From Thermoplasmata archaeon (GTDB lineage Archaea > Thermoplasmatota > Thermoplasmata > Thermoplasmatales > Thermoplasmataceae), in contig JAKAPZ010000006.1 in assembly GCA_021822985.1 (NCBI GenBank), positions 1 to 42,830 of the forward strand: 42,830 nt of DNA, given 5' to 3'. The notes below the pieces were generated by a model. It made no database searches. It saw only the letters and a program-made list of their open reading frames with translations, and was not told the origin of the DNA. The position numbers and the translations under genes were made by a program. Positions 1 through 42,830 of this stretch are shown here, piece after piece (the first letter of the stretch is position 1; each line of letters begins with the position of its first letter).

Positions 1-214
1 GTGTAATGTGCACATGCTAAAACTAAAGTGTCATTTTGCATATTCTCCAAACTAAGCAGGATCCATTGGAAAAGATTAGCGTCTTGGAATGGGGATTCAG
101 GAATATCTAAACTTTCTTTAAATTCTCAAGCGTAAAATCCCCCTCATTTCCTTGAGAAAAAAGAAAGAATTGCCTGGCAAATGCATCGCATATCCGTTCA
201 GGAAATTGAATCTC
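1..214 (-). pseudogene. Possible frameshifted coding remnant at the left edge
   Basis: This stretch lies just downstream of thiE. No intact gene with a start codon is visible. Two adjacent minus-strand frames nevertheless read like protein. One runs from 214 to a TAG at 109-107 and includes ERICDAFARQFF and GDFTLENLKKV. A second opens near 120 and continues out of the window, with PESPFQDANLFQWILLSLEN. They would join through one frameshift near 115. I do not recognise the family. The alternative is chance open frames in non-coding DNA, so this is tentative. Confidence 0.28.
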
Positions 215-797
215 TCAATTGAACTGCTGCCTTTTTTGGATCGCCAGATGAGAAAATTGAAGAACTCACTGCAATCCCGTCATATCCCAAAATCCTGAAG
301 AGATGTGCATTTTCCACTGTAATTCCCCCGATGGCTAGAACCGGTATCTTCATCTTTCCCCTAACGTGCTTTATGATTTCAGGTGTGCAGAGTTCATAAT
401 CTTTCTTGGTTTCAGTATGGAACATCGATCCAAAGGCCACATAGTCGCATCCCTGATTCTGGAGTTCAAGTGCAAGTTCAGGCCTGCAGTATGCTGATCC
501 GCCAATATGAAGATTTTTGTATTTTTCCCTGATCTTCCCCACTGGCATATCGTCCTTTCCGACGTGAACGCCATATGCACCCACATTGTAAGCAATATCA
601 ACCCGGTCATCCATATAGAACTGGGCTCCTGCTTCCATACACATGTGGTTGAGCCTCGCTGCAACTCTTTCGGCAGTAATGTCATCCGCTTCCTTTTCCC
701 TGTACTGAAGTATATCGATCCCCCCTTTCAGGGCAGATTCAACTTTGCCGAAAAACGATTCTCCATAGAATCCGGGAGTGATTGCGCATATGATCAC
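198..797 (-). CDS. thiE: Thiamine-phosphate synthase ThiE
   Basis: ThiE joins HMP-pyrophosphate and the thiazole phosphate to make thiamine monophosphate in the cytoplasm. The 199-residue product is near the usual length of about 210. Family motifs are visible: LQYREKEAD in the first third, GVHVGKDDMP in the diphosphate/Mg loop region, YVAFGSMFHTETKKD, and PVLAIGGI before the C-terminal phosphate site. I chose the GTG at 797 because it overlaps the TGA of the upstream AIR-synthase-family gene (GTGA) and leads straight into the first beta strand (VIICAITPG). A longer in-frame start (MERSILGG, about 830) is possible. It is the last gene of a three-gene operon under a TPP riboswitch, so it should be repressed when TPP is plentiful. 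Confidence in function is high; the exact start is less sure. Confidence 0.9.
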   Translation of the reverse strand: MIICAITPGFYGESFFGKVESALKGGIDILQYREKEADDITAERVAARLNHMCMEAGAQFYMDDRVDIAYNVGAYGVHVGKDDMPVGKIREKYKNLHIGGSAYCRPELALELQNQGCDYVAFGSMFHTETKKDYELCTPEIIKHVRGKMKIPVLAIGGITVENAHLFRILGYDGIAVSSSIFSSGDPKKAAVQLRDSIS

Positions 798-1807
798 TTT
801 TTCAACGCCCCCCAGTATGGATCTTTCCATTCCGGTTCCATGACTTTTCCATCCATTATCACTGAACTGCTGCCGGCCTTCCCAAACGTTCCAACTATGG
901 CTGCGGGAATTCCTTTGGAATTCATTGAGGCAATTATTTCTTCTGCTGCAAAGCTTTGCACCCCCATTACTATGCAACCTTCGCTTGTCACAGACCATCT
1001 GTCAAGCAGGAGCGAAGAGAGATAGGCAGTTATATATTCATTTTCGGGTATTTTCTTTGATTCAATGTTCAGGTTATGCGAAGATGCCATAGCTATTTCA
1101 CTCAGAGCACCGTAAAGGCCTCCTTCAGTCACATCATGCATGAATCTTATTTCATTGTGGCTGAAGTTCTCAATGAAAAATCTCATGTGATCAGTCACAA
1201 GCAACATGTCTTTGAGAGAAACCAGTTTACCTGCAGTATCCTCCATACCGGGTGGAATCTTGCCGTAATGGCTCAGGATCACTGCTGCCTGTATCCCCGG
1301 ATATCCCATGATTAAGAGGCTGTCTCCCTCCTGGACCCTGCCGTATGAAAAAACGGTATTGTGTGCATGCCCACCCATGGTTACGGAACCGATCAGAGGT
1401 AGGGATGCAGAAGGATATCTTCCCGTGTGTCCGGTGACAATGTCGATATTCCATTCATAACATTGATTGGTGAATGTCTTCCAGTACAGTTCAATCTCTC
1501 TGTCCGTTACGTCAGTCGGAAACAGCAGTGTTGCCGTGAGGAATTCGGGAAGGTTACCTGAAGTGAGAAAATCCGTCAGAATCACATTGAAACCAAATTT
1601 TGAGCCAAACTCTGTTCCCAGGGGCCTGTGGTACGAAAGAGGATCTGTTGTAAGAATAAGATCACTCCCATGAATGCCAAAATCTACCCCAATTGATGGA
1701 TTGACTGAAGAATTCCTGTTTTTAATGTGTTTCAGTATTATTTCCTCAAGTTTGGATGGGGATAATTTACCCACCTCATAGAATGGCTTTTGTACCAGTC
1801 TCAACAC
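794..1807 (-). CDS. AIR-synthase/HypE/ThiL-superfamily protein in thiamine operon
   Basis: This is a PurM/HypE/SelD/ThiL-fold protein of about 337 residues, from a superfamily of ATP-dependent enzymes. Visible signatures are ILTTDPL (N-terminal substrate/ATP region), DIVTGHTGRYP, GSVTMGG, and FMHDVTEGGLYGALSEIA, the last being close to HypE-type archaeal proteins. The classical ThiL GDDAA motif is not apparent; the corresponding region reads GVDFGIHGSD. It lies between a predicted thiamine transporter and thiE under one TPP riboswitch, which suggests a thiamine-related kinase-like role, but that is inference from context. The GTG at 1807 overlaps the transporter by 32 bases. A GTG at 1774, just after the transporter stop and starting VGKLSPSKL, is a credible alternative. 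Hydrogenase genes are absent, so a true HypE role is unlikely. Confidence 0.75.
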   Translation of the reverse strand: MLRLVQKPFYEVGKLSPSKLEEIILKHIKNRNSSVNPSIGVDFGIHGSDLILTTDPLSYHRPLGTEFGSKFGFNVILTDFLTSGNLPEFLTATLLFPTDVTDREIELYWKTFTNQCYEWNIDIVTGHTGRYPSASLPLIGSVTMGGHAHNTVFSYGRVQEGDSLLIMGYPGIQAAVILSHYGKIPPGMEDTAGKLVSLKDMLLVTDHMRFFIENFSHNEIRFMHDVTEGGLYGALSEIAMASSHNLNIESKKIPENEYITAYLSSLLLDRWSVTSEGCIVMGVQSFAAEEIIASMNSKGIPAAIVGTFGKAGSSSVIMDGKVMEPEWKDPYWGALKK

Positions 1808-3020
1808 CCCATAGATACCATGAAATTGCTCCTATGGCCCCGAATAATTCCACCACGGCGAGAAGCATTAAATAGAATTCCATGCTGCTGTTCACAAATG
1901 TTGTAAGCAGGTAGATTATAATAAGTATTCCATAGGCAAAGGCCCTGACATTCCCTATTCCTGTGCCCCTCTTCATGGTGTGGTTCAGTTCAACCTGAAG
2001 AACTTCCCTGGAACCCCACCCGATCTCTGAGAGAAATGCCCTTGCGATCAATAACCAGATGAGTATGTTCAGCGGCAGAATGTAAAAACCGGATACGATG
2101 GCAAGGAAGATCAGGAGGGCAGCCATAATTGGAAACGATATGACCGGAAGTATACGGTGTGGAATTTTCTTCACGTAAAGTGCAAGGGCAAAACCTGATG
2201 CAGTTCCTGCTAACGTTGTCAGCACTGCGAAGAAAAAGGGCTGATTTTCATAGACGCTTCCAAAATAGATGTTAAGCAGGAAAAATCCCGTGACTATGGT
2301 TGTGGCTGTGGATATCTGTTCGAATACTGCGAGCCATTTTATTTTCTTCCCGGTGTAATTCCATAATTCCTGTGTGTCTTCAATGCTGTATTTTTCACTG
2401 TTTTCCGACATTGCAGACCACATCGGACTCTCCGTAGAAAGCCATCTTGTTACAAAAACAATTACAAGCACAACCGTGGTTATGGAGAAAATGAATAATT
2501 TTGAAGCGTAAACATCAAGGCCATAGAAGAATTCCACTGAGGCAGTCAGGAATACTCCAAAATTTGCCATGTTGGTTATGAATATAATATACTGGCTTCT
2601 TCTTGCAAATGAAACACTTTCCCCAACATATGCAAGTATAACCGTCTCATCCCCTCCAAGTGCAAAATTTGCAATGAATACTGAAATGAAGAGTTCGTAG
2701 AAGTTGAAGGATGCAATGGCCCCATACAGTCCAATAGCAGACAGAAAAACTGTCAGTATGAATATCTTCTTCCTTCCATACCTGTCTGAAAATCTGCCCA
2801 TTACTATGTTTCCCATGAAAAGTCCGGATGCGGCTATGATCTTATATCCATAACCATAGGATCCCGAATTTACCCATCCATAGACACTGGATGCAAGGAA
2901 AAGTATGATCCCCCACAGAAAAAGTGATGAAGCAGTGGCAACAAATGCAGTTATGTTCAATCCTTTCTTATTCTCTTCAAGCTTGCTGACCGTATTTATA
3001 TAGTCGTGTTTTCCGTACAT
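1776..3020 (-). CDS. MFS transporter, predicted thiamine/precursor uptake
   Basis: This is a 414-residue membrane protein with about 12 transmembrane helices. The MFS motif A appears between helices 2 and 3 as GRFSDRYGRKK, and charged loops and a central cytoplasmic segment (residues about 185-220) fit the fold. A TPP riboswitch directly precedes the ATG at 3020, with the Shine-Dalgarno GGAGGG at 3030-3025 embedded in the riboswitch 3' end. This start replaces an upstream ATG at 3056 that would lie inside the aptamer. Archaeal MFS proteins with THI elements have been predicted to be thiamine transporters (ThiT1/ThiT2 in Thermoplasma), and this gene fits that description. It overlaps the downstream AIR-synthase-family gene, implying co-translation. 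The substrate (thiamine, TPP or HMP) cannot be told from sequence. Confidence 0.85.
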   Translation of the reverse strand: MYGKHDYINTVSKLEENKKGLNITAFVATASSLFLWGIILFLASSVYGWVNSGSYGYGYKIIAASGLFMGNIVMGRFSDRYGRKKIFILTVFLSAIGLYGAIASFNFYELFISVFIANFALGGDETVILAYVGESVSFARRSQYIIFITNMANFGVFLTASVEFFYGLDVYASKLFIFSITTVVLVIVFVTRWLSTESPMWSAMSENSEKYSIEDTQELWNYTGKKIKWLAVFEQISTATTIVTGFFLLNIYFGSVYENQPFFFAVLTTLAGTASGFALALYVKKIPHRILPVISFPIMAALLIFLAIVSGFYILPLNILIWLLIARAFLSEIGWGSREVLQVELNHTMKRGTGIGNVRAFAYGILIIIYLLTTFVNSSMEFYLMLLAVVELFGAIGAISWYLWGVETGTKAIL

Positions 3021-3110
3021 ATTTCCCTCCGCCGGCATTATCCGGATCAGGTTCAAAGGGTCGATCTTGTGATCCTCTCAGCCTTTAAAGCTCCCCTTCC
3101 CTCTGAAATA
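3020..3110 (-). promoter_or_regulatory. TPP (THI-element) riboswitch
   Basis: Read on the minus strand, the conserved core is clear: GGGGAGC, then GGCTGAGAGGATC, GATCGACCC, GAACCTGATCCGG, ATAATGCCGGCGGAGGGA. The P4 arm is GATC-ACAA-GATC and P5 is CGG/CCG around ATAATG. P3 is very short, about 3 bp. The final GGAGGG is also the Shine-Dalgarno of the transporter and the ATG follows four bases later, so TPP binding would hide the ribosome site. A possible closing helix pairs 3110-3105 (TATTTC) with 3025-3020 (GAAATA). That helix exists only if transcription starts upstream of 3110. Confidence 0.95.
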
Positions 3111-3117
3111 CCTATTG

Positions 3118-3130
3118 TGTATTTATACAT
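3118..3130 (-). promoter_or_regulatory. TATA box of the thiamine operon
   Basis: The minus strand reads ATGTATAAATACA here, a good archaeal TATA element. Transcription would begin about 25 bases downstream, near 3100, close to the 5' edge of the riboswitch core. If so, the 5' half of the proposed closing helix is not transcribed and the aptamer would be closed by inner pairs only. Confidence 0.6.
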
Positions 3131-3160
3131 GCCCGGTTTTTTGGGTGTAAAAAAGAATAA

Positions 3161-3853
3161 TCAGGATGGCACAAGAGTGTAGAAGAAAGAGGGAGGAAAT
3201 GGCGGAGAAAATAATCCAAGAAGTATCAATGACATCTGAAGTGTCATTGCAGGATAAATGCTGTAGGTGAGCGCATACAGTCCAATATAAATTATTCCTA
3301 TTGCAAATGCGTCGAGCATGAAGTATGCATCATAGGGATAGGGATATCCTGAATATGCATTTATCAGGTACATATAATAATACAGGGAATAGAAAATTGC
3401 GGAAACAATAATGGCTGTTCCCTTTTTCATGAAAAGTCTCCCAATTCCAACCCCTATGGAGGAAAAATTGAACATTTCGACAAAACATGGAAAATAGAGT
3501 ATCTGGAACATGTAAATAGTATCGGTGTTCGGGGCATATACAGAATATGCACTATGATAGCTGTTGAAAACGAACACCCAAACAATTGCTACGCCTGCCA
3601 GAACAACAAACCAAATAGGTGAAAGAAGGGATTTTAATGGATCATCTATGCCTCTGAAATAAAATGAAAAAAACAGAATTTCCGCAACCGGCAATATATA
3701 CTGGATATATTGCATCGTTACAGCAATCCCGGTATACCTGTTCTCAAGATAGTTTAATGCAATGAATGAAATCTGGAAGAGCAGGTATATCATGAAGACC
3801 AGATATCTCGCATTTGTTCCATCATCATACATGATTCTTTTGAACTGCATCAT
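3161..3853 (-). CDS. Polytopic membrane protein, possibly degenerate CPBP-like
   Basis: This 230-residue protein has about seven hydrophobic helices. It starts at ATG 3853 after the Shine-Dalgarno GGAGAGG, six bases beyond the ctaB stop, so it is the last gene of the oxidase operon. I do not recognise it with certainty. The C-terminal half resembles the layout of CPBP (Abi/CAAX protease-like) membrane proteins: FVEMFNF where an EExxxR motif would be, AIFYSLYYY where FxxxH would be, and a final helix ITYSIYPAM-like segment (reads LTYSIYPAMTLQ). The catalytic Glu-Glu, Arg and His positions would all be replaced, so if the match is real it is a non-proteolytic relative. A role in oxidase assembly is suggested only by position. 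Confidence 0.6.
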   Translation of the reverse strand: MMQFKRIMYDDGTNARYLVFMIYLLFQISFIALNYLENRYTGIAVTMQYIQYILPVAEILFFSFYFRGIDDPLKSLLSPIWFVVLAGVAIVWVFVFNSYHSAYSVYAPNTDTIYMFQILYFPCFVEMFNFSSIGVGIGRLFMKKGTAIIVSAIFYSLYYYMYLINAYSGYPYPYDAYFMLDAFAIGIIYIGLYALTYSIYPAMTLQMSLILLGLFSPPFPPSFFYTLVPS

Positions 3854-3859
3854 CCTCTC

Positions 3860-4729
3860 CTACAGGGAAGATATGACCACAAGCAACAGGGCCAGTGTGA
3901 GAAACGTGTTGGAAAAGGAAAACAGTTTCCGGTATTCTTTCTCTGCCCCATTACGGAAGTAATAAATGATTGATGGTATAAGAAGCATAAGGCCAAGCGG
4001 TATTGCAAATATCCTGAAGTAGAGTCCTGTTTCCATCCATCCGAAGAATACCGGGAGGGCCATGAATGCTGCGAGTATGATTGAATTCACCAGTATTGCC
4101 TTTCTTGTAGCAGGTACGCCTTTAGTCGCAGGGAGCATAGGTATTCCTGCTTCCCTGTAGTCCTCCCTGTATTTTATTGCAAGGGCCCAGAAATGGGTAG
4201 GGGTCCAGAGAAATACCATTATTGCAATATAAAATGATGAAATTGTGGGATATCCATAGAAAGCAGAAGAACCTGCGAGTGCGGGAAACGAGCCGGCTAT
4301 TCCACCTATAACAATGTTCCATTCAGTTCTTCTTTTCAGCAATATTGTGTAAAGAAGTGCATAGCTCGCAAATCCCGCCATTATGAATATGAATGCAGCA
4401 ATGTTGAGGAAAAGAATGGATGTCACCATTGAAATTGCAAGAAGCGCAACCATAAGAAATATGTATCTTCCCCTGTTCTGGCTGATCTCTGTTCTTCTCT
4501 TTGAGACCCGCTTCATTCTGGAATCTATATCCGTATCGTAAAGGTTGTTGAAAACGCCTGAACTCATGGCAGCAGTTGTTCCAGCGATCAGCAATGGAAA
4601 GATCCTGTAAATGTGTGACAGGGGGTTAGCCATGGTAAAGAAGCCTGCGACTGCAACCAGATCTATAAGAAAAGTTATCTCAAGCTTAAAAATATTATTT
4701 AAATAGGAAAAATTTAATGTTTTTTCCAA
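3860..4729 (-). CDS. ctaB: Heme O synthase (protoheme IX farnesyltransferase)
   Basis: CtaB/CyoE attaches a farnesyl-type chain to heme b to make heme O for heme-copper oxidases. The 289-residue product is of normal length and has about nine membrane helices. The first prenyl-diphosphate/Mg motif is NNLYDTDIDSRMKR at residues 61-74. The second conserved loop reads YREDYREAGIPMLPATKG, matching the DYxxAGIPMLP signature of heme O synthases rather than UbiA or other prenyltransferases. It starts one base after the cupredoxin gene ends and is followed by the unknown membrane gene, all in the oxidase operon. The chain actually added in archaea may be longer than farnesyl. Confidence is high. Confidence 0.92.
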   Translation of the reverse strand: MEKTLNFSYLNNIFKLEITFLIDLVAVAGFFTMANPLSHIYRIFPLLIAGTTAAMSSGVFNNLYDTDIDSRMKRVSKRRTEISQNRGRYIFLMVALLAISMVTSILFLNIAAFIFIMAGFASYALLYTILLKRRTEWNIVIGGIAGSFPALAGSSAFYGYPTISSFYIAIMVFLWTPTHFWALAIKYREDYREAGIPMLPATKGVPATRKAILVNSIILAAFMALPVFFGWMETGLYFRIFAIPLGLMLLIPSIIYYFRNGAEKEYRKLFSFSNTFLTLALLLVVISSL

Positions 4730-4730
4730 A

Positions 4731-5348
4731 TCAGAACACCGTATACGTCATGGCCTTTATGGTACCAAGAATCTGTGAAAGATCCGAGTATACCAGAATG
4801 GATAGGTCATGAGCAGATTCGAATGAATGTATCATTGCGTTGGATGTGCTGGAAACTGTTGCTGCTGTCGTGTTGTTTCCTGCTGTGCTGTTGATCACAA
4901 TCTGGCCGACCATTGTCGATGGGTGCACTGTGCACCAGTATGTGTATATGCCTGTCTTGAAAAATTCATACGATACCTTTGAAACATGCCCGGGAGACTG
5001 CGTTACTTGTCCAGTGCTGAGAAGTGTCAGGGACGAGGATGTTTCTGTCGGACCCGCATTGATTGTGAGTGTATGTGGCAGATTATCTTCCTCTATGACA
5101 GTGAAATTTATCACATAATAAAGTGGAAGGTATAGTGTTGGGTTTATTGACCCATGAGAATAATTCCATCCACCTGCATCAGCATACAGGGTAACATTCA
5201 TGTATCCTTTGACTGGGAGATTGGTGGGATCTGCAAGCCCACCTCCAGTCTGAGTTGGCGCGTCGAACATAAAGAGGAGCATTAATCCTGACAGCAGAAT
5301 TATGATCACTCCCAATACTATTCCTGTTTTTCCTATCATATTATTCAC
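4731..5348 (-). CDS. Membrane-anchored cupredoxin (blue copper protein)
   Basis: This 205-residue protein has one N-terminal membrane helix (residues about 9-28) followed by an extracytoplasmic cupredoxin domain. A complete type-1 copper set is visible: His92 in NLPHTLTINAG, then Cys139, His142 and Met146 in YWCTVHPSTMVG. The Cys-x2-His-x3-Met spacing is short, as in amicyanin/halocyanin-like loops rather than rusticyanin. A Thr/Ser/Asn-rich linker with sequons (about 154-170) and a C-terminal tail of unknown role follow. The gene overlaps the end of subunit I by 8 bases, so it is very likely made with the oxidase and could deliver electrons to the CuA site. Sulfocyanin-like carriers do this in related acidophiles; the actual donor here is inferred. 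Confidence 0.85.
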   Translation of the reverse strand: MNNMIGKTGIVLGVIIILLSGLMLLFMFDAPTQTGGGLADPTNLPVKGYMNVTLYADAGGWNYSHGSINPTLYLPLYYVINFTVIEEDNLPHTLTINAGPTETSSSLTLLSTGQVTQSPGHVSKVSYEFFKTGIYTYWCTVHPSTMVGQIVINSTAGNNTTAATVSSTSNAMIHSFESAHDLSILVYSDLSQILGTIKAMTYTVF

Positions 5349-7014
5349 CTCCAGCTATTTCAGGGTTTCTATAAATTTCTTCAAAAACATTGCTTGGCTC
5401 TATCTGTGGTGCCTTTGAAGTGGATATTATGAGGTTTGCAAGGAAAAAGAGTTGCCCAATTCCTACAATGACACCCCCGAGTATAGCCACATCCTGGTAT
5501 ACCATGTATCTTGCAAAATATCCAGAGACGAATCTGGGCATACCCATGAAGCCTCCTACTATCCAGCCCATAGACATTATCATTGAGCCTACAGATGTAA
5601 ATGCAAAATGCCACCCGGCAAGTCTCCGGCTGTAAATTCTGCCTCCTGTGAGTGATGGCCATAGCATATAAATTGCTGCAAAGGCAATTCCGACGGTTAT
5701 ACCCATGAATACGAAATGGAAATGCCCGGTTACCCAGTATGTTCCATGGGTCTGTTCATTGAAAGGAAGAATTGCCGTGAGAACTCCCGTGATACCTCCA
5801 AAGACAAAGTCCATTATGCCGTTTATTACAAAGAGCATGGGAATGGTAAGCCTGATTTTCTGCGCAGTCCAGAGAGTTCCAATGTAATTGAAGACAGTTA
5901 TTGCAGAGGGAATGACTACAAGGAAAGATGCTGTTGAGAAGAACAGGCCCCATTCAATCCCCAGACCTGATTCCATGAGGTGATGCCCCCATACCAGTTC
6001 AGACAGTGGAAGAAGAAGCCCCAGAGCAATGACACCTGACGTGTAACTGTAAATCTTGTTTCCCGTGAATTTTGGAATTATTTCATAAATGAGCCCGAAT
6101 TGCGGAAGAATTGCAATGTAAACAATTGGATGGCCCCATACCCAGAAAAGCTCAGTGAAATAAAGTGGTGAAGAACTTGAGCTTGTAAAGAATATGGGAT
6201 TGAAAAAGTCATAGAAAAGCATTATCATTGCAGTCATGAGGAATGGGGCTGATGCAAGAAACATTATCAGGGTGAAAAGAACAGACCATGCAAAGAGTGG
6301 CATCTTGGACAGAGGCATGCTGTCACTTCTCTCGTAGATTATATTTCTCACAATAATGATGGCTGCTATGGTGACTCCTATCATTATGAATTCAAGCCCA
6401 ATAACTGCGAGCCAGTTCATGGCTCCCGCACCGTAAGGATCAAGCTGAAGAGCAAGTGGTGGATAGTAATACCATCTTGTGGAAGTTCTTGAGAAGAGTA
6501 TAAAAATTCCCCCCATGAGCCATATCCAGTATCCCCATGAAGACGCATTTCCATACCTGTCTGATTTCATGTTGATAAATTTTGGCAGGAGATAATATGC
6601 AAGCCCCAGGGCACTTCCAATGGCCCACATGTAGATCATGAGAATTGCATGTTCAGTGGTCAGAATATCATAAATGACTTCCCTTTGCGCAAACAATGTA
6701 GGATATGGTTCCACAAGACTTACCCTCATTACAACGCCGAAAGTTCCTGCAATGAAGAAGAAAAGAAGGCTTGTAATGAGATATCTGATACCTATACTCT
6801 TGCTGTCATTCATTATAAAAGAATAAGGGTTGATAGTTCCTCCCACCTTTTTCTTCTCCCTGAGATAGGATGAATAATCGTAATAATTTTCGTTCAATGC
6901 CGCTACATCAACCTCTGTCTTTACTGAGAGATATTTGTAGTACATCAAAAATAAGAATATGAAGAAGAAAGAGAGAACCAAAGACGCTTCAACGAGCAAT
7001 GTGGTTGCTGACAT
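5341..7014 (-). CDS. coxA: Heme-copper terminal oxidase subunit I
   Basis: Subunit I houses the low-spin heme and the heme/CuB oxygen-reduction site. The 557-residue protein has about 12-13 helices. Visible ligands are His122 (TTEHAILMIYMW, low-spin heme), His295 with the cross-link tyrosine Tyr299 in WGHPIVYIAILP, His344/His345 (WGHHLMESG, CuB), and His431/His433 (TGHFHFVFMG, hemes). The D-channel Glu of A1-type oxidases (HPEVY) is Ile297 here. GHPIVY matches B-type (ba3-like) enzymes, as does a one-helix subunit II, although other loops look less typical. The start ATG overlaps the subunit II stop as TGATG. Exact class needs alignment. Confidence 0.93.
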   Translation of the reverse strand: MSATTLLVEASLVLSFFFIFLFLMYYKYLSVKTEVDVAALNENYYDYSSYLREKKKVGGTINPYSFIMNDSKSIGIRYLITSLLFFFIAGTFGVVMRVSLVEPYPTLFAQREVIYDILTTEHAILMIYMWAIGSALGLAYYLLPKFINMKSDRYGNASSWGYWIWLMGGIFILFSRTSTRWYYYPPLALQLDPYGAGAMNWLAVIGLEFIMIGVTIAAIIIVRNIIYERSDSMPLSKMPLFAWSVLFTLIMFLASAPFLMTAMIMLFYDFFNPIFFTSSSSSPLYFTELFWVWGHPIVYIAILPQFGLIYEIIPKFTGNKIYSYTSGVIALGLLLPLSELVWGHHLMESGLGIEWGLFFSTASFLVVIPSAITVFNYIGTLWTAQKIRLTIPMLFVINGIMDFVFGGITGVLTAILPFNEQTHGTYWVTGHFHFVFMGITVGIAFAAIYMLWPSLTGGRIYSRRLAGWHFAFTSVGSMIMSMGWIVGGFMGMPRFVSGYFARYMVYQDVAILGGVIVGIGQLFFLANLIISTSKAPQIEPSNVFEEIYRNPEIAGGE

Positions 7015-7508
7015 CAGGCGACCACCGTCACATATCCTCTCATAAGGTAATGCTCATATCCGCAATATTCAACACATTCCATTACAAATGTTCCTGTTTT
7101 TACGGGAGTGAATGTTATGGTGTTATTCTGGCCCGGAACTGCATAAATCTGTATTCCAAACTGCGGAATGTACAGATCATGAATTACTGCATTCGATTGC
7201 GAACCGGCTGTAGAAGTGACTATCAGAGTGTAAGTGTGGTTTACAGTAATGTTGAGATTGTCCACGCTTGTCTGCTTCCCGGTTGCATTGAAATATGTGA
7301 ATGACCAGGCCCACTGGTAACCATCCACTGTTATGGGAGTGCTGTTTTTTGGGATTGCATTTGAGCCTGACAATTTCGTGGCGATGCTGAAATCGCTCTG
7401 TGAAGTTATGTAGAAATTAAGGCCTGCAGCAAAAACAAGCACTACCATAAAACCCACGATCCACAATGCTTCTGCTTTCAACTTATTATTATGATTTTCC
7501 TCACTCAT
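7014..7508 (-). CDS. coxB: Terminal oxidase subunit II with CuA site
   Basis: Subunit II accepts electrons from a carrier at a binuclear copper centre and passes them to subunit I. It is 164 residues long with one membrane helix (about 15-33) and an extracytoplasmic cupredoxin domain, the compact form seen in ba3-type enzymes. All CuA ligands are present: His110 (VIHDLYIP), then Cys145, Glu147, Cys149, His153 and Met156 in ECVEYCGYEHYLM. The aromatic patch YQWAWSF (64-70) is the usual electron-entry region. The ATG overlaps the stop of the upstream 82-residue gene (ATGA), and its own stop overlaps the start of subunit I, so the three are tightly coupled. Confidence 0.93.
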   Translation of the reverse strand: MSEENHNNKLKAEALWIVGFMVVLVFAAGLNFYITSQSDFSIATKLSGSNAIPKNSTPITVDGYQWAWSFTYFNATGKQTSVDNLNITVNHTYTLIVTSTAGSQSNAVIHDLYIPQFGIQIYAVPGQNNTITFTPVKTGTFVMECVEYCGYEHYLMRGYVTVVA

Positions 7509-7753
7509 CTGAAATCATCTCCGGAGTAGTCTCTGGCGCCCTTCTTATAAACGGGGTAATATAGCAATAAAAGTGTAAACAACCCTGACGCTAGTGCAGC
7601 AGCAAGTATTGGTGATTCATAGATAGCGTCTGTCTGTCCTATAGAAGATGCGTAGAAATTGGCAAGTGCGATTCTGAAAACAAAATCACTTATGATTCCT
7701 GCAATTACAGAAATTATCAGAAAGATAGATACTATCTTAGTATTAGCATCCAT
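7505..7753 (-). CDS. Small two-helix membrane protein, first gene of oxidase operon
   Basis: This is an 82-residue protein with two predicted membrane helices (about 7-30 and 47-68) and a charged C-terminus ending GARDYSGDDFR. It overlaps coxB by four bases (ATGA), so it is probably a small structural subunit or assembly partner of the oxidase. I recognise no named family from sequence. Upstream, the minus strand has a TATA-like run (TATTAATAAAATATAATC, about 7785-7768) and a GGAG four bases from the ATG. This makes it the probable 5' end of a six-gene operon running to 3161. Confidence 0.72.
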   Translation of the reverse strand: MDANTKIVSIFLIISVIAGIISDFVFRIALANFYASSIGQTDAIYESPILAAALASGLFTLLLLYYPVYKKGARDYSGDDFR

Positions 7754-7810
7754 GGCTCCGTATGATTATATTTTATTAATAGTTTATCGAATGGTGCTTA
7801 TGTCTCAATG

Positions 7811-7837
7811 AAAAAACACACCGTGATATAAAAAAAT
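7811..7837 (-). terminator. T-rich terminator after the MBF1-like gene
   Basis: Two T runs appear on the minus strand just beyond the stop at 7857: ATTTTTTTATATC (about 7840-7828) and GTTTTTTCATTG (about 7819-7808). There is no strong hairpin, which is normal for archaeal termination. They separate the MBF1-like transcript from the oxidase operon promoter. Confidence 0.5.
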
Positions 7838-7856
7838 TGTAGTTTTATTCAATTTG

Positions 7857-8309
7857 TTATATTTTTTCAACTATACTTATGTTCAGAAGAGATTCTAATT
7901 TTCTTGCCGTCTTGATGTCAGGTTTGATGCTTCCCCTCTCTATGGCAGAAATAACTGTACGTTTCTCTTTTATCTTATCTGCCATCTCATCCTGCGATAT
8001 TCCTATCTTCGCTCTTGCTGATTTTATTAGATCGCTGAATTCTGGAACAATTTCGAGATTTTCAATGTCAGAATCCTTCTTTTTTCGGAAACTTTTGGGA
8101 TGATTACCCCCGCTAATTTTCTGCACAGGCTTGATCTGGTGTATGAATACTGGTGGTGTTGATTTCTGTGGCGGAGAAGTGCTCTGCACCCTCATATTTT
8201 CTATTGGAATCCCGAATTTCTCGCATTTTGGACATACAGACATTACGGCGCTGTCAATCTTCACCTTTTTCAGCCTCTCGCTTTTTTGTCCACATAATTC
8301 GCATTCCAT
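7857..8309 (-). CDS. Archaeal MBF1-like regulator (zinc ribbon plus HTH)
   Basis: The protein has an N-terminal zinc ribbon with two CxxC knuckles (CELC at residues 3-6 and CPKC near 28) and a flexible middle. A C-terminal Cro/C1-type helix-turn-helix follows (about 90-148), including GISQDEMADKIKEKRTVIS and IERGSIKPD. This is the layout of archaeal multiprotein bridging factor 1, which links regulators to TBP. I chose the ATG at 8309, giving 150 residues. It follows GAGGT with eight bases of spacing, and the longer reading needs a TTG nine bases upstream. It sits alone between the oxidase operon and an M50 protease. Function beyond general transcription or translation association is not known from sequence. 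Confidence 0.85.
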   Translation of the reverse strand: MECELCGQKSERLKKVKIDSAVMSVCPKCEKFGIPIENMRVQSTSPPQKSTPPVFIHQIKPVQKISGGNHPKSFRKKKDSDIENLEIVPEFSDLIKSARAKIGISQDEMADKIKEKRTVISAIERGSIKPDIKTARKLESLLNISIVEKI

Positions 8310-8354
8310 ATAAACCAACCTCAGATCACAATATTGGTTAATTAGTATTTGCGT

Positions 8355-8969
8355 TCAGAAAAATCCCCTGTCAAGAACTATCAACAGCACTATGGCAAAT
8401 ACGAACATAAGCAGGTAAATAGAGGTATCCCACTTGAATACCTTATATCCATCCAGAGGTGGAATTGGAAGCAGATTGAAGAAAGCGAGTGCTATATTCA
8501 CCGAGCCTGCAATTGTCAGAACCAGTCCTGCAGTCCCTCCAACAACGGTGCTAATTGAGAAAAAGCTTAACCCTAAAATCATGTTGGTGATTGGCCCTGC
8601 TGCGGATATTTTGCCATAGAGTTCAGGATTTGTCACATTATAAACTTCTGTTGCTCCGGGAGCTGCAAATATGAAGCCGAGGAATGAAGTGATAAGTGCA
8701 AACAGGACACCAAAGGGCCACATCCTGAATCTTGCCTGGAATCCATATCGTATGGCCATCTGCCTGTGTGCAAGTTCATGAAGTGCAAAGGCGCTGACAC
8801 CTGAAAGCATTCCCGCAGGAAGATAGAACAGCAGAAAATTTGGACCGTATAGCTGATTTGTATATGCGGAAAGCGCAATTGAAAAAGCTAATCCTATGAT
8901 CAGGCTTGCTATTGTGAAGTCTTCGAGTTCACTTGAATTTCTTGTCCTTCCAAAGTTCAATATCTCCAT
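8355..8969 (-). CDS. Site-2-type (M50) membrane metalloprotease
   Basis: This 204-residue integral membrane protein carries HELAH at residues 64-68 (zinc-binding HExxH) in a hydrophobic helix. Near the C-terminus it has NLLPIPPLDGYKVF, the NxxPxxxLDG element that gives the third zinc ligand in M50 proteases. Five to six helices fit a minimal S2P core without PDZ or CBS domains. Such enzymes cut transmembrane segments, often to release regulators. The gene overlaps the end of the 1220-residue repeat gene by 13 bases and so is probably co-translated with it. Its substrate is unknown. Confidence 0.88.
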   Translation of the reverse strand: MEILNFGRTRNSSELEDFTIASLIIGLAFSIALSAYTNQLYGPNFLLFYLPAGMLSGVSAFALHELAHRQMAIRYGFQARFRMWPFGVLFALITSFLGFIFAAPGATEVYNVTNPELYGKISAAGPITNMILGLSFFSISTVVGGTAGLVLTIAGSVNIALAFFNLLPIPPLDGYKVFKWDTSIYLLMFVFAIVLLIVLDRGFF

Positions 8970-11900
8970 CCTGGCCCCCGGTTAACCTGCTTGATCTCTC
9001 TTGCCTTGGCATATACCCTGTATGCCTTTCCTATACCGATATCAAGCATTATACTATAAATCATTGGGTTTTCCGGTAGGTTTTCTATTATGCATCTGTT
9101 TGCGAGATCCACAATTTCTTTGGTATCGACTGTCAACTTCTCCTTCTGGTATTTCGCAAGATCCCTGATGTAATAGTACATGGCCACTGAAAGCCTCACA
9201 TCCTTGAAATTGGTTGCAAAGAAGAGATGAGACATGTCTATTTCCTCTATCCTGCTTATTCCCAATTTCCTGTTAATTATCTTAAGAAGCTCATAAGATG
9301 CCCTTTCAAGGTACTCCATTTGATAAACGTGCGTGTCTGGGGGTGTGGACAGAAATTCCATTATGTCATCCACCATTATCGGATCAGTTTTTGTAGTGCT
9401 TATGATCTCTCCTTTATCCATTCTTCTTCCCAAACTGTAACTTCTCTTCAAAACCATTCCCGCATAATTTAATATTTTGTCCATGTACATACTTTTCTTG
9501 AGGAGAGAACTGAGTTTTTCATATTCGTCTCCCTTAATTAAGGAACCCTGAGTCTTTGCAAGCAAGTTATCCGCATATGTGAAATATCCCCTTTCAATCA
9601 GTGAATATACGATAATACCTGCAGAAACTTCGTCGACAAGGTTCGGATGAGCCTGATAATGCTTCAGTATAACATCATACAGCCTTGATTTCTCAAGTTC
9701 AATGCAGGCTTCATGAAATACCTTTCTCTTATCCTTTACTGCTTTTCTTGAACTGAAGAATTTTGTGAGATATTCATTCAATTCCTCTATTTTGCCCATA
9801 TCTGGAAGAATCCTTACCATAAGTGATATGACTTCAGGGCTGTCCTTGGTTTCCCGGAATATTTTCCTCAGCACCTGTATTGCTATATCCACTTGCCTGT
9901 CTCCAAAAAGTTTTTCCACTATAGTAATACCAGGATTCTGTACAGGTTGGGCCATTATTTTCTCAATTGCATTTTCCCGAAGTATCTTGTTTGACCAGTA
10001 CCTGTCAACAACAATGAATAATGCATCCCTGTCTTCCTCGTTCTTCAGGTTAAGCTTCTTCATTATTTTTGAAATTTCCTGGACATTCTCGGTTGCAGCG
10101 TAAAGATTGATCATGTATGGTGTTCTGTTCGATAATTTTCCAATAAGCTCCTGGGCAGCATCATACTTTGAATCTCCTATAAATGCTTCAATCAGACCAG
10201 GTATGTCTTCAGGTTTCCTTCCCTGGCTTACAGCCTTTTCATAATAATAAATTGCAGATGGAAAATCTCTTTTTGAGAGATAAAAATCGCCGAATATGAG
10301 TGAGGTGTCCAGATCTATATTTTTCCCTTCTGCATTCTTGATCAGGATCTCCATTTCTGACATCCTGTTGCCCTGTTTCAGATCTCTTGCATAATTCAGA
10401 ATATCCTGAGCTTTCATTCCTTCATTGGCGATTATTTTCTGGTCTATTCCGATAGCACCCTCAATATCATTGTCCCTGATCTTGATTTCTCTCATCAGTC
10501 TCATTGCGATTATATTTTCTATACCGGAATAATCAAGAAGATCCAGCAGGTTTGCTGTAACATCCATGTCTTTGTTTGAAACAAATATGCTTTCGACTGA
10601 TGTAAAATCAAAATCTTCAAGACTGCTCAGCTTTGAAATTTCTTCAATGATCTTCAGAGCCTCCGATGCAGTTGTATTTCTGTTTATCTGGAGATATGCT
10701 GCAAGAAATGGGGTGGCCCTGATTTTTTCAATAGCTTTTTCAATGCTGTACCTGGAATTGGTAATATTTCCCGCATGTTTTTCATATAATGACCGGTAAT
10801 AGAGCAGATAAGGGTCAACATCTGATTCCATACTGGAAAGCATTTTACCAGCTTCTGCAAATTCACCAGATTTGATTTTTGCTTTCAGAACCGGATAATT
10901 GAACTGTTTCCAGTCCTTTTCAGGATTCTTTTTTACAATTTGACCCAGAATTTCAGTGACTGTTGGACTCGTCTCTATGGCCGTACTCTGTTTCATCTCC
11001 TCCTTTTTTCCAAACAGATAGAGAATTGTACGGCCGTTCTGATCACTCATTTTCTCCTTTACGTACTTGACATCAGGAACAGTGAGAGTGTCGGTGTACA
11101 GAATGTCCCTTACTACACTCATAAAAGGATCTGTGTTTTTCATATTTGCAAACTTCTGCAACTGGGAAAATGACGTTTCATCCCTTGCAGTTTCGAGAAT
11201 TATAACTGCAATTTCAGAATCCATGCTTCCCGATGGAATCCTTCCCAGTATTTGCCCTGCCTTCTCAAAAACCTTCATCCTCAGCATAGATTCCAGAACC
11301 TTCTTAAGCGTCTCCGGTTCACTGTCGAATCTCTCCCCGGCGGACGAATCGTACAGCATCGCAATCTTCTGGAACATGCCCTTCCTGTGTAGTTCAGCAA
11401 TATATGTACTTATGAACTGCATATCAAGCGGGTTTTCCAATAGATATCTGTCCGATTTCTCCACAAATGAATCAATATTTCCCTTTCCTTTTTCTATCAG
11501 GGAGGAAAGCTTTAGCATCTCTGAGTCGGACATTGCACTTCCCCGAAGTTCCTGCATCAGTTTTTCTGCATCATCAATTCTCCTGCCCTTTACGAGGAAT
11601 TTGACGGCCATTACTATGAGTTGCTGATGCCTTTCAATGAACTGCCTGTTGCTGTCTATTACAGAAATGGCAACTGCATAATTGTTCACGTTCTCTGCAG
11701 ACCTGAAGAACATTCCCATGCTCTCTGCATTTTTCTCCAATATCGTGTGCCTGTCAAGAAAAAGTTCTACGACCTCTTCGTCTCTTCCAAGCTCAAAAAG
11801 CAATTTTATCTTCAGTTCGAGGCATATTTCATGTCCCGGCCTTTCATTGAGGGCCCTGATTGCAAGATTCAGGGATTCTTCAAAAAGGCCTACTTTTTCA

Positions 11901-12619
11901 AACAGAATGGCAAGCCTTACTCTGTCCTCCAGATCTTCCACCAGATCAATATCCATTGCTTTCAGGTGGCTTTTCAGTGAAGGTGTATCATTATTGCCTG
12001 CAAGTGCCTCCAGATAGGCAATCTTGTATTCAAGGTTGTTATCCACTGCAGAAATTGCCTTTAGAAATTCCATTGTTTCCCTGGTTGCATTTTTCTTTTT
12101 CAGGTTTTCTATTATTATATCTGTGATAAGCTTGGACGCATTTTCTGAATATTTCAGATATGCAGTCTCGTTATATATTCCATTAAGGGAGAGGAACATA
12201 GCAATAAAGTCCCATTGTGAGGTTGTTCTCCCCATTTCCAGAACGTTCTCAACTACCTGCGGAATATTTGCTATAATTGATTTTCCTTTGAGAAATTTCA
12301 TTATCTCTGCGGAATCTCCACCCATAACAAGTGATTTTGTGTAAAATATCTGGAAAGTCCTGTTTTCCATATCAACTCTGTAAAAATTCCTGATTGTAGT
12401 CGAATCATGAATATCCTGTTTTTCCCACATATCCCTGACCACAACTTCAAGCTGGGAAGAGAGATTTTTATCTATGGAATATGATTCAGGAAGGTGTTCT
12501 AAAGAAGAAATGATCTCTTCTGTGATCTTTCTCCGGGTCTCCTTTGATCTTGAGGAAAGATATCGGTCTATGTTGTGTTTCAGTGTACTGTCAATGTTAT
12601 CTTCTCCGGGGAGAGCCAT
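8957..12619 (-). CDS. Giant helical-repeat (TPR-like) cytoplasmic protein
   Basis: This is a 1220-residue protein without signal peptide or membrane helices, built almost entirely of amphipathic helix pairs. TPR-like units are clear at about 225-290 (LAILFEKVGLFEESLNLAIR, then LLFELGRDEEVVELFL) and about 765-830 (FGDFYLSKRDFPSAIYYYEK). Intervening units are more diverged. No enzymatic motif is visible, so it is probably a scaffold. The family is unknown to me. The start ATG at 12619 follows GGGGAGAGCC. It is divergent from the gamma-CA-like gene and overlaps the downstream M50 protease gene. Coupling of a large scaffold to an intramembrane protease is notable but unexplained. Confidence 0.8.
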   Translation of the reverse strand: MALPGEDNIDSTLKHNIDRYLSSRSKETRRKITEEIISSLEHLPESYSIDKNLSSQLEVVVRDMWEKQDIHDSTTIRNFYRVDMENRTFQIFYTKSLVMGGDSAEIMKFLKGKSIIANIPQVVENVLEMGRTTSQWDFIAMFLSLNGIYNETAYLKYSENASKLITDIIIENLKKKNATRETMEFLKAISAVDNNLEYKIAYLEALAGNNDTPSLKSHLKAMDIDLVEDLEDRVRLAILFEKVGLFEESLNLAIRALNERPGHEICLELKIKLLFELGRDEEVVELFLDRHTILEKNAESMGMFFRSAENVNNYAVAISVIDSNRQFIERHQQLIVMAVKFLVKGRRIDDAEKLMQELRGSAMSDSEMLKLSSLIEKGKGNIDSFVEKSDRYLLENPLDMQFISTYIAELHRKGMFQKIAMLYDSSAGERFDSEPETLKKVLESMLRMKVFEKAGQILGRIPSGSMDSEIAVIILETARDETSFSQLQKFANMKNTDPFMSVVRDILYTDTLTVPDVKYVKEKMSDQNGRTILYLFGKKEEMKQSTAIETSPTVTEILGQIVKKNPEKDWKQFNYPVLKAKIKSGEFAEAGKMLSSMESDVDPYLLYYRSLYEKHAGNITNSRYSIEKAIEKIRATPFLAAYLQINRNTTASEALKIIEEISKLSSLEDFDFTSVESIFVSNKDMDVTANLLDLLDYSGIENIIAMRLMREIKIRDNDIEGAIGIDQKIIANEGMKAQDILNYARDLKQGNRMSEMEILIKNAEGKNIDLDTSLIFGDFYLSKRDFPSAIYYYEKAVSQGRKPEDIPGLIEAFIGDSKYDAAQELIGKLSNRTPYMINLYAATENVQEISKIMKKLNLKNEEDRDALFIVVDRYWSNKILRENAIEKIMAQPVQNPGITIVEKLFGDRQVDIAIQVLRKIFRETKDSPEVISLMVRILPDMGKIEELNEYLTKFFSSRKAVKDKRKVFHEACIELEKSRLYDVILKHYQAHPNLVDEVSAGIIVYSLIERGYFTYADNLLAKTQGSLIKGDEYEKLSSLLKKSMYMDKILNYAGMVLKRSYSLGRRMDKGEIISTTKTDPIMVDDIMEFLSTPPDTHVYQMEYLERASYELLKIINRKLGISRIEEIDMSHLFFATNFKDVRLSVAMYYYIRDLAKYQKEKLTVDTKEIVDLANRCIIENLPENPMIYSIMLDIGIGKAYRVYAKAREIKQVNRGPGWRY

Positions 12620-12724
12620 GAAATAGGATTGTTAAATCAATATATAACTTTAGGACATGGTTTTCGCGGTATTATCTAAGCACAGATCGTGTGTACAGTT
12701 ATTTTTTTATGGATCAAACAATAC

Positions 12725-13207
12725 ATGCTCATGCCTTTGAAAACAGGAAAAAAATGCTTTATTTCTCCACTGGCATCCCTTAGGGGAAATATTGAAACGG
12801 GAGACGAATGCTCTATTTTTGATTTTGCCAGCATCAGATCCGAGTCTGAACTGATCAGCATTGATTCATTCAGCAACGTGCAGGATAATGTTTCCATGCA
12901 TGTAGATGAGGGTTATCCCATAAGAATTGGTAAATATGTATCCATAGGGCATAATGCAGTGATCCACGGTGCAACGATTGAGGATGATTGCATAATTGGA
13001 ATGGGTGCAGTGGTAATGAATGGAGCAAGGATAGGTTCAGGTAGCATTGTGGCAGCTGGAGCAGTTGTATTGCAGAATTCTGTGATTCCAGAATTGAGCC
13101 TTGTTATGGGCGTACCGGGAAAAATCAGGAAAAACAGTCCGGAATTTCGCACTATAGCTCACTTAAATGCACTGGAATACCTGAAAATTAAAGAGATATA
13201 TATGTAG
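12725..13207 (+). CDS. Gamma-carbonic-anhydrase-like hexapeptide-repeat protein
   Basis: This is a left-handed beta-helix protein of 160 residues. Hexapeptide repeats run from about residue 12 to 130. The three zinc histidines of gamma-class carbonic anhydrases are in place: MH after DNVS, then the two in GHNAVIHGATIEDDC. The usual IGMGAVVMNGA turn and GVPGKIRK end are also present. Relatives include Cam, CaiE and many uncharacterised acyltransferase-like proteins, so CO2 hydration is possible but not proven. I chose ATG 12725 (12731 is also possible). A TATA-like TTATTTTTTTATGG at about 12699-12712 lies about 25 bases upstream, arguing for a leaderless mRNA and against the GTG at 12689. Confidence 0.83.
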   Translation: MLMPLKTGKKCFISPLASLRGNIETGDECSIFDFASIRSESELISIDSFSNVQDNVSMHVDEGYPIRIGKYVSIGHNAVIHGATIEDDCIIGMGAVVMNGARIGSGSIVAAGAVVLQNSVIPELSLVMGVPGKIRKNSPEFRTIAHLNALEYLKIKEIYM

Positions 13208-13297
13208 CAGGGTATAGGGCTTTCATTGAGCGGCTCGCTTTTCCAAACTCAATATTAATAAATAAGCTATTCATATGGATCAAAAACGTGATTTCCA

Positions 13298-13735
13298 ATG
13301 GCGAAGATGCATACTAGGAAAAAAGGAAAATCAGGGTCAAGAAACTCATTCTATGGCGAGAAGCACAACTGGATACAGATGAGCCAGAGCGAGGTAGAAG
13401 AGGCAGTGGTTCAGATGAGAAAAGACGGGCTTACAGCATCGATAATAGGCATAAAATTGAGGGATCTCTATGGTGTTCCTAAACTCAAATATATCAACAA
13501 GAAGAAGATAGGCGATGTCCTCTCTGAGAATAATGTTGCACCAGAAGTGCCCGAAGATCTCCTTGCACTTATTACGAAATACAAGAGAGTCTCAAAACAC
13601 ATGAACCTCAACAAAAAGGATATCAGCAATGACAGGAGAAGAAGTCTCGTAATGGCTAAAATGTTGAGACTTGTAAGGTACTACAAGAGAACAGGCCGTC
13701 TTGCAAAAAGCTGGGAACTCAACAAAGTATTGTGA
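13298..13735 (+). CDS. rps15: 30S ribosomal protein S15 (uS15), archaeal type
   Basis: This 145-residue protein is the archaeal/eukaryotic long form of uS15. It has a basic N-terminal extension (MAKMHTRKKGKSGS) and the rRNA-binding helical core, including LRDLYGVPKLKYINKKKIGDVL, SKHMNLNKKDISNDRRRSL and the C-terminal VRYYKRTGRL. It binds 16S rRNA in the platform of the small subunit. A TATA-like AATATTAATAAATAAG lies at about 13249-13264. Its stop overlaps the GTG start of the DHH phosphoesterase gene, so the two are translationally coupled. Confidence 0.97.
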   Translation: MAKMHTRKKGKSGSRNSFYGEKHNWIQMSQSEVEEAVVQMRKDGLTASIIGIKLRDLYGVPKLKYINKKKIGDVLSENNVAPEVPEDLLALITKYKRVSKHMNLNKKDISNDRRRSLVMAKMLRLVRYYKRTGRLAKSWELNKVL

Positions 13736-15090
13736 GTATACCAATGCTTGACAAAATACTCAATAAAGATTTTATAGCTTCTCTTGACAAAGCAAGAGAA
13801 TTTTTTATTAAATTTGACTATTTCAGGATTCTGGCGCATTATGATGGTGATGGCACAAGTTCGGCCATTATCCTCACAAATGCCATGCTCAGGGCGGGAA
13901 AGAAATTCCATCTGGGATTCGTAAAAGATCTGTCAAAGGAAGGAATGATCAAGAGATTTGAGGAAGAAAAGAATCTTCCCACTATATTCGTGGACTGCGG
14001 TTCTGATCAGGCAAAATATTTTGACGGGAAGGAAAACAACATACTTGTCCTTGATCACCACCTGTATTCAGATAATGGGAATGGTGTCCTTAACATAAAT
14101 GCAAGAGACTATGGCATAGATGGTACAAAGGAAGCCTGCGGGGCCACAATGGCATTCATTTTTGCTGTAGCTGTGAACCCAGAAAATTCAGATCTTTTGC
14201 CATTCATGATTACAGGGGCCATGGCAGACAAACAGGACATGGGAGGATTTACAGGAGTTAACAGGGGCCTCATCGAGACATATGGAAAGAATATCGAAAA
14301 AAAGCATGTGCTAAATATTCACGGGGAGACACTGATAGATTCCATTGTGTACTCCATAGATCCATTTATCAATGGCCTCACAGGATCAAGAGAAGGTGCT
14401 GAAACACTTCTCGCTGAATTGAAACTTGATGGAACGAGAAAGCCTGAGTCTCTTACAAAGGATGAAAAACTTCTTCTCGGTAAACATCTTTCATACAGGC
14501 TGATGATTCAGGGGTGCCAGAGTGAAGCAATGTCATACCTTGAAAGAGATGAGTTGATATTTTCCAATGGTTTCACATCATCTGAGCTTTCAGAAATTAT
14601 AGATGCAAATGCGAAAAATGGTGACAATTCAATCCCGGTAGAATATTTCATTGGCAACACATCTCTCAAGGAAATGATGATACAAAACAGAAAAATATAC
14701 GAAACAAAACTGATAGATTACATTACCAGATCATACAAATCCATGGAAAAAAGCAAGAATATCCAGTTTTTCTATGCACCGGGCTCCGAAATGGCAGGCG
14801 CAATTTCCGGCACTTTGATGCTCTATCTTGCAGATCAAACAAAACCAGTCATAGGGTTCAATGCAGGGGATAAAATTACTCTCGTATCCGGTAGGGGTAC
14901 CAGAAAGATGGTTGAAATGGGACTCAACCTATCCCAGGTGATGAAAGAATGCGCAGCAAAGGTAGAGGGGAACGGCGGAGGTCATGATATTGCTGCAGGA
15001 GGCAATATTCCACGTGGCAGGGAAAAACAGTTTGTTGAGCTTGTGGACGAAATGGTCGGGATTCAGCTCAAAAACATGAAAAGACGTTAA
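13732..15090 (+). CDS. DHH-family phosphoesterase, RecJ/GAN-like
   Basis: This is a 452-residue single-strand nuclease-type protein. The N-terminal DHH domain shows HYDGDGTSS (Asp38 and Asp40), FVDCGSD (Asp88), LDHH (108-110) and GAMADKQD. The C-terminal DHHA1 domain carries GNGGGHDIAAGG around 413-424. Archaeal proteins of this type include GAN, the GINS-associated RecJ-like nuclease of the replication complex. A role in replication or repair is therefore likely, though RNA-directed activity is also known in relatives. The GTG at 13732 overlaps the S15 stop (GTGA). The next gene, an RNase H-fold protein, begins five bases after this stop. Confidence 0.9.
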   Translation: MSIPMLDKILNKDFIASLDKAREFFIKFDYFRILAHYDGDGTSSAIILTNAMLRAGKKFHLGFVKDLSKEGMIKRFEEEKNLPTIFVDCGSDQAKYFDGKENNILVLDHHLYSDNGNGVLNINARDYGIDGTKEACGATMAFIFAVAVNPENSDLLPFMITGAMADKQDMGGFTGVNRGLIETYGKNIEKKHVLNIHGETLIDSIVYSIDPFINGLTGSREGAETLLAELKLDGTRKPESLTKDEKLLLGKHLSYRLMIQGCQSEAMSYLERDELIFSNGFTSSELSEIIDANAKNGDNSIPVEYFIGNTSLKEMMIQNRKIYETKLIDYITRSYKSMEKSKNIQFFYAPGSEMAGAISGTLMLYLADQTKPVIGFNAGDKITLVSGRGTRKMVEMGLNLSQVMKECAAKVEGNGGGHDIAAGGNIPRGREKQFVELVDEMVGIQLKNMKRR

Positions 15091-15095
15091 ATACA

Positions 15096-15758
15096 ATGTC
15101 CTATTATTCATATAGAATGGGTAAACTTGGAATATATACAAAGAACCCAAGATTTTACTATGGCGTGATCCGCGCTCTCAGGGATTTTGGAATTAATTTT
15201 ATCTCTATTGAAAACGTTTCTGAAGATCTGAAAAATGTCGATGTAGTATTGAGTTCAGGTGGAGACATGAGAATATCTGAAAAACAGATATTTCAAGATG
15301 ATCCTGTCAGGGCGGTGCGAAGGAGTTTTTCGTTCTTCATGGGAAGTGAAAAATTTCATACCATTTATATTGGAATAGATCCTGGGCCGAAACCGGGAAT
15401 TGCAGTCACATCAAATAATGTTGTGCTGGAGGCCTTTGAGCTCTTCGATATAAGTCGAATCGGAAGCATGGTTGAAACATTAATTGCAGATTATGGGGCA
15501 GAATACTGTTCCTTCAGGGTAGGAAATGGAGACAAGCCCAATAGGCAGTACATCTTGAAGCAGATTTCACCACTTGGTCTCAATATAGAAATAATCAATG
15601 AAACTGGCACCAGTTTTCCACATAAAACACATGACAATGCCCTTTCAGCTGCAAGAATTGCAAATATAGAAATATTCTTAAAAAATGGGCCTTCATTGAC
15701 GGTAAAGAAAAGGAGAGAACTCATAGAAGAGGAGTTCCGCACTTTAAATAATATTTAA
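15096..15758 (+). CDS. RNase H/RuvC-fold protein of unknown function
   Basis: This 220-residue protein has an N-terminal region of about 85 residues (alpha/beta, no recognised motif) and then an RNase H-like domain. Asp95 in YIGIDPGPKPGIAV is the typical first-strand acidic residue of RuvC/YqgF-type nucleases. Glu169 follows a later strand (EIINETG), and HDNALSAARIA (His179, Asp180) matches the C-terminal catalytic helix of RuvC-like enzymes. It could be a nuclease or an inactive binder. It directly follows the DHH phosphoesterase in an operon with S15, which suggests a nucleic-acid role. An internal ATG at 15117 (MGKLGIYTK) may be the true start, since neither site has a clear Shine-Dalgarno. 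Confidence 0.75.
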   Translation: MSYYSYRMGKLGIYTKNPRFYYGVIRALRDFGINFISIENVSEDLKNVDVVLSSGGDMRISEKQIFQDDPVRAVRRSFSFFMGSEKFHTIYIGIDPGPKPGIAVTSNNVVLEAFELFDISRIGSMVETLIADYGAEYCSFRVGNGDKPNRQYILKQISPLGLNIEIINETGTSFPHKTHDNALSAARIANIEIFLKNGPSLTVKKRRELIEEEFRTLNNI

Positions 15759-16562
15759 TTAAGATTTTTGTTGCTTCTTTTTCCTGTTGTATCTCCATTT
15801 GGGCTGGCCAGTTGCTGTTTTTCTTTTTCCTGAGGCAAGCACCAGAAATGCCATGAACACAACAACACCACCTGCAATGTAATAGATCCAGTCATAATTT
15901 GGTGGACTTCCATAATAAAAAGTGCTCACGTAGGACGACTTTACACCAGTGAATAGAGTACCGTTCACGATTTTTACCTGAAGAGTATTAACTCCGTTAT
16001 TCAAAAGGCTTGAGGACTCAGTAACCGTTATATCTCTGCTTTGACCTGGTCCAAGTGAAATTACTTTTGTTGAGATGAGAGCACCGTTGAGAATGAATTG
16101 AACTGACATATTGCTATATGTAGTAGATTCCGTGTTTGTGATGTATGCGTTGAGCGTTATAGGTTCATAAACCGGAATTGCAAAATTTATTGTTTTGCTG
16201 ACAATGACAGAACCATATGTCGCAGTCGCATAAATTGTGACATAGATAGATTGATTCGCTGCGTCAGGTGCTGTGATGTTGAACTCGAAGAACCCACTCT
16301 TTGAAATACCGTGTGAATTTCCCCCCGTGGTAAGACCTATGTCATATTCAGAAGCTACATAAACAGTTGCAGTATAGTTAGTAAAGCCCGCTGATTCATT
16401 AAAGAAAATCTGAAATCTTTCAGTTTTGTATACGTTTGATGGGTGAGATACACTAACATTAAAAGAGCCGTTTGCAGCATGAGAAGGCTCTGCAAATGCA
16501 AGAGGTATTGACATAACCATAATAGATATACAAAATGCTACAAGTGAAATTTTGTGGTTCAT
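15759..16562 (-). CDS. Secreted/anchored surface protein coupled to AglB
   Basis: The 267-residue product has a signal peptide (residues 1-24, ending PLAFA). Two beta-rich extracytoplasmic segments follow: about 30-130, and a CARDB-like domain at about 130-215 with SVQFILNGALISTKVISLGPGQSRDI. One C-terminal membrane helix (about 225-245) and a strongly basic tail ending NRKKKQQKS complete it. Several N-x-S/T sequons are present. Its ATG overlaps the aglB stop (ATGA), so it is made together with the oligosaccharyltransferase. It could be an accessory subunit or a glycoprotein substrate. It ends directly against the convergent RNase H-fold gene. No named family is recognised. Confidence 0.75.
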   Translation of the reverse strand: MNHKISLVAFCISIMVMSIPLAFAEPSHAANGSFNVSVSHPSNVYKTERFQIFFNESAGFTNYTATVYVASEYDIGLTTGGNSHGISKSGFFEFNITAPDAANQSIYVTIYATATYGSVIVSKTINFAIPVYEPITLNAYITNTESTTYSNMSVQFILNGALISTKVISLGPGQSRDITVTESSSLLNNGVNTLQVKIVNGTLFTGVKSSYVSTFYYGSPPNYDWIYYIAGGVVVFMAFLVLASGKRKTATGQPKWRYNRKKKQQKS

Positions 16563-19500
16563 CTATTTTTCCTCCCTCTGAATGCAACGCCTGCCAGTCC
16601 ACCAATCACCGCTATCGCGATAATTAATATTCCAATTTCAAGCGTTGATACTGGGTTGCCGGTGTAATTTGCTATAATGTTTCCACCCTTTGCAGTATTA
16701 TACAGTGCGCCAAGATTGGGGAACGATACATACAGGTTTTGTGAGTGAATAGCCGAAATCTTCTGTTGATATATGCTGTATTGCACTGTGAAATTAAATA
16801 CGCTATTATAGTAATTGGATTCTGGAACCAATATAATAACCAGATTCTTTGACTGCCCGTAAGATAGATTAGTATAGTTCACGATCTTTCCATCAATACT
16901 AAACATAACCTGCCAGTTATACCTGGAATAGATGTTATCGGAAAGATTCACAGTTTCGTTGGTATTTCCACTATTTTTCAATACTCCACTGTAAGTTATG
17001 TTTCCACCGTCGAATGCTGCAAAAGTGGTTGAAATGTTTAGAGTGACAGAATAATTTACACTTATGTTGACCTTTACTTTGTCAATCAATGAACCACCAT
17101 TGTAACTGACCAAAATAGGTATTTCATTCATACCAGAAGCCACAATATTAGTATTTTTAAAGCTTGCTTTCACATAATCTGTTTTGTTAATTCCAAGACC
17201 CTTCAGAGTGCTTGTATTAAATGTTATATTCCAGTTACTGCTTCCCGAAGTTAACGTTAAATTTGCCTCCGTAGAGAGTAGATTAGTTACGTTAAGATCG
17301 TAAGAGAATTTTGAATGTTCAGTTATGTTTTGTGCGACGTAATTCTGTTTTATTGATATGTTTCCGTTGATTACCTTTTCAAGTACCAAATTAAGAGTCT
17401 GTGATTTATTGGTATCAACTGTGATCGTTGCCTGATATTCATTATTGAATGTGTAATTGTTAACTGTTTCAGTGCTTGCAGTATACGATGTGAACGAAAG
17501 GTTTTTAGTTGGAAAGAGAGTGCCTCCTCCTGAAATTATCGATATTCCAATATTTGAAACCGTTACATTCACCTTCTCTGTTTTTTGAATGTTGCCGAAA
17601 TAAGTGTAAACATATATGTATTGCGCAGGTTTCAATGAAATATTTTTGGCTGATGTACCCTGAAATAATCCAATGCCAAGATGGCCAAGATATGCTAACA
17701 TCGAGGATTTGCTGTGTGCATAAACAGTGTATGATCCATTCACAAGATTGATATTGTATTGCCCAGAGCCTGTAGTATATGTCCAACCTTCAAGCAAATT
17801 ATTTTTATAAAAGGAAACGTTGACAGCTGCCATAGTTGAACCAGTATACAGCGCAATTCCGTTAACTTCTGTATAGAATGGAGAAACGCTTAACGTTATG
17901 TTACTCTGAATGTCAGACTTCAGTGATATGGACATATTACGATAAACTTTAAACTCACCAGTTGAATTTACCAAATTATCATAATATTTCACAGAGTAAG
18001 ATCCTTGAGGTAAAATAAATGACGTAGAAGTAAGGTCTATGACGCCCGCTGATGAATTTACCATGAAATTTCCCGTAGTTATACCTAAATTGTTTGTGAG
18101 ATTAAGCCAGTAGGAATTATAGAGAATCGCATTTACTGTCGTATTATTGTTGATTGTGTATGTAATTATTCCAGATTGCATGCCTGTTCCACGTTCATAT
18201 ACCGTATAAGTTCCCGGCACTATAGTCCCATTAATTTCATTTATTAAACTGCCATTGTGGAAAAGTTTGTAAGATTGCACACCGTTTACACTGAACTGAA
18301 CATGGCTCGTAAAATTGTATGACTGTGAATAAGTAACAGTTGAAACAGAAAGTATTGATTTAAACGATGAAATAATTTGATTACCGCCGAATATTTTAAG
18401 ATAATATGACCCATATGGAAGATTGTTAAAGCTGACATTTCCATTTACTATGTTGGAAGTGTAATTGGAATATCCCTCAAGAACAATTTTAGCATCAAGT
18501 AATGCACCACCATTTACTGAAGTAAATTTAAGAGAAACATTGGATTTTTGAATATTTAAAGACGCATCTTTCTGAGCGGATACTGAAAAGACAGAAGTCG
18601 AAAACCCTTCAGAATAAGCCATCATTGTAAAACCTGTTAAGGATTGAGCGCTGTATGCAATCAGAGTATCCCCTTTTGAGTTTATAATGGCAGAACCATA
18701 ACTAACCCCATCTAAATGTATTGTAGCAACACCAGAATTTACTGATGATTGGCTATCGAAGACGGCTGCAACTGAAGGATTATAGATGCCTATTTGTACT
18801 GTTTTTGCTGTTTGGAAAGTCATATATTCGTGGTAGTTTTGGTTCAGATTCAAAGTTGTGGTAGAAACATAATCGTTTGTGCTTGAAAATGCGGACGCGT
18901 AAATAGTATAAGTAAATCCGATCGGCAGGTAAATATTGTGGTTCAAAGCTTGAATAGTTTTTATAAAAGTTCCCTGACCATTAGTAAGAGAGAGATAGCC
19001 AAATAACTGCGTCAGATTTAAATTCGTATTGCTTATTGACAATTCTGCAGAAGAATATGCATTTAAATTGATATTTTGGGAAGAATTGATATTTATACCC
19101 TGAAGCACCGTCATGTTATTGTATGTGTCATAGACAGTATAATAACCAAACGGTACTAGTCCCGTATATAAACTGCCATTTTTCTGAAGTTTTATTTCAT
19201 TCTGAGCATATGCTGACTGATAAATGTCGAGAACCGAAGGAGTGAAGCCTGATGTTGAAAAGCCTATTGTTAGTCTGGCTGCAGGTAAAAGGGTGAGATT
19301 TAAGCTTTTATTTTCCCCGAGAACACGCAAATAGACATCTGATATCTGCGTTATACTGTTTCCAAGTTTTGCGTAAACTGAATAAGATCCATTAACAACG
19401 TAAAGGAGCGCTGTTCCTGTGGTATTAGTAATTGCAGAGTAACTGCCCGCATAAACAGTTGCACCAGAAACCTTTTCTCCACTGTAAGACAGATTTACCT

Positions 19501-22500
19501 GAATAAGTGACATTGGTATTTTTATGGAGTATACAATGTTTGAATTTGGAGTGTATACATTATACTGTATGTTGTGATATGTGGTTCCGTTCGTGTAAAC
19601 TGAAACTGAATAATTTCCTTGTGGAATTCCACTAACATTGTACGAACCGTGATTTATACTGAAATTGAAATACTGGCCTGAGATGTGATTTTGTAATATA
19701 ACTGTCCCATTCTCCACATTGATGGTTTTGGAACTCTTTCCATTTACTCCATTTTGCTCCAGAATTTCAACACTGCCGGTAGAATTGAAATTTCCAACCG
19801 CGTAATTTTTGATTACGTAATAACTGGGTAAACCGGTGGTAGAATTCAATGCCAAGTCTTTTCTTTCTGCCTGTTGATTTGTTACTTTTACTCCGACTGC
19901 GTGCAGGAAGTTTTTACCTTCCAAATTGAAGGTGTTCAAAGTTCCGTATGAATAAATGATTGTGTCATTGCCAGGAAGGGCAGTTATATTATAGTATCCA
20001 TTTGAATTTGTAACTACAGACTGGTGAGGTATTCCGTACTGATCTAATATAGTAACTCTAATCCCTGATTCAGGAATGCCTGTCTGCGTTTTTATCTGTC
20101 CTGTGACAATTGCCCCGGGGAAATATCTCAAAATTGGATCCGTTCCCTGAATTATAGACGAAACCTGTGGGAAGATAAATGCGGTACCTTTTCCTTCTTT
20201 CTGAAGAGTGTAAGCCTGTTGGATTGGAAGCAATTTGAAAGCATTGGTGTGTGCGCTGAAATTTTTATATGGATTATATGGAACCCCGTCGTACACGATT
20301 TCGAAATTACTCATGTTCCAAGCAGGTTGCATAGTATAATTTGTCGTTCCAAAAGTAAGGCCGGGGATGCCCTGTGTCTGTCCAACTGCTGATGGAGGTA
20401 ATCCAATCATAGCCCTGTATATTGTAGTATTGTAGAATGCAGGTGTGTACTGAATTGTATAGCCCGTAGGAATTAAGTTTGTAGGAAGTTGGTTCAGCGG
20501 ATATGTGCCATTTGGAGTCTGTGCAAAAATCTGATAATATGCTGTTGGAACAACCCCTCCCCCGGGAGTTATATATGAAGGCGTATCCGTAAGATAAGCG
20601 GGAGCATAGAATATACCAGTGTTAAGTCCGTTGAGAGGGAAAAGTGAATGATCTACTTGTATATATTGAATGCTCCATCCCGTTGCACCCTGTAGATTCT
20701 GATAAAGATTTACCAGATTGGTAAGACTTACTTTTGATGCAAGCTGTCCCTTCATTAGAGCATAATATGCATTAGTGGTTGAAATAGATGGAATAAATCG
20801 TCCATATACTGATGCGTTGTTTAAGATCCATGGGACGTCCTGTAGGGGATTTTTATAAATACTCTGAAGAATATTAATATCTGATGAGTTTAAATATTCT
20901 GAGAGAGCAATCCTAATAGAAGGTGTGAGATTACCATTGTTTTCCAACATTGAAGCCTGTATTAGTCTTGCAGACATAAGAGAAATTATCTGTGACTCGT
21001 TTTGTGAAAGCAATATTTGCCCAGCAACCTGATAAGACTGTTGGAAGTCATCGGCGACAGTTGGATGTTTACCCTGGCAGAGCTCTTGGAAACCATAATC
21101 CCACCAGTTGACATAAGCAGGTTTTTCCGCAATTGAGAGGTTTTGTTGCTGGGTTGAGAGCCATGCAAGGGATTTAGATAAGGGTGTTGTTGAGTTGGTG
21201 ATGAAGGAACCAGTGGTACCAAAGTAAGTGCTTTGGTTCGCTAAGTAAGATGATGATTTTAGGAATGATGGAAGGGAGTTATAGACTTCATGATTTACAG
21301 AATTTGCAGAATTTCCCGGAACGGCAGCTGAAACAACCCCGAGACCTGAAGGTATAAGAATTCCAAAAGCTATTAAAAATACAAAAGCAGCCTGAAGCCA
21401 TTTAATATTCCCTGTAAGAGCCTTGCTCCTCCTATATGTTCTTTTAATTCTGTCTTCACTGACATTCTTATCCAGTTTGAGCAGATTAGAGAAATATGCA
21501 AGAAGTGCAGCTCCAAGTATTGCATAGCTTGGGGCAGCAGTGACATTGAATCTGGCTGCCGCAAAACTCATATATATAGAAACACCACTGAATACAAGAA
21601 GCAGAAGAAGAGAGTCTGATTTTTCTTTGACGAAAGAATAGGTAACGTATGCGAAACCAGCTATACCAAGTATAAACTGTGCTACTCCAAATCCGCCAAT
21701 GTACTGGCCAAGAGGCGGTGATTGTGCTTCAGCTATTGTTTGATATACCCTTGTTTTAATGAAATATCCTTCCCCTGATATGATTTCATTGAAAATATGT
21801 GGTGAAAATTTGTAAAGGCCAGCGAGAGTTACTACAATAAATAGTATCATTACTGGAACTGAAATTATCCAAGGTTTTCTACCAGCTATACTCATTAAAA
21901 CAGAAATTAATATTAGTCCTAAACCAATGTAAAGTGGAGGGATGAACCATGCACTGGGTGCATTGTTTGCTGCGTAATAATAATACGCACTCATGGAAAA
22001 AGAAAGTGCAACAAATATTACACTTATATAAACAAGGTACTCATTGTTTCTTGAGAGAAACAGATTTACTATCAACTGAATAACGATATAAATAGTCACA
22101 ATGGCAAGAATATAAGCATGTCCCTGCCAGGAAAGCTGGAGTGCCCCATATGTTGCTCCGGCTAGAAGAGAATACACTGTAGCCTTTCTGTTGTTCCGCA
22201 TATACCTTTTCAGATCACTATAATAAGCTTTCACATCGAAAAGACTGCCTTGAATAATTCTCTCTTTGGTTGAAAATCGAACTGCCCTTTCCAAAAAGTA
22301 TATTGCAAAAAATGCAAAAATAAGTTCTGGAGTGTGCATCCTCCCGTCAGAAAGTATTCCAGATGAAAGGTTACTTGGCATTAATGCATAAAGAACAGCA
22401 CCTATCATACCTGCTTTCTTTCCCAGTATACTTTTTCCAAGCATATATACAGGAATTATAAGCAGTGCTCCAAACACAGCGTCAAATTCCATGAATGCAT

Positions 22501-22855
22501 AATATGCCGCATTAGAAGAACCTCCAAGGAATGGTCCCAGAATTACTGCGACAAATGCGATCATCCAGTGGAAAAATGGGTTTCTCGGATTCCCTGATCC
22601 GATAGGATAATTAAGTCCTATAGTGTGAAGAAGAGTCGTGTGGTTAGATAATATGTACTGTATAATTATATAATTAAAATATGGATCGCTTCCTCCCGAA
22701 AAGTTGACAAAACCATCCAGGAATGTTTGGCCCCACATGAAGAAATTTGCAAGGAACATGTAGAGCGAAAAGAGCAATAACAATCCAACAAACTCCCAGT
22801 TTTTCGTAAACCATTTGGTTAATTTCTCAATAGGTTGTATCTCTTCCAGTTCCAT
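16559..22855 (-). CDS. aglB: Giant AglB/STT3 oligosaccharyltransferase with long surface tail
   Basis: AglB moves a lipid-linked glycan onto asparagine in N-x-S/T outside the membrane. The N-terminal part has about 13 membrane helices with the metal/substrate motifs: GGSDPYF (Asp57), LSDGRMHTPE in the second loop, and TIAEAQSP near residue 370, followed by WWDYG at 584-588. That catalytic unit ends near residue 910. The remaining roughly 1190 residues are unusual. They form serial beta domains of CarboxypepD-regulatory type (for example TGQIKTQTGIPESGIRVT) and late NEW3-like segments, and end in a last membrane helix (about 2070-2090) and RGRKNR. The tail is dense in sequons. Family members are usually 700-1000 residues. 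A TATA-like CTTATACATTG lies at about 22895-22883. Confidence 0.93.
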   Translation of the reverse strand: MELEEIQPIEKLTKWFTKNWEFVGLLLLFSLYMFLANFFMWGQTFLDGFVNFSGGSDPYFNYIIIQYILSNHTTLLHTIGLNYPIGSGNPRNPFFHWMIAFVAVILGPFLGGSSNAAYYAFMEFDAVFGALLIIPVYMLGKSILGKKAGMIGAVLYALMPSNLSSGILSDGRMHTPELIFAFFAIYFLERAVRFSTKERIIQGSLFDVKAYYSDLKRYMRNNRKATVYSLLAGATYGALQLSWQGHAYILAIVTIYIVIQLIVNLFLSRNNEYLVYISVIFVALSFSMSAYYYYAANNAPSAWFIPPLYIGLGLILISVLMSIAGRKPWIISVPVMILFIVVTLAGLYKFSPHIFNEIISGEGYFIKTRVYQTIAEAQSPPLGQYIGGFGVAQFILGIAGFAYVTYSFVKEKSDSLLLLLVFSGVSIYMSFAAARFNVTAAPSYAILGAALLAYFSNLLKLDKNVSEDRIKRTYRRSKALTGNIKWLQAAFVFLIAFGILIPSGLGVVSAAVPGNSANSVNHEVYNSLPSFLKSSSYLANQSTYFGTTGSFITNSTTPLSKSLAWLSTQQQNLSIAEKPAYVNWWDYGFQELCQGKHPTVADDFQQSYQVAGQILLSQNESQIISLMSARLIQASMLENNGNLTPSIRIALSEYLNSSDINILQSIYKNPLQDVPWILNNASVYGRFIPSISTTNAYYALMKGQLASKVSLTNLVNLYQNLQGATGWSIQYIQVDHSLFPLNGLNTGIFYAPAYLTDTPSYITPGGGVVPTAYYQIFAQTPNGTYPLNQLPTNLIPTGYTIQYTPAFYNTTIYRAMIGLPPSAVGQTQGIPGLTFGTTNYTMQPAWNMSNFEIVYDGVPYNPYKNFSAHTNAFKLLPIQQAYTLQKEGKGTAFIFPQVSSIIQGTDPILRYFPGAIVTGQIKTQTGIPESGIRVTILDQYGIPHQSVVTNSNGYYNITALPGNDTIIYSYGTLNTFNLEGKNFLHAVGVKVTNQQAERKDLALNSTTGLPSYYVIKNYAVGNFNSTGSVEILEQNGVNGKSSKTINVENGTVILQNHISGQYFNFSINHGSYNVSGIPQGNYSVSVYTNGTTYHNIQYNVYTPNSNIVYSIKIPMSLIQVNLSYSGEKVSGATVYAGSYSAITNTTGTALLYVVNGSYSVYAKLGNSITQISDVYLRVLGENKSLNLTLLPAARLTIGFSTSGFTPSVLDIYQSAYAQNEIKLQKNGSLYTGLVPFGYYTVYDTYNNMTVLQGININSSQNINLNAYSSAELSISNTNLNLTQLFGYLSLTNGQGTFIKTIQALNHNIYLPIGFTYTIYASAFSSTNDYVSTTTLNLNQNYHEYMTFQTAKTVQIGIYNPSVAAVFDSQSSVNSGVATIHLDGVSYGSAIINSKGDTLIAYSAQSLTGFTMMAYSEGFSTSVFSVSAQKDASLNIQKSNVSLKFTSVNGGALLDAKIVLEGYSNYTSNIVNGNVSFNNLPYGSYYLKIFGGNQIISSFKSILSVSTVTYSQSYNFTSHVQFSVNGVQSYKLFHNGSLINEINGTIVPGTYTVYERGTGMQSGIITYTINNNTTVNAILYNSYWLNLTNNLGITTGNFMVNSSAGVIDLTSTSFILPQGSYSVKYYDNLVNSTGEFKVYRNMSISLKSDIQSNITLSVSPFYTEVNGIALYTGSTMAAVNVSFYKNNLLEGWTYTTGSGQYNINLVNGSYTVYAHSKSSMLAYLGHLGIGLFQGTSAKNISLKPAQYIYVYTYFGNIQKTEKVNVTVSNIGISIISGGGTLFPTKNLSFTSYTASTETVNNYTFNNEYQATITVDTNKSQTLNLVLEKVINGNISIKQNYVAQNITEHSKFSYDLNVTNLLSTEANLTLTSGSSNWNITFNTSTLKGLGINKTDYVKASFKNTNIVASGMNEIPILVSYNGGSLIDKVKVNISVNYSVTLNISTTFAAFDGGNITYSGVLKNSGNTNETVNLSDNIYSRYNWQVMFSIDGKIVNYTNLSYGQSKNLVIILVPESNYYNSVFNFTVQYSIYQQKISAIHSQNLYVSFPNLGALYNTAKGGNIIANYTGNPVSTLEIGILIIAIAVIGGLAGVAFRGRKNR

Positions 22856-23182
22856 TTTACTACTACCGAAGCGGTTAATACAATCAATGTATAAGAATGT
22901 TTAACAATCCAATAAATTAGAGAGCATATTATTTTTAATCTTCAGAATGTGCAAACTTAAAAAAGGAAAGTTGTGAGAGTGATTATTTTGTTGTTTAAAC
23001 CCTCATCTGTAAAGGCATTAGCCCAGTAGAAATATAATTATGCATTGTGCCAGAATCTCTTCTGCTTAATAGAGGCGAACAATAATCATTTTAAAAAATA
23101 ACCTTCGTATAATTAATTGATAATTAAGGTCGCAAATTAATGTTTGAAGACAAAATTTAACATTGATTCTTGAACTATTGTT
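22856..23182 (-). other. Gene-free AT-rich stretch upstream of aglB
   Basis: No open frame of note and no RNA gene is evident on either strand. It holds the likely aglB promoter (CTTATACATTG on the minus strand, about 22895-22883) and the 3' end of the pheT transcript, where T-rich runs on the minus strand could terminate it. I see nothing else that I can support. Confidence 0.5.
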
Positions 23183-24757
23183 TCAAATTTTGCCGTTCAG
23201 GGAGTCCAGATCAATCTGCATATAAACTGCTGGAAGTTCCAATTCATAAAGTTTAATGGTTTCTGGATGAATTTCACCAATAAAGCCGGACCTTTGGTTG
23301 TTGATTGTGATATATCCAGACCTTCCATTTATAAAACCGCTCAAACTTTCAGCTGAAATTGTAAAATTAAAGATACCAACGGAACCCAATATAGAGTCTA
23401 GATATCCTTTAATTTCTGAGTATGAGGATGAATTGGAGCATATTCCTATTGATAGTACCCTTTTTTGAGCATTCTGATCAATTATATCGCCAATTTCAAA
23501 TATTTTCTGAGGGAAGCCATTATGCTTATTTCTTTTGAAGAACTCCATTATTCCATTGAAAAGAGATTTCCTGATTGCTGAATAATCTTCACTTTTAGGA
23601 TTCATGATTAGTACAGCTTCATTATCTTCAATTTTTTTGGAAGTGAGTACAAAATTAATCACCTCTTGGAGTCCCAATGAAAGCAGTATGGATCTGAGTT
23701 TCTCGGTCATTGCGTTAAATAAATCTGGCTTTCCAGTAAATGTGGAGTATAATGGTGCCTCTGGGATGTTTCTAAGTTCAATGGCTTTCACGAAATCCTC
23801 CATAAGATCTGCCTTGCCCATAATATCGACTCTTCCGATAAATGGAGTGTAAGTATTTGCATCATATTTTGTATAACCCATTCTCTCAAATATTGAATCC
23901 ATTTTTACATTCTCGGGAATAAATCCAAGAAACTTTTTGATGTATGATTGTTCGATAGCGATATGGCTTTCTCTCAGCAAATTTTCAATATCTAATGCAT
24001 TTTCCCCCTTTGTTTCCATGACGTATATATCTGCCCCTAAATTTACAAAATAGCCAATAGATAGCCTTGCAGCAACTTCGAGTGATTTTAGATCCTCAGA
24101 GGTGATATCAACCAGCATTGTTTTTGTGTCCCCCCTTATTCTTGTTCTTTTTGAATTGAAGAGTGGTGGTATGGATATAGCACCTTCATTGTCCGTGATA
24201 GAGAGATACTTGCCGCCTTTCAAATTTCCCGCGTAAGATATGCCTTTTTCATGATTTGCAATGAGATCCCAAATATTTCCAGAGACCTCATCAAAGGTTA
24301 TAAAATCAAAGCTTGAGACCCCTTCACAATAATTTAGGTTTCCATGTACATGATCAGCATCATGCAATCCAAATGCGAACAGCCTTCTTGCTCTTCCAGT
24401 TGTTTCCGAGAGTTTGTCAGTAAACGCAAGAGAATCCTGCATAATTTCTTGGCCATTAGATTTGAAATGAACCTCAAACGCCATTGCATACTTTCTCTGG
24501 GAACTTGAAGAAATCAATATCCTGTTGGATTTTTTCAATTCTCCCTTCAAAAATTTCTTATTTTGGAATCGAAGATATGCTTTATGCAACGCCATTATAG
24601 AATACAGATCTGGCCTGTCAGGATTGAGTTCAATCTTCACCTCATCATTGTTTTCAACTGAAAACCCCATTACTCTGGAAAAAAAATTAAGTTCTTCCTT
24701 CCAATTTTCGCCAAAAACGTTCAATGCTTGATTTTCAGTGGTCCTGATAACGACCAA
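23183..24757 (-). CDS. pheT: Phenylalanyl-tRNA synthetase beta chain
   Basis: PheT pairs with PheS to charge tRNA-Phe. The 524-residue protein is of the archaeal length class, without the bacterial N-terminal tRNA-binding and C-terminal anticodon domains. It shows ELNPDRPDLYS near residue 45 and the B3/B4-like middle. The B5 region reads FIGRVDIMGKADLMEDFVKAI (split here as FIGRVDIMG and ADLMEDFVKAI), with the acidic metal residues. A catalytic-like C-terminal fold includes FIGEIHPE. The start appears to be TTG at 24757, seven bases after AAAGGTGAC and five after the upstream RHH gene; no earlier ATG is in frame. pheS is not in this window. Confidence 0.92.
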   Translation of the reverse strand: MVVIRTTENQALNVFGENWKEELNFFSRVMGFSVENNDEVKIELNPDRPDLYSIMALHKAYLRFQNKKFLKGELKKSNRILISSSSQRKYAMAFEVHFKSNGQEIMQDSLAFTDKLSETTGRARRLFAFGLHDADHVHGNLNYCEGVSSFDFITFDEVSGNIWDLIANHEKGISYAGNLKGGKYLSITDNEGAISIPPLFNSKRTRIRGDTKTMLVDITSEDLKSLEVAARLSIGYFVNLGADIYVMETKGENALDIENLLRESHIAIEQSYIKKFLGFIPENVKMDSIFERMGYTKYDANTYTPFIGRVDIMGKADLMEDFVKAIELRNIPEAPLYSTFTGKPDLFNAMTEKLRSILLSLGLQEVINFVLTSKKIEDNEAVLIMNPKSEDYSAIRKSLFNGIMEFFKRNKHNGFPQKIFEIGDIIDQNAQKRVLSIGICSNSSSYSEIKGYLDSILGSVGIFNFTISAESLSGFINGRSGYITINNQRSGFIGEIHPETIKLYELELPAVYMQIDLDSLNGKI

Positions 24758-24759
24758 GA

Positions 24760-25095
24760 TCAGTCACCTTTATTCTTTTCTACTGTATCCTTAAATTTTT
24801 CATCCACTTTTTTGGCCATATATTCCCTGAGGACAACTCTTATGAGTTCATCCACGGATACTGCCTCACCACTGTTTATAAAGTCATCCAGATCCTGTAG
24901 CATTTTCTTGGTTATTTTGACATTGATATTTCTAACATTAGTATTTTCATCGTATTTTTCCATGAATTGTTTAATTGACTCTCTTATCACATCTGATATA
25001 GTGTCGTAATTACCCTTGTCTCTGATGATCATAAGCCTCTCCAGGTCTTCCTCAGAAACCCTTATTGTTATTCTATATGGAACTGACATAAGCAT
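24760..25095 (-). CDS. Tandem ribbon-helix-helix transcription regulator
   Basis: The protein of about 111 residues contains two successive ribbon-helix-helix units. The first reads YRITIRVSEEDLERL followed by TISDVIRESIKQFMEK. The second reads NINVKITKKMLQDLDDF followed by VSVDELIRVVLREYMAK. RHH domains usually dimerise to bind DNA; two in one chain could form an intramolecular dimer. I chose ATG 25095 (ATG 25089 is equally good). The TATA-like element at 25123-25113 is about 25 bases upstream, fitting a leaderless mRNA, whereas the upstream GTG at 25125 would put the TATA box inside the gene. It is the first gene before pheT and probably autoregulated. The target genes are unknown. Confidence 0.8.
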   Translation of the reverse strand: MLMSVPYRITIRVSEEDLERLMIIRDKGNYDTISDVIRESIKQFMEKYDENTNVRNINVKITKKMLQDLDDFINSGEAVSVDELIRVVLREYMAKKVDEKFKDTVEKNKGD

Positions 25096-25112
25096 CTTCC
25101 AAATTCCATGTA

Positions 25113-25123
25113 GTATATTATAC
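25113..25123 (-). promoter_or_regulatory. Palindromic TATA box/operator before the RHH gene
   Basis: GTATAATATAC is a perfect 11-base inverted repeat (GTATA-A-TATAC) that doubles as the TATA box of the RHH-pheT transcript, about 25 bases before the start. Binding of a symmetric RHH repressor here would block TBP. That link is inference; the palindrome itself is read directly. Confidence 0.5.
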
Positions 25124-25125
25124 AC

Positions 25126-25571
25126 TCCTAAAATGTTTTTCCATTGCAGTCTGATTTGAAATAAATAGAAAGTATTTCTTTCTCTAAATCCGATAACAAC
25201 ATATCTGAAAATATGATTGAAAATAAAAAATTAATCCCTGCTCTTTGTTTTCAAATACTCAATCGCATTTGCAAACAATAATGCAAAATTACGCTTTTAT
25301 AGCCTTTTTAATGATGAAAAATAAAAATAGTTTTTCACACTGTATGTAGTTATTATCACTACAAGTCTTGATTCAAAATTTGATTTGTGTATTTATTTTA
25401 AATGGTGTTATAATGTATTGAAATAAATCGAACGATAAAAGATATAGATATGTTCAGCGTACCAATATTCGGAACATTTGATACACTTACAAACATTGGA
25501 AGTTTTGTTCATGCCATACGAACAAAAATGACAATAAAAATGTACTTGTTTTAGCTATTGTAACTACAAAA
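25126..25571. other. Long AT-rich intergenic region between divergent operons
   Basis: This stretch of roughly 450 bases separates the RHH-pheT operon (minus) from the tetraether synthase gene (plus). It is rich in A and T runs. It contains one short open frame (25450-25554, 34 codons) that I do not trust as a gene, and an inverted repeat at 25503-25527. No tRNA, riboswitch or other RNA fold is evident by eye. Confidence 0.5.
25503..25527. repeat. Inverted repeat upstream of the tetraether synthase gene
   Basis: TTTTGTTC and GAACAAAA form perfect 8-base arms around a 9-base spacer (ATGCCATAC). The element ends about 45 bases before the TATA-like box of the downstream gene, where an activator or repressor could bind. 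The arms could also form a weak RNA hairpin if transcribed. Confidence 0.55.
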
Positions 25572-25611
25572 TACTTTTAATGCAGTGTGATCTATAATCG
25601 AAGTAAGGTGT
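25572..25611 (+). promoter_or_regulatory. Promoter and ribosome site of the tetraether synthase gene
   Basis: A TATA-like ACTTTTAATG at about 25573-25582 should start transcription near 25603. The short leader then carries AAGGTG (25605-25610) five bases before the ATG at 25616. Unlike many neighbours, this gene seems to have a leader with a Shine-Dalgarno. Confidence 0.5.
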
Positions 25612-25615
25612 ATAA

Positions 25616-27439
25616 ATGATCGCAACGGAAGAAAGGAACAAATTCCCACAAATCAGATTCGCATCTGATTTTGAGGTGAGTAAAAATGCGCCATTTAAAA
25701 CTGTTGATGAGTTCGTAAGTTCTATGAGTAATCTCATAACAGAAGACATGATGGTAATGAGGGTTACAGAGAGCCTTTGCCCTATCTGTGTCGATGATGA
25801 AAAATTCGACCAGATGAGAATCCCTGCCATTGTCTATGAGAATGGTGGAGAAGTCAGATTGATAAAAGAATGCCAGGAACATGGCATAACGAAAGAGAAA
25901 TACTGGGAAGACTACGAAATGTACCAGGAAGCAAAGAAATGGCAGGATGCTGGAATAAAGATCCTGAATCCACATGTAGCTTACCTTGAATCAAAGATAG
26001 TTTGCCCGACACACTGTGGCCTTTGCGTCAAACACAAATCACACACTGGCCTTGGAAACGTTGTCGTTACAAACCGGTGTGATCTTTCATGCTGGTACTG
26101 CTTCTTCTATGCAAAAGAGAATGAGCCAATATATGAGCCCTCCCAGGATCAGTTAAGAATGATGCTCAGAAGAATGAGAAATGAGAAACCAGTAGGGGCA
26201 AATGCAGTTCAGATTACAGGTGGAGAGCCAACTATAAGAGATGATATCCTTGACATAATCAAAATAGCAAGGGAAGAGGGATACGAACACATTCAGTTGA
26301 ACACAAACAGTGTAAGAGCAGCCTTCGATCCTGATTTTCCAAAGAAGATAAGGGAAGCTGGCTCAAATGTCATATACACTAGCTTTGATGGCCCAACACC
26401 AAGATCCAACCCAAAGAACTTCTGGGAAGTACCAGCTGCTCTTGAGAACTATAAAAACGCACCTCTCGGTGTCGTTCTGGTTCCGACAGTCATAGGCGGA
26501 ATAAATGATATGTACCTTGGAGACATAATAAAGTTCGGTATTAACAACATTGACGCAGTAAGGGCAGTCAACTTCCAGCCAGTAAGTCTTGTGGGCAGAA
26601 TGCCTGACAGAATGAGAGAAAAACAGAGAGTCACGATACCAGGATGCATTAAGAAAATAGAACAGCAGACAGATGGACTTATTGGAAGAGAGGACTTCTT
26701 CACAGTTCCATCAACAACAAAGGTATCAAACTTCGTTGAACAGCTCAAAGGAAAAGACATGTACAAACTGTCAATACACTTTGCTTGTGGTATGGGGACT
26801 TACATATTCAAGGAGGATGACAAAATCACCCCTATAACCAGGTTCATAGATGTGAGAGGAATGTTCGAGTACATTGGAGAACTTTCTGAAGACATAAAGA
26901 GTTCAAACATAAAAACCCTGTCCAAGGCAGCATCACTCACAAAACTCTGGAGAAGCATGAAGAGATTTGTCGATTATGAGAAGGCTCCAAAAGACTTCAG
27001 CCTTAAGGATATGGTATACAATGCTTTCACTGAGGGAGACTACCATGGGCTGAAAGCATTCCACTACAAGAGTATGTTCATAGGTTTCATGCATTTCATG
27101 GATCCGTACACATATGATGTAGACAGGGTTGAGAGATGTGATATACACTACGCAATGCCTGACGGAAGAGTTGTTCCATTCTGTGCCTTCAACGTCATAC
27201 CTGAGCTTTACAGGGATGCAACTCAGAGGAAATACTCCATACCAGCAAAAACCTACGAGGAGAAAACTGGAAAAGTTCTGAAGAAAGAGAAATACTTCAG
27301 GGAATACAACATGGAGGAGAAGAGAGGCATCATTGACTTCTATGAAAAGAGCATAGGCAGAAAGCTCTCTCAGGATGAAATTGGCCTGAACCTGAACGAG
27401 TCCATACCGGTTATATCTTCATCAAAACCAGAAGATTAA
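25616..27439 (+). CDS. tes: Radical SAM protein, probable tetraether synthase (Tes)
   Basis: This 607-residue protein matches the MJ0619-like radical SAM family, to which tetraether synthase belongs. Tes joins the phytanyl chains of two archaeol-type lipids to make membrane-spanning tetraethers. The SAM cluster cysteines are Cys155, Cys159 and Cys162 in NRCDLSCWYCFFY, followed by QITGGEPTIRDD. Extra cysteine groups typical of the family are present: CPIC at 55-58, CPTHCGLC at about 137-144, HFACGMG, and CDIHYAMPDGRVVPFC near the C-terminus. These probably bind further metal clusters. Thermoplasmatales membranes are rich in tetraethers, which supports the call. The exact reaction is from family knowledge, not shown here. 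Confidence 0.85.
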   Translation: MIATEERNKFPQIRFASDFEVSKNAPFKTVDEFVSSMSNLITEDMMVMRVTESLCPICVDDEKFDQMRIPAIVYENGGEVRLIKECQEHGITKEKYWEDYEMYQEAKKWQDAGIKILNPHVAYLESKIVCPTHCGLCVKHKSHTGLGNVVVTNRCDLSCWYCFFYAKENEPIYEPSQDQLRMMLRRMRNEKPVGANAVQITGGEPTIRDDILDIIKIAREEGYEHIQLNTNSVRAAFDPDFPKKIREAGSNVIYTSFDGPTPRSNPKNFWEVPAALENYKNAPLGVVLVPTVIGGINDMYLGDIIKFGINNIDAVRAVNFQPVSLVGRMPDRMREKQRVTIPGCIKKIEQQTDGLIGREDFFTVPSTTKVSNFVEQLKGKDMYKLSIHFACGMGTYIFKEDDKITPITRFIDVRGMFEYIGELSEDIKSSNIKTLSKAASLTKLWRSMKRFVDYEKAPKDFSLKDMVYNAFTEGDYHGLKAFHYKSMFIGFMHFMDPYTYDVDRVERCDIHYAMPDGRVVPFCAFNVIPELYRDATQRKYSIPAKTYEEKTGKVLKKEKYFREYNMEEKRGIIDFYEKSIGRKLSQDEIGLNLNESIPVISSSKPED

Positions 27440-27453
27440 ACCCCAATTTTTTT

Positions 27454-27855
27454 ATGTTTAAAATTTTAGAACACGGTTCAGACGTAATGTTTGAAATCTA
27501 TTTCAACGATACAAATTCTTTTTTTGAACAGATAGCGGAAGCATTCAGAAAAGTGATGGTTGATTTTTCCCCTAAAGGAACTATGATCGTCAAGACCATC
27601 ACAATAAAGGATAATGGAGAATATCCAACAAATGCAATAAGATACCTGAATGAACTTATCTATATCTTTGATCTTGAATGGCTAATTCCAATAAAATGCA
27701 TTGAAATTGAAAAGAAGAATGGAGTAATAAAAATAACAATGTCGATGGAAAGGATAAGGGATCCAAGTTCACTTATAAACATACCAAAAGCTGCAACTTA
27801 CTCTGGCAGCAGAACAGAAAATTTTTCCCCACTCAGGATAATTATAGATATATAG
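27454..27855 (+). CDS. Archease-family protein
   Basis: The 133-residue protein fits archease, the small factor that activates the tRNA ligase RtcB. Matching features are the N-terminal LEHGSDVMFEIYFND (compare LEHTADxxF in the family), a helix EQIAEAFRKVMVDF, and the conserved middle AIRYLNELIYIFDLE. The C-terminal strand order ends in RIIIDI. The N-terminal metal-site residues read HGSD rather than the common HTAD, so it is a divergent member. It starts 14 bases after the radical SAM gene, and RtcB is not in the window. The next gene downstream begins 43 bases later. Confidence 0.8.
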   Translation: MFKILEHGSDVMFEIYFNDTNSFFEQIAEAFRKVMVDFSPKGTMIVKTITIKDNGEYPTNAIRYLNELIYIFDLEWLIPIKCIEIEKKNGVIKITMSMERIRDPSSLINIPKAATYSGSRTENFSPLRIIIDI

Positions 27856-27898
27856 AAAAATCACAAATCCTATTATAAAATAAAGTGATGCAGGAGAA

Positions 27899-28882
27899 AT
27901 GATAGACTATGGTGCCCTGACAGAATTTCTTTTAATTCTTGCAGGAGGCGTTGCTGCGGGAATTATTGGTTCCCTGACGGGCCTTGGAGGGGGATCGGTT
28001 CTTGTTCCGCTTCTTACACTTTTCTACGGAGTTCCGATTGAATATGCAACTGGTGCAAGCCTGATATCCACCATTGCAACATCTGCAGGCTCGGCAAGTA
28101 CTTATACAAAAAAAGGAATAGCAAATATCAAAATTGGAGTCGGACTTGAGGTTGCCACTACCCTTGGAGCCATAATAGGTGCTTTAACCTTCGAGATTGT
28201 TGTCACCCATAATCTCCAGTATATTTTGTATCTTCTCTTCGGAGTCGTAATTTTAACATCAATAATTCCAACTGTTAAGAGAGGGAAATACGAGTATCCA
28301 GAGGAAAAAACATTGGATTTTACAAGCAGAATATTCCAACTTAGCGGCAAATATTATGATGAAAAATCCAAAAAAGAAGTAAAATACACCGGTATCAGAT
28401 GGTGGCTTGGAGAAATTATAATGTTTTTCGCAGGGCTTTTATCCGGGCTACTGGGAATTGGAAGCGGCGCACTGAAAGTTTTGGGTATGGATTGGGCAAT
28501 GAATCTTCCAATGAAGGTCACCACAACTACGAGCAATTTCATGATAGGCATAACTGCTGCTACTGGAAGCAGTATTTACTGGTATGCAGGTTATATCCAA
28601 TTTTTCCTTGCTTCGGCTACCGCAATTGGTGTGCTTGTAGGTTCGAGAATAGGTTCAGCACTCCTCCTTAAAATATCAAATAAGGAAATCAGGTGGATAT
28701 TCTTCACAGTTCTAAGTTTTCTTGGGGTTGATATGATCTTCAAAGGCATCACCCTTTCAAAAATATATAACATTCCTCCTTTCATTGGTTTTGGGATAGC
28801 TATCACATTTTCAATAATTCTTGTAATACTTCTTTTCATCAAGTTGTTAATATCGGAGGGCAAGTATGGAAACCTCAGATAA
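27899..28882 (+). CDS. TauE/SafE-family membrane exporter
   Basis: This 327-residue protein has about eight membrane helices in two related halves. The glycine-rich signatures typical of the family are GLGGGSVLVPLL near residue 30 and LLGIGSGALKV near residue 190. TauE/SafE proteins are predicted to export sulfite, sulfoacetate or similar organosulfur anions. A charged loop of about 50 residues (about 122-170) links the halves. It begins with GCAGGAGAA before the ATG and overlaps the following DUF1634-type gene by 17 bases. That pairing is common in prokaryotes and suggests a two-part transporter. The substrate is unknown. Confidence 0.87.
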   Translation: MIDYGALTEFLLILAGGVAAGIIGSLTGLGGGSVLVPLLTLFYGVPIEYATGASLISTIATSAGSASTYTKKGIANIKIGVGLEVATTLGAIIGALTFEIVVTHNLQYILYLLFGVVILTSIIPTVKRGKYEYPEEKTLDFTSRIFQLSGKYYDEKSKKEVKYTGIRWWLGEIIMFFAGLLSGLLGIGSGALKVLGMDWAMNLPMKVTTTTSNFMIGITAATGSSIYWYAGYIQFFLASATAIGVLVGSRIGSALLLKISNKEIRWIFFTVLSFLGVDMIFKGITLSKIYNIPPFIGFGIAITFSIILVILLFIKLLISEGKYGNLR

Positions 28883-29273
28883 GCTTACATCAGTAGTGAG
28901 TGCAATTCTAAAATATGCTATCATATTAAGCATAGCTTGCATTGTTATTGGAACTAGCTTGATGTTCATAAATGGAAATGCAAATGGAATTCCGATCTCT
29001 CAACTCGCTAACTATGAAAATCCCAAGAACCCTTCATACAACTCATCTTCTTTCTCGCCTGTTTTAATCCCACAGGGATTAGCCCATTTTGATGCATTGG
29101 GCTTTATCTCACTTGGCCTCTGGGTTCTTATCTTCACGCCTGTGACTGTTCTGCTTTCATCCCTAGTGGATTATATGTACACCCGCAACAAGCTCTATAC
29201 TATCCTTACCTTTATAGTGCTGTTTAATTTATTTGCTGCAATTGTAATTGTACCTTATTTTGTAACAAATTGA
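28866..29273 (+). CDS. DUF1634-like membrane protein, partner of TauE/SafE
   Basis: This 135-residue protein has three membrane helices (about 16-37, 77-99 and 110-132) and a loop between the first two. The layout, and the ALGFISLGLWVLIFTPV segment in helix 2, match DUF1634 proteins that are encoded next to TauE/SafE transporters. The start overlaps the transporter gene and is preceded by GGAGGGCAAGT. It is likely an accessory subunit. No catalytic motif is visible. Confidence 0.75.
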   Translation: METSDKLTSVVSAILKYAIILSIACIVIGTSLMFINGNANGIPISQLANYENPKNPSYNSSSFSPVLIPQGLAHFDALGFISLGLWVLIFTPVTVLLSSLVDYMYTRNKLYTILTFIVLFNLFAAIVIVPYFVTN

Positions 29274-29331
29274 ATATTGCATTGTTACAAAAAAGTTATT
29301 AATTTTATAAACATCATGAAAACGGTGCACA

Positions 29332-30786
29332 ATGCTGAGATTCGAAAGAGTTAAAATTAGGGAGGAAGAACCTGATACCAGAACTAAAAGTTTCACTCTC
29401 GAACCTCTTATAGAATACTCAAATGATGAAGCAACCACTGAAGCATCCAGATGCATTGGATGTAATATGTGCACACAGGCATGTCCCGCCAGCCTGGATA
29501 TTGGAGGATACATAAACAGCACTGCCATCGGAGATCCTGCACAGACAGTTCGTATAGTTTTCGAGAATTTGCCTTTCCCTGCAATTATTGGGAGAGTCTG
29601 CACTCATAACTGTGAGGATATCTGCGTCATGTATGATACCGGTGGCCCCCTTGCCATCAGACATATCAAGAGATATGCTGCTGACAAATTCGATGATTAT
29701 TCAAAAATTATGAATGTGAAAAGAAGAGCCTTCCTTAACAGGAAAGTCGCAGTTATTGGTGCAGGCCCTGCAGGAATGAGCACTGCATATTACCTTGCTA
29801 TACAGGGAGTAAAGGTCACAGTTTTTGAAGCTCTGCCCGTTACAGGCGGTTTCATGAGAGTTGGGATACCGAGATACAGGCTGCCTGACGATGTGATAGA
29901 TAAGGAAATGAGATACATCCAGTCACAGGGAGTAGAAATAAGGCTGAACACAAAAGTCGGAAAAGATGTCCAGTTCTCAGATATAATGACTGAATATGAT
30001 GCTGTTTTCATTGGTGTCGGAAACCACAGGCCAAGAATGACCGGTACAACCGGAAGTGAAGCGGAAAACATAATGCACGCCACAGAATTTCTTGGGAAGA
30101 TTGCATTGGGTGAACATATTGACGTCGGAAAAAATGTCATAGTCATTGGCGGAGGATTCACAGCCAATGATGCTGCAAGAATCTCCATGAGGCTTGGAGC
30201 AAACAATATAAAAATAATGTACAGAAGAAGAGAGACTGACAGACCAGGATACCCATCCACAAATGCAGACGAGGAAATGGAAGAGACACTTTCTGAAGGC
30301 GTAGATTACATGTGGGAAGTGACACCGTTCGAGTATGTCAGGGAAGGAAACAGGATTGTTGCAATAAAATACTGGAGAAATGAGATGATTTCAGACGGTG
30401 CAGGAAGATCAAAACCTGTTCCTATGAAAGAAAAAACTTTCACCATGGACATTGATTTTGTCATTGAGGCAACCGGGCAGGAAACTGATTTTTCATTCCT
30501 TGGAGAAGATTATGCGAAAAAGCTCAAACTGACCCCACAGGGACACATAATTGTGGATCATAATGGCATGACCAGCATCCCCAAGCTTTTCTCGGGTGGA
30601 GACTCCACAAATATTACAAGGGATCTTATATCGGCCGTGAGAGATGGAGACACTGCTGTCGTTGGGATACTTAATTATCTCAATATAATGGATAAAGTAT
30701 CTGAAGAATACCTGCCCATACTGGACAGGTGGAAAAAATTCTCCCCTATTTCAGCCAAGATGGCATACCCCGATAAAATAAAATAA
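29332..30786 (+). CDS. GltD-like FAD/NADPH oxidoreductase with N-terminal Fe-S domain
   Basis: This 484-residue flavoprotein has an N-terminal iron-sulfur domain (CIGCNMCTQACP at about 43-54 and GRVCTHNCEDIC at about 87-98). An FAD Rossmann motif follows (VIGAGPAGMSTAYY at about 140), then an NADPH motif (VIGGGFTANDAARI at about 272) with RRRETDRPGYP. A closing FAD segment reads KLFSGGDST. This is the architecture of the glutamate synthase small subunit and of NfnB/SudA-type proteins. The large subunit is absent here, so its role could be glutamate synthesis with an unlinked partner or an electron-bifurcating/sulfide-type reaction. A TATA-like TTATTAATTTTATAAAC lies just upstream. It converges on serS. 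Confidence 0.85.
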   Translation: MLRFERVKIREEEPDTRTKSFTLEPLIEYSNDEATTEASRCIGCNMCTQACPASLDIGGYINSTAIGDPAQTVRIVFENLPFPAIIGRVCTHNCEDICVMYDTGGPLAIRHIKRYAADKFDDYSKIMNVKRRAFLNRKVAVIGAGPAGMSTAYYLAIQGVKVTVFEALPVTGGFMRVGIPRYRLPDDVIDKEMRYIQSQGVEIRLNTKVGKDVQFSDIMTEYDAVFIGVGNHRPRMTGTTGSEAENIMHATEFLGKIALGEHIDVGKNVIVIGGGFTANDAARISMRLGANNIKIMYRRRETDRPGYPSTNADEEMEETLSEGVDYMWEVTPFEYVREGNRIVAIKYWRNEMISDGAGRSKPVPMKEKTFTMDIDFVIEATGQETDFSFLGEDYAKKLKLTPQGHIIVDHNGMTSIPKLFSGGDSTNITRDLISAVRDGDTAVVGILNYLNIMDKVSEEYLPILDRWKKFSPISAKMAYPDKIK

Positions 30787-30795
30787 AATTTTATT
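30782..30795. terminator. Shared palindrome at convergent gene ends
   Basis: AATAAAATTTTATT is a perfect 14-base palindrome that contains both stop codons: TAA of the flavoprotein (30784-30786) and TAA of serS on the other strand (30793-30791). T runs follow in both directions. It may act as a compact bidirectional terminator. Confidence 0.4.
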
Positions 30796-32122
30796 CTTTT
30801 TTCTCTGCATGGATTGTATCAAATCCGGTGTAAGGTATCAGCACTTTTGGAATGTGTATCTCATCACCCTCCGTGAAATTCTCCATAATTGCAACCATCA
30901 TTCTCTCCGTTGGAATGGCAGTTCCGTTCAAAGTGTGCAGGACTGCGTTTCCTTCAGGAGTCCTGAACTTTATGCCAAGAGATCTTGCCTGGTAATCCAG
31001 ATCGTTTGATATGGATCCAAGTTCCCTGAATTTTCCCTGATTTGGGAACCATCCCTCTATATCATATTTCTTTGCAGCAAGATTTCCCAGCTCTCCGGAG
31101 CATGTATTTACGACACGGTATGGAATGCCAAGATTCTTCAGGATCTGCTCAGTATTTCCTATGAGTTCCTCCATGAAGTCCCATGAATCTTCGGGCCTGC
31201 AGAAAATGAACTGCTCAATTTTCTTGAAATAATGCACCCTGAATATTCCCTTTGTATCCTTTCCATGGGCCCCTGCTTCCTTCCTGTAGCAAGGAGAAAA
31301 TCCTGCTATCTTCAATGGAAGTTCCTTAGGATCAAGTGTTTCGTTCATGAGCATTGCTGCAATGGGGTGTTCTGAAGTGGATATGAGACACAGGTTCTCC
31401 CCTTCTATCTTGTAAATTGCATCATCAAAAGTTGCCTGATCCGTTGCCTTCCACACAACATCGCTGCTAATCATTGGAGGAGGCTCTACAACCGTGAATC
31501 CCCTTTCAGAAAGAAAGTCTATTCCGTAATTGATCAGCGCGAGTTCCAGTTTCAGTAACCTGTTCTTCGTGAAATAGAACCTGGCCCCGGATATTTTTGT
31601 CGCCCTCTCAAGATCCGCGAGATTGAATTTTTCCATCGTATCCACATGACTGGCTGTTTCCGATATTTCGACGTATTTCCCTGTTCCTTCAGTTGCTTCC
31701 TGATACTCCCTGAGATTTTCCTTCTTCACCCTTGCAATCCCATTTCCCCTGACAAATTTGTTGTTCTCGTCTCCTTTGTTGACCGGGACAGAATCTTCTA
31801 TTATATTTGGGATCATGTTTACTATGCGTGACCTCTCATCCTCTATCTCATTGTTTTCCTTTTCTATATTTTCAAGTTTGAGGTTGATATTTCTTACCTG
31901 ATCTTTAAGTTCCTGAGTATTCTCACCTGTTTTTACCATTGCGGATATCTGAAGGCTGATGGTGTTTCTCCTGTTCCTGAGAGAATTCACCTCTTTAGTA
32001 TTCTCTCTCCACTTTGCATCAATCTGAATAAATCTGTCTATTATACTTAAATCCTGAAATCTTTTCTTCATAGACGTGTAAAAAATCTCGGGATTCTCCC
32101 GCAGGAGTTTTATATCTATCAT
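30791..32122 (-). CDS. serS: Seryl-tRNA synthetase
   Basis: This class II synthetase charges tRNA-Ser. The 443-residue protein has the N-terminal coiled-coil arm (about 30-105) and the catalytic motifs. Motif 2 is PCYRKEAGAHGKDTKGIFRV and motif 3 is NGTAIPTERMMVAIMENF; TSEHPIA lies in the serine site. It is the common SerRS type, not the methanogen form. I chose ATG 32122 over the upstream TTG. A TATA-like TTTAATATACTTAA lies about 26 bases before it, fitting a leaderless transcript. It converges with the flavoprotein gene four bases from its stop. Confidence 0.95.
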   Translation of the reverse strand: MIDIKLLRENPEIFYTSMKKRFQDLSIIDRFIQIDAKWRENTKEVNSLRNRRNTISLQISAMVKTGENTQELKDQVRNINLKLENIEKENNEIEDERSRIVNMIPNIIEDSVPVNKGDENNKFVRGNGIARVKKENLREYQEATEGTGKYVEISETASHVDTMEKFNLADLERATKISGARFYFTKNRLLKLELALINYGIDFLSERGFTVVEPPPMISSDVVWKATDQATFDDAIYKIEGENLCLISTSEHPIAAMLMNETLDPKELPLKIAGFSPCYRKEAGAHGKDTKGIFRVHYFKKIEQFIFCRPEDSWDFMEELIGNTEQILKNLGIPYRVVNTCSGELGNLAAKKYDIEGWFPNQGKFRELGSISNDLDYQARSLGIKFRTPEGNAVLHTLNGTAIPTERMMVAIMENFTEGDEIHIPKVLIPYTGFDTIHAEKKE

Positions 32123-32176
32123 TTCCTGCAAAATACAAATTAAGTATATTAAACTTAAGAGATCGAATTTTAAACG

Positions 32177-32845
32177 TTACATTCTGTCGTAATATGCCTC
32201 TTTGAGGTATTGTGATTCGTCATCATATGATCTTAATGTGTTATGATCTGCTGTGCCCCTTGTGCCGGAGCCTCTTGCTATTTCTGAATAACCAGTCGGA
32301 AATGTGTTAAAGGAAGGCTGTAATGACACAGGTTTCCTGCTTTCTTCATTTATTGTAGACGATACACTTCCTCCGAGCATTGAAGTTGCGTTGAATATTA
32401 CAAGGCTGCTTGGAACGATGAGTGAAAGAGTTGTGATCTGCCCATAAAATGTCTCCGTGTAAACTGCAAGATTAGATGCGCCTGCTATGGGCTGGACTGA
32501 GAAAGCATAAACGCCATCCTTGAGGTAATATCCCACAAAACTGGTAGCCTGTACCTGTGTGGCCATCAAATATATGGAAGTGAAAATTATGAGAGACGAC
32601 ATCACAAGAGATACTGTAAGAGCATCCCTGGTGTTTCCAGCTTTCCTTCCTGATACATACCCCGAGTAAAATGGCCCAATGACAGGAATCCACCATAAAA
32701 GAGCCATGCTGACAACTGAATACAGAAATCCCATCTTCACTGAATAGGTAGACTCCTTTTGTTTTTGTTTCATAGTCAGTGTTTCCATAGGTCTGGAACC
32801 ACTTGTTATACTATTTGTCTTACCTTTAAGTGGGATTTGTACCAT
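32177..32845 (-). CDS. Unknown membrane protein with three helices
   Basis: The product is about 222 residues long if it starts at ATG 32845. There are two membrane helices near 40-60 and 73-96 and a third hydrophobic stretch near 135-160 within a beta-like region. A polar C-terminal tail of about 55 residues follows. The segment VIGPFYSGYVSGRKAG between helices 1 and 2 resembles the small glycine-rich loop of DUF5518-like archaeal membrane proteins, but I would not name it. The TATA box CCTTTTATACTG (32873-32862) points to ATG 32845 as a leaderless start. A second TATA-like GTATAAC near 32810 could serve ATG 32788. Function is unknown. Confidence 0.6.
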   Translation of the reverse strand: MVQIPLKGKTNSITSGSRPMETLTMKQKQKESTYSVKMGFLYSVVSMALLWWIPVIGPFYSGYVSGRKAGNTRDALTVSLVMSSLIIFTSIYLMATQVQATSFVGYYLKDGVYAFSVQPIAGASNLAVYTETFYGQITTLSLIVPSSLVIFNATSMLGGSVSSTINEESRKPVSLQPSFNTFPTGYSEIARGSGTRGTADHNTLRSYDDESQYLKEAYYDRM

Positions 32846-32919
32846 AAATGTCATACACAAAACAGTATAAAAGGATTTCGCTAAAATTGAAAAAATTAAT
32901 TTATTTGGTGCCAGAGTAT

Positions 32920-34137
32920 TCAGGCACCGTATTTCTCGAGGCGGTCAACGAGTTGCATGGAGTAATTCATTACATTTCCGCTTTCCATGGAAAAACCTGT
33001 TTTTGAGCAGTGATTCTCATTGAAACCTGTGGCACCAAGTTTTCTCTGCCCTGCTGTATAGAATACCACCGGAACAGGGTCTCCTGTATGCTCACCGCTC
33101 ACGGATGATGTTGAATGATCTCCTGTGAGAATCACTAGGCATTCATCTTCCCTTCCAAGTATATTCTCCATTGCGGCATCGATCCTTTCCATTGCCTCAA
33201 GTTTCTTTTCGGGGTTTCTGTCATGTGCAGCTGCATCCGGTGCCTTTATATTCATCAGGATGAAGTCTGTCTTCCCTATATTTTCTGAAGCTGCAACCAG
33301 TTTTCCATTATAGTTTGTATTATGGCTTCCTGTCATGCCCTTCACAGGTATTTCATTCATTCCAATCATCTTTGCAAGGCCCCTTATCATCGGAATCCCT
33401 ATGATATATGATCCTTTCATGGAATATTTTTCCTGAAATTGCTCAAGATCCGGTGCCTTTCCTGCACCCCTCAGAAGAAGCTCATTTGCAGGCAGTTTTC
33501 CATCTGCAATTCTTTTCTGGTTCATTTGATGCTCGTCCAGAATTATTCTGCTTTTTTCGAGGTATTTTTCCAGAATGCTGGATGTGATGGCAGCAGACTC
33601 ATTTTTTGGTGTTGGAATATGGACTTCTTTTCCATTCTCATGCGGATCTGTATCTGACACGTCAGATGAGAGCCCATGGCCATGCATAACAAGTGCTGCC
33701 CTGTGCTCGACTCCAGAGGACACATCAAACTTTATTCCATCAATCCCGATGCTTATGGCTCTGCTCAGAGGTTCCGTGGATTCATCAATCCTCCCTGCCC
33801 TCCGGTCTGCAATTGTTTTTCCTTTCCTGGTGGCATAGTTGGCCCTGAATGCTATATCACCTGCCATTACATCCATGCCCAATCCCATGGCCTCAAAGGG
33901 GCCCCTTCCAGTATATACTTTCAACGGGTCATAACCAAGAAGTGACAGATGAGATGTGTCGGAACCACATACAAGACCCTGTTTCACGGGATAGATCATT
34001 CCAGCTATGCCATTCCTTGCCATGTGATCCATGTTGGGAGTATAGGCTGCCTCCAGTGGAGTTCTGCCTTTCATTCTGTCTGATGTCCTGTCTCCAAGCC
34101 CATCCATTATTATGAAAACGATGGTTTTCTTCTCCAT
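32920..34137 (-). CDS. apgM: Archaeal cofactor-independent phosphoglycerate mutase
   Basis: ApgM interconverts 3- and 2-phosphoglycerate in glycolysis and gluconeogenesis. The 405-residue protein belongs to the alkaline-phosphatase superfamily. It has the metal Asp in [10 protein letters not shown], the catalytic-serine loop in [14 protein letters not shown], and the C-terminal metal segment LTGDHSTSS followed by [11 protein letters not shown] chose ATG 34137, which overlaps the ahcY stop as TGATG and follows GGAGG. The longer reading from 34155 would lie inside ahcY. It is the last gene of the ribD-like/ahcY/apgM set. A T run follows the stop near 32900. Confidence 0.93.
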
Positions 34138-35366
34138 CAGGTGCCCTCCAGCCATGAATTCCTGTATTTGATCTGCTCCTCTGTTGATGTATCTATACCA
34201 ACACCAAGGCTTCTCAGTCTCAGTTCTGCTACATGAATGTCGACATCCTCAGGAACGGAATACACTGCAGGCTTCAATTCCCTGTGCTTCTCCACCAGAT
34301 ATTTTGCGGTGAGTGCCTGTATTGCAAAACTCATATCCATGATTTCCACAGGATGGCCCTGTCCTGCTGCAAGATTCACAAGCCTCCCATCTGATATGAG
34401 ATATACTGATCTCCCATCCTTCATCACGTATCTTTTCACGTAATCCCTTACCTGCTCTATGGATGTGCTCTCCTTTTCAAGGGAAGCTCTGTCAATTTCA
34501 TTATCAAAATGGCCTGCGTTTGAAAGGATTATTCCATCCTTTGCCTTTCTCATGCTTTCCATTGGAATAACAGACTTGACACCAGTTGCAGTGACTGCCA
34601 TATCTGAAATTTTCAGACTCTCAGAGAGTGGCATCACAGAATAGCCCTCCATGAGAGCTTCGTTCGCCTTTATGGGATCTACTTCTGACACAATGACTCT
34701 TGCACCCATTCCTTTCATTCTAAGTGCAATTCCCTTGCCGCAATATCCAAAACCTACAACAGCAACATTCTTCCCTGCAACCAGTATGTTTGTTGCATTC
34801 ATTATTCCGTCAAGGGCACTCTGCCCTGTACCATACCTGTTATCAAAAAGATGTTTCATCGATGCATCATTCACGTCAAACATCGGAAATTTCAACTCAC
34901 CGGTTTTCTCCATCACTTTCAGCCTGTTCACACCGGTTGTCGTCTCTTCATTCCCGCCTATGATATTTTTCAGGAGATCCTTTCTCTCAGTGTGAAGTAT
35001 CTTGACCAGATCTCCCCCATCATCCACAATAACATCGGGTTCTGAATCTATGACCCTGTAAAGATATTCATAGTATTCCTTTTCCGTTTCTCCCTTCTTT
35101 GCATGCACATCCATGCTGTAGTCTTCCTTCAGTGACTTCACAACAGAGTCATCTGTGCTCAAAGGGTTGCATGATGCCATATGCACCTCTGCGCCTCCTT
35201 CCTTGAGAAGAAGTGCAAAAACTCCAGTCTTTGCCTCCACATGAAGTGCCATTCCAATCCTGATGCCTTTCAATGGTTTCTCTTTCAAAAAAGTCTCCCT
35301 GATGCTTGCACTGACAGGCATATGGGTTCTTGCCCAATCCAATCTCAGATATCCAGTATTTTTCAT
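34137..35366 (-). CDS. ahcY: S-adenosylhomocysteine hydrolase
   Basis: AhcY splits S-adenosylhomocysteine into adenosine and homocysteine, keeping methyltransferases active. The 409-residue length is that of archaeal and Thermotoga-type enzymes. Visible parts are LHVEAKTGVFALLLKEGG, DDGGDLVKILH, the NAD-binding VVGFGYCGKGIALRMKG, and LAAGQGHPVEIMDMSFA. Its ATG overlaps the stop of the upstream reductase gene (ATGA) and its stop overlaps apgM, so three enzymes from different pathways are translated together. No local regulatory element is evident within the set. Confidence 0.95.
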   Translation of the reverse strand: MKNTGYLRLDWARTHMPVSASIRETFLKEKPLKGIRIGMALHVEAKTGVFALLLKEGGAEVHMASCNPLSTDDSVVKSLKEDYSMDVHAKKGETEKEYYEYLYRVIDSEPDVIVDDGGDLVKILHTERKDLLKNIIGGNEETTTGVNRLKVMEKTGELKFPMFDVNDASMKHLFDNRYGTGQSALDGIMNATNILVAGKNVAVVGFGYCGKGIALRMKGMGARVIVSEVDPIKANEALMEGYSVMPLSESLKISDMAVTATGVKSVIPMESMRKAKDGIILSNAGHFDNEIDRASLEKESTSIEQVRDYVKRYVMKDGRSVYLISDGRLVNLAAGQGHPVEIMDMSFAIQALTAKYLVEKHRELKPAVYSVPEDVDIHVAELRLRSLGVGIDTSTEEQIKYRNSWLEGT

Positions 35367-35992
35367 AATGCTTCACCAATTTTTTCAGGATTCAACCGAA
35401 GAAGAATACCTCCGTCCATAATCTCAGCATTTACTATAACCTCTTTTGTCCGTTTTGAGTTATCAAGCATCTTTATTCCACCTTCTTCAATGAAAATATT
35501 CCCGATGAACAGGTACATTTCATCGACCATTCTTCCCCTGAGGAAGTTCATGGCAGTCTTCTTCCCTCCTTCCAGAAGAACTCTTCTTATTCCCATGGAA
35601 TAAATTTTATTCATTGCTATCTTCAGATCCACAGGTTTTCCGGCAGAGATCCATGTGGTGTTTCCATGGGTTTTTTCCTTGGATTCATTCACTATAATGA
35701 CAGTCCCCGCTGACTTGAAAACGTTAGAGTCCATATCAAGTATCCCATCAGACTTCAACACTATCCTGAATCTGCAATTATCGGATTTCAGAAAAGGGTT
35801 GTCTGTCTTTAGAGTGTTTCCACCAATCATAATGGCATCCACGCCGTTTCTCAAATCCAGGACTCTTTTGGAATCTAAATCTGAAGAAATCTGTACTCTT
35901 TCTCCATCCTTTCCGGAAATATATCCATTAATACTCTGTGCCATGTTCAGGATAATGTGTGGCCTTCTTTCCACCATTCCATTATCAGTCAT
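35363..35992 (-). CDS. RibD-C/ArfC-like pyrimidinone-phosphate reductase
   Basis: The 209-residue protein matches the reductase half of RibD: the NADPH-dependent enzyme that reduces the ribosylamino-pyrimidinone phosphate in archaeal riboflavin and F420 synthesis. Features are PHIILNMAQSINGYIS at the N-terminus, VDAIMIGGNTLKTDNP near residue 50, and IRRVLLEGGKKTAMNFL, the GG loop near residue 135. No deaminase domain is present, as in archaeal and fungal (RIB7) forms. ATG 35992 or ATG 35977 may be the start; a TATA-like CTTATATTATTAAG (36018-36005) lies close upstream. It overlaps ahcY by four bases. Confidence 0.88.
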   Translation of the reverse strand: MTDNGMVERRPHIILNMAQSINGYISGKDGERVQISSDLDSKRVLDLRNGVDAIMIGGNTLKTDNPFLKSDNCRFRIVLKSDGILDMDSNVFKSAGTVIIVNESKEKTHGNTTWISAGKPVDLKIAMNKIYSMGIRRVLLEGGKKTAMNFLRGRMVDEMYLFIGNIFIEEGGIKMLDNSKRTKEVIVNAEIMDGGILLRLNPEKIGEAL

Positions 35993-36016
35993 ACTTTAAT
36001 GCCCTTAATAATATAA

Positions 36017-36280
36017 GCTACAGTTTCTTTAACTTTACGACTTCCTCAGTATTATTACCTAAAACTTGAACGCTGGATGAATGGAGGAGCTAAACTCCAT
36101 ACTTTCACTTGGACCATATATTATGTACCTTGGGGCACAGGGGATTTTAAGCCTGATAAGTTGCCTGACGAAAGGGCAATGAGAGATAGCTAAAAATTTT
36201 CGTAAGGCATGAGCATAGAACTGTCAGTGAAACAGGAACTCCAAACTCTACATAAGTGCGGGGATGCCAGAAAGAGGTGA
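36017..36280 (+). pseudogene. Degenerate reading frame, possibly a TnpB-type tail
   Basis: One plus-strand frame reads like protein across two stop codons (TAA at 36191-36193 and again at 36203-36205). It includes WGTGDFKPDKLPDERA, then GMSIELSVKQELQTLHKCGD, and ends at a TGA at 36278-36280. The SVKQEL-type ending recalls C-terminal tails of IS200/IS605 TnpB proteins, but no zinc finger or catalytic motif is present, so the identity is weak. It lies in the decay zone between the ribD-like gene and a truncated dehydrogenase. Confidence 0.25.
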
Positions 36281-36287
36281 ATTTCGT

Positions 36288-36470
36288 ATGGCAGAACAAA
36301 ACCTGTTATCGTTAAATGGGAAAAGGGCGTTAGTGACTGGTGGAGCTATGGGAATAGGACTTGGAATTGCCAGGCGTTTTTTGGAATTTGGAGCAAAAGT
36401 GATGATAGCTGACAAGGCCATTACAAAGCCTGCTGAAGCCATATTAATTCTAAATCTGCATCTTCTCTAA
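36288..36470 (+). pseudogene. Truncated short-chain dehydrogenase (N-terminal fragment)
   Basis: The frame encodes 60 residues from ATG 36288, seven bases after GAGGTGA. The first 45 are the NAD(P)-binding start of a short-chain dehydrogenase: LNGKRALVTGGAMGIGLGIA, then RRFLEFGAKVMIAD. After that the sequence diverges (KAITKPAEA) and stops. The catalytic YxxxK and the rest of the usual 250 residues are missing. The break meets the end of the opposing HtpX-like pseudogene. It is most likely the remains of a gene cut by recombination or insertion. Confidence 0.72.
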
Positions 36471-37442
36471 TTTTATTATTCTTTTCCGGTATCGCTTCTC
36501 TTTTAAGTTTAACATCTTTCTGACGAGTTTGTTGTCTGAGATCTGTGATGTCCCCTGCAATGTCCGGATCTTGTTTATGGCCGAAATTAGAGCATTCGCG
36601 TCGCCGGTGATCTTTACAGTGAACCTGTCTGCGGTGAGGTTTGATGAATTGTTAAATCCATCAATGAGAACAGCGTAGACAATGGGAAAAAAGAAAATGC
36701 AAAAAAGGAGCAATATTCCTGTTAACGGAACAAGAACTGCTCCAAATGCAGGAAGACCACCCATTATGAAATATACAAATAAGGCGGTCAACACAACAAT
36801 CGGGAAAAAGAAAATAAATAAATTTTTGACAGAACCGTGAGACTTTGCGAGATAGAATGCATAGCACAACGCCGCATCCAATTCATCCTGCGAAAACATT
36901 TCTGTCAGTTGTCTCGTGATAAGAATTCTCTTTGTGCGAATATCCTGTGAAACGAGATGAGATCATCCATAACTTGGAGCTGGCATTATACAGACTTCTG
37001 AAATTCGCCTGCGATTTTTCCCTACAATATCACTAAGCCTTGCAGTCATTGCTTCATCAAGGTAAGATTCTCGTTTTAACTCCATATTCCCGGCTTTTAT
37101 CGTAATTCCAATAAAAAAGAGAAGGGCAACGAACGTTAATGATCACAGAACCAATATGACTCTCACTTTAAAAGACTCAATCTGCGGAAGAAAAGCGATC
37201 AGTGTTAAAATAGAACCTTCGGAAAAATAAATAGAAAAGAAAGTGCTCCTCAGATTGTCAATATGATCAATGAATGCCCTGAGGAAGAGCCATGTGGTCA
37301 GAATCAAAACTGACCAGACAATAGGAACGAGATAAATGAGAGGAAGGATGTTCAGAATAATTGCGCAGGAAAGAATGATGGCAGGAGTATTCAGGAAAGC
37401 AATCCCTGCAATCATTTGCCTGATGCAGGTTCTGTTCGACAT
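36450..37442 (-). pseudogene. HtpX/M48-like membrane protein broken by two in-frame TGA codons
   Basis: A single minus-strand frame runs 331 codons from ATG 37442 to the stop at 36450. It is interrupted only by TGA at 37145-37143 (codon 100) and TGA at 36965-36963 (codon 160). The layout is that of HtpX: N-terminal helices, then RILITRQLTEMFSQDELDAAL, then two helices, then LTADRFTVKITGDANALISA. The zinc site is gone: where HExxH should be, it reads YAFYL, and the ExxxD-type glutamate is Asn. A TATA box (37470-37461) is still in place. Both TGA codons could be former TGG (Trp). It is either a young pseudogene or a recoded pseudo-protease; genuine TGA stops are common in the neighbouring genes. 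Confidence 0.75.
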
Positions 37443-37460
37443 TGCAAAGCAATTCCTTTG

Positions 37461-37470
37461 AATTATATAT
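37461..37470 (-). promoter_or_regulatory. TATA box of the HtpX-like frame
   Basis: ATATATAATT on the minus strand lies about 24 bases before ATG 37442, as expected for a leaderless archaeal transcript. Its intactness suggests recent transcription of the broken gene. Confidence 0.5.
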
Positions 37471-37567
37471 TCCTTTTGCGAACTCTCTTTCTCACAAATT
37501 GAAAAAAAACCAACTAATGTGAATTGTGAAGTTTTTACTGTGCATCCATGCATTTGATGAATTGTCA

Positions 37568-37582
37568 AAAGAAAACAAAATA
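37568..37582 (-). terminator. T-rich terminator of tRNA-Ile
   Basis: Just after the tRNA 3' end the minus strand reads TATTTTGTTTTCTTTTG, three T runs within 17 bases, a typical archaeal terminator. The promoter of the HtpX-like frame lies about 100 bases further on. Confidence 0.5.
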
Positions 37583-37587
37583 GATAA

Positions 37588-37662
37588 TGGGGCTGACCGG
37601 ATTCGGACCGGTGACCTCCCGGTTATCAGCCGGGTGCTCCAACCATGCTAAGCTACAGCCCC
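37588..37662 (-). tRNA. tRNA-Ile (GAU)
   Basis: The 75-base cloverleaf folds well. The acceptor is GGGGCTG/CAGCCCC with discriminator A. The D arm is GCTT/GAGC with GG in the loop. The anticodon stem is CCCGG/CCGGG around CTGATAA, giving GAT. The variable loop has five bases, and the T stem is ACCGG/CCGGT. No CCA is encoded and no intron is present. The T loop is TCCGAAT, so position 55 is C where almost all tRNAs have U (pseudouridine). A TATA-like AACTTTTATTACTC lies at about 37706-37693. The 3' end faces the decay zone at 36000-37442. Confidence 0.95.
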
Positions 37663-37785
37663 AAAAGAGCAGCCATGATTTTTCATTGAGTAATAAAAGT
37701 TTCTAAGGTTGTGCCCAAAACACACAATGCAAACTGATATAAAAAGAGATAATTTAGTATATCAAAAAAAGATACAACCTCAATA

Positions 37786-38652
37786 ATGCTAAGACCGGAC
37801 TACGTGAAAATTAAGCTTCCCTCTGGTGAAAAATTCTCAGAGGTTAACAGTATCCTGAAAACAGGCTTATTGCACACTGTATGCGAAGAGGCGAGATGCC
37901 CTAATCTTTCAGAATGCTGGGAGTCCGGAACTGCTACTTTTATGATACTTGGGAAAAACTGCTCAAGGGGTTGCAGATTCTGTTCCGTAACCCATGGGAA
38001 CATGGAAGAACTGGATCCGCTTGAACCCGAAAAGGTCAGGGATGCAGTCAAAAACATGAACCTGAAATTTGCAGTCATAACTTCGGTTGACAGGGATGAT
38101 CTTCCTGATCAGGGTGCAGAACATTACGCAAAGACCATCAGAATGGTCAGGAATACTGGAGTCCTTGTGGAATCACTGATACCTGACTTCAGGGGAGACA
38201 AGACCCTTATTCAGTCAATCGTTGATGAAAAGCCGGATGTTCTCGCACATAATATAGAAACGGTCAGAAGGCTCACACCCGTGATCAGGGATGGAAGGGC
38301 ATCATATGATCAATCCATCGGTGTGCTGAAATACGTTAAGGAGATTGATGCAGAACTGACCACAAAATCCTCCATAATGCTCGGGCATGGAGAGACTGAC
38401 CAGGAAGTGCTCGAAACAATGGATGATCTTCTGAATGCTGGTGTCGATATCCTGACAATTGGCCAGTATTTGAGACCTTCAAAAAAACAAATTCCTGTGG
38501 CTGAGTACTGCCCAATGGAAAGATATGGGAAGTTTGAAGGCATTGCAAAGGAAAAAGGCTTCAGGTTTGTTGCAAGCGGGCCCCTTGTGAGAACATCTTA
38601 CAGGGCTTTTGAAGCATGGGCAATGAAAAACATTACACTCAAGAAAAGGTGA
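37786..38652 (+). CDS. lipA: Lipoyl synthase
   Basis: LipA inserts two sulfurs into the octanoyl group of lipoyl domains, making the cofactor used by the E2 subunit encoded just downstream. The 288-residue radical SAM protein has both iron-sulfur sites: the auxiliary cluster Cys33, Cys38 and Cys44 in CEEARCPNLSEC, and the SAM cluster Cys59, Cys63 and Cys66 in CSRGCRFC. The conserved C-terminal serine loop is RTSYRA. A TATA-like TTTAGTATATC lies about 28 bases before the ATG. The E1alpha gene starts nine bases after the stop, so lipA leads the complex operon. No LipB, LplA or LipM gene is in the window. Confidence 0.96.
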   Translation: MLRPDYVKIKLPSGEKFSEVNSILKTGLLHTVCEEARCPNLSECWESGTATFMILGKNCSRGCRFCSVTHGNMEELDPLEPEKVRDAVKNMNLKFAVITSVDRDDLPDQGAEHYAKTIRMVRNTGVLVESLIPDFRGDKTLIQSIVDEKPDVLAHNIETVRRLTPVIRDGRASYDQSIGVLKYVKEIDAELTTKSSIMLGHGETDQEVLETMDDLLNAGVDILTIGQYLRPSKKQIPVAEYCPMERYGKFEGIAKEKGFRFVASGPLVRTSYRAFEAWAMKNITLKKR

Positions 38653-38660
38653 AAACAAAA

Positions 38661-39653
38661 ATGGATGAAAAGGAACTGTTTGTAAAAGCATACAAAGCTA
38701 TGGCTCTTTCAAGAGCACTGGACAGAAAAATAGTGATGGCACAGAGACAGGGAAGAGTCGGGTTTTACACTCCAACAATCGGACAGGAAGCACTTCAAAT
38801 TGGATTGTCCATGGCACTTGAAAAGGAGGATGTGGTTTATCAGTACTACAGAGATGTTCCATTCATGCTCCACAGAGGAGTCCCTCCTGCTGCAATAATT
38901 GATCAGATCATGGGAAACAGTTCTGATGTGGAAAAAGGAAGACAGATGCCTTCACATTACAGTTCCAAACAGCACAACTTCATGTCCATACAGAGTCCGG
39001 TAGCAACAAATCTCCCTCCTGCAACTGGCGCAGCCTATGCAATAAAATACAGGAAGAAAAACAATATTGTGGTTACAACATTTGGTGACGGTTCCTCTTC
39101 TACGCCTGATTTCCATGCTGCGATGAACCTTGCAGCAGTTTATGAACTTCCAGTAGTTTTCCTCTGCGAGAACAACAAATGGGCAATTTCACTTCCCATT
39201 GAGAAACAGACAAAAGTCGAGATATGGAAAAAAGCTGATGCTTACGGAATGAAAGGTGTGAAGGTTGACGGCAACGATCTATTTTCAATGTACGAAATTG
39301 CAAAAATAGAGATTGAGAGAGTGAGGAAAGAGAAAAAACCTGTCCTTATAGAAGCGGTAAGTTACAGAATAGGCCCACATTCGACCTCAGACGATCCAAA
39401 CAAGTACCGTACAGCTGAAATAACAGACGGAAGTGAGAAAGATCCCATGACCATTGCAGAGAAAAAAATGATTGAGCATAACTATCTTACTGCTGAGGAG
39501 ATTGAAAAAATTAAATCCGACGCGAAGGAAAACATAGAAAAAATATTTGACGAGAGGGAAAAGTTGCCAGCACCCGGTACTGATACATTATTCACGGATG
39601 TGTACGAGAAAAGCAATTGGATTATTGATGAAGAAAAGGAGGAGATACTATGA
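38661..39653 (+). CDS. 2-Oxoacid dehydrogenase complex E1 alpha subunit
   Basis: E1 alpha, with E1 beta, decarboxylates a 2-oxoacid using thiamine diphosphate. The 330-residue protein shows the ThDP motif GDGSSSTPDFHAAMNLA through ENNKWAIS, an entrance segment FYTPTIGQEALQIG, and the HSTSDDPNKYR loop. I chose ATG 38661, nine bases after AGGTGA and just past the lipA stop; a longer frame from 38616 would overlap lipA. Its features fit branched-chain or pyruvate types. Thermoplasma acidophilum has a characterised branched-chain complex, so that is a reasonable guess, but the substrate cannot be set from sequence alone. Confidence 0.92.
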   Translation: MDEKELFVKAYKAMALSRALDRKIVMAQRQGRVGFYTPTIGQEALQIGLSMALEKEDVVYQYYRDVPFMLHRGVPPAAIIDQIMGNSSDVEKGRQMPSHYSSKQHNFMSIQSPVATNLPPATGAAYAIKYRKKNNIVVTTFGDGSSSTPDFHAAMNLAAVYELPVVFLCENNKWAISLPIEKQTKVEIWKKADAYGMKGVKVDGNDLFSMYEIAKIEIERVRKEKKPVLIEAVSYRIGPHSTSDDPNKYRTAEITDGSEKDPMTIAEKKMIEHNYLTAEEIEKIKSDAKENIEKIFDEREKLPAPGTDTLFTDVYEKSNWIIDEEKEEIL

Positions 39654-40624
39654 GCTCAAAGCAGTTAAACATGGTTCAGGCAATTAACTCCACACTCGAT
39701 ATGCTGATGAAGGAAGATGACTCCATCATTCTGCTTGGAGAGGATATCGGAAAAGATGGAGGAGTTTTCAGGGTAACAGAGGGGCTCCAGGCAAAATATG
39801 GGGCGGAAAGGGTAATGGATACGCCGCTGGTCGAACTTGGTATTGTCGGAATGGCAATCGGGATGGCACTTGCTGGACTGAAACCAGTGCCGGAAATTCA
39901 ATTCCAGGATTTCATATTCACAGCATTTGACCAGATTGTAAACCAGGCGGCAAAAATGAGATACAGGAGCGGTGGAGAATATAACGTGCCAATGGTTCTG
40001 AGGACACCATATGGTGGAGGAATAAGGGGCGGGTTATATCATTCGCAGAGCGGCGAGGCATACTTTGCACACACAGCAGGCTTAACGGTGCTTTCCCCTT
40101 CAAACCCTTACGATGCAAAAGGATTGCTTATTTCAGCAATGAAATCAAAGGATCCTGTTATATTCCTTGAGCCTAAAAAACTCTACAGGAGCATCAAATC
40201 AGATGTTCCAGATGAAAAATACAGCATACCGCTTGGAAAGGCTGCACTTGTCCATGAAGGAAATGGGATGACATTTGTCACATATGGTTCTATGGTACCG
40301 ACTGTGGTGAATACTGTGGTCAAGCACTCCATTGATGCGGATGTCATTGACCTCAGGACTATAATGCCCTATGATGGAGAGACCATTTTGAACTCTGTCA
40401 AGAAAACCGGAAAGTTGATAATAGTTCATGAGGCCCCCAGGACGCTTGGAATGGGTGCAGAAATATCGGCATTCATCAGCGAGAGGGCAGTGGATTACCT
40501 TCAGGCTCCCATATTGAGGGTGTGCGGCCCGGATATTCCCTTCCCGTACAAGCTTGAGGAATACTACATGCCAAATGAGGAAAGAATACTGAAAGCCATA
40601 AATAGAGTTCAAGAATTCAGGTGA
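39650..40624 (+). CDS. 2-Oxoacid dehydrogenase complex E1 beta subunit
   Basis: The 324-residue transketolase-type beta chain completes the E1 active site. Visible signatures are LGEDIGKDGGVFRVTEGL, DTPLVELGIVGMAIGMAL, EIQFQDFIFTAFDQIVNQ, RTPYGGGIRGGLYHSQS and IVHEAPRTLGMGAEI, which are standard for the family. It overlaps E1 alpha by four bases (ATGA) and has a strong AAGGAGGAG seven bases upstream. The downstream E2 gene begins six bases after its stop. Length is normal, and there is nothing odd in the chain. Confidence 0.94.
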   Translation: MSSKQLNMVQAINSTLDMLMKEDDSIILLGEDIGKDGGVFRVTEGLQAKYGAERVMDTPLVELGIVGMAIGMALAGLKPVPEIQFQDFIFTAFDQIVNQAAKMRYRSGGEYNVPMVLRTPYGGGIRGGLYHSQSGEAYFAHTAGLTVLSPSNPYDAKGLLISAMKSKDPVIFLEPKKLYRSIKSDVPDEKYSIPLGKAALVHEGNGMTFVTYGSMVPTVVNTVVKHSIDADVIDLRTIMPYDGETILNSVKKTGKLIIVHEAPRTLGMGAEISAFISERAVDYLQAPILRVCGPDIPFPYKLEEYYMPNEERILKAINRVQEFR

Positions 40625-40629
40625 TCGAA

Positions 40630-41967
40630 ATGTTTAAGTTTAAGTTACCGGATATTGGTGAAGGAGTCACAGAGGGAGAAATAATAAAGTGGCTCGTATC
40701 AGAAGGCCAGACAGTTAAGAAGGATCAGGAAATGGTAGAGATAATGACCGATAAGGTCAACATCAGCATACCTTCCCCTGTAGAGGGAAAAGTCCTGAAA
40801 CTTGTCTATCCTGCCGGAAAAGTAGTCAAGGTAGGAGAAGAGATAATCGAGATAGATGACGGAAAGCCGCATGAAGAGGAAAAGAAGGAACCAGTCAAAC
40901 CGAAGCATGAGGAAAAACCTGAGAAACAAACAGTGCCAGGATCAGAAACTAATGATAAAGAAAAAGGAGGAGAAAATAATATGGATGAAAAACCTGGAGA
41001 AAGAAAAGCTTTAGCAACACCAACCATAAGGAGGCTTGCGAGAGAAAGAGGCATAGATATTGACCTGGTAAAACCAACAGGACCCAATGGAAGAATAACA
41101 ATTGAGGATCTTGACAGGACAGAAAAGGAACTCAAGGAAAAGAAGGAGGCAAAAGTTGAAACTCCGCCACCTGCTCCAGAACCTCCAAAAGAACAGGCCC
41201 CAGCCGTTGAGGCAAAGGCAGCTGAAACTCCACATGCAGCACCAACTGCTCCGCCAGTTGCGCCTGTAACTGAAGCGCCAGCACAGGCTGTAAAGGAAAA
41301 GATTGTTGCTTCTGAATCTGATCAGATATACGAACCGAAAGGGCTTAGAAGAATCATTTACGACAAGATGACAAAATCCAAGCAGATCATGCCACACTTC
41401 ATGGTTGCAGAAGTCGTAAACATTGATCTTATTACTAAATCACTCAATGAATTCAAGGAGAGAGGCGTTAAGGTCACGATGACACCTTTCTTTGTCAAGG
41501 CGGTTGCGGTTGCCCTGACAGAGTTTCCCAAATTCAATGCCCATTTTGACGAGGCAAACAAGAGATATATCTTCAAAAAACTCGTAAACGTCGGAGTTGC
41601 TATTGACACTCCTGATGGACTTACAGTTGCAGTGGTAAAAGACGCAGTGAACAAGTCTGTAATGCAGATTTCAGAAGAAATCACTGAACTTGCAAAGAAG
41701 GCAAGGGAGAACAAGCTTACCCTTCAGGATGTCCAGGACTCTACTTTCACATTATCCAATGTAGGAACAATAGGAGGAGTGCTATCTACCCCAATAATAA
41801 ATTACCCGGAAGTTGCAATCCTTGCAGTCCACAGGCCCCATGATGGAGTAAATACATATATATCCCTATCATGTGATCACAGGCTGATAGATGGAGCAGA
41901 CGCTGCCAGGTTCATATCAAAGGTTAGGGAATACCTGCACAACCCCATAACATTCCTGATACGGTGA
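40630..41967 (+). CDS. 2-Oxoacid dehydrogenase complex E2 acyltransferase
   Basis: E2 carries the lipoyl arm and forms the core of the complex. The 445-residue protein has one lipoyl domain (residues 1-78, lysine 42 in MTDKVNIS) and an acidic Pro/Lys-rich linker. The peripheral-subunit binding domain lies at about 127-160 (ATPTIRRLARERGIDI). A second Ala/Pro/Glu-rich linker and the catalytic domain follow (about 220-445), with the active His near 417 in SCDHRLIDGADAARF. ATG 40630 follows GGTGA; a GTG nine bases upstream is less likely. An in-frame ATG at 40981 with its own Shine-Dalgarno could give a shorter form. E3 follows at once. Confidence 0.94.
   Translation: MFKFKLPDIGEGVTEGEIIKWLVSEGQTVKKDQEMVEIMTDKVNISIPSPVEGKVLKLVYPAGKVVKVGEEIIEIDDGKPHEEEKKEPVKPKHEEKPEKQTVPGSETNDKEKGGENNMDEKPGERKALATPTIRRLARERGIDIDLVKPTGPNGRITIEDLDRTEKELKEKKEAKVETPPPAPEPPKEQAPAVEAKAAETPHAAPTAPPVAPVTEAPAQAVKEKIVASESDQIYEPKGLRRIIYDKMTKSKQIMPHFMVAEVVNIDLITKSLNEFKERGVKVTMTPFFVKAVAVALTEFPKFNAHFDEANKRYIFKKLVNVGVAIDTPDGLTVAVVKDAVNKSVMQISEEITELAKKARENKLTLQDVQDSTFTLSNVGTIGGVLSTPIINYPEVAILAVHRPHDGVNTYISLSCDHRLIDGADAARFISKVREYLHNPITFLIR
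40966..40983 (+). promoter_or_regulatory. In-frame internal ribosome site within the E2 gene
   Basis: AAAAAGGAGGAG is followed by ATG at 40981, in frame with E2 (codon 118). The match and spacing are close to those of the genuine E1 beta site. Use would give an E2 that lacks the lipoyl domain but keeps the E1/E3-binding and catalytic domains. Alternatively, the motif simply encodes Lys-Gly-Gly-Glu in the linker. Confidence 0.4.
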
Positions 41968-41971
41968 AAAA

Positions 41972-42830
41972 ATGAAATTCGATGTAATAGTAATAGGTGG
42001 AGGGCCGGGAGGATACTCCTCGGCTATCAGACTGGGACAGAGGGGAAAGACAGTTCTTCTTGTGGAAAAAAACAAGATTGGCGGTGAATGCCTGAATTAT
42101 GGATGCATACCTTCAAAAGCACTCATAGAGATGGCAAACAGCCTTGGATATCTCAAGACACTTCCAGGCGTGAGAATGAGCTATAATGTGGACATGTCCC
42201 AGTGGCAGAACTGGAAATGGACCATGATTAACAGGCTCGTTTCCGGTGTCGAAACACTGTGCAGAGCCTACGGTGTGAAGATCATACAGGGTGATGCACA
42301 CATTATAGACAAACAGCACATAAAAGTTGGACAGGAAACCCATACATGCGATAACCTTGTAATTGCAACAGGTTCTTCACCGATTCAGAAGGCTGAATTC
42401 AAGGACATTCTCTACAACAAGGAGATACTTGATCTTAAGACAGTCCCTAAGGATCTCATCATCATAGGCGGAGGATACATTGGCGTTGAACTTGGAATTG
42501 CATTTGCAAAGTTGGGAACGCAGGTTACCCTTATTGAAATGCTGCCCGGAATTCTTACAGGGTTTGAAACCGAACTTGTAAAACCTGTAGAGAGAAGAAT
42601 GAAGGAACTTGGAATAAGAATCATGATTTCAGCAAAGGTTGCTGCAGTTGAGAAAAGAGACAGGTACTATGTCAGAATGGAGTCTGGTGCAAACCTTTCT
42701 GCAGATTACGTCCTTCTTACAATCGGAAGAAAAGCGAATGTTGATGGATTTGGCCTTGAGAACCTCAAGCTGGAAATGGATAATGGTGCAATAAAAACAA
42801 ATAACCGCAAGGAGACAAGCAACAAAGGAG
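41972..42830 (+). CDS. lpdA: Dihydrolipoamide dehydrogenase E3 (3' end outside window)
   Basis: E3 reoxidises the lipoyl group and passes electrons to NAD. The 286 residues inside the window include the FAD motif VIVIGGGPGGYSSA near the start and the redox disulfide in GGECLNYGCIPSKAL. They also include the ATGSSP hinge and the NAD Rossmann motif LIIIGGGYIGVELG (about 164-178). The C-terminal FAD-closing segment and dimer domain with the His-Glu pair are beyond the edge; a full gene would be about 450-460 codons. It starts four bases after the E2 stop, with GGTGA as ribosome site, and is the last visible gene of the lipA-E1-E1-E2-E3 operon. Confidence 0.95.
   Translation, partial: MKFDVIVIGGGPGGYSSAIRLGQRGKTVLLVEKNKIGGECLNYGCIPSKALIEMANSLGYLKTLPGVRMSYNVDMSQWQNWKWTMINRLVSGVETLCRAYGVKIIQGDAHIIDKQHIKVGQETHTCDNLVIATGSSPIQKAEFKDILYNKEILDLKTVPKDLIIIGGGYIGVELGIAFAKLGTQVTLIEMLPGILTGFETELVKPVERRMKELGIRIMISAKVAAVEKRDRYYVRMESGANLSADYVLLTIGRKANVDGFGLENLKLEMDNGAIKTNNRKETSNKG

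Follow-up and report, generated by a model that had tools for sequence, protein, structure and literature searches.

The 42,830-nt window analyzed here (contig JAKAPZ010000006.1 of the Thermoplasmata archaeon assembly GCA_021822985.1) encodes the oligosaccharyltransferase (OST) AglB as one unbroken minus-strand open reading frame (16559-22855; 2098 amino acids, no internal stop), followed on the same strand by a small predicted membrane protein, termed the partner below. The features of the two genes are as follows.

20156-22855, minus strand: AglB membrane and catalytic part, residues 1-900 (TIGR04154 match and catalytic motifs)
22679-22699, minus strand: first external loop motif SGGSDPY, residues 53-59 (alignment to canonical relatives)
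22334-22354, minus strand: second external loop stretch LSDGRMH, residues 168-174 (aligned position)
21728-21739, minus strand: TIAE motif, residues 373-376 (motif alignment)
21092-21106, minus strand: WWDYG motif, residues 584-588 (motif alignment)
19883-20143, minus strand: first tail domain, CarboxypepD_reg/TTR-like, residues ~905-991, highly conserved (Pfam, conservation of block 901-975, model)
20024-20065, minus strand: GIRVTILDQYGIPH motif in the first tail domain, residues 931-944 (alignment)
17366-19795, minus strand: predicted array of prealbumin/TTR-like beta sandwiches, residues ~1021-1830 (AlphaFold2 model, single-domain fold matches)
17081-19060, minus strand: middle stretch absent from two shortened tails, residues ~1266-1925 (alignment)
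16706-17365, minus strand: two predicted Ig/NEW3-like domains, residues ~1831-2050 (model, fold matches)
16580-16636, minus strand: C-terminal membrane helix, residues 2074-2092 (hydropathy; helix in the model)
16562-16579, minus strand: basic end RGRKNR (sequence)
16559-16562, minus strand: ATGA overlap of the partner start codon and the aglB stop codon (sequence)
15759-16562, minus strand: partner gene, 267 amino acids, with a signal-peptide-like start, two beta sandwiches, a membrane helix and a basic PKW tail (open reading frame, model)
15909-16466, minus strand: partner beta sandwiches, residues 33-134 and 135-218, the second CARDB-like (model, pLDDT 88.8)
15762-15893, minus strand: partner membrane helix (residues 224-245) and basic tail with the PKW motif (sequence, model)

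The enzyme portion matches TIGR04154 (NCBIfam, archaeosortase A system-associated STT3) over residues 25-627 at 200.1 bits, short of the curated cut-off of 450 bits. The catalytic motif set of AglB/STT3 proteins (the first-loop Asp, TIXE, and WWDYG) is present as GGSDPY, TIAE, and WWDYG, and simple patterns for the DK/MI motif gave no match in the protein, at a place where the alignment is gappy. The canonical AglB of Archaeoglobus fulgidus (residues 6-868) similarly combines a membrane region with a C-terminal globular domain and the TIXE/WWDYG motifs (PMC8342417). Compared with that protein, the form in the window adds ~1190 residues, a beta-domain string with 55 sequons that closes with a membrane helix and a basic end, as well as the coupled partner gene. 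The original prediction of an uninterrupted frame running past the catalytic part to residue 2098, in which a sequon-rich string of beta domains is fused to the enzyme and closes with a hydrophobic stretch and basic residues, is borne out; it had placed this extension at 16559-20130, i.e., residues 909-2098 plus the stop codon.

Of the two domain types first named for the tail, CarboxypepD_reg was recovered by the Pfam search at residues 917-977 (whole-protein E 3.6e-12), whereas NEW3 (PF10633) has no match in the window protein at E<=1, although it matches eight of 36 tails from the same GTDB order. An AlphaFold2 model of the tail built with 36 order members (mean pLDDT 83.6) predicts beta strands throughout and a helix at the end; its pTM of 0.50 is low and leaves the relative placement of the domains unsettled. 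Counted by eye, there are ~13 sandwiches, about eleven of them prealbumin/TTR-like and two NEW3/Ig-like. Single domains have structural matches: one resembles the TTR-like domain of teneurin (Z 10.2, rmsd 2.2, 80 residues), and a part of the model toward its end resembles an Ig-like sialidase domain (Z 10.1, rmsd 3.0, 97 residues). The rmsd is poor in matches of greater length, as it is in those listed from whole-model Foldseek searches, which are generic Ig/macroglobulin-like ones.

AglB matches were obtained in 107 of the 117 genomes of the order. Forty of these loci were fetched and 35 are intact; the five set aside reach contig ends (L062 and L067), hold a partial AglB (L068), have a broken frame (L034), or end 269 nt before the contig end without the usual last helix (L069). 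Among the intact proteins, 33 are long and two, from the Acidiplasma group, are shortened to 1425 and 1442 residues. The latter are missing ~650 residues (window residues ~1266-1925) and keep the first domains, the last two domains and the membrane helix; with its ends conserved and its middle dispensable, the tail may be a spacer whose ends carry the function. Compared with the window AglB in blocks of 75 residues, family members show 37-65% identity as far as residue 900, 54% in block 901-975, and 17-34% from there on, at an occupancy of at least 0.94 across the alignment blocks. At E<=1e-10, AglB is matched in 375 of 400 genomes of the class, where most of the listed frames from outside the order have ~2150-2320 residues and others look cut. 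Order and class tails are colinear from end to end (hhalign, E 9.8e-121 over 1170 of 1204 columns, at 19% identity). Of the 79 genomes sampled from the phylum, 78 have a match; by the frames listed, 11 of 22 families outside the class exceed 2300 residues (up to 3277) and the other 11 have ~1000-1430. Likeness to three tails from outside the class (L096, L097, L100) is much weaker than within it (E 6.8e-9, probability 95.8, 1056 columns with large insertions).

The possibility that relatives encode the tail as a separate protein, the fusion here being an assembly error, is eliminated by the intact fused frames, among which we saw no separately encoded tail; the frame of E-plasma is broken. The fusion thus recurs with homologous tails of conserved length in both order and class, and it is neither an assembly artifact nor peculiar to this organism. 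It is hardly credible that the tail is a set of freely accreted domain repeats with little function: the fast evolution beyond residue 976 and the loss seen in the two shortened tails would fit such a history, but a length that hardly varies and colinearity along the whole tail throughout the class do not.

The first tail domain stands apart from the rest. In its VTxxDxYGIPH motif, T, D, P, and H are invariant in 20 aligned long-tailed members (17 from the class, three others); three tails from other parts of the phylum lack the motif. Because this domain is conserved like the core and its YGIPH motif disappears alongside the catalytic motifs (see below), it seems to belong to the enzyme, which would put the start of the fast-evolving tail near residue 980-990 rather than 910.

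The window AglB has 72 sequons, 55 of them after residue 901, where shuffled sequences give 29.2 (z 5.7). The local cluster of about seven in 70 residues first noticed near residue 1850 is real: windows of that length starting at 1815 and 1830 hold seven each, and the maximum is eight, in the window starting at 1930. Across the 36 order tails, the observed/expected ratio (o/e) is 2.18, compared with 1.13 for a reversed-motif control. As background, 20 stretches (400 kb) of a same-genus genome were sampled, in which 15 surface-like proteins have a sequon o/e of 1.78 (reversed motif 1.18) and 203 proteins without a membrane helix have 0.98. The density in the window tail, 4.6 per 100 residues, lies within the range of the surface-like proteins (0.3-4.8), at its top. 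Sequon density is weakened as special evidence concerning the tail, since enrichment is common to exported proteins of the genus; by the same token, the tail is probably glycosylated as these proteins are, at the upper end of their sequon range.

The partner gene was not mentioned in the original prediction. In searches with its own profile, to which many of the searched loci had contributed, it adjoins aglB on the same strand in all 35 intact order loci and in 23 of 23 class loci. A separate scan of 80 named loci, overlapping the same genomes, included 67 complete loci; the partner was found by profile in 60, by eye in the translations in six, and in E-plasma behind the second piece of the broken aglB. 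The commonest offset between the two genes is -4 nt (51 of 121 profile matches), as in the window. Loci lacking the partner are cut or broken, or come from lineages outside the class, where it follows two of ten complete long AglBs and none of four shorter ones. The profile matches 111 of the 117 order genomes at E<=0.001, some weakly or in part. No conserved third gene lies behind the partner in the 20 loci examined, where the genes following the pair vary from lineage to lineage. CARDB (Pfam) matches 43 of 46 partner members at E<=1, and the tail and partner profiles align over only 49 columns, in the last Ig-like domain of the tail (E 3.8e-7). This coupling with a small membrane protein suggests that the two products form a complex. 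Points against this are that the models are of single chains, that eight of the ten complete long AglBs outside the class have no partner behind them, that by the frames listed half of the 22 families there do not have a long AglB, and that beta-sandwich arrays are typical of surface proteins as well.

Further evidence on function comes from relatives in which the catalytic motifs have decayed. They belong mostly to one family (f11), which may be Methanomassiliicoccales or Methanomethylophilaceae. In 14 genomes of this family, the first-loop Asp, the second-loop stretch and WWDYG are all altered: the Asp is replaced by Glu in G239 and by Ser, Gly, or Ala in the others, WWDYG ranges from WIDY (five genomes) to WFGNS, and 13 have lost the TIXE Glu, with G133 aligning a Glu there. 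Three further f11 genomes (G260, G351, and G290) retain the first-loop Asp and have WAEYV, WLDYG, and WLDFG, respectively, at the WWDYG position; G367 and G347, whose loci are cut or broken, are in a similar state. In another family, G254 has WNGYG and no TIXE Glu. All catalytic motifs are retained in four f11 genomes of the genus g84, and so is the YGIPH motif, which is lost in the 18 degenerate genomes having that region. The AglB matches of each of 32 genomes trace to one locus, save where a locus is split by contig ends or broken frames, and several of these genomes are single contigs of 99% completeness.

In all 18 complete degenerate loci (17 from f11 and one from f32; L211-L224 and L084-L087, with the cut or broken L225 and L230 left out), the long tail and the coupled partner are retained, in AglB frames of 1841-2544 residues. 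Over all regions of four f11 pairs, dN/dS is 0.10-0.76, indicating that both persist under purifying selection; the tail values of 0.61-0.76 in two pairs indicate weak constraint. Sequon enrichment beyond residue 520 is about gone in the 14 genomes (o/e 1.10, reversed motif 1.07), compared with 1.32 in four genomes with partial changes and 1.77 in nine other class members. Two canonical g84 sequences also lack it (o/e 0.77), so the correlation between motif loss and the loss of sequon enrichment is not clean. According to excerpts of PMC9723798, glycosyltransferases tend to be fewer in host-associated Methanomassiliicoccales, a tendency that would agree with this picture should f11 be that group.

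These observations bear on three readings of the tail. The original suggestion that it presents substrate to its own active site is not upheld: the persistence of tail and partner in f11, where sequon enrichment is about gone, argues against a tail that is mainly a glycan-bearing arm or self-substrate. More broadly, tail and partner might serve glycosylation only, by docking acceptors or holding them unfolded for the active site. The covalent fusion to the enzyme would suit such a role, as would the core-like conservation of the first tail domain and the joint loss of YGIPH and the catalytic motifs, but the rest of the tail and the partner survive in every complete degenerate locus, and we regard this role as quite unlikely. 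Alternatively, the motif-less AglBs may still be active with an altered chemistry, in which case retention of the tail would say nothing of a separate role. Consistent with this, each of the four f11 pairs has its highest identity, among four regions, in the membrane domain, some motif changes are partial (WIDY, the Glu of G239 in the first loop and that of G133 at TIXE), and the canonical g84 sequences show that sequon enrichment can be missing where the motifs are intact. Against it stand the 14 genomes with three motifs changed, nearly all without the TIXE Glu, and their near-background sequon ratio; we consider continued catalysis of this kind very unlikely. Judging from these patterns, most of the tail, together with the partner, appears to have a role that outlasts glycosyl transfer.

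The tail had also been interpreted as an S-layer- or adhesin-like arm tied to the wall-less state. The same tail occurs across the class, including relatives of Aciduliprofundum/DHVE2, and a wall-less-specific arm is ruled out by this spread. A related reading makes the tail an anchored, glycosylated structural arm of the outer coat, i.e., of the unordered external layer of wall-less Thermoplasmatales. Cuniculiplasma and Oxyplasma are without S-layers and have a ~20-nm unordered external layer, which in Cuniculiplasma divulgatum is described as a dense protein layer, with no S-layer-like genes found (excerpts of PMC12448462). A sequon-rich beta string with two membrane ends would suit such a coat, and the S-layer protein SlaB is at the top of the VIA structure list (Z 11.2). 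Like the tail, S-layer stalk proteins of this kind are beta-domain strings with a membrane end, a likeness that here rests on 176 residues at an rmsd of 25.8. The coat reading is opposed by the class-wide presence of the tail, by the expectation that an OST would not be abundant, by a sequon density that stays within what other exported proteins show, albeit at the upper limit, and by retention of the tail where sequon enrichment has about disappeared; overall we judge it unlikely. The Thermoplasma glycoprotein of reportedly 152 kDa was considered as a possible released tail and set aside.

Among known systems, the closest parallels are the lumenal accessories of the endoplasmic reticulum (ER). 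There, the translocon is surrounded by beta domains of TRAP and the OST accessory subunits. NOMO is a separate type I membrane protein with its own signal peptide and a C-terminal membrane helix, and it assembles with Nicalin and TMEM147. By model, hydropathy and profile, the tail shares with it tandem prealbumin-like domains followed by such a helix, a weak resemblance given how common this domain type is; unlike NOMO, it is fused behind the catalytic part of an OST. NOMO domains lie around the ER translocon, and NOMO, in the BOS complex of the multipass translocon, is a ~1200-residue chain of such domains (excerpts of PMC11186639). With the tail profile, NOMO2 ranks first among 177,635 PDB sequences (E 1.3e-9), in a match spread over four stretches (best i-Evalue 3.7e-4). 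In Pfam, NOMO_5th matches ten of 36 tails and NOMO1-like_9th five at E<=0.1. The very common CarboxypepD_reg matches all 36, which limits the likeness to NOMO to the level of superfamily or domain. The partner, in turn, has the layout of TRAP alpha/beta and the non-catalytic OST subunits of eukaryotes, in which one or more Ig-like external domains lie between a signal peptide and a single membrane helix with a basic tail; unlike theirs, its second domain is of the CARDB type. TRAP, OST-subunit, or NOMO chains are not among the best 50 matches of each structure search and may stand further down. For the partner, neither TRAP nor OST-subunit families are among the best 25 of 76 Pfam families found with 46 members, nor TRAP families among the best 60 of 712 PDB matches. 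In the papers reached by our literature search, which covered few subscription papers, neither the long tail nor the partner nor motif-less AglBs were seen described. In the available excerpts, AglB is named in Cuniculiplasma with no length given (PMC5155288), surface layers are observed and AglB homologs noted in acid-mine plasma cells (PMC3750248), the archaeal OST is described as monomeric (PMC7226087), and no promising prokaryotic homologs of non-catalytic OST subunits are reported (PMC4973528).

Taken with the retention of tail and partner after motif loss, these comparisons lead us to rank a scaffold or holdase role first and a coat component second. Tail and partner probably have a separate task at the cell surface, and by a slight balance we favor a conserved two-protein membrane complex of the class, in which a tail arch and the partner would act as a scaffold/holdase separable from catalysis. 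AglB would be its large subunit, the catalytic part transferring glycans. The tail, some twelve beta sandwiches anchored in the membrane by the multi-helix domain on one side and the final helix on the other, would form an external arch if the predicted topology is right. The partner would contribute two more sandwiches, a membrane helix and a basic tail, and the complex would most likely hold exported and membrane proteins as they emerge beside the enzyme, with NOMO, TRAP, and the ribophorins of the ER OST/translocon as the working analogy. A bolder form of this proposal is a two-subunit OST machine with a NOMO-like arch and a TRAP-like partner, whose part in export and folding is more indispensable than glycosylation and which survives in one lineage as a pseudo-oligosaccharyltransferase; this is speculative, and we put it forward tentatively.

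If this bolder form is true, these archaea would possess a counterpart of the glycosylation-coupled translocon accessories of the ER. A class-wide giant AglB with a coupled second membrane protein is a concrete candidate for an archaeal OST accessory subunit, and the motif-less relatives may allow the accessory function to be studied apart from catalysis. The decay of the motifs also predicts that N-glycosylation has been lost in most of f11, contrary to the statement that all archaea have it (excerpts of PMC8342417). Finally, this giant form is also a candidate constituent of the external layer described for wall-less acidophiles (excerpts of PMC12448462).

The second-loop stretch of the AglB oligosaccharyltransferase (residues 168-174; window 22334-22354, minus strand) reads DGRMH in the window organism and its near relatives, whereas several members of the class have ADHD at this position; such a change at a catalytic loop is unusual. 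In the phylum outside the class, the AglB frames of four loci (L096, L097, L098, and L100) span 2450 to ∼3200 aa, the 2450-aa frame being cut by a contig end. The WWDYG motif lies near residue 950 in these proteins rather than ∼584, which indicates additional sequence upstream of the motif as well.

In E-plasma (loci L034 / L119), the aglB frame is broken near residue 1232, and the remainder (893 aa) lies in a different frame with the usual membrane helix at its end; this may be a sequencing error or a real break. A Cuniculiplasma MAG (G057:C32; loci L069 / L172) carries a divergent second AglB (37% identity to the query, frame of 1590 aa), which may represent a paralogue or binning contamination.

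Behind the gene for the small membrane partner protein, a same-strand gene labeled thioredoxin-like (by-eye reading of a WCGPC motif) occurs at L073, L074, L075, L077, and L090. A search of the order genomes with the partner profile hit separate, recurrent ORFs of ∼950-1030 aa, probably surface proteins; these match the end of the profile that contains CARDB and the membrane helix, for example:

G097:C1:297676-298011
G101:C1:1388840-1389196

The catalytic motifs are degenerate in the AglBs of L211-L224 and L084-L087, which are loci in family f11 and in one f32 genome, and a genome-wide match search found one AglB-like locus in each of these genomes. Loss of N-glycosylation is predicted for these genomes.
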